Source of the DNA: a virus | Direction: 5' to 3' (one strand) | Virus record (IMG/VR): IMGVR_UViG_3300041409_000823 | Span: 1 to 21,328 of that record | Length of the DNA: 21,328 nucleotides | In this document: positions 1-21,328 of the stretch, piece by piece | Layout of the letters: every line of letters starts with the position of its first letter | Numbering within the stretch: the stretch's first letter is position 1 | Notes under the pieces: model-generated | Seen by the model: only the letters and a program-made list of their open reading frames with translations | Database searches by the model: none | What the model was told of the DNA's origin: nothing | Made by a program: the position numbers and the translations under genes

Positions 1-589
1 GCTCCGCCGCCTTCCGGAACGCCTCCAGCTTCGCGTTGACGTCCTCGGCAGGAGCCGACTCCCGCAGGAGCATCTCCGACATATTAAGACGCTCGTTTAG
101 CAATTGCCGATCACGGTATGCGTTGTAGCCGTCCGGGTCCTCGATCGGATTCGGCGGTTTTGGAAACGGCAGAGGCGCCGCCGGAGCAGCAGGCGCCGCA
201 GGAGCCCCAGCAGCCGGAGCAGCAGGCGCCCGCAACTGCAGCCGCAGCGCCTCAAGCTCCTGGTTTTTCGCCGCCAACTCGCCAGCGGCGCGTTCCGCCT
301 GCCCTTTCCAATCCCTCCGCTTCGCACGCTCGGCGAGAAGCGCCTCGCGCGTACCACGGAGATCCTCCGGAACCTCGTCTCGCTCCTCCGCCTCCGGAGC
401 CGCCGCCGCCGCGGGAGCGGCACCACCAGCCACCGGATCCGCCCCGGCAACGCCCGCCGCGGCCCCGCCGGCGTCGTCGCCGGCGGAGCCTGGCGCGACG
501 ACGGCACCCTGATCGGCCGGCGCCGCATCGGAGGCAGTGGCCTCCGCTCCAGCGACCTCTTCCATGAAGCCGTCAAGTTCTGTCGCCAT
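1..589 (-). CDS. Scaffold-like phage protein, C-terminus cut by window edge
   Basis: The reading frame opens with ATG at 589, behind a GAGGGTGAG ribosome-binding site, and stays open for 196 codons to the left edge, so the stop lies outside the window. The protein is acidic and Ala/Pro/Gly-rich at the N-terminus (about residues 10-70), then has a charged helical stretch (RAKRRDWKGQAERAAGELAA, about residues 88-115) that could form a coiled coil. An Ala/Pro-repeat hinge follows, then a helical part around PNPIEDPDGYNAYRDRQLLN. Low-complexity acidic N-termini plus coiled coils are usual in tailed-phage scaffolding proteins, and the position downstream of terminase and portal fits that role. This is inference from composition and position; no catalytic motif is visible. 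A minor virion protein is the main alternative. Confidence 0.7.
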   Translation of the reverse strand, partial: MATELDGFMEEVAGAEATASDAAPADQGAVVAPGSAGDDAGGAAAGVAGADPVAGGAAPAAAAAPEAEERDEVPEDLRGTREALLAERAKRRDWKGQAERAAGELAAKNQELEALRLQLRAPAAPAAGAPAAPAAPAAPLPFPKPPNPIEDPDGYNAYRDRQLLNERLNMSEMLLRESAPAEDVNAKLEAFRKAAE

Positions 590-728
590 CGATACTCACC
601 CTCAGACACGCCCGAGACCCGGCGACGGCCGCCGGACCCGATCCCGGCGAAAAGGGAAGAACGCCCTTGACCCAGGCGACGGGCCGGCGATGCTCCAGGG
701 AGCCCGCGCCGGGCGGAAAGGAACCACA

Positions 729-1160
729 ATGAGATCCGCGATCGAGTATGCCCTTGCTCACCCCGTCTTTGACCCGAGCAAGCACATCATCGGAGGCCAC
801 TATTTCTGGGCCGGACCCGACACGAGCGCCTGCCTCACGGTCAACATCGGAATGGAATGAGCGGTCTACGCCGGCGGCCGACCCCTATGGCACCTCAGTC
901 TGTGCCACCAGGAGAACGGGACGCCGGTGCCAGTGCTCCGTTGGAGCCGGACAACACACCGCCGCATCGAAGCAATCCGAGACCGCATCATGACCATGTG
1001 CGGCACAACCGAAGCCCTGATCCCGGTCGATTACGGACAGATCGCCAGCGAGGTCGGGATGAGCCCGAGGACACGCCAATGGCGCAAGCCCCTGTCAATG
1101 GAGGAGGTCAACCGCATGGCACCGACGGCGGAGGTGAGAGCGCGGCCCGGCCGCCCATAG
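729..1160 (+). pseudogene. Small phage gene interrupted by in-frame TGA (858-860)
   Basis: The frame starts with ATG at 729 behind AAAGGAACCACA, the start-associated motif of this window. It reads 43 residues (starting MRSAIEYALAHPVFDPSKHI and including HYFWAGPDTSACLTVNIGME), meets TGA at 858-860, then continues open in the same frame to TAG at 1158-1160. The second part includes AVYAGGRPLWHLSLCH, RIEAIRDRIMTMCGT and ASEVGMSPRTRQWRKPLS, with natural protein composition. A single TGG-to-TGA change would join the halves as MEWAVYAG. It is either a nonsense-mutated gene, a sequence error or a readthrough site. The family was not recognised and no known domain is visible. If translation stops at TGA, the product is a 43-residue peptide; a GTG at 927 could restart the rest. 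The zinc-ribbon gene at 1079 overlaps its end. Confidence 0.6.
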
Positions 1161-1357
1161 CGAGTCCATGGCCCAAGCCGACCTGGGAACCGCTGCCGCT
1201 GCGATGCCGATGCGGTAACGAATGGGACGACTGGCAACCAAACAACGTCCCGCCGGCGACATGGATCGCGCACATCCGCGCGCTGTCCTGCCCCGCCTGC
1301 GGCAACCGCAGAAAGCTGTTTATTCGAACGGCCGCGCCAACAGTCGAACCAGACTAA
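1079..1357 (+). CDS. Small zinc-ribbon protein
   Basis: A 92-residue protein ending at TAA 1355-1357. Its C-terminal half holds two cysteine pairs, CRCGNEW (about residue 42) and CPACGNRRK (about residue 74), the pattern of a treble-clef or zinc-ribbon fold binding one zinc ion. The region between contains Trp-rich WDDWQPNNVPPATWIAHIRA. The ATG at 1079 is chosen because GAGG lies 8 bases upstream and because the in-frame extension back to 857 reads as low-complexity sequence over the neighbouring gene. It overlaps the end of the 729-1160 frame and is convergent with the leftward gene ending at 1354, sharing 4 bases. Similar zinc ribbons occur at 5145, 6906 and 9510. The function is unknown; a nucleic-acid-binding or regulatory role is only inference. 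Confidence 0.65.
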   Translation: MAQAPVNGGGQPHGTDGGGESAARPPIASPWPKPTWEPLPLRCRCGNEWDDWQPNNVPPATWIAHIRALSCPACGNRRKLFIRTAAPTVEPD

Positions 1358-2070
1358 ACCCCGAAGCCGACCTCGCCCTCCAGAGCCGCGCCACCACGCT
1401 CCTCGATCCAGCGAGACAACTCCGCGACGATCGATGCGACAAACAACGCGATGCCGGACCGCGCATCATAGGTCAGGCCAACCACGGCATGCCGCCGACC
1501 GTTCGGCAGACGTATGGCTATCCCGATTTCGTCATCGAACGCCCTCGGCTCGACGGCCACCGCGGCGACGGCATCCCCGAGCGCAAACGACACGCTGTGC
1601 CGGATCGCCTCGCAGATCTTCCCGATGCTTGCCGTTAGGAACACCCCGGCATCGACCGGAGCCGGCACCGTCGTGCCGTCCGCAGCCGCCAGCTTCGCCT
1701 GCTCCTCGCCGAGAGCCATCATGACCGCGAGCTGCTCGACGATCGCCTCCGCGAGAATGACGTCCATCTCCTTCTCCGCGTTCAACGGATGGCACCAACC
1801 TCGCGCCACCGCGCCGCGCACATCGGCGAGCGACGCCTGCCCCAACACAAGCCGCCGATAGCCCTGCTCGGACGACTCAGCCCGCACTGAGCGCCAGCGC
1901 CTGACGCCATGGGAATGCTCGATCGCCGACGCGAACCAGGCGGTCATGAGATCGACGTCGACCGCGTCCGGCCCGCGCACCCGAAACAGCGCGACAAACT
2001 CCTCCGCCCATTTCCGGGCATCGTCACCGCACGCCAGCATTATCTCCGAAGGGGAACGCTCGTCAGGCAT
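1354..2070 (-). CDS. Hypothetical phage protein, 238 aa
   Basis: The ATG at 2070 is preferred because CGGAGAG lies 5-6 bases upstream; an ATG at 2184 would add 38 residues but has no ribosome-binding site. The N-terminus reads MPDERSPSEIMLACGDDARK, followed by a helical region with WFASAIEHSHGVRRWRS, a pattern I associate with uncharacterised phage proteins found near structural genes. The C-terminal half (about residues 140-238) alternates hydrophobic residues (EIGIAIRLPNGRRHAVVGLTY, split across a predicted beta hairpin) and ends acidic. There is no signal peptide, membrane span or catalytic motif. It lies downstream of the secreted protein gene at 2188 in the leftward head operon. Function unknown; a role in the virion or in host takeover cannot be told apart. 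Confidence 0.75.
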   Translation of the reverse strand: MPDERSPSEIMLACGDDARKWAEEFVALFRVRGPDAVDVDLMTAWFASAIEHSHGVRRWRSVRAESSEQGYRRLVLGQASLADVRGAVARGWCHPLNAEKEMDVILAEAIVEQLAVMMALGEEQAKLAAADGTTVPAPVDAGVFLTASIGKICEAIRHSVSFALGDAVAAVAVEPRAFDDEIGIAIRLPNGRRHAVVGLTYDARSGIALFVASIVAELSRWIEERGGAALEGEVGFGV

Positions 2071-2187
2071 TGGACTCTCCGAAAAGGACTCGGGATTGTT
2101 CGGATTCGACCATAAAATCCGATCGACCCGACGCACCAGCATGTTACCCAAACACTGATCGCCGGGCCTGAACAGTGCCTCCATGGT

Positions 2188-2676
2188 CTACTGCAGCCAG
2201 CGCACGGCCGTGATCGGCCTGAACGTGACATCCGTATTCGTCAACATGGTGAAAGGCGCGTTCGCCGCCCCATCCGTGCCGAGCGCTGTCTCCACCGTCG
2301 CCCCTTTCGACGGCCAAATCAGACAAGAGCCGCCGGAGCGGTTCATCACCGTGATCGGCTCGTAACGCTGAACCGCCGGCAGAGTGAAACCCGTGGTGCC
2401 GGAACACGTAATGATTACCGTCGCCTTGGTCGTAATCACCTGACCGGTCAGCACGGCGCCGCCCGCGCCGAACGTCGCCTGCGTGGTCGAGGTCGCCAGC
2501 GCCACCGCCGCCGGCGTCAGACTGTTGGCGTTGAAACCCTGACTGTCCGAATTGTTATCGAACACGGTCTGATTGATCGCGCCGCCGGCGATCTGGCCAA
2601 CGGGCCCGACAACCTGGGCAACAGAGGACGCGACGCCCAACAACACCGCCGCGAGAGCAAACAGGAAACGTTTCAT
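2188..2676 (-). CDS. Secreted beta-rich phage protein with signal peptide
   Basis: A 162-residue protein that begins with a clear Sec-type signal peptide: two basic residues (MKRF), a hydrophobic core (LFALAAVLLGVA) and a small-residue cleavage region around SSVAQ. The rest is Thr/Ala/Val-rich and probably beta-sandwich, with paired segments such as VLTGQVITTKATVIIT and GFTLPAVQRYEPITVMNRSG. This pattern of noise-like Thr repeats, then a proline-containing strand, then ITVMN is common in phage virion decoration proteins. The start has a strong AAGGAG 7 bases upstream. A signal peptide on a gene in a head operon is unusual: it may be a lysogenic-conversion gene or an envelope or tail-associated protein exported to the periplasm. 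No cysteine-lipobox is present. Confidence 0.75.
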   Translation of the reverse strand: MKRFLFALAAVLLGVASSVAQVVGPVGQIAGGAINQTVFDNNSDSQGFNANSLTPAAVALATSTTQATFGAGGAVLTGQVITTKATVIITCSGTTGFTLPAVQRYEPITVMNRSGGSCLIWPSKGATVETALGTDGAANAPFTMLTNTDVTFRPITAVRWLQ

Positions 2677-2699
2677 TACACACTCCTTACATTTGAGAA

Positions 2700-2948
2700 T
2701 TAAGCCGAGTCACGATCCGGATGCAGCAGCGCATACGCCTCCGCCGCGAGCCCTCGCGCCACGACCGTCGAGCGCGGATGAGAAACGACGACGACAGTGC
2801 CGTCCGCCCGTTCGTACTGTATCGACGCGACGATCGGACCGTCGGCGAGAACCTTGCGAACCAACGCCTCCAACGCTTCCGCCATTGATACCTGCTCCGG
2901 AACATCAGCATCATCGACCACGCGCAACGCGCGAACGGGATCCGTCAC
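2700..2948 (-). CDS. Small protein translationally coupled to portal
   Basis: An 82-residue protein whose GTG start at 2948 overlaps the portal stop codon by four bases (GTGA), which implies translational coupling. The sequence starts MTDPVRALRVVDDADVPEQV, contains a helix (MAEALEALVRKVLADG) and then a beta-like segment ASIQYERADGTVVVVSHPRS. No known domain was recognised. Small genes directly after portal often encode head-completion or portal-adjacent proteins, but nothing in the sequence proves that. The next gene (2676) starts after a 23-base gap with its own ribosome-binding site. Confidence 0.7.
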   Translation of the reverse strand: MTDPVRALRVVDDADVPEQVSMAEALEALVRKVLADGPIVASIQYERADGTVVVVSHPRSTVVARGLAAEAYALLHPDRDSA

Positions 2949-5110
2949 GGACCAGCCCCGGCACCCGCCGGCGGAGCCGGAGGCTGCAGCGCCTGATGCA
3001 GAGCCAACGCATGCGACGCGACATCCATCGTCTGGTCGTGCTGCTGCTGGTCAGCGACGAGCCCCAACTTCGCTCGATCCATCGCCTGCGTATGGGCCTG
3101 CGCCTGAAGCGCCAGCGGATCCACCGGAGGCGGAGCAGACGACGCCTGATCGAGCATCGCGTTCTGCGGCGTGGCATCGCCGAGACCGGAATGGTCGAGC
3201 GACACACCATGCACCCGCTCGACCGCCTGCGCCCGCCGATCCGCCGCCTCGGCTTGGGTCTTTTCGACGTTGGCCTGCGCCTGGGCCTGCGCGAGAGCCA
3301 GCGCCTGCTGCTGGGTCGCCATCTGCGAATTCCGGTGATCCTCAATCATTTTAACCAGCTGATCCTTATTGCGCAGGCTCGAGGCCTGAATGATGAATTC
3401 TGGCGGAAATTGCATGAGTATCTGCGGCGGCAATTGCATAATCGCCGAGAATTGCTCGTCCTGCAGCGTCGGAGAGTCGGGCCCCTCCTCGATGTCGATA
3501 TCGACGTCGGTATCGGAGACCTCGTTCTCGATCCGGACCACCATGGCGAGACGCGGATCACCGGGAGGAAGCTGCAGCCCGAGCATGGTCGCCCGCGCGT
3601 CCAAATCCGGCAAGCCGCGCAGCTGCGTCTCGATCGGCACGGTCGGATCGACCTTCCGGACCAGATCCATAAGCGTAATCGGATGATTCATCCCGACGAA
3701 GCTGACGTTTTTATCGTTATCGGTAACGCGGACCCACCACTCCGCCGTCTTAAATTGCTTGATCCGCATCCAGGTCGCTTCGAAAACTTTGTGCGTGTGC
3801 TGGCGGAGCGCGTCCGCGATCGGCTCGTGCTCGACCTGCCCGCCCGCTTGCTGCGCCAGGATCGCCCGACCCGACTGCGTGCGCGGATCCTTGCCCGCCA
3901 TCGCCGCATTCGGGCCCGAGACGTTCATCTGCGCGACCGCATACTGCAGCAGCTGGAACTGACCCGCGATTTCGGCTGAGTCCTTCTCGATCCGCAGCTG
4001 TTTGCCCGGATTGACCAGCACGAACCCGTCCGGCTTCGCCGCCTCGTTGCGCGCCTTGTCCTCGTTATCGACAGCACCAGCCTCGGCCACGATCCGATTG
4101 ACCGCCAGCGAGTGCGCCAGCTTCGTTTCGCGTTTGTTTATGCTGTCCTGCTGGGAAATCAGGTCTCGGACCACGCCATAGCGATTCAGATCGCGGTCAC
4201 AATAGGCGGAGCGCAGGATCAGCGGACAGGCGCCGAGCCCGTGCCGATCGAGATACGGAGACCGCGCCGGAGGCTCCAGGAACCCACCCTTGGTGAACGT
4301 CGCCGACCACCACTCACGCCGACGCTTCCACCAGATCTGCACGACGCGGAGCCGCCGCCGGCGACTATCGGTCCACATCCGCGTCGGACGATCCTGGTAA
4401 GTCTCGTCCCGACCGCCATTCTCAAACGCCGCGTCGAGGACATCATCGCAGCCAGGGTAATCGTCGAGCAAATCCTCGCGATCGGCCCAAATCACGCATC
4501 CGAGATACCGAGCGTCGGTAAAGCCCGGATGCCGCGAATGCGGATCCCAGAACAGCCGATCCCACGGAATGTGGTTAATGACGATGTTGTAACCGCCATT
4601 GAGCCGATCCGGCTCAACAATGACCTCGCAGCCGCCCACGCCCTCGATGAGAATATTATCAAAGACCGAGGACCGGACGACGTCATAGCGCTGGTCGTCC
4701 GCGACATAGCGCAGCGCCTGCGTTGCCGCGTCAGCCCGATTGTCCTCGTCCGGCGTGCGGGGAAACGCCTTGGGATCCGACCGCCCGCGCCGCTCGAGGC
4801 CGCGCAGTAGCTCGACCTTTCGTTTGACGTAATTGTTGATGACCGGCGCCTGCCGACGGCGCCGCAGCAACGCGATCTCGTCGGACGTGTACTGCCGCCC
4901 GTCATAATAATCCCGGCACTTCTCGGACAACTGCCGCGCGTCGTAGCTCTGGTCCTCCGACTCTTCGAAGTACCGCACGAGCGTGCCATGCATCGCGTCC
5001 AGCTCGCCGGAGGCAAAGCCGTCGATCGTCGGCGCCGACGACTGAGCCAGGACGCCAGCTGACGGAGCCGCGACGAGCGCGCCAAGAGAAACCGATCCGG
5101 ACAAATCCAC
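2945..5110 (-). CDS. Portal protein, P22-like
   Basis: The portal forms the dodecameric ring at one capsid vertex through which DNA is packaged and ejected. The 721-residue length matches the P22-type family (P22 portal is 725). After a short variable N-terminus come RYFEESEDQSYDARQLSEKC, YYDGRQYTSDEIALLRRRRQ, APVINNYVKRKVELLRGLER and SDPKAFPRTPDEDNRADAAT, the typical opening block; then WDRLFWDPHSR and the domain around RSAYCDRDLNRYGVVRDLIS. The C-terminus (about residues 590-720) is Gln/Ala-rich and helical, as expected of the barrel. The GTG at 5110 has no good ribosome-binding site; a later ATG at 4996 (residue 39) is possible but would be short. It lies next to large terminase except for the inserted rightward island 5145-7196. 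Confidence 0.92.
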   Translation of the reverse strand: MDLSGSVSLGALVAAPSAGVLAQSSAPTIDGFASGELDAMHGTLVRYFEESEDQSYDARQLSEKCRDYYDGRQYTSDEIALLRRRRQAPVINNYVKRKVELLRGLERRGRSDPKAFPRTPDEDNRADAATQALRYVADDQRYDVVRSSVFDNILIEGVGGCEVIVEPDRLNGGYNIVINHIPWDRLFWDPHSRHPGFTDARYLGCVIWADREDLLDDYPGCDDVLDAAFENGGRDETYQDRPTRMWTDSRRRRLRVVQIWWKRRREWWSATFTKGGFLEPPARSPYLDRHGLGACPLILRSAYCDRDLNRYGVVRDLISQQDSINKRETKLAHSLAVNRIVAEAGAVDNEDKARNEAAKPDGFVLVNPGKQLRIEKDSAEIAGQFQLLQYAVAQMNVSGPNAAMAGKDPRTQSGRAILAQQAGGQVEHEPIADALRQHTHKVFEATWMRIKQFKTAEWWVRVTDNDKNVSFVGMNHPITLMDLVRKVDPTVPIETQLRGLPDLDARATMLGLQLPPGDPRLAMVVRIENEVSDTDVDIDIEEGPDSPTLQDEQFSAIMQLPPQILMQFPPEFIIQASSLRNKDQLVKMIEDHRNSQMATQQQALALAQAQAQANVEKTQAEAADRRAQAVERVHGVSLDHSGLGDATPQNAMLDQASSAPPPVDPLALQAQAHTQAMDRAKLGLVADQQQHDQTMDVASHALALHQALQPPAPPAGAGAGP

Positions 5111-5144
5111 ACTTTCACGCTAAACGGGAATCAGGAGGAACCAC

Positions 5145-5663
5145 ATGCCCGACAAGACCGAACCGACCGAGCCCAGTCGCCGCGTTCGACTGCGGACCGC
5201 CTCGACCGACAAGAAGAAAGCCCTCGACCACTATCAGACGCTGCGCCGGAGCGGCCGGGTCAAAGACGCCGTCGTTATCGCCGAGGACCACGACGGCAGC
5301 ATCACCGTCCTGGGCCAGATGCTGACGCCCGACCAGGTCGGGCAGCTGCTCCTGATCGCCGCCCACTCCCTGGTCGCGATCGACAAGGCGAGGCACCTGC
5401 CGAAGCTGGAACCGCACCAGGAGCCCGAGCGCCGCGGGGAACACAACGGCAGCAAGCCACGCGCGAAGGAGATCGTGACCGACGCGGACGGGATCCTGCA
5501 GCCGCCGCCCGGCGAGAACATCATCTCATGCGGCGAATGCAACCACCCGCGCTGGCACGTCCTGCACTACACGGCGACGGACCAGCACAGCCGCATCGCC
5601 TGCGCCCATTGCGGCAACGAGGTGAAGAATATCGAGATCTTCCACGCGGAGGGACATGCATGA
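5145..5663 (+). CDS. Two-part small protein with C-terminal zinc ribbon
   Basis: This 172-residue protein starts at ATG 5145 with a perfect AGGAGG within GGAGGAACCAC directly before the start. The N-terminal part (residues 10-95) reads VRLRTASTDKKKALDHYQTL, GRVKDAVVIAEDHDGSITVL, then MLTPDQVGQLLLIAAHSLV, an alpha/beta arrangement with no known catalytic motif. After a charged linker, the C-terminus carries CGECNHPRWHVL (about residue 129) and CAHCGNEV (about residue 155), a zinc ribbon. It opens a chain of six rightward genes to 7196, divergent from portal with only 34 bases between. Together this could be a fusion of two small phage proteins. Function unknown. Confidence 0.8.
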   Translation: MPDKTEPTEPSRRVRLRTASTDKKKALDHYQTLRRSGRVKDAVVIAEDHDGSITVLGQMLTPDQVGQLLLIAAHSLVAIDKARHLPKLEPHQEPERRGEHNGSKPRAKEIVTDADGILQPPPGENIISCGECNHPRWHVLHYTATDQHSRIACAHCGNEVKNIEIFHAEGHA

Positions 5664-6034
5664 AGCAGCCCACCAACAGCGAGAAGCGCCCTGGCATCGG
5701 CTACACGGACCCCAACGCCCTAAGCTGGGACGTCTACGACCGCCTGCCCCACGCGATCCGCGAAGTGCTCTGGGGCTCGACGGTTTCAATCAACCCGATA
5801 TCGGTCCGCGACATTCTCCGCGAGGCCGACCAGGACGAGACGATCCGCTGCCTGCTGGGATCGATCTATCACGAGTTGCAGACGTTCGACCGCGAGCACG
5901 AGCAGCGCCACGGATACCGCCTGCCGGCGATGGCAGCCCGCGTGGTGCCCCTCCGCTACCTGTCGGAGACCAAGCCGGCCAAGCCGAGCCGCAAGCGCCA
6001 CGAGATCATCCGACGCCGCAGGAGGCATCGGTGA
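5660..6034 (+). CDS. Small hypothetical phage protein
   Basis: The start ATG at 5660 overlaps the previous stop by four bases (ATGA), with GGAGGG about 6 bases upstream. The 124-residue protein contains NALSWDVYDRLPHAIREVLW and VSINPISVRDILREADQDET, helical segments that I associate with uncharacterised phage accessory proteins in which a short helical bundle precedes a basic tail. It ends in a strongly basic stretch (RKRHEIIRRRRRHR), which could bind nucleic acid or be mere low complexity. No enzyme motif is visible. It is coupled to the 5145 gene and followed after 25 bases by the GapR-like gene. Confidence 0.75.
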   Translation: MKQPTNSEKRPGIGYTDPNALSWDVYDRLPHAIREVLWGSTVSINPISVRDILREADQDETIRCLLGSIYHELQTFDREHEQRHGYRLPAMAARVVPLRYLSETKPAKPSRKRHEIIRRRRRHR

Positions 6035-6059
6035 GCGACCCAGCCCCGAAGGAGCCCAC

Positions 6060-6344
6060 ATGAGCGACGCACCGACAGCCACCGCCGAACCCGATCCCGC
6101 ACCCGACTCTGTCAACGGCATCGCCAGCGAGCGCCTCCGAAGCATCGTCGACCGCATCGAGCGCCTGGAGGAAGAACGCAAAGCCCTCGGCGCCGATATC
6201 AAAGACATCTACTCCGAAGCGAAGTCGGCCGGCTTCGACGTCAAAACCCTCCGGCAGCTGATCCGCGTGCGTAAGCAGGAGGCAGCCGAGGTCGAGGAAC
6301 TGGAGACCCTGCTCGACGTCTACCGCCGCGCTCTGGGGATGTGA
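6060..6344 (+). CDS. GapR-family (DUF2312) DNA-binding protein
   Basis: GapR is an alphaproteobacterial nucleoid-associated protein that binds overtwisted AT-rich DNA ahead of moving polymerases and stimulates type II topoisomerases. This 94-residue protein matches the family through its core: LRSIVDRIERLEEERKALGA, then DIKDIYSEAKSAGFDVKTLR, then QLIRVRKQEAAEVEELETLL and the C-terminal LDVYRRALGM. An Ala/Pro-rich N-terminal tail of about 22 residues precedes it. The length is normal. The start has CCGAAGGAGCCCAC directly upstream, the start-associated motif. It overlaps the next gene by four bases (GTGA). In a phage, it may aid replication or transcription of the phage DNA, which is inference. 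Confidence 0.9.
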   Translation: MSDAPTATAEPDPAPDSVNGIASERLRSIVDRIERLEEERKALGADIKDIYSEAKSAGFDVKTLRQLIRVRKQEAAEVEELETLLDVYRRALGM

Positions 6345-6643
6345 CGATGCACAGCAGGATCGAGCGAGTGGCCGCCGCTATCGCAAATCGCCGAGCCGGC
6401 CGCCGAGGTTCCCCGGAAGTCACGAACGTCCTCGACATCCTAAAGAGCTTCTCCGGAGGAAAACTCTACCTTGAGGTGATGGACGATGCCCGCGCCGCGA
6501 TCGAGGCGATGCGGGAGCCGACGGATGCGATGGCATTCGCGGGCGCAAACGCGTTGGCGATGGAGATGCAGGCGCCAAGCCCGACGCTGATGGCGGTTGG
6601 CTTCGTTGCCATGATCGACGAAGCCCTGAAGGAACCGACATGA
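6341..6643 (+). CDS. REPT-motif small phage protein (paralogue 1)
   Basis: This 100-residue protein belongs to a small phage family seen three times in this window. It has the N-terminal helix HSRIERVAAAIANRR, the central DDARAAIEAMREPTDAM and the C-terminal GFVAMIDEALKEPT. The next gene (6640) shares this plan and 14147 shares the REPTEAM centre. The GTG at 6341 overlaps the GapR stop; an in-frame ATG at 6347 is an equally possible start. The last codons, for KEPT, also form the start-associated motif of the next gene (AAGGAACCGAC then ATG). Function unknown; such proteins are common in phages and lack catalytic residues. Confidence 0.8.
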   Translation: MTMHSRIERVAAAIANRRAGRRGSPEVTNVLDILKSFSGGKLYLEVMDDARAAIEAMREPTDAMAFAGANALAMEMQAPSPTLMAVGFVAMIDEALKEPT

Positions 6644-6909
6644 GCAGCATGATCGAGCGCGTGGCGCGGGCGATATGGCGTCAAAGCACTGGTCCGGCAC
6701 ACTGGGACGATTGGGATCTGTTCGCCCCGAACGCCTGGGGCCGCAGGCGAACCATGGCACAGGCCAGAGCCGCGATCGAGGCGATGCGCGACCCGACAGA
6801 GGCAATGACCTTCGCAGCCTTCGAATTCCTGCCCGGGTCATGGGAACATGCTGACATCAGCCGCGCCTGGAACGCTGGCATCGACGAAGCCCTGAAGGAG
6901 CCGACATGA
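6640..6909 (+). CDS. REPT-motif small phage protein (paralogue 2)
   Basis: An 89-residue protein that starts MSSMIERVARAIWRQSTGPA and is a diverged tandem paralogue of the 6341 product: both have a short N-terminal IERVA helix, a central AAIEAMR(D/E)PT(E/D)AM block and the ending (A/M)xIDEALKEPT. The start overlaps the preceding stop by four bases (ATGA), and its ribosome-binding site AAGGAACCGAC is formed by the KEPT codons of the previous gene. Its own ending again forms AAGGAGCCGAC for the next gene. Middle segments such as HWDDWDLFAPNAWGRRRTM differ, so the pair is old or comes from separate sources. Function unknown. Confidence 0.8.
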   Translation: MSSMIERVARAIWRQSTGPAHWDDWDLFAPNAWGRRRTMAQARAAIEAMRDPTEAMTFAAFEFLPGSWEHADISRAWNAGIDEALKEPT

Positions 6910-7196
6910 CGATTACCCGCGAACCACCGTGGCTCTGCGTCGCCTGCGGCTACCTCTCGAATTCCGTCGCCCCCGCAGACCCCAACGCACCCGCCACGCC
7001 ATCCGACGGCGACAACACAATCTGCCTCAACTGCGGATGGACCTACGTGAGACACGGCACGCGCTGGCTACCCATGACAGCCGCCGAGCGCGCCAGCCTG
7101 ACGCCCGACGAGCGACGCGACCTGGAACACGCCGAGGCCGCCAGGGTAGCCGCAAACCTCCCAGACCTGACACGCCGACGCGGAGGCCGCGCCTAA
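6906..7196 (+). CDS. Small zinc-ribbon protein
   Basis: A 96-residue protein with two cysteine pairs, CVACGYLS (residues 11-14) and CLNCGWTYV (residues 40-43), separated by an acidic Pro-rich loop, the layout of a zinc ribbon. The rest is a helical charged region (MTAAERASLTPDERRDLEHA) and a basic tail. The start overlaps the previous stop (ATGA) and uses AAGGAGCCGAC as ribosome-binding site. The gene is the last of the rightward island and meets large terminase head-on: its TAA (7194-7196) overlaps the terminase stop (TAG on the minus strand, 7195-7193). Function unknown. Confidence 0.8.
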   Translation: MTITREPPWLCVACGYLSNSVAPADPNAPATPSDGDNTICLNCGWTYVRHGTRWLPMTAAERASLTPDERRDLEHAEAARVAANLPDLTRRRGGRA

Positions 7197-8701
7197 GCCA
7201 CCTTGTAACCGTCGTCGTCCTCGCCGCCGCCGAACGCCTTCTCCCACGGATCAACCGGCTTCTCAGCCGGCCGAGGACCAGGCGGGGGCATCAACACGTC
7301 GAGCAGCTGCCCAACCAGCCCAAGAGCATCGACCTGATCGTCGTGCTTGCCAGCCGGAAACGATAGCAACTCCGCCTCCAGATCAGCCCGCCACGGAGCA
7401 TCCGCCGGCACATAGAGTCCACAAAGCGCGATCCGACCACGGATCGACTGCGCCCGGACCGACTTGTCGCCGCGCGTCGGAAACGACGTCCGCGCCACAA
7501 ACGCCTTCCGCTCGAGAGACCGCTTGTCTATCCAGGGACCAATCCCGGATTTGATCTGGCCCAACTCCTCCGCCCACCCCATCGGCTTCCACGCGATAAC
7601 CAGGTCGCAGAAACGCTCGACCCAAACATCGGACGACGTCTGCCCGCGCCAAAGATCGACCACATACAGCCGATCCTCCGCGTCGAGCCCAATGACCACA
7701 TGCACGGTGTAATCGCCGCCGTCCTTGGTGACCGCATAGTCCGAGCCGCCCATGAGCCGCAGCGCCGAGCGCGGAGGCAACGTCGGCACCGACCGCAGCC
7801 ACTCGCGCTGGAAATAGTCGCCCGAGTCAGGGACTGGCCTCTGCTGGTATTGAGACGACCACTCCCGCCCTGCGCCACGACCCGACAGCCCCGCTTTGAT
7901 CTCCGGCAGCTCCGCGCCGAACCCGTACTCGTCATCCGACCAGAGCCAGTCGCCCGGAGCGCGGCCGAGCGGATCGTTGGCCTCCGCCTCCGCCGGCAAC
8001 GAAAGCACCCGCCAGCGATGCGCCTCGGTCCGGAGCAGCTCGCCGCCGAGATCCGCCTCGTGCCAGCGGGTCATCATCAAGACGATCGCCGCCCTGGGAA
8101 CGAGCCGCCGCTCCAGGTCGCCGTTATACCAATCCCAGACCTGTTTGCGGTCGGTCGGACTGTCCGCCGCCGCCCGTCCTTTCACCGGATCATCGATAAT
8201 CGCGTAATTGGCACGGAACCCCGGAATGGCACCGCGAACGCCCGCCGCGAGGTAAGCGCCGCCGTTCGTCGTATACCAGCGACCAACCGCCCGGGTGCGA
8301 AGCCCATACCCCAGCGTCGGCGCGAATTCGCTGACAAAGCCCTGCACCTTGCCGGAGAAATCCTCCGCCAACTCGGATGTGTGCGACGCGCCGATGAGCC
8401 GGACGTTCTTGCGCCGCGCCAGCAGCCACGTCGAAAACAGGATGGTCGCATACATCGACTTGGCGGAGCCCGGCGGCATGTTGATCATCAAGCGATCGAC
8501 GAGACCGTCCGCGACCGCCTGCAACTCCGCGATGAGCAACCGATGGTGCGCTGCCGGCTCCAACCCGAGCGGCCGCAGAGCCCGCCTGCACCACGCCAGA
8601 AAGGACCGCCGGCATTCCCGGCGTTCCTGGATCTTTTCTAAAAGCGCCTGCTCCAGGTCGCGTTCAGAGCGCGCGAGAACGCGCGTGCCGCCATCTGGCA
8701 T
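7193..8701 (-). CDS. terL: Terminase large subunit
   Basis: The packaging motor ATPase and headful nuclease. The 502-residue protein has a Walker A variant MPPGSAKS (residues 75-82), RLIGASHTSELAEDF (101-115) typical of the adenine and coupling region, and YAIIDDP (166-172) as the Walker B-like segment with acidic pair. The C-terminal RNase H-like nuclease shows its first aspartate in GGSDYAVTKDGGDYT (D321) and a further acidic cluster HDDQVDALG (D454, D455, D458). Length and order match the terminase family whose nuclease ends in DQVDAL. The ATG at 8701 has GAGG about 7 bases upstream. It overlaps the convergent small gene ending at 7196. A short ORF and a promoter candidate lie upstream at 8715-8975. 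Confidence 0.96.
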   Translation of the reverse strand: MPDGGTRVLARSERDLEQALLEKIQERRECRRSFLAWCRRALRPLGLEPAAHHRLLIAELQAVADGLVDRLMINMPPGSAKSMYATILFSTWLLARRKNVRLIGASHTSELAEDFSGKVQGFVSEFAPTLGYGLRTRAVGRWYTTNGGAYLAAGVRGAIPGFRANYAIIDDPVKGRAAADSPTDRKQVWDWYNGDLERRLVPRAAIVLMMTRWHEADLGGELLRTEAHRWRVLSLPAEAEANDPLGRAPGDWLWSDDEYGFGAELPEIKAGLSGRGAGREWSSQYQQRPVPDSGDYFQREWLRSVPTLPPRSALRLMGGSDYAVTKDGGDYTVHVVIGLDAEDRLYVVDLWRGQTSSDVWVERFCDLVIAWKPMGWAEELGQIKSGIGPWIDKRSLERKAFVARTSFPTRGDKSVRAQSIRGRIALCGLYVPADAPWRADLEAELLSFPAGKHDDQVDALGLVGQLLDVLMPPPGPRPAEKPVDPWEKAFGGGEDDDGYKVA

Positions 8702-8714
8702 GCAGCCTCATTGA

Positions 8715-8915
8715 TCAGCAGCTGTCGATCCAGTCTTGATCCCGTTGCGGCATGGAACCGACGACGCGCTCCCGATCGATCGCGTCAGCAAGCGAACGGA
8801 GCGAACGCTCCAGCACGCCGACGCTACCCGGAAACAACACCGCCGGAACCCGACCAGCGAGCGGAACGACCGGCACCGCCGCGCCAGAAGCGCGGAATAT
8901 TCGGGACCAGGACAT
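8715..8915 (-). CDS. Possible 66-aa protein upstream of terminase
   Basis: The frame starts at ATG 8915 (MSWSRIFRASGAAVPVVPLA), with a weak ribosome-binding site, and ends 13 bases before the terminase start. The first half is hydrophobic and Gly/Pro-rich (RVPAVLFPGSVG), the second half is an amphipathic helix (LERSLRSLADAIDRERVV) ending QDWIDSC. The start lies at the edge of an inverted repeat (8918-8939) and just behind a possible promoter, so the message could be nearly leaderless. Another frame in this segment (start 8950) reads Cys/Arg-rich and looks non-coding. Position in the leftward packaging operon is the main argument for it being real. Confidence 0.4.
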   Translation of the reverse strand: MSWSRIFRASGAAVPVVPLAGRVPAVLFPGSVGVLERSLRSLADAIDRERVVGSMPQRDQDWIDSC

Positions 8916-8917
8916 AC

Positions 8918-8939
8918 CGCGAACATATCACTGTTCGCG
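8918..8939. promoter_or_regulatory. Inverted repeat over a possible leftward promoter
   Basis: The perfect inverted repeat is CGCGAAC, 8 bases, GTTCGCG. On the minus strand it covers the spacer and -10 of a possible promoter, TTGATA, 17 bases, TATGTT. That is the layout of an operator. The transcript would start at or very near the ATG at 8915. It differs from the alphaproteobacterial LexA site (GTTC-N7-GTTC direct repeat). Confidence 0.4.
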
Positions 8940-8960
8940 TTTCGTATCAACGCAAGTCAC

Positions 8961-8975
8961 GAGATTATAACAGCG
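8961..8975 (-). promoter_or_regulatory. Extended -10 promoter candidate for packaging genes
   Basis: On the minus strand the sequence reads TGTTATAAT: a consensus TATAAT at 8969-8964 with the TG of an extended -10 element. No good -35 is visible at 16-18 bases. It lies in the gap after the gene ending at 8988 and would drive the 8715 ORF and large terminase leftward. Confidence 0.45.
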
Positions 8976-8987
8976 AAAACGCCGAAT

Positions 8988-9437
8988 TTAGCGCTTCGTT
9001 ATCAGCGTCGCCTGGAACTTATGCGGCGCCCGCGTGGCGACCGTGTTGGCCGCCACCAGCCGTGCAACGACCTTCGCGGAAATGCCCGATTTCTCCATCG
9101 CGGCACCGAGCCCAACCGGATCAACCCGCGTCTGCGGCGTGCCCACCTGCACCGCGATCTCGACCAACTCCCCGGCGTAGATAAGCGAGTTGGTGCCCTC
9201 CTCCAGCGGCTCCTTTTCGTGGTCGAAGATTACGCCAGCGCGGATTGCCCGCTCCGCTGCCTTCTTCTTCCGCGCCTCGGCGATCCGGAGCAGATGCGTG
9301 GCCACGAACAGCTCCCAGGCGATCGGCTCCAGGTTCTTCCGCGCCTTCGGCATAACGGTCGCGCCGACGTTGCCGATTTCCGCGAACGCGGTGTTGAGCG
9401 CCGCGATCATCGCGTTGGCGCGTTTGAGGTCGAACAT
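8988..9437 (-). CDS. Hypothetical phage protein, 149 aa
   Basis: ATG 9437 is chosen because GGAG lies 8 bases upstream; a longer frame from 9563 reads across the divergent zinc-ribbon gene. The protein starts MFDLKRANAMIAALNTAFAE and is largely helical with a lysine/alanine-rich middle (LLRIAEARKKKAAERAIRAG). The C-terminal part AMEKSGISAKVVARLVAANT could be a helix-turn-helix-like or coiled region. No known family was recognised. It lies between the small and large terminase genes on the same strand, with a rightward island on its right side and a 72-base divergent gap to the gene at 9510. Confidence 0.7.
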   Translation of the reverse strand: MFDLKRANAMIAALNTAFAEIGNVGATVMPKARKNLEPIAWELFVATHLLRIAEARKKKAAERAIRAGVIFDHEKEPLEEGTNSLIYAGELVEIAVQVGTPQTRVDPVGLGAAMEKSGISAKVVARLVAANTVATRAPHKFQATLITKR

Positions 9438-9457
9438 GGGGACTCCGGTGAGCAGGA

Positions 9458-9463
9458 TTGACG
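9458..9463 (+). promoter_or_regulatory. TTGACG, -35-like element before rightward island
   Basis: TTGACG sits 52 bases upstream of the 9510 start. The hexamer 17 bases further on is a poor -10. TTGA(C/A)-type hexamers also lie 62-85 bases before the starts at 729 (667-672), 10737 (10652-10657) and 12939 (12874-12879), which is why it is listed. Confidence 0.25.
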
Positions 9464-9509
9464 ACGACTCGCGATCCGCCAACGGTCGCGAACCGAAGGA
9501 GGAACCAGC

Positions 9510-9692
9510 ATGCGTGAATTCGACTGCCCGGACTGCGGCTACCACGTCCACAGCTTCGTCCACGAACCAAACGGACCAGCGCCAGAGCGCTGCGTCTGCT
9601 GCCAGTGGCTGCGCGATAAGGTCACAGACGAAGCCGAGCGGGAGCGCCTGCGCCGCCTCTTGACGCCGGCGCAGGCGGAGACCTCTCGATGA
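9510..9692 (+). CDS. Small zinc-ribbon protein, 60 aa
   Basis: The sequence is MREFDCPDCGYHVHSFVHEP followed by a second pair, CVCCQWLRDK (residues 28-31), a compact zinc ribbon, then a charged helix EAERERLRRLLTP. Small MREFDCPDCG-type proteins are frequent in alphaproteobacterial phages but have no assigned function. The start is fixed by CCGAAGGAGGAACCAGC directly upstream, a variant of the start-associated motif with a full AGGAGG. It opens a three-gene rightward island and is divergent from the gene at 9437. Confidence 0.8.
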   Translation: MREFDCPDCGYHVHSFVHEPNGPAPERCVCCQWLRDKVTDEAERERLRRLLTPAQAETSR

Positions 9693-9871
9693 GCAGCAAC
9701 GAGCGCGTGATCACCGAGCGCCAGGGGACCAAAGTCCGAATCCTGATTGAGTGCCGGGACGAATACCACGCGATCAAAATCTACGACGAGCTGACCCGCA
9801 GCGCCGAAATGGGCACCATCTGCATCCATTTCGCAAACAAACCGACCAAGGAACCACCATGCCAACCCTGA
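9689..9871 (+). CDS. Small alpha/beta protein, 60 aa
   Basis: The ATG at 9689 overlaps the preceding stop by four bases (ATGA). The protein reads MSSNERVITERQGTKVRILI, ECRDEYHAIKIYDELTRSAE, MGTICIHFANKPTKEPPCQP: two strands around one helix. The final KEPP codons contain AAGGAACCACC, which is the ribosome-binding motif of the next gene at 9859, so the two genes overlap by 13 bases. No known family was recognised. Confidence 0.75.
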   Translation: MSSNERVITERQGTKVRILIECRDEYHAIKIYDELTRSAEMGTICIHFANKPTKEPPCQP

Positions 9872-10134
9872 ACAAGCAATACGGCAAGGTGCCAGATCCG
9901 GAGAAGCGGATCGAAATGCTCTACCTCTGGATCGCGATCCACCCGAACGGAGCCGAAGGCATCATCGCCGCCGACCTCGAGGTCATGCCCGGAGAGATCC
10001 GACACACCCCGCTAATGAACAGCCGCCGGGACGGCGCGGAGGCTATGCGATCCATCGCCCTCGGTCTCGGCGCGGCCTCCGATCCGCCGGTCCGCGTAGA
10101 ACTACGCGCGTTCGCCCGCGTAGATACCCAGTGA
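9859..10134 (+). CDS. Small phage protein, 91 aa
   Basis: The ATG at 9859 sits directly after CCAAGGAACCACC, and the same bases encode the end of the previous gene. The protein begins MPTLNKQYGKVPDPEKRIEM and contains LYLWIAIHPNGAEGIIAADL, then GAEAMRSIALGLG. No catalytic motif is visible. The gene ends one base before the convergent small-terminase candidate (10136). I do not recognise a named domain; the composition and length are those of an accessory phage protein. Confidence 0.75.
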   Translation: MPTLNKQYGKVPDPEKRIEMLYLWIAIHPNGAEGIIAADLEVMPGEIRHTPLMNSRRDGAEAMRSIALGLGAASDPPVRVELRAFARVDTQ

Positions 10135-10135
10135 C

Positions 10136-10618
10136 CTAAGACCGCGACCGCCGGGCCGCGGCCCGGCTCCGCAACTTCACCAGCCGCGCCTCAATCTGCG
10201 CATCCGACAAACTGTCGATGTCGGAATCATCGATACCGCCATCGGCAATCACCAGACGCTCGCTTTCGACCCAACCATGCGTCGACAGATAGTAGATTGC
10301 GGCCTTCAAATTGCCCGCCCGCGCCTGCGAGACCACCTTCCCGGCGATCTCCGCCTTTACCCGCGCGTACGTCGTATCCAACTCGCGCCGGTACGCCTTC
10401 CGCAGCGTCGGCGCCGAGATGTTCATCACCTCGGCGATCTGATCCTGATCAAGATCCGCCAGCACCAGCAGCGTGACCTGATTGCGCCCCTCCTGAGTCG
10501 CGAGGTATTTCGGACGCCCACGACGAGGCGGAGCTGGGGCGGCCTTCCGAGCCGGAGGCGCGGATTTGCCCGCGCTTTTCATCGGACGAGCGGGACGGAT
10601 TGCCGGTTTCGTTGCCAT
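10136..10618 (-). CDS. Probable terminase small subunit (HTH protein)
   Basis: This 160-residue protein has a basic Ala/Pro-rich tail (residues 1-35), then GRPKYLATQEGRNQVTLLVL, ADLDQDQIAEVMNISAPTLR and KAYRRELDTTYARVKAEIAG, a helix-turn-helix with recognition helix around NISAPTLRKAYR. It is followed by KVVSQARAGNLKAAIYYLST HGW, a helical block common in phage HTH proteins next to terminase. Position at the head of the leftward packaging genes supports recognition of pac or cos DNA; this is inference, and a transcription regulator is the alternative. There is no clear ribosome-binding site before ATG 10618. Confidence 0.7.
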   Translation of the reverse strand: MATKPAIRPARPMKSAGKSAPPARKAAPAPPRRGRPKYLATQEGRNQVTLLVLADLDQDQIAEVMNISAPTLRKAYRRELDTTYARVKAEIAGKVVSQARAGNLKAAIYYLSTHGWVESERLVIADGGIDDSDIDSLSDAQIEARLVKLRSRAAARRSRS

Positions 10619-10641
10619 TGTGGAATTGGTGCTATTTCAGT

Positions 10642-10675
10642 CCGAATTCGGTTGAACGTTGATGCGGATTAGACG
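10642..10675 (+). promoter_or_regulatory. Divergent control region upstream of cassette copy 1
   Basis: The gap between 10618 and 10737 has a 10-base palindrome CCGAATTCGG (10642-10651), a -35-like TTGAAC (10652-10657) and CGGATTAGACG (10665-10675), the last identical to 11 bases of repeat 1 at 20988-20998. CCGA-type bases 10642-10658 match 12864-12880 at 14 of 17 positions, so both cassette copies have a similar element upstream. Confidence 0.4.
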
Positions 10676-10719
10676 ATGTGTGCGTCAAGGCAGGCACGAC
10701 GCCGCGCCCACAGACACCA

Positions 10720-10985
10720 ACCGAAGGAACCACCCGATGACCGAGCGCGACACTCACGGCAACATCCTCTCCACCGCCGCCATCAACGCCCGCGACCACG
10801 CGCGCGCCGCGCGCGCCAACACCCTCACCGCCTACCGGATCGCCCGCGAGGCCCGCGACGCGGCCCTCGCCACCGGCGCCACTGAGGCGGCCGCGGAGGC
10901 CGCCGGGAAGGCCGCCGCCGAAAGGTGGTGGAACGAGTGACCACCACCGCCTGCCCAAACGTCAGACCCCAACCGAAGGAACCAC
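10720..10985 (+). repeat. 266-bp direct repeat, copy 1 (gene cassette)
   Basis: These 266 bases match 12922-13187 except for three substitutions (C/T at Leu, G/A at Gly codons, A/T after the stop). The repeat begins and ends with the 13-base motif CCGAAGGAACCAC (10721-10733 and 10973-10985), so a complete gene plus the ribosome-binding site of the next gene is duplicated. Confidence 0.97.
10737..10940 (+). CDS. Duplicated Ala-rich 67-aa protein, copy 1
   Basis: The start ATG at 10737 follows CCGAAGGAACCACCCG. The protein reads MTERDTHGNILSTAAINARD, then HARAARANTLTAYRIAREAR, then DAALATGATEAAAEAAGKAA and AERWWNE: one long Ala-rich helix with a conserved polar start and a Trp pair at the end. 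The second copy at 12939 encodes exactly the same protein although the DNA differs at two silent sites, which suggests selection on the protein or a recent duplication. Function unknown; no membrane span or enzyme motif. Confidence 0.8.
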   Translation: MTERDTHGNILSTAAINARDHARAARANTLTAYRIAREARDAALATGATEAAAEAAGKAAAERWWNE

Positions 10986-10989
10986 GCAG

Positions 10990-11865
10990 ATGAAACCGAC
11001 CAAGCCGATCGACCTGATCGAGAGCCTGCCAATGACCGACCTCGTCCGCATCCACAACACGCTGACCGCGAACAAGGTCCGCAAATTCGAAAACCGGACC
11101 AAGGCCGCCCGCCGGATCAACGACCTGCTGAAAGGCCAGAAGCTCTGGTTTGAGCAGGCCGCCGCCGCCGCCGGCGTGATCACGACCGAGGAAGCCGAGG
11201 CGCGGATCAAGGAGATCCAGGAGATGGAGGCGAAGCTGGCCGACGACGGGTGGAACGACCCACTGCCTCCCGGCAGCAAGGGACGCGGCCAGGCCGCGCC
11301 GCAGGAGAACCCGGACCCGACCGACCCGATCCACGAGGACGAGCCGACCGAGCAGGAGCAGCAGGCCGAGCAGACCCGCCAGGAGGCCGAGGACGAGCCC
11401 GGCGAGGACGAACACCTGGCAGAGCTGGTGGCCAACTCGGAGCGGCGCGAGGCGGAGCAGGCACAAGCCGACCGCAAACCGCCCCAGCCGCTGCTGACCT
11501 ACCTCATGGTCCAGGTCACTACCCAGGAATGCACCGACCTGGGCAACAAGATCGCCACCCTGCTCCGCCGGCCAGTAACCATCATGGACGGCCGCACCCA
11601 GCGCACCCTCGAGGTGATCGAGCCGCCGGCGAGGAAACCCGCCGCCCGCGAGAACGGCATGACGGTCAACCAGCGTAAGATCATCGAACTCTGCGAGCGC
11701 CCCGAAGGCGCCACAGGAAAGGAACTGGCCGAAGGCTGCGGATGGCCCAGTATCGCCGCACGCGCCACCTGCCAGAAGCTCGCCGATCGGTTCGGATACA
11801 CCCTGACCGAGAAGCCCAAGACCGCCGGACGCGGGATCAGCTTCTACCTGACCCCCGAGACCTGA
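10990..11865 (+). CDS. DUF3489-like winged-helix protein
   Basis: A 291-residue protein in three parts. The N-terminus (residues 14-60) has MTDLVRIHNTLTANKVRKFE NRTKAARRI, the short domain often found with DUF3489. A long Glu/Gln/Asp-rich linker follows (about residues 78-160). The C-terminus (about residues 222-291) reads MTVNQRKIIELCERPEGATG, KELAEGCGWPSIAARATCQK, LADRFGYTLTEKPKTAGRGI and matches the DUF3489 winged helix (RPEGAT then a helix-turn-helix with GW). It is likely a DNA-binding regulator; the target is unknown. The start follows CCGAAGGAACCACGCAG. It lies just right of cassette copy 1 and is followed by a terminator-like hairpin. Confidence 0.8.
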   Translation: MKPTKPIDLIESLPMTDLVRIHNTLTANKVRKFENRTKAARRINDLLKGQKLWFEQAAAAAGVITTEEAEARIKEIQEMEAKLADDGWNDPLPPGSKGRGQAAPQENPDPTDPIHEDEPTEQEQQAEQTRQEAEDEPGEDEHLAELVANSERREAEQAQADRKPPQPLLTYLMVQVTTQECTDLGNKIATLLRRPVTIMDGRTQRTLEVIEPPARKPAARENGMTVNQRKIIELCERPEGATGKELAEGCGWPSIAARATCQKLADRFGYTLTEKPKTAGRGISFYLTPET

Positions 11866-11872
11866 GCGGACC

Positions 11873-11907
11873 AAGGCGCCGGCCGGACTGACCCAGCCGG
11901 CGCCTTT
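11873..11907 (+). terminator. Hairpin after the DUF3489-like gene
   Basis: The arms AAGGCGCCGGC (11873-11883) and GCCGGCGCCTT (11896-11906) pair perfectly over 11 bases with a 12-base loop, directly after the stop at 11865. Only three T residues follow, so it may be an attenuator or a weak intrinsic terminator. Confidence 0.6.
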
Positions 11908-11936
11908 CCGTCAACCGAGCAGAAGGAACCACCCAA

Positions 11937-12161
11937 ATGCCCACCGTCCTCATAACACGCGACGCCCTCGCCGCAATCCGCGGAATGGCGACCCTCGATT
12001 TCATCGACACCAGCTCGCCGGGCCCGGACGGCCTGCGGCGCATCCCGCTCGATCGCGACACCGTGGCCCGCCTCGCCAGCGCCGCGATGCCGGGCGAGAC
12101 CCTCTCCGACGTCGTGACCAGGCTGGCCGCCTACCGAGCATCCAACGGGAGAACGAACTGA
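11937..12161 (+). CDS. Small protein, possible ribbon-helix-helix regulator
   Basis: The ATG at 11937 follows CAGAAGGAACCACCCAA. The 74-residue protein reads MPTVLITRDALAAIRGMATL, DFIDTSSPGPDGLRRIPLDR, DTVARLASAAMPGETLSDVV. The segment from RRIPLDRDTVARL to PGETLSDVVTRL resembles the strand-helix-helix of VapB-type (DUF217-like) antitoxins, in which a conserved GES/TxSDV precedes the last helix. No toxin-like partner follows; the next gene, overlapping by one base, encodes a DUF7768-like protein. Assignment is therefore tentative. Confidence 0.7.
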   Translation: MPTVLITRDALAAIRGMATLDFIDTSSPGPDGLRRIPLDRDTVARLASAAMPGETLSDVVTRLAAYRASNGRTN

Positions 12162-12520
12162 TGCGCCGAGTGATCCTCGAAAGCCCGTATGCGGGCGAGA
12201 TCGCAGACAACATCCGATACGCCCGCGCCTGCGTCCGCGATTCCCTCCGACGCGGCGAGGCACCCATCGCCTCGCACCTGCTCTATACCCAGGAAGGCAT
12301 CCTCGACGACAACGACCCCGCCGAGCGCCAATGGGGGATCGAGGCAGGACTGGCATGGCGCGCGGTCGCGGAGGCGACCGTCGTCTACACCGACAGAGGC
12401 ATCTCCGATGGAATGCGGCACGGCATCAATGCCGCCGTCCAATCGGGCATCCCGGTCGAGATGCGCCAACTCGCCGACGTAGCCCACGTTCCAGCAGCCG
12501 AAGGCACCAAGAACGCCTGA
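12161..12520 (+). CDS. DUF7768-like protein
   Basis: The 119-residue protein starts MRRVILESPYAGEIADNIRY and continues ARACVRDSLRRGEAPIASHL, LYTQEGILDDNDPAERQWGI and EAGLAWRAVAEATVVYTDRG, ISDGMRHGINAAVQSGIPVE. This agrees with the DUF7768 family, which looks like a small Rossmann-type (SLOG or nucleoside deoxyribosyltransferase-like) fold: an N-terminal strand ending SPYAG, a central helix with GEAP.ASH, and a late GIS.GM..G.. motif. Binding of a nucleotide or nucleoside is likely by fold, but no reaction is proven. The start shares a base with the previous stop (TGATG). It lies between the two cassette copies next to the Tad2-like gene. Confidence 0.82.
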   Translation: MRRVILESPYAGEIADNIRYARACVRDSLRRGEAPIASHLLYTQEGILDDNDPAERQWGIEAGLAWRAVAEATVVYTDRGISDGMRHGINAAVQSGIPVEMRQLADVAHVPAAEGTKNA

Positions 12521-12534
12521 GACACCGACGCGCC

Positions 12535-12566
12535 CTGGCGGAGCGGGAAACACCCCGAGCCGCCAG
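12535..12566. terminator. Hairpin between convergent genes
   Basis: The structure is CTGGCGG (12535-12541) paired with CCGCCAG (12560-12566), then a symmetric AG/AG internal loop, then CGGG paired with CCCG around AAACAC. It sits between the convergent DUF7768-like and Tad2-like genes and could end transcription from both sides, although no T run is present. Confidence 0.45.
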
Positions 12567-12590
12567 AGGCCCGCCCAGGCCGCCGGACGC

Positions 12591-12833
12591 CTACAACGGA
12601 TCCGCCAACACCCAATCCCGCGCCAGCAGGTCAGTCTGCGAGCAGAGCCACGGAACGAGCGAACCATCGACCGTCTGCATCTGCACATACGGCAGCAGGT
12701 TAGCGTCGCCCCGATGCCAACCGGACACGAACGACAGCGACATTCCGCGACCGTTCCAGCCAGCCCGGCAGACCTTCCGGCCAGCCTGAAGCTCATCCAC
12801 GGCCCAACCGATCCCGTTCCCAGCGCCTGACAC
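12591..12833 (-). CDS. DUF2829 protein, Tad2-like (possible Thoeris anti-defence)
   Basis: DUF2829 is the fold of Tad2, a phage protein that traps the cyclic ADP-ribose-type signal of the Thoeris defence system. The 80-residue protein has the family's features: AVDELQAGRKVCRAGWNGRG (the conserved A.L..G..V.R.GWNG block), MSLSFVSGW, then LLPYVQMQTVDGSLVPWLCS and QTDLLARDWVL. GTG 12833 is preferred because GGAGG lies five bases upstream; another GTG at 12845 lacks a ribosome-binding site. It is the only leftward gene between the two direct repeat copies. Whether it binds a nucleotide signal, and which one, cannot be read from sequence. Confidence 0.85.
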   Translation of the reverse strand: MSGAGNGIGWAVDELQAGRKVCRAGWNGRGMSLSFVSGWHRGDANLLPYVQMQTVDGSLVPWLCSQTDLLARDWVLADPL

Positions 12834-12863
12834 TATGGCCTCCACATTTGATGCAAATTCGAT

Positions 12864-12880
12864 CCGATTTCAGTTGACCG
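12864..12880 (+). promoter_or_regulatory. Promoter-like element upstream of cassette copy 2
   Basis: This segment agrees at 14 of 17 bases with 10642-10658 upstream of copy 1 and contains TTGACC (12874-12879), a -35-like hexamer 65 bases before the start. No clear -10 follows. It lies outside the 266-bp repeat, so the similarity is separate evidence of shared regulation or of an older, diverged repeat end. Confidence 0.35.
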
Positions 12881-12921
12881 AAAAGTGAAAATCCTTCACA
12901 TAGGGAGCGCCAACCAGGCAC

Positions 12922-13187
12922 ACCGAAGGAACCACCCGATGACCGAGCGCGACACTCACGGCAACATCCTCTCCACCGCCGCCATCAACGCCCGCGACCA
13001 CGCGCGCGCCGCGCGCGCCAACACCCTCACCGCCTACCGGATCGCCCGCGAGGCCCGCGACGCGGCCCTTGCCACCGGCGCCACTGAGGCGGCCGCGGAG
13101 GCCGCCGGAAAGGCCGCCGCCGAAAGGTGGTGGAACGAGTGACCACCTCCGCCTGCCCAAACGTCAGACCCCAACCGAAGGAACCAC
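12922..13187 (+). repeat. 266-bp direct repeat, copy 2 (gene cassette)
   Basis: Second copy of 10720-10985, offset by 2202 bases, with three substitutions. It ends in CCGAAGGAACCAC (13175-13187) just before a different downstream gene, so the boundary motif marks the exact edge of homology on both sides. Confidence 0.97.
12939..13142 (+). CDS. Duplicated Ala-rich 67-aa protein, copy 2
   Basis: Identical in amino acid sequence to the 10737 product, with the same MTERDTHGN start, long Ala-rich helix and AERWWNE end. Two synonymous changes separate the coding sequences. The start follows CCGAAGGAACCACCCG. Downstream is the 13192 gene rather than the DUF3489-like gene, so the same cassette sits in two different contexts. 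A small regulatory or structural protein is possible; no motif allows a firmer statement. Confidence 0.8.
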   Translation: MTERDTHGNILSTAAINARDHARAARANTLTAYRIAREARDAALATGATEAAAEAAGKAAAERWWNE

Positions 13188-13191
13188 ACCC

Positions 13192-13428
13192 ATGAGCAAG
13201 CCCAAAGGCACCGTCCACCGCGCCACCCTAACCAAACTCCGTGCCCTCTACCGCGAGACATGGTCCCGCGAATGGCCGTTTCGCGACGACTATCTGGTCG
13301 AACTGTGGGACGAGACGCGGGTCATCTAGATCAACGACAAGGGGAGCCCCCGCGTCCCGCCCGATGAGATGCGCAAGCATTGCACCGAGTTGATGCGGGA
13401 ATGCGACGAGTTCACCGCCGCCGCCTGA
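13192..13428 (+). pseudogene. Small phage gene interrupted by in-frame TAG (13327-13329)
   Basis: The ATG at 13192 follows CCGAAGGAACCACACCC. The first 45 codons read MSKPKGTVHRATLTKLRALY, RETWSREWPFRDDYLVELWD and ETRVI, then TAG. The same frame continues for 32 sense codons, INDKGSPRVPPDEMRKHCTE and LMRECDEFTAAA, to TGA at 13426. Both halves are charged and helical and read as one protein of 78 residues. One base change (for example CAG to TAG) explains the break. It may be a decayed gene, a sequence error or a readthrough site. No domain was recognised. Confidence 0.6.
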
Positions 13429-13449
13429 ACCCCGCACGAGGACGAGCCA

Positions 13450-13593
13450 ATGACCGACGCGCAACTCGACGGGATCATCTGGCTCGCCCTCGTCAACGCC
13501 GAGGACCGCCGGGCCCGCGCCCCAGAGCGCAACCACGCCAGACTCTGGATCCGCCGAGCCCTCTGGACCCTGCGCGGCCGCCGAGCCGCCTAA
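13450..13593 (+). CDS. Small basic protein, 47 aa
   Basis: ATG 13450 follows GAGGACGAGCCA and the frame ends at TAA 13591-13593. The sequence is MTDAQLDGIIWLALVNAEDR, RARAPERNHARLWIRRALWT and LRGRRAA: a short amphipathic helix with Trp residues and a basic end. It is too small for family assignment. Its spacing to the neighbours (21 and 16 bases) and the ribosome-binding site support expression. Confidence 0.6.
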   Translation: MTDAQLDGIIWLALVNAEDRRARAPERNHARLWIRRALWTLRGRRAA

Positions 13594-13609
13594 CCCCACG
13601 GAGACCGTC

Positions 13610-13876
13610 ATGACCGAGCGAAAAGACTTTCCGACCATCTATCACGGCGTTCCGCAAGACGATCAGGACACGCGTCTCATCGACGCTGCCCTACAGGTTA
13701 TGTCCGAAACGCTGAACTCACTGCCGCCAAATCTCGGATTGCGCATGATCTGCAGTTTCGTCCTGACTGCCTGCTGCTCCCAGAACGACCCAACCGCAGT
13801 GTTACGCGCCATTAACCGTAACGTCGTGCCCGCGATCGAGGCCGCCATCGCCGAACCGAAGGCACCAATGCAATGA
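13610..13876 (+). CDS. Small hypothetical protein, 88 aa
   Basis: The protein starts MTERKDFPTIYHGVPQDDQD and continues LNSLPPNLGLRMICSFVLTA and RAINRNVVPAIEAAIAEPKA. CGGAGA lies 5-6 bases upstream of ATG 13610. The region has visibly lower GC than its neighbours. The MTER start is shared with four other genes in this region although the rest of the proteins are unrelated. Its last codons (EPKAP) contain CCGAAGGCACCA, a diverged start-associated motif for the gene at 13873, and its stop overlaps that start (ATGA). Function unknown. Confidence 0.7.
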   Translation: MTERKDFPTIYHGVPQDDQDTRLIDAALQVMSETLNSLPPNLGLRMICSFVLTACCSQNDPTAVLRAINRNVVPAIEAAIAEPKAPMQ

Positions 13877-13953
13877 CCGAGCGCAACCCGATCCCCTACT
13901 GCCTCGCCCACCTGACGCAACTCGGCGCGGCGGTAAGAGGGAGGCGAGCGTGA
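13873..13953 (+). pseudogene. Truncated duplicate of the 14147 gene
   Basis: This 26-residue frame, MTERNPIPYCLAHLTQLGAA then VRGRRA, matches the first 21 residues of the 14147 product (MTERSPIPACLSHLTQRDAA V). It then ends at TGA 13951-13953, overlapping the GTG of the next gene. It appears to be the left remnant of a duplication into which the 13950-14150 gene was inserted. It may still serve as a leader peptide coupling translation to 13950. Confidence 0.65.
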
Positions 13954-14150
13954 GTTACGATTACAACAAGCGCACCTACAATGTTTCTCCAATGCCAGGA
14001 CAAGAGATAACCATCGACGGGAAACGCGCGATCATTGTTCGCCCGAATGGTGACCCACATTATTTGCGCGTTCGTATGGAGGGCCAGCGGTACACGTCGA
14101 ATGCTCATCCCACATGGGAAGTCGATTACACTCCGGAGACTAAACCATGA
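13950..14150 (+). CDS. Small beta-rich protein, 66 aa, low GC
   Basis: The GTG at 13950 overlaps the preceding stop (GTGA) and has GGGAGG 6 bases upstream. The protein reads MSYDYNKRTYNVSPMPGQEI, TIDGKRAIIVRPNGDPHYLR and VRMEGQRYTSNAHPTWEVDY, with alternating hydrophobic residues that suggest a small beta barrel or SH3-like fold. Its codons are AT-richer than the surrounding genes, so it may be a recent arrival. It lies exactly between a truncated and a full copy of the MTER-PIP gene. No family was recognised. Confidence 0.7.
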   Translation: MSYDYNKRTYNVSPMPGQEITIDGKRAIIVRPNGDPHYLRVRMEGQRYTSNAHPTWEVDYTPETKP

Positions 14151-14569
14151 CCGAACGCTCACCAATTCCCGCGTGCCTTTCGCATCTGACCCAACGCGAC
14201 GCTGCGGTAATAGCGCGGGCGCTGGAGGAAGCGGACGTGCATCACCCACGCGAACCGACCGAAGCCATGATAGATGCGATTCATTCAGTGCATCGGCCAG
14301 GATTTGCTGTCACCTGGTATAAAGTTTGGACAACCATGTATGATGCTTGGGATCGTGAGCGTCGCGCCCTGATCCCCACGCCACCCGCCCCCGCGCCCGA
14401 CGATGCACCAAGCCACCCGCCGCCGACGACCGCGATCCGCGCCATCATCGAGCGCGCCGCCCAACGCATCGTGGCCGGATCCAGCCACGCTTTCATCATG
14501 GTCCGAGCAGCCGAAGCCGAAGCCGCCGAGCAGGAGATCGCCGCGATCGAGCGCGAAAGCCAGCGGTGA
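14147..14569 (+). CDS. REPT-motif phage protein (paralogue 3)
   Basis: The 140-residue protein starts MTERSPIPACLSHLTQRDAA, then has VHHPREPTEAMIDAIHSVHR, WYKVWTTMYDAWDRERRALI, a Pro-rich linker and a C-terminal helical part (AIRAIIERAAQRIVAGSS). The REPTEAM centre is shared with the 6341 and 6640 products. The C-terminal 60 residues have no match there, so it may be a fusion. ATG 14147 overlaps the preceding stop (ATGA). Function unknown. Confidence 0.75.
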   Translation: MTERSPIPACLSHLTQRDAAVIARALEEADVHHPREPTEAMIDAIHSVHRPGFAVTWYKVWTTMYDAWDRERRALIPTPPAPAPDDAPSHPPPTTAIRAIIERAAQRIVAGSSHAFIMVRAAEAEAAEQEIAAIERESQR

Positions 14570-14778
14570 GCCCCTACAACCTCCAGGCCGCGCTGGACGA
14601 AATCGGCATGAACCAGACAGACCTCGTCCGGTTCATGCGGAAACACGGCGACGATCGCCCGCACGAGACGATCCGCCGGACTGTGGGGAACTGGTGCCGC
14701 GGCGCGACGCGCGTGCCGGGGGAGATGCGGGTACTTGTTCGGATCCTTCAGGAGAGACAAGGAGCCGCTCATCAGTGA
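14566..14778 (+). CDS. Small helix-turn-helix protein
   Basis: The GTG at 14566 overlaps the previous stop (GTGA). The 70-residue protein reads MSPYNLQAALDEIGMNQTDL, VRFMRKHGDDRPHETIRRTV and NWCRGATRVPGEMRVLVRIL. This is the five-helix XRE-type pattern: a helix, then MNQTDLVRFM as the first HTH helix, then the recognition helix near HETIRRTVGNW and a VPGEM.VLVRIL end. It probably binds DNA as a repressor or regulator of phage genes. The final 146 bases lie antisense to the C-terminal end of the DNA methyltransferase gene. Confidence 0.75.
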   Translation: MSPYNLQAALDEIGMNQTDLVRFMRKHGDDRPHETIRRTVGNWCRGATRVPGEMRVLVRILQERQGAAHQ

Positions 14779-15616
14779 CCTGATCAAAGGTCAGACCCGA
14801 GCCCTCTAACACGGCATGCGCGCCAACGAATGCCTGCCAACGCCGCACCGCGACATCCACATAAGCCGGCGACAACTCGATCGCCAGCGCCACACGACCG
14901 GTCATCTCGGCCGCTATGATCGTCGTCCCTGATCCTGAAAACGGTTCATAGACAGCCTCGCCCGGTCGCGAATTGTTCTCCATCGGACGCCGCATGCATT
15001 CGACAGGCTTCTGCGTCGAATGCCCGGTTTCCGACCGGATATGTTCGATCATCCAAACGGTCGACTGAGTCCGCGAGCCCGTCCAGTGCCCGGTCGCCCC
15101 GGCACGGACCGCATACTCCGCGACCTCGTGCTCAGAAGCCCAATGCTCGTCTTCCGTTCCATCGCGGACCACCTGCAGGCACGGCTCGTGCTGCCAATGG
15201 TAATCCCCGCGCGAGATGACCGGCCGGGTTTTGACCCAGATGATCTGCGCGCGGACCTTGAAGCCGCAGCCGGCGAGCGACTGCTCGACGGTCGAGCCGT
15301 GCAACCCACCGTGCCAGACATAGGCGACCGAGCCCGGAAACAGCGCCCAGGCATCGGTCCAGTCGGCCCGCTCGTCGTTCTGGACTTTACCGGAGGCCTG
15401 CCCCGGACCGTTCAACCCGGCCTCGACACGCCACGAGGCGTCATAGCTGACGCCGTAGGGAGGGTCGGTGACCATGAGATAGGGCGCGTGGCCGCCCAGA
15501 GCGGCCTCCACGGCGCCGGCGTCGGTGGAGTCCCCGCAGACCAGCCGGTGACCGATCGGAACCGCCCGGAAGGCCGTGCCGCACGTCTGGCACTGGCAAT
15601 CTACTTCAGCCGGCAT
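14633..15616 (-). CDS. DNA methyltransferase (beta-class, N4/N6 type)
   Basis: The enzyme would transfer a methyl group from S-adenosylmethionine to an exocyclic amino group of adenine or cytosine. The protein has an N-terminal zinc-like CQCQTCGTAF and GHRLVCGDS, catalytic motif IV DPPYGVSY (residues 51-58 from ATG 15616), and SAM-binding motif I YEPFSGSGT (about 223-231), so motif IV precedes motif I as in the beta class. QKPVECMRRP lies between. The final 45 or so residues (Arg/Ser/Pro-rich) are antisense to the HTH gene at 14566 and may be a frame extension without function. It is the last gene of the leftward operon from 18241. Target site unknown. Confidence 0.9.
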   Translation of the reverse strand: MPAEVDCQCQTCGTAFRAVPIGHRLVCGDSTDAGAVEAALGGHAPYLMVTDPPYGVSYDASWRVEAGLNGPGQASGKVQNDERADWTDAWALFPGSVAYVWHGGLHGSTVEQSLAGCGFKVRAQIIWVKTRPVISRGDYHWQHEPCLQVVRDGTEDEHWASEHEVAEYAVRAGATGHWTGSRTQSTVWMIEHIRSETGHSTQKPVECMRRPMENNSRPGEAVYEPFSGSGTTIIAAEMTGRVALAIELSPAYVDVAVRRWQAFVGAHAVLEGSGLTFDQVTDERLLVSPEGSEQVPASPPARASRRGTSSPQSGGSSRAGDRRRVSA

Positions 15617-15866
15617 CATCGAGCGCGAAATGCATGGCGTAATCATCGATCATGATCAGGATTCCGTCCCGCACCTCTGCCGCCAGACCAGGCGGAGCAT
15701 TCGTGATGCTCTGCGCGAGGATTTGCGCGCATGCCAGGATCACCGACGCCCGGCCAACCCCTCCTGGGAGACCGTTGACCGCATCAACCACCCGAGACGC
15801 CTGCTCGTCGTTCGCACCCGCCAGAATAGCGTTCGCCCAGCGCCGCGCGGCGGTGACGTCGCTCAT
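15606..15866 (-). CDS. Small hypothetical protein, 86 aa
   Basis: ATG 15866 overlaps the stop of the upstream gene (ATGA), which fixes the start; a longer frame back to 15926 reads Arg-rich and overlaps that gene. The protein reads MSDVTAARRWANAILAGAND, EQASRVVDAVNGLPGGVGRA and SVILACAQILAQSITNAPPG, a helical protein with a Gly/Pro turn, ending DYAMHFALDDAG. It overlaps the methyltransferase start by 11 bases. No known family was recognised; position suggests a role tied to the methyltransferase operon. Confidence 0.65.
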   Translation of the reverse strand: MSDVTAARRWANAILAGANDEQASRVVDAVNGLPGGVGRASVILACAQILAQSITNAPPGLAAEVRDGILIMIDDYAMHFALDDAG

Positions 15867-16027
15867 ACGACCCGCCGATGGTTGCGACTGGCGTGCCAGC
15901 CGGACACCTCGCCGCACTTCACGCACTCAGCCCCAACCCAAAGCTCCGGACCACGCCACTCCGTGACCACGGTGATCGGCTGCCAGCTAAGCCAGTGCCG
16001 AACGCGATGGAAGAACCGAGAGATCAC
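15863..16027 (-). CDS. Small Cys-pair protein, 54 aa
   Basis: The GTG at 16027 overlaps the upstream stop (GTGA) and its own stop overlaps the next ATG (ATGA). The protein reads MISRFFHRVRHWLSWQPITV, VTEWRGPELWVGAECVKCGE and VSGWHASRNHRRVV: an amphipathic basic and Trp-rich start, then a beta segment and a single C-x2-C knuckle. Proteins of this plan occur widely in phages. Binding zinc would need a second ligand pair, perhaps the following His residues. Function unknown. Confidence 0.7.
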   Translation of the reverse strand: MISRFFHRVRHWLSWQPITVVTEWRGPELWVGAECVKCGEVSGWHASRNHRRVV

Positions 16028-16230
16028 CCGCCTCCGTCCTCACCGTCCGCGCCATCGACGCCGACAACCAGCGTATAGCCGCTGGGGGAATCGGTCCTGC
16101 TCTCGAACGTGATCCGGAGCGTGGGCCAGCCCCAACCCTCGACCATCGCCTCACGCGCCGCCCCGTCGAACAGGTGGTCGACCATTTCATGCATGCGGAC
16201 GCGCATTCGAATCAGCTGCTCGGGTCTCAC
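16024..16230 (-). CDS. Small hypothetical protein, 68 aa
   Basis: The GTG at 16230 has GGAGGAG about 9 bases upstream and lies inside the methyltransferase gene, overlapping it by 44 bases. The protein reads MRPEQLIRMRVRMHEMVDHL, FDGAAREAMVEGWGWPTLRI and TFESRTDSPSGYTLVVGVDG, with two helices, a beta hairpin and an acidic Gly tail. No known domain was recognised. Its coupling to the upstream methyltransferase and downstream 54-residue gene makes it part of the same operon. Confidence 0.65.
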   Translation of the reverse strand: MRPEQLIRMRVRMHEMVDHLFDGAAREAMVEGWGWPTLRITFESRTDSPSGYTLVVGVDGADGEDGGG

Positions 16231-17230
16231 GCGCCAACTCCTCCGCCCGGACCTCGTCGAGGACCGCGCCGTCCGACTCCCGAACGGCGACCTCGCCGGT
16301 GAAAGCCTGCCACCGACGAACCGCCAGGTCCACGTAAGCCGGAGCCAACTCCATCGCGAGACACACCCGACCGTTGATGGTCGCCGAGATCAGCTGCGTG
16401 CCCGAGCCGGAGAACGGCTCGTAAACGACGTCGCCGGCGTCTGAGAACGCCGTCATCATCTCCGAGACCAGAGCCACCGGAAACACCGCCGGATGCCCGC
16501 GTTCGATCCCGCGCGCCTTGTGCCGCATGATCCGCACGACGCTCTCCGGCCAGTGCGCAGTGTCCTCGTCGGACAGACCGAGCAGCGCCTCCAGGAACTC
16601 GTCGAGCCGCCGCAGCACACGAACGACGGAGTCCGGGATCCGCCGATCCTGCGTGACGCGGCCAGCATGCGCCCATGATCCAACCTTCCCCGCCTTGTCG
16701 CGGAGCGAGGTCGAACTGCCGTCCTTCCGGAGATGAGTCTCCTGCCCGCCATACTTCGTCTTGACCGTCTTCCGAGCCGCCTCGGCCGTCCGGTTGAAAT
16801 GGAAGATGAACTCGTGCGACGGAGCCAGCCGGCCGTTCCAATTGCCCGGCAGACCCGGACCCTGGTCCCACACGTACCAGCCGAACCGACGCCAACCCTG
16901 CGCCCGCATCCAGGCAATCCAGCCGTCCCAGTACGGATGCCACTCGTTGTCGCGATGCACGAGCCCGAGGTTCACCAGCACCTGCGCGTCCGCCGCGACC
17001 GGCAGCGCGCCGAACACGCCCTGCATCAACCGGTCCCAATCCTCTATGCCTCCCGATTTGTAATCGCGCTGCTGGGCGTAGGGAGGCGAGGTGAAGCACA
17101 GCGCGGGCGCCAGGCCAGCCGCCAGGACCGCCACGTCGGCCGCGCTGGTGCTATCGCCGCACATGAGCCGGTGCCCGCCCTCCGGCACGCCGTCGAACTC
17201 CTCGCCGCAGCCGGAGCAGAGGCAGATCAA
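16187..17230 (-). CDS. DNA methyltransferase (SPPY motif, beta-class)
   Basis: A second methyltransferase with N-terminal CLCSGCGEEF and GGHRLMCGDST, motif IV TSPPYAQQRDY (about residues 47-57 from the TTG at 17230) and motif I YEPFSGSGT (about 270-278). TSPPY is more frequent in N4-cytosine enzymes, DPPY in N6-adenine, so this enzyme and the one at 14633 may methylate different bases. The TTG start with GGAGG 9 bases upstream is preferred because the upstream extension to 17281 is an Arg-rich shadow of the neighbouring gene. The central part (about 130-260) is the likely target-recognition region, with DGSSTSLRDKAGK. No restriction partner is visible. Confidence 0.88.
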   Translation of the reverse strand: MICLCSGCGEEFDGVPEGGHRLMCGDSTSAADVAVLAAGLAPALCFTSPPYAQQRDYKSGGIEDWDRLMQGVFGALPVAADAQVLVNLGLVHRDNEWHPYWDGWIAWMRAQGWRRFGWYVWDQGPGLPGNWNGRLAPSHEFIFHFNRTAEAARKTVKTKYGGQETHLRKDGSSTSLRDKAGKVGSWAHAGRVTQDRRIPDSVVRVLRRLDEFLEALLGLSDEDTAHWPESVVRIMRHKARGIERGHPAVFPVALVSEMMTAFSDAGDVVYEPFSGSGTQLISATINGRVCLAMELAPAYVDLAVRRWQAFTGEVAVRESDGAVLDEVRAEELARETRAADSNARPHA

Positions 17231-17234
17231 CGAC

Positions 17235-17567
17235 TCACGCCTCCGCCTTCCGCACCGCCGACGCGCGGTCCAGCCGCTCAACCTCCGCCACGATCAACGC
17301 CGCGGCCCTCATCAGATCCTCTAGGCAGACATGCGAGAGCGACCGTCTCTCCGGCCTGTCGCGTCCATACCTCAGACGTTGCAGCCGGGACGCGCCTCCC
17401 GGCGAGCCTACTCGGCGACTGTCGATAGCGCCCGACCATCCGGCTAAGCGAGCCCGTGAGAGCCATCCATAGCCGCCGGACTGTCCCCGTCGGGACGGTC
17501 GCCTTTCGCATGGCATTCGATTTCGTGCGCGAACTCCACTGACGAGGACCTCGTCAAGCACGGTCAT
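17235..17567 (-). CDS. Small protein, possibly frameshifted
   Basis: The ATG at 17567 overlaps the ParB-like stop (ATGA), and AAGGAG precedes it. The start MTVLDEVL and the end LEDLMRAAALIVAEVERLDR resemble the ends of a phage protein family that finishes LVKAAALI.AEIERLDR. The middle 70 residues in this frame are Arg/Gly-rich and unnatural, while the second frame reads TVRRLWMALTGSLSRMVGRY and the third VEFAHEIECHAKGDRPDGDS. The gene may therefore carry compensating frameshifts, or the middle is simply divergent. Confidence applies to a gene being here, not to the frame throughout. Confidence 0.5.
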   Translation of the reverse strand: MTVLDEVLVSGVRARNRMPCERRPSRRGQSGGYGWLSRARLAGWSGAIDSRRVGSPGGASRLQRLRYGRDRPERRSLSHVCLEDLMRAAALIVAEVERLDRASAVRKAEA

Positions 17568-18241
17568 GGTTGCTCCTTCCGCACCGCCTGAACCGTCTGA
17601 CAGCGAGGACACCGCACCCGAGCCCCTAACAGCCACACGTCGCCCACCCGAGACACCACAGCCTCCTCCACCGGAGGCACCGCGTCCGGATCCGTGAGAC
17701 CCTGTGTGCCCGCACCCAACAGCCCCTGCAACTCCAGCCCGAAGAACCCGGTGAGCGACAGATCAACGCCCAACTCCTGCAGATCCGACAACTCGCCGAC
17801 CAGCATGTCCTGGTCCCATCCGGCATCGAGCGCCGACTGATTGTCGGCCAGGATGTACGCCCGCCGCTGCAGCTCCGACAGATGCCGGAGATCCACCACC
17901 GGCACGACCTCCAGCCCCAGCTTCTTCGCCGCCGCCAACCGCCGATGCCCGGCCAGGATATCCACCCCGGCCACCAGGATCGGATTTGTCCAACCGTATT
18001 CCTGGATCAGTTTGACCAGCCGATCGACCGACTCCGGCGTGTGCGTCCGAGCGTTCCGCTCATACCCAACCAGACGATCAACCCGCTCCTCGCGCCGTTC
18101 GGGAAACCCCGAGCCAGAAGCCTTCCCGCGCGCGCGCGACGAAACGAAATTATTTCCGGCGCCCGCCGCCGCGCCGTCGTCGTCTGTTCTTTGCTTCTTG
18201 GCGGTCGTTGCTTCGCCGTTGGTCTTTGCCCGAGTAGACAT
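17564..18241 (-). CDS. ParB/Srx-like nuclease-domain protein
   Basis: The 225-residue protein has a basic, disordered N-terminus (1-50), then a ParB N-terminal domain: VDRLVGYERNARTHTPESVD, RLVKLIQEYGWTNPILVAGV, DILAGHRRLAAAKKLGLEVV and PVVDLRHLSELQRRAYILAD NQSALDAGW. AGHRR (97-101) is the nucleotide-binding ParB box II. In phages this domain is typically fused to a DNA methyltransferase through SR.GDVWLLG.HRLLCGDS. Here SRVGDVWLLGARVRCPRC (about 197-214) stops after a Cys pair, so only the first module is present. The last codons, KEQP, form AAGGAGCAACC for the next gene. ATG 18241 has GGAGCG upstream. Confidence 0.88.
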   Translation of the reverse strand: MSTRAKTNGEATTAKKQRTDDDGAAAGAGNNFVSSRARGKASGSGFPERREERVDRLVGYERNARTHTPESVDRLVKLIQEYGWTNPILVAGVDILAGHRRLAAAKKLGLEVVPVVDLRHLSELQRRAYILADNQSALDAGWDQDMLVGELSDLQELGVDLSLTGFFGLELQGLLGAGTQGLTDPDAVPPVEEAVVSRVGDVWLLGARVRCPRCQTVQAVRKEQP

Positions 18242-18258
18242 GATCGCTCCACTATGAA

Positions 18259-18282
18259 CGGCCGCAGATTATATTACGGCCG
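18259..18282 (-). promoter_or_regulatory. -10 element flanked by CGGCCG palindromes
   Basis: On the minus strand TATAAT (18273-18268) lies between two CGGCCG palindromes (18259-18264 and 18277-18282), 18-41 bases upstream of the ParB-like start. No -35 at the right distance is visible. It would drive the methyltransferase operon, and the palindromes could be operator half-sites. Confidence 0.4.
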
Positions 18283-18290
18283 AAACGACG

Positions 18291-19160
18291 CTATACTGTC
18301 AGATATCGAGCGGACGAGTCATCGGGACGCGCGTGCGAATAGCGCGAAGTGGTCTCCAAACTGGCGTGGCCGACCGTAGAACGCACGACATGCACCGGCG
18401 CACCGCGATCGAGCGCGTGCGAAACATGCGCATGACGAAGCCAGTGAGCCGAAGCGGACGGCACGCCAGCCCGACGCGCCGCCCGCTTCATGATCCGGTG
18501 CACCTGCGATGCCTGCAGGGGCCCGCCCTGCGCCGAGCGGAACACCGGAGCATCCTTCCCCGCTCGACCGCGCAGCACCGCGATCCGATTCCAGAGTTTG
18601 GCCGGCAGCAAGATGGCCCGGGTCTTGCCGCCCTTCCCCAGCACTGTGACCTGGCCGGCGGAGTCCCGCTTCGCCATATCGCGCCAGCGCAGCCGCGTGA
18701 CCTCCGAGATGCGGAGCCCGGCGCCGTAGATGAGCCGGAGCATCGGACCGTTGCGCGGATCCCGCTCAAGCTCCAGCAGCCTCTGCACCTGCCACTCGGT
18801 GAGTATCCGCTCCGCCAGGGTATCCCGCACGATAGGCAGGCGGATCGGGATCCCGACGTCAAACGGCAGGTAGCCCAGCCGGCACGCCAACGAGAACAGC
18901 GATTTGACCGCCGAGAGCCGCCGAGCCGCCGACGCCGGCGACAGGCCGCCGAGCGAGGCCGCGAACTCCTGCAGATCGCGAACCGTCACCTTCCGCAGCG
19001 ACACCGGCACCGCCGCCGAGAACGCCGCCCAGTCCGCGCCGTAGCCGCGGCGCGTCGCCGCCGAGCGAAAGGAATCCAGCCACAGCCGGACCATCCCCTC
19101 GTCGGACGACGCCTGCGCCGGGATCACCGCGCGACCGGGAGGAACGGTGCGGGACACCAC
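18291..19160 (-). CDS. int: Tyrosine recombinase, phage integrase
   Basis: A 289-residue integrase that would recombine phage and host attachment sites. The N-terminal SAM-like DNA-binding domain covers about residues 20-105 (LDSFRSAATRRGYGADWAAF to RRLSAVKSLFSLACRLGYLP). The catalytic domain has all expected residues: R150 in GAGLRISEVTRL, K176/K179 in GKGGKTR, H239 and R242 in HWLRHAHVSH, H265 in VGHASLE and nucleophile Y274 in TSRYSH. The size is close to XerC/D. GTG 19160 lacks a good ribosome-binding site. The downstream gap to the ParB-like gene is 49 bases; no attachment core could be identified. Confidence 0.95.
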   Translation of the reverse strand: MVSRTVPPGRAVIPAQASSDEGMVRLWLDSFRSAATRRGYGADWAAFSAAVPVSLRKVTVRDLQEFAASLGGLSPASAARRLSAVKSLFSLACRLGYLPFDVGIPIRLPIVRDTLAERILTEWQVQRLLELERDPRNGPMLRLIYGAGLRISEVTRLRWRDMAKRDSAGQVTVLGKGGKTRAILLPAKLWNRIAVLRGRAGKDAPVFRSAQGGPLQASQVHRIMKRAARRAGVPSASAHWLRHAHVSHALDRGAPVHVVRSTVGHASLETTSRYSHARPDDSSARYLTV

Positions 19161-19244
19161 GGACAGACTCTGTTTTTGAGAAATGGATCAAAACTCCACA
19201 CAAATCGGGTGGATAATGAGTATTGACTGCCGCCGAAATGGGCC

Positions 19245-19913
19245 TCAAACAGGCCGAACAGCGGCCTGTGGAGCCGAAATCCGGACCTCTCGACCCATCA
19301 TCCACATGAGCAGCGAGACTCGTTTTCCGTCACTCATCTCGCATAACGCGGCACGGTCGGCGAGCGGACCATCCACGATCTCAAGCGCCGATCCCGCCGC
19401 GAACCGCGCGCCTTTGTGCCCCGGAGGATAGATGCACCCATCGGCCGACAGCATCGAGCGGAGCAGCTCGATCGACGTCTCCGGCACCGGAATCGGGACC
19501 ATATCGACCGCGTCACCGCGAAACCGCGCCGCGGACAACACCCGCTCGACGCCGTCAAGCGCCAGCAGCCGACGCCAGCCCTGATCCGCCGCGTCGAACC
19601 TGACGATTACGTACCGCGCGAACAGGAGGACCGCCCGAGCCGGTCGCGCGGGCCGAACCGCGCCGTTGGGTAAACGCCTTGATCGCACCGCCGGCCGATA
19701 GATACTGGCGTTAAAGACGTCGAACCCGGCGAGGCGGATTTCACGATCCGCCAACTCTGTCTCACCTTGCCGCGTCCGCACAACATACCAGCGATCACCG
19801 GCGCGAGGCCGCGCCTCAATCAGCGGAACAATCCGACGACCAGCCCCTGGCCGGTAGCCGCCGCTGTTGGGGCGAGGACCGCCATGCGATCCAATCTTGC
19901 TGATTAATGCCAC
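19245..19913 (-). CDS. NusG-like transcription factor with RPGAGR tail
   Basis: NusG-family proteins bind RNA polymerase and act as elongation or antitermination factors. The protein has an N-terminal HGGPRPNSGGYRPGAGR motif, then the NGN domain (RWYVVRTRQGETELADREIR, GFDVFNASIYRPAVRSRR, LLFARYVIVRFDAADQGWRR, VERVLS) and a C-terminal KOW-like part (ARFAAGSALEIVDGPLADRA). Length and order fit NusG/RfaH paralogues in phages. GTG 19913 is chosen, giving MALISKIGSHGG; TTG 19949 is a longer alternative. It lies upstream of integrase on the same strand, with a hairpin at its end. Control of late or early transcription through antitermination is inference. Confidence 0.85.
   Translation of the reverse strand: MALISKIGSHGGPRPNSGGYRPGAGRRIVPLIEARPRAGDRWYVVRTRQGETELADREIRLAGFDVFNASIYRPAVRSRRLPNGAVRPARPARAVLLFARYVIVRFDAADQGWRRLLALDGVERVLSAARFRGDAVDMVPIPVPETSIELLRSMLSADGCIYPPGHKGARFAAGSALEIVDGPLADRAALCEMSDGKRVSLLMWMMGREVRISAPQAAVRPV
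19249..19269 (-). terminator. Hairpin at the end of the NusG-like gene
   Basis: ACAGGCC and GGCCTGT pair over 7 bases with a 7-base loop, overlapping the last codons of the NusG-like gene; on the minus strand TTT follows shortly after the stem. It may be a weak terminator between this gene and integrase. Confidence 0.3.
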
Positions 19914-20131
19914 ATTTCCGCGACTGCTGTAGCACGGCGTACAGGTCAATCGGGACCCGGCACGGCCGCGCTATTGAGACCAGCACGCCGCACTGAAGGA
20001 CGTGAGTCAACCCGAATCGCGCGAACCGCGACCAGGCCGCACCGACTAGATGCACGGAAATCGCGCAGGTTCCAAGCCCAATGTCGGGAAACGCACCCCA
20101 CGCGGATGCGCTCCGTGCGAGCGCGGAACGT
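19914..20131. other. Non-coding gap of about 218 bases
   Basis: I see no convincing gene here. On the minus strand two TTGAC hexamers occur (in GGGTTGACTCAC and GATTGACCTG), but neither has a good -10 element at 16-18 bases. Confidence 0.4.
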
Positions 20132-20138
20132 TTATCCA
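20125..20138. repeat. 14-bp direct repeat GGAACGTTTATCCA, copy 1
   Basis: An exact match to 20936-20949. On the minus strand (TGGATAAACGTTCC) this copy supplies the stop TAA of the gene at 20132. The pair brackets the two small genes and the stem-loop cluster. Confidence 0.85.
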
Positions 20139-20359
20139 AACCGACGCGCACGCTCCGCGGCCGCGATCTCGGCGCGGCCATCGCGCGACAGCCGAAGCAG
20201 CTCGTCGTCCGGATAACTCCATGCGGGCCTGACACGGGTGACGCCAAACATTGCCGCGATCCGGATCCAGGTATGGCCCTCACGCCGCGCCTCCGCGATC
20301 GCGATCGCGCGCCGATGCCTTGCCACCGCGCGCTCACGCCCCGGAACGCGCGTTGTCAC
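20132..20359 (-). CDS. Small HTH-like protein, 75 aa
   Basis: The GTG at 20359 overlaps the preceding stop by one base (TAGTG), so the two genes are coupled. The protein reads MTTRVPGRERAVARHRRAIA, IAEARREGHTWIRIAAMFGV and TRVRPAWSYPDDELLRLSRD. The block AEARREGHTWIRIAAMFGVT is a helix-turn-helix of the kind seen in phage regulators and small terminases, where a G-x-x-x-W/Y-x-x-I-A turn leads into the recognition helix. The C-terminus is a charged helix. A DNA-binding regulator is most likely. Confidence 0.65.
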   Translation of the reverse strand: MTTRVPGRERAVARHRRAIAIAEARREGHTWIRIAAMFGVTRVRPAWSYPDDELLRLSRDGRAEIAAAERARRFG

Positions 20360-20763
20360 TACCGAAACCGACGCGCAGCGCCGCGTCGCCCCGGCGAGTC
20401 GCCGAGCGGCAGATCCAGCTGCGCCGACGCCGGCCGGCTTCGCGAGCGCCGCGAGACCGGCTTAGCCCGCGGGGAACTCGTCATCACCAGCACGCCGGCG
20501 ACAGAAACCGAATCCCAGCCAGCATCGAGCGCCTGCACCGCATCGCGAGACGGCACCAGCTCGACCGGCATCTGCCGCCGATACCGCCATGCCAGCCGGA
20601 TCATGTGCCGACGTTGCCGTTCGGTCAGCCGGTCAATCGTCAGGTTCCCGATCGAGCGCGCGAAACGCTTGTGCGACGACGCCGGCAGGAAAACGCATTC
20701 AGCGAGTGCAACTCGCATCCGATCCAGCCACTGCTCCCGCACCGCCGCATCCATGGACAGCAC
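20359..20763 (-). CDS. Hypothetical protein with RYRRQ helix, 134 aa
   Basis: GTG 20763 or the in-frame ATG at 20754 may be the start; AGGTG lies upstream of both. The protein contains AAVREQWLDRMRVALAECVF, SHKRFARSIGNLTIDRLTER and RQRRHMIRLAWRYRRQMPVE. The segment LTERQRRHMIRLAWRYRRQ-P-E resembles a helical motif (LT.RQ...L..L..RYRRQ) in small phage and plasmid proteins of unknown role. The C-terminal third is Arg/Ser-rich and may be disordered. It is coupled to the HTH gene downstream. Confidence 0.65.
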   Translation of the reverse strand: MLSMDAAVREQWLDRMRVALAECVFLPASSHKRFARSIGNLTIDRLTERQRRHMIRLAWRYRRQMPVELVPSRDAVQALDAGWDSVSVAGVLVMTSSPRAKPVSRRSRSRPASAQLDLPLGDSPGRRGAARRFR

Positions 20764-20950
20764 CTAGCAGAGCGCGACGCGCGCCGGAACGGAGACGAGA
20801 CCCGATCCCCGCGCGACGGCTCTTTTCCCAGAGCCGTCTGCCAGGGGTCAGGCGCGCCCCGCGCGCCGTAGGGGAGTGCAACTCCCCTACTTGTTCCAGC
20901 AGCCAACGCGCGCAGCGCGTGCCGCGTACCTCTTGGGAACGTTTATCCAT
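20699..20950 (-). CDS. Doubtful 83-aa ORF across the stem-loop region
   Basis: The frame begins MDKRSQEVRGTRCARWLLEQ at ATG 20950, with AGGT 9 bases upstream, and overlaps the start of the 20763 gene by 65 bases. The second half (LGAVHGCGGAGAVAGSDASC) is an obvious shadow. Because perfect stem-loops run through the middle, I think the segment is more likely a leader or regulatory region; the first part could be a leader peptide. Confidence 0.25.
   Translation of the reverse strand: MDKRSQEVRGTRCARWLLEQVGELHSPTARGARLTPGRRLWEKSRRAGIGSRLRSGARRALLGAVHGCGGAGAVAGSDASCTR
20702..20716. repeat. Inverted repeat GCGAGT-GCA-ACTCGC
   Basis: A perfect 6-base stem with GCA centre. It contains GAGTGCAACTC, which recurs in the hairpin at 20868-20890. 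It lies inside the coding region of the 20763 gene. Confidence 0.7.
20815..20838. repeat. Stem-loop 1: 9-bp perfect stem
   Basis: GACGGCTCT (20815-20823) pairs with AGAGCCGTC (20830-20838) around TTTCCC. Confidence 0.85.
20851..20867. repeat. Stem-loop 2: 7-bp perfect stem
   Basis: GGCGCGC (20851-20857) pairs with GCGCGCC (20861-20867) around CCC. It abuts stem-loop 3 without a gap. Confidence 0.8.
20868..20890. repeat. Stem-loop 3: 10-bp perfect stem
   Basis: GTAGGGGAGT (20868-20877) pairs with ACTCCCCTAC (20881-20890) around GCA. TTGTT follows on the plus strand, so it could also act as a rightward terminator. Confidence 0.9.
20906..20920. repeat. Stem-loop 4: 6-bp perfect stem
   Basis: ACGCGC (20906-20911) pairs with GCGCGT (20915-20920) around GCA, the same loop as stem-loop 3. 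Confidence 0.7.
20936..20949. repeat. 14-bp direct repeat GGAACGTTTATCCA, copy 2
   Basis: An exact match to 20125-20138, 811 bases away. On the minus strand this copy forms the start of the doubtful frame at 20950 (ATGGATAAACG). Confidence 0.85.
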
Positions 20951-20974
20951 AGAATTACCTGTCCAGACCTGATG

Positions 20975-21069
20975 TTTCCGGAAATTCCGGATTAGACGGA
21001 GGCATCTGAGCCGTAACTTCCGGATTAGATGCGCGCTGCCAAAACCGTAGATTCCGGATTAGATGCGCG
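20975..21069. repeat. Three iteron-like repeats, TTCCGGATTAGA
   Basis: TTCCGGATTAGA occurs at 20985-20996, 21018-21029 and 21052-21063, spaced 33 and 34 bases (about three helical turns). Copies 2 and 3 extend to 25 bases (21011-21035 and 21045-21069), with CCGTA before and TGCGCG after the core; only two positions differ. A palindrome TTTCCGGAAA (20975-20984) abuts copy 1. The array lies upstream of the leftward genes starting at 20763 and could be operators or a replication origin. Confidence 0.8.
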
Positions 21070-21328
21070 GCGCGGCAACGACTCCGGTCCGGTCAGGCAA
21101 CGAACCTGCCGATTTCCGTCTGGTTTGATGTCGATATCGTTACATTACTGCCGCGCAAAGCGGCCATTTCGGGTCGCTCGCACAACGGAAATGCCAGCCG
21201 CGAAAGAGATCACGACGCGCCTCGAATCAGGATCGCCGCCATGCGACGGCAGATCCGGCCAGCGATGTCAGATCTCAGGCGGGGATGGGTTGGCCTGCCA
21301 CCGGCGGAAAATGCTTGCTCGCCACCGG
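21070..21328. other. Right-end region without a clear gene
   Basis: Several short frames run to the edge but none has a good ribosome-binding site and typical codon use. On the plus strand a frame from about 21128 stays open to the end; on the minus strand a frame entering from the edge ends as RICRRMAAILIRGAS before TGA. The latter reads more like protein and may be the tail of a gene beyond the window. Confidence 0.3.

Follow-up and report, generated by a model that had tools for sequence, protein, structure and literature searches.

Recent duplication of a gene together with its start-associated motif in an SAS-like island of an alphaproteobacterial phage

A unit consisting of a start-associated motif and the gene behind it was found to have been duplicated recently in an SAS-like phage island. 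The window (the whole stretch of DNA analysed: IMG/VR record IMGVR_UViG_3300041409_000823, 21,328 bases, which looks like a fragment) holds the 266-bp unit twice at an offset of 2202 bases, at 10720-10985 and 12922-13187, with 263 of 266 positions identical. The earlier note had described such a pair with three substitutions, identical 67-residue products and only silent coding differences, and this was confirmed in each respect: the substitutions fall at 10868 (C/T) and 10907 (G/A), both silent, and at 10946 (A/T), which is intergenic. They leave exact runs of 148, 38, 38 and 39 bp between the copies, far above chance. The shared block begins one base 5' of a motif, reaches exactly to the end of the 3' motif and is flanked by unrelated sequence on both sides, so that the claims of a motif-bounded homology and of different neighbours also held. 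Downstream, the block runs on for 32 bp beyond the stop codon and closes with the final base of the motif that follows; of the upstream region (roughly 75-100 bp) before the first motif, it includes one base only. Each copy is the first gene of a + strand run behind a divergent - strand gene, the small terminase for copy 1 and a Tad2-like gene for copy 2, and the DNA upstream of the two copies is unrelated. The features concerned are as follows.

10737-10940, + strand: 67-aa gene, copy 1; an ORF of no known family, predicted two-helix protein
12939-13142, + strand: 67-aa gene, copy 2; identical protein
10721-10733, + strand: motif CCGAAGGAACCAC, exact match; 5' boundary of copy 1, with the ATG 3 nt downstream
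10973-10985, + strand: motif CCGAAGGAACCAC; bounds copy 1 on its 3' side and serves the 291-aa gene as ribosome-binding site
12923-12935, + strand: motif CCGAAGGAACCAC; 5' boundary of copy 2
13175-13187, + strand: motif CCGAAGGAACCAC; bounds copy 2 on its 3' side and serves a 45-aa gene (13192-13329) as ribosome-binding site
10990-11865, + strand: 291-aa gene that follows copy 1; C-terminus weakly similar to DUF3489, short of the cut-off
12591-12845, - strand: Tad2-like (DUF2829) gene, next to copy 2 on its upstream side and divergent from it; Pfam PF11195, E=5.5e-20

The window comes from a temperate alphaproteobacterial phage (with terminase, portal, integrase and methylase genes), and its host was probably Acetobacteraceae-like, since the bacterial relatives of the terminase were best in Roseomonas-type Acetobacteraceae. 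NusG-like, integrase, ParB-like, methylase, small and large terminase and portal genes lie on the - strand; the terminases and the NusG domain were named by family match, and the integrase, ParB-like, methylase and portal genes were read from the sequence. Four distant relatives (L003, L004, L005 and L013; TerL 59-76% identity) were available for comparison. The order NusG, integrase, ParB/methylase, TerL, portal is conserved in L004 and, minus the methylases, in L005. Between the - strand late genes of the window lie + strand islands of small genes at 5145-7196, 9510-10134 and 10737-14778. L004 has its terminase and portal genes side by side, and the islands are missing around portal, TerL and methylase, so that they are found in one genome and missing from a relative at the same place. 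L005 does have an island between portal and TerL, a shorter one: two window genes have homologues there, oriented alike, the motif is missing, and the gene content differs from that of the window. Most island genes had no relatives among the collected loci, none were found via the 291-aa and 88-aa genes, and Rfam and tRNA searches of the window gave no matches.

Several island genes were recognised by family. The Tad2-like gene (12591-12845, -; Tad2 being Thoeris anti-defence 2) sits in an accessory island, as does a GapR-like DNA-binding protein (6060-6344, +; PF10073, E=1.3e-30), whose relatives, annotated as DUF2312 or UPF0335, occur in several alphaproteobacterial phages. A DUF7768 gene (12161-12520, +; E=8.4e-33) also resembles the PHROGs nucleoside 2-deoxyribosyltransferase family; many phage contigs carry relatives, up to 77% identical, and have little else in common. 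Two other repeats were seen. The first, an older and partial duplication (13856-13954 / 14133-14227), runs from the ribosome-binding site into the gene and stops there; one member encodes a truncated version, 26 aa long, of the beginning of gene 14147-14569 and lies ahead of that gene. The tandem paralogues at 6341-6643 and 6640-6909 are 41% identical as proteins and 97% identical in their last 30 nt, where the codons for the common C-terminus LKEPT* also supply the next gene's Shine-Dalgarno sequence.

Apart from the block boundaries, strong copies of the motif start at 11920, 9845, 5132 and 715.

11920-11932, + strand: motif variant CAGAAGGAACCAC, before gene 11937-12161
9845-9857, + strand: motif variant ACCAAGGAACCAC, before gene 9859-10134 in the second + strand island
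5132-5144, + strand: motif variant CAGGAGGAACCAC, before gene 5145-5663, the first gene of the portal/TerL island
715-727, + strand: motif variant GGAAAGGAACCAC, before gene 729-860

The core AGGAACCAC was counted eight times on the + strand, against 0.18 copies expected there under a second-order Markov model, and not once on the - strand; each of the eight is followed within 12 nt by an ORF of 35 codons or more. Because each exact 13-mer was copied with its gene, the four of them amount to two independent sequences; when the two duplicated copies of the core were removed, 6/6 were still start-associated. Among 63 loci scored for a start-associated 9-mer, the window ranked first. The motif occupies the Shine-Dalgarno position, within a few nt of the ATG. 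AAGGA within CCGAAGGAACCAC is the Shine-Dalgarno core; CCG and ACCAC, which flank it, have no pairing partner in the usual end of the 16S rRNA. The main job of the motif is most likely translation initiation, as an extended ribosome-binding site, and a phage or host factor possibly reads the bases outside the core. To our knowledge, no such repeated translation signal has been described in this phage group.

A host-wide ribosome-binding context for AAGGAACCAC was rejected for nine candidate host genomes. In these alphaproteobacterial genomes, which carry related terminases, only 0-8 copies were counted per 3-6.6 Mb, which makes the sequence a habit of the phage; at gene starts it was absent from the records of the four distant relatives. 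The exact motif followed by ATG was found in 66 stretches of viral contigs with one match each, about what, by our estimate, base composition alone could give at that collection size; a shorter form again gave single matches among the matches listed. One apparently unrelated phage contig (L128, IMGVR_UViG_3300019889_000044) has three GAAGGAACCAC starts before small genes, near a terminase-like ORF, and similar sites can therefore arise elsewhere.

The closest known parallel to the motif is provided by the Start-Associated Sequences (SAS) of cluster K mycobacteriophages, 13-bp asymmetric sequences that usually lie 3-7 nt ahead of the start codon and reach past the bases paired with rRNA (PMC3203893, Pope et al. 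2011); a 2025 survey still called for experiments on their function (PMC12699233). Like them, the window motif is a 13-bp asymmetric repeat in one orientation that overlaps the Shine-Dalgarno site a few nt before the ATG (8/8 core copies), has conserved bases outside the rRNA pairing, precedes non-structural genes and is rare in the candidate host genomes checked. Unlike them, it belongs to an unrelated phage and host and reads CCGAAGGAACCAC rather than GGGATAGGAGCCC, with more than two deviations by inspection where the SAS consensus allows at most two. Its variants are commoner, it is carried by accessory islands interleaved with late genes, and it was not conserved in L003, L004, L005 or L013, all distant relatives. 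Inverted repeats of 17 bp accompany about half of SAS sites; among the repeats listed by a general search, no such pair stood at the motif.

Whether phage mosaicism proceeds via short conserved boundary sequences or by chance illegitimate joints is an old question, and the window offers one recent duplication in which both joints lie within a repeated translation signal. Short conserved boundary sequences have been proposed to mediate mosaicism, although most mosaic boundaries lack them (PMC3029335). The motif resembles such sequences in being short, repeated and placed at gene boundaries, where it could allow recombination between genomes that are unrelated elsewhere; it differs from them in being a ribosome-binding site, with one event alone supporting its use in recombination. 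The islands likewise recall morons, accessory genes inserted between phage genes (PMC3029335), in that opposite-strand accessory genes stand between late genes and are missing from L004, whereas the duplicated unit carries a ribosome-binding site and no shared promoter, each copy having its own upstream region. A few relatives with the same island would make the boundary question directly testable.

The duplication had been put forward in the earlier note as direct evidence that the motif acts as a boundary for the exchange of whole genes. Both junctions do lie inside the motif, the pattern predicted by recombination at short repeats, but the wording was too strong: if breaks may fall anywhere between neighbouring genes, both would land in the motif with P about 0.035-0.045. 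This value is suggestive rather than direct evidence, because identity through the motif is expected whichever gene follows, and edge identity does not locate the crossover, because any two motif-bearing genes stay identical through the motif. A special role of the motif in gene swapping is possible.

Cluster K served as a control on this argument. Four K1 mycobacteriophages (Adephagia, Anaya, Angelica and CrimD) were compared, giving 146 unique homology ends; those contributed by different pairs are only partly independent of one another. Nine ends fell at SAS-bearing starts against 1.7 expected (5.2x), and 50 at other gene starts against 5.7 expected (8.8x); breaks in cluster K favour gene starts generally and not motif-bearing starts in particular. 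An initial comparison without the gene-start control had given a 3-4-fold excess near SAS, and the control is therefore needed: a boundary motif must be weighed against ordinary gene starts, which draw breaks at least as much. Since cluster K is another phage group with another motif, this is a control on the inference and no refutation for the window phage. As a separate observation, in the cluster K loci L417-L420, nine homology ends and no homology starts were counted at SAS-bearing starts, against 25 and 25 at other starts; at homology ends the SAS remains with the upstream shared side.

The favoured mechanism, to which we give about an even chance, is a recent duplication by short-homology recombination with crossovers in the repeated ribosome-binding site. 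Rightward accessory-gene islands are inserted between leftward late genes, and many of the accessory genes carry CCGAAGGAACCAC or a variant as an extended ribosome-binding site within a few nt of the ATG. On this reading a 252-bp unit (motif plus 67-aa gene) was recently copied into another site, where a different upstream region precedes it, and crossing over most likely took place inside 13-17 bp repeats acting as short homology, whether by strand annealing or template switching or through an excised 252-bp circle reinserted at another motif. This mechanism is preferred because the junctions are exact, the motif is start-associated and both block ends lie in motifs; weighing against it are the single event, the cluster K breaks, which show no preference for motif-bearing over other starts, and the chance that motif identity at the block edges predates the event. 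A broader idea, in which accessory motif-plus-gene cassettes recombine at the motif as a modular docking site, is considered unlikely; if true, insertion, loss or copying of a gene behind any promoter could take place with its translation signal retained. The main competitor to short-homology recombination is ordinary illegitimate duplication at gene boundaries, in which the motif would have had no part in the exchange. Breaks between genes would survive because both genes are spared, and the position of the motif at the boundary would simply reflect its function as ribosome-binding site. Cluster K gene-start breaks occur with or without SAS, and more without (8.8x vs 5.2x); the second island duplication (13856-13954 / 14133-14227) ends mid-gene; and the L005 island differs in gene content with no motif there. 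All of this speaks for ordinary duplication, but it sits less easily with a block that spans the 32 bp from stop codon to motif end and one base upstream (P about 0.04), and we hold this alternative to be credible though somewhat unlikely.

The two copies could also be cousins, brought together when a 2.2-kb block from a related phage (67-aa gene, 291-aa gene, DUF7768 and Tad2-like genes) was inserted by homologous recombination, the donor's own 67-aa copy giving rise to flanking direct repeats. The structure seen, 2202 bp bounded by direct repeats, fits this history, as does the strong difference in island genes between relatives, and the 1.1% divergence of the copies is compatible with either history. 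The donor gene must, however, have had the same motifs on both sides, and no donor was found among viral contigs, genomes, phages and plasmids; such an import appears improbable. Least credible, and in our judgement very unlikely, is an assembly artefact in which two strain variants, each with other neighbours of a single gene, were joined through the common 266 bp. The record is an IMG/VR metagenome fragment, and repeats of such length can be misjoined by short-read assemblers, but the assembler kept two sequences because three positions separate the copies, and the same motif style is seen on both sides and elsewhere in the window.

The 67-aa protein had no match in Pfam, PHROGs or PADLOC and no relatives in the viral contigs, genomes, phages and plasmids searched. 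It is predicted to be a two-helix protein, a single-sequence AF2 model placing helices at residues 3-45 and 50-66 (mean pLDDT 87.9). That all three substitutions are silent or intergenic (P about 0.03) weakly supports selection keeping both copies. A strict scan, which was uninformative, gave no strict sigma-70 promoter at the cassette, and terminator-like sites were near chance level. One further site distinguishes the two copies.

10665-10675, + strand: CGGATTAGACG, candidate operator-like site; lies ahead of copy 1, with no counterpart ahead of copy 2

Its presence before copy 1 alone suggests that the same 67-aa gene is expressed under two controls. The exact sequence CGGATTAGAYG has only four sites in the window, the other three forming an array at 20988-21065 with a spacing of 33/34 nt. 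Of 421 loci, one other has a match, not counting L001, itself a part of the window. These sites are candidate operators or candidate binding sites for replication or recombination proteins. The three array sites are contained in a direct-repeat array of three units at 20978-21069.
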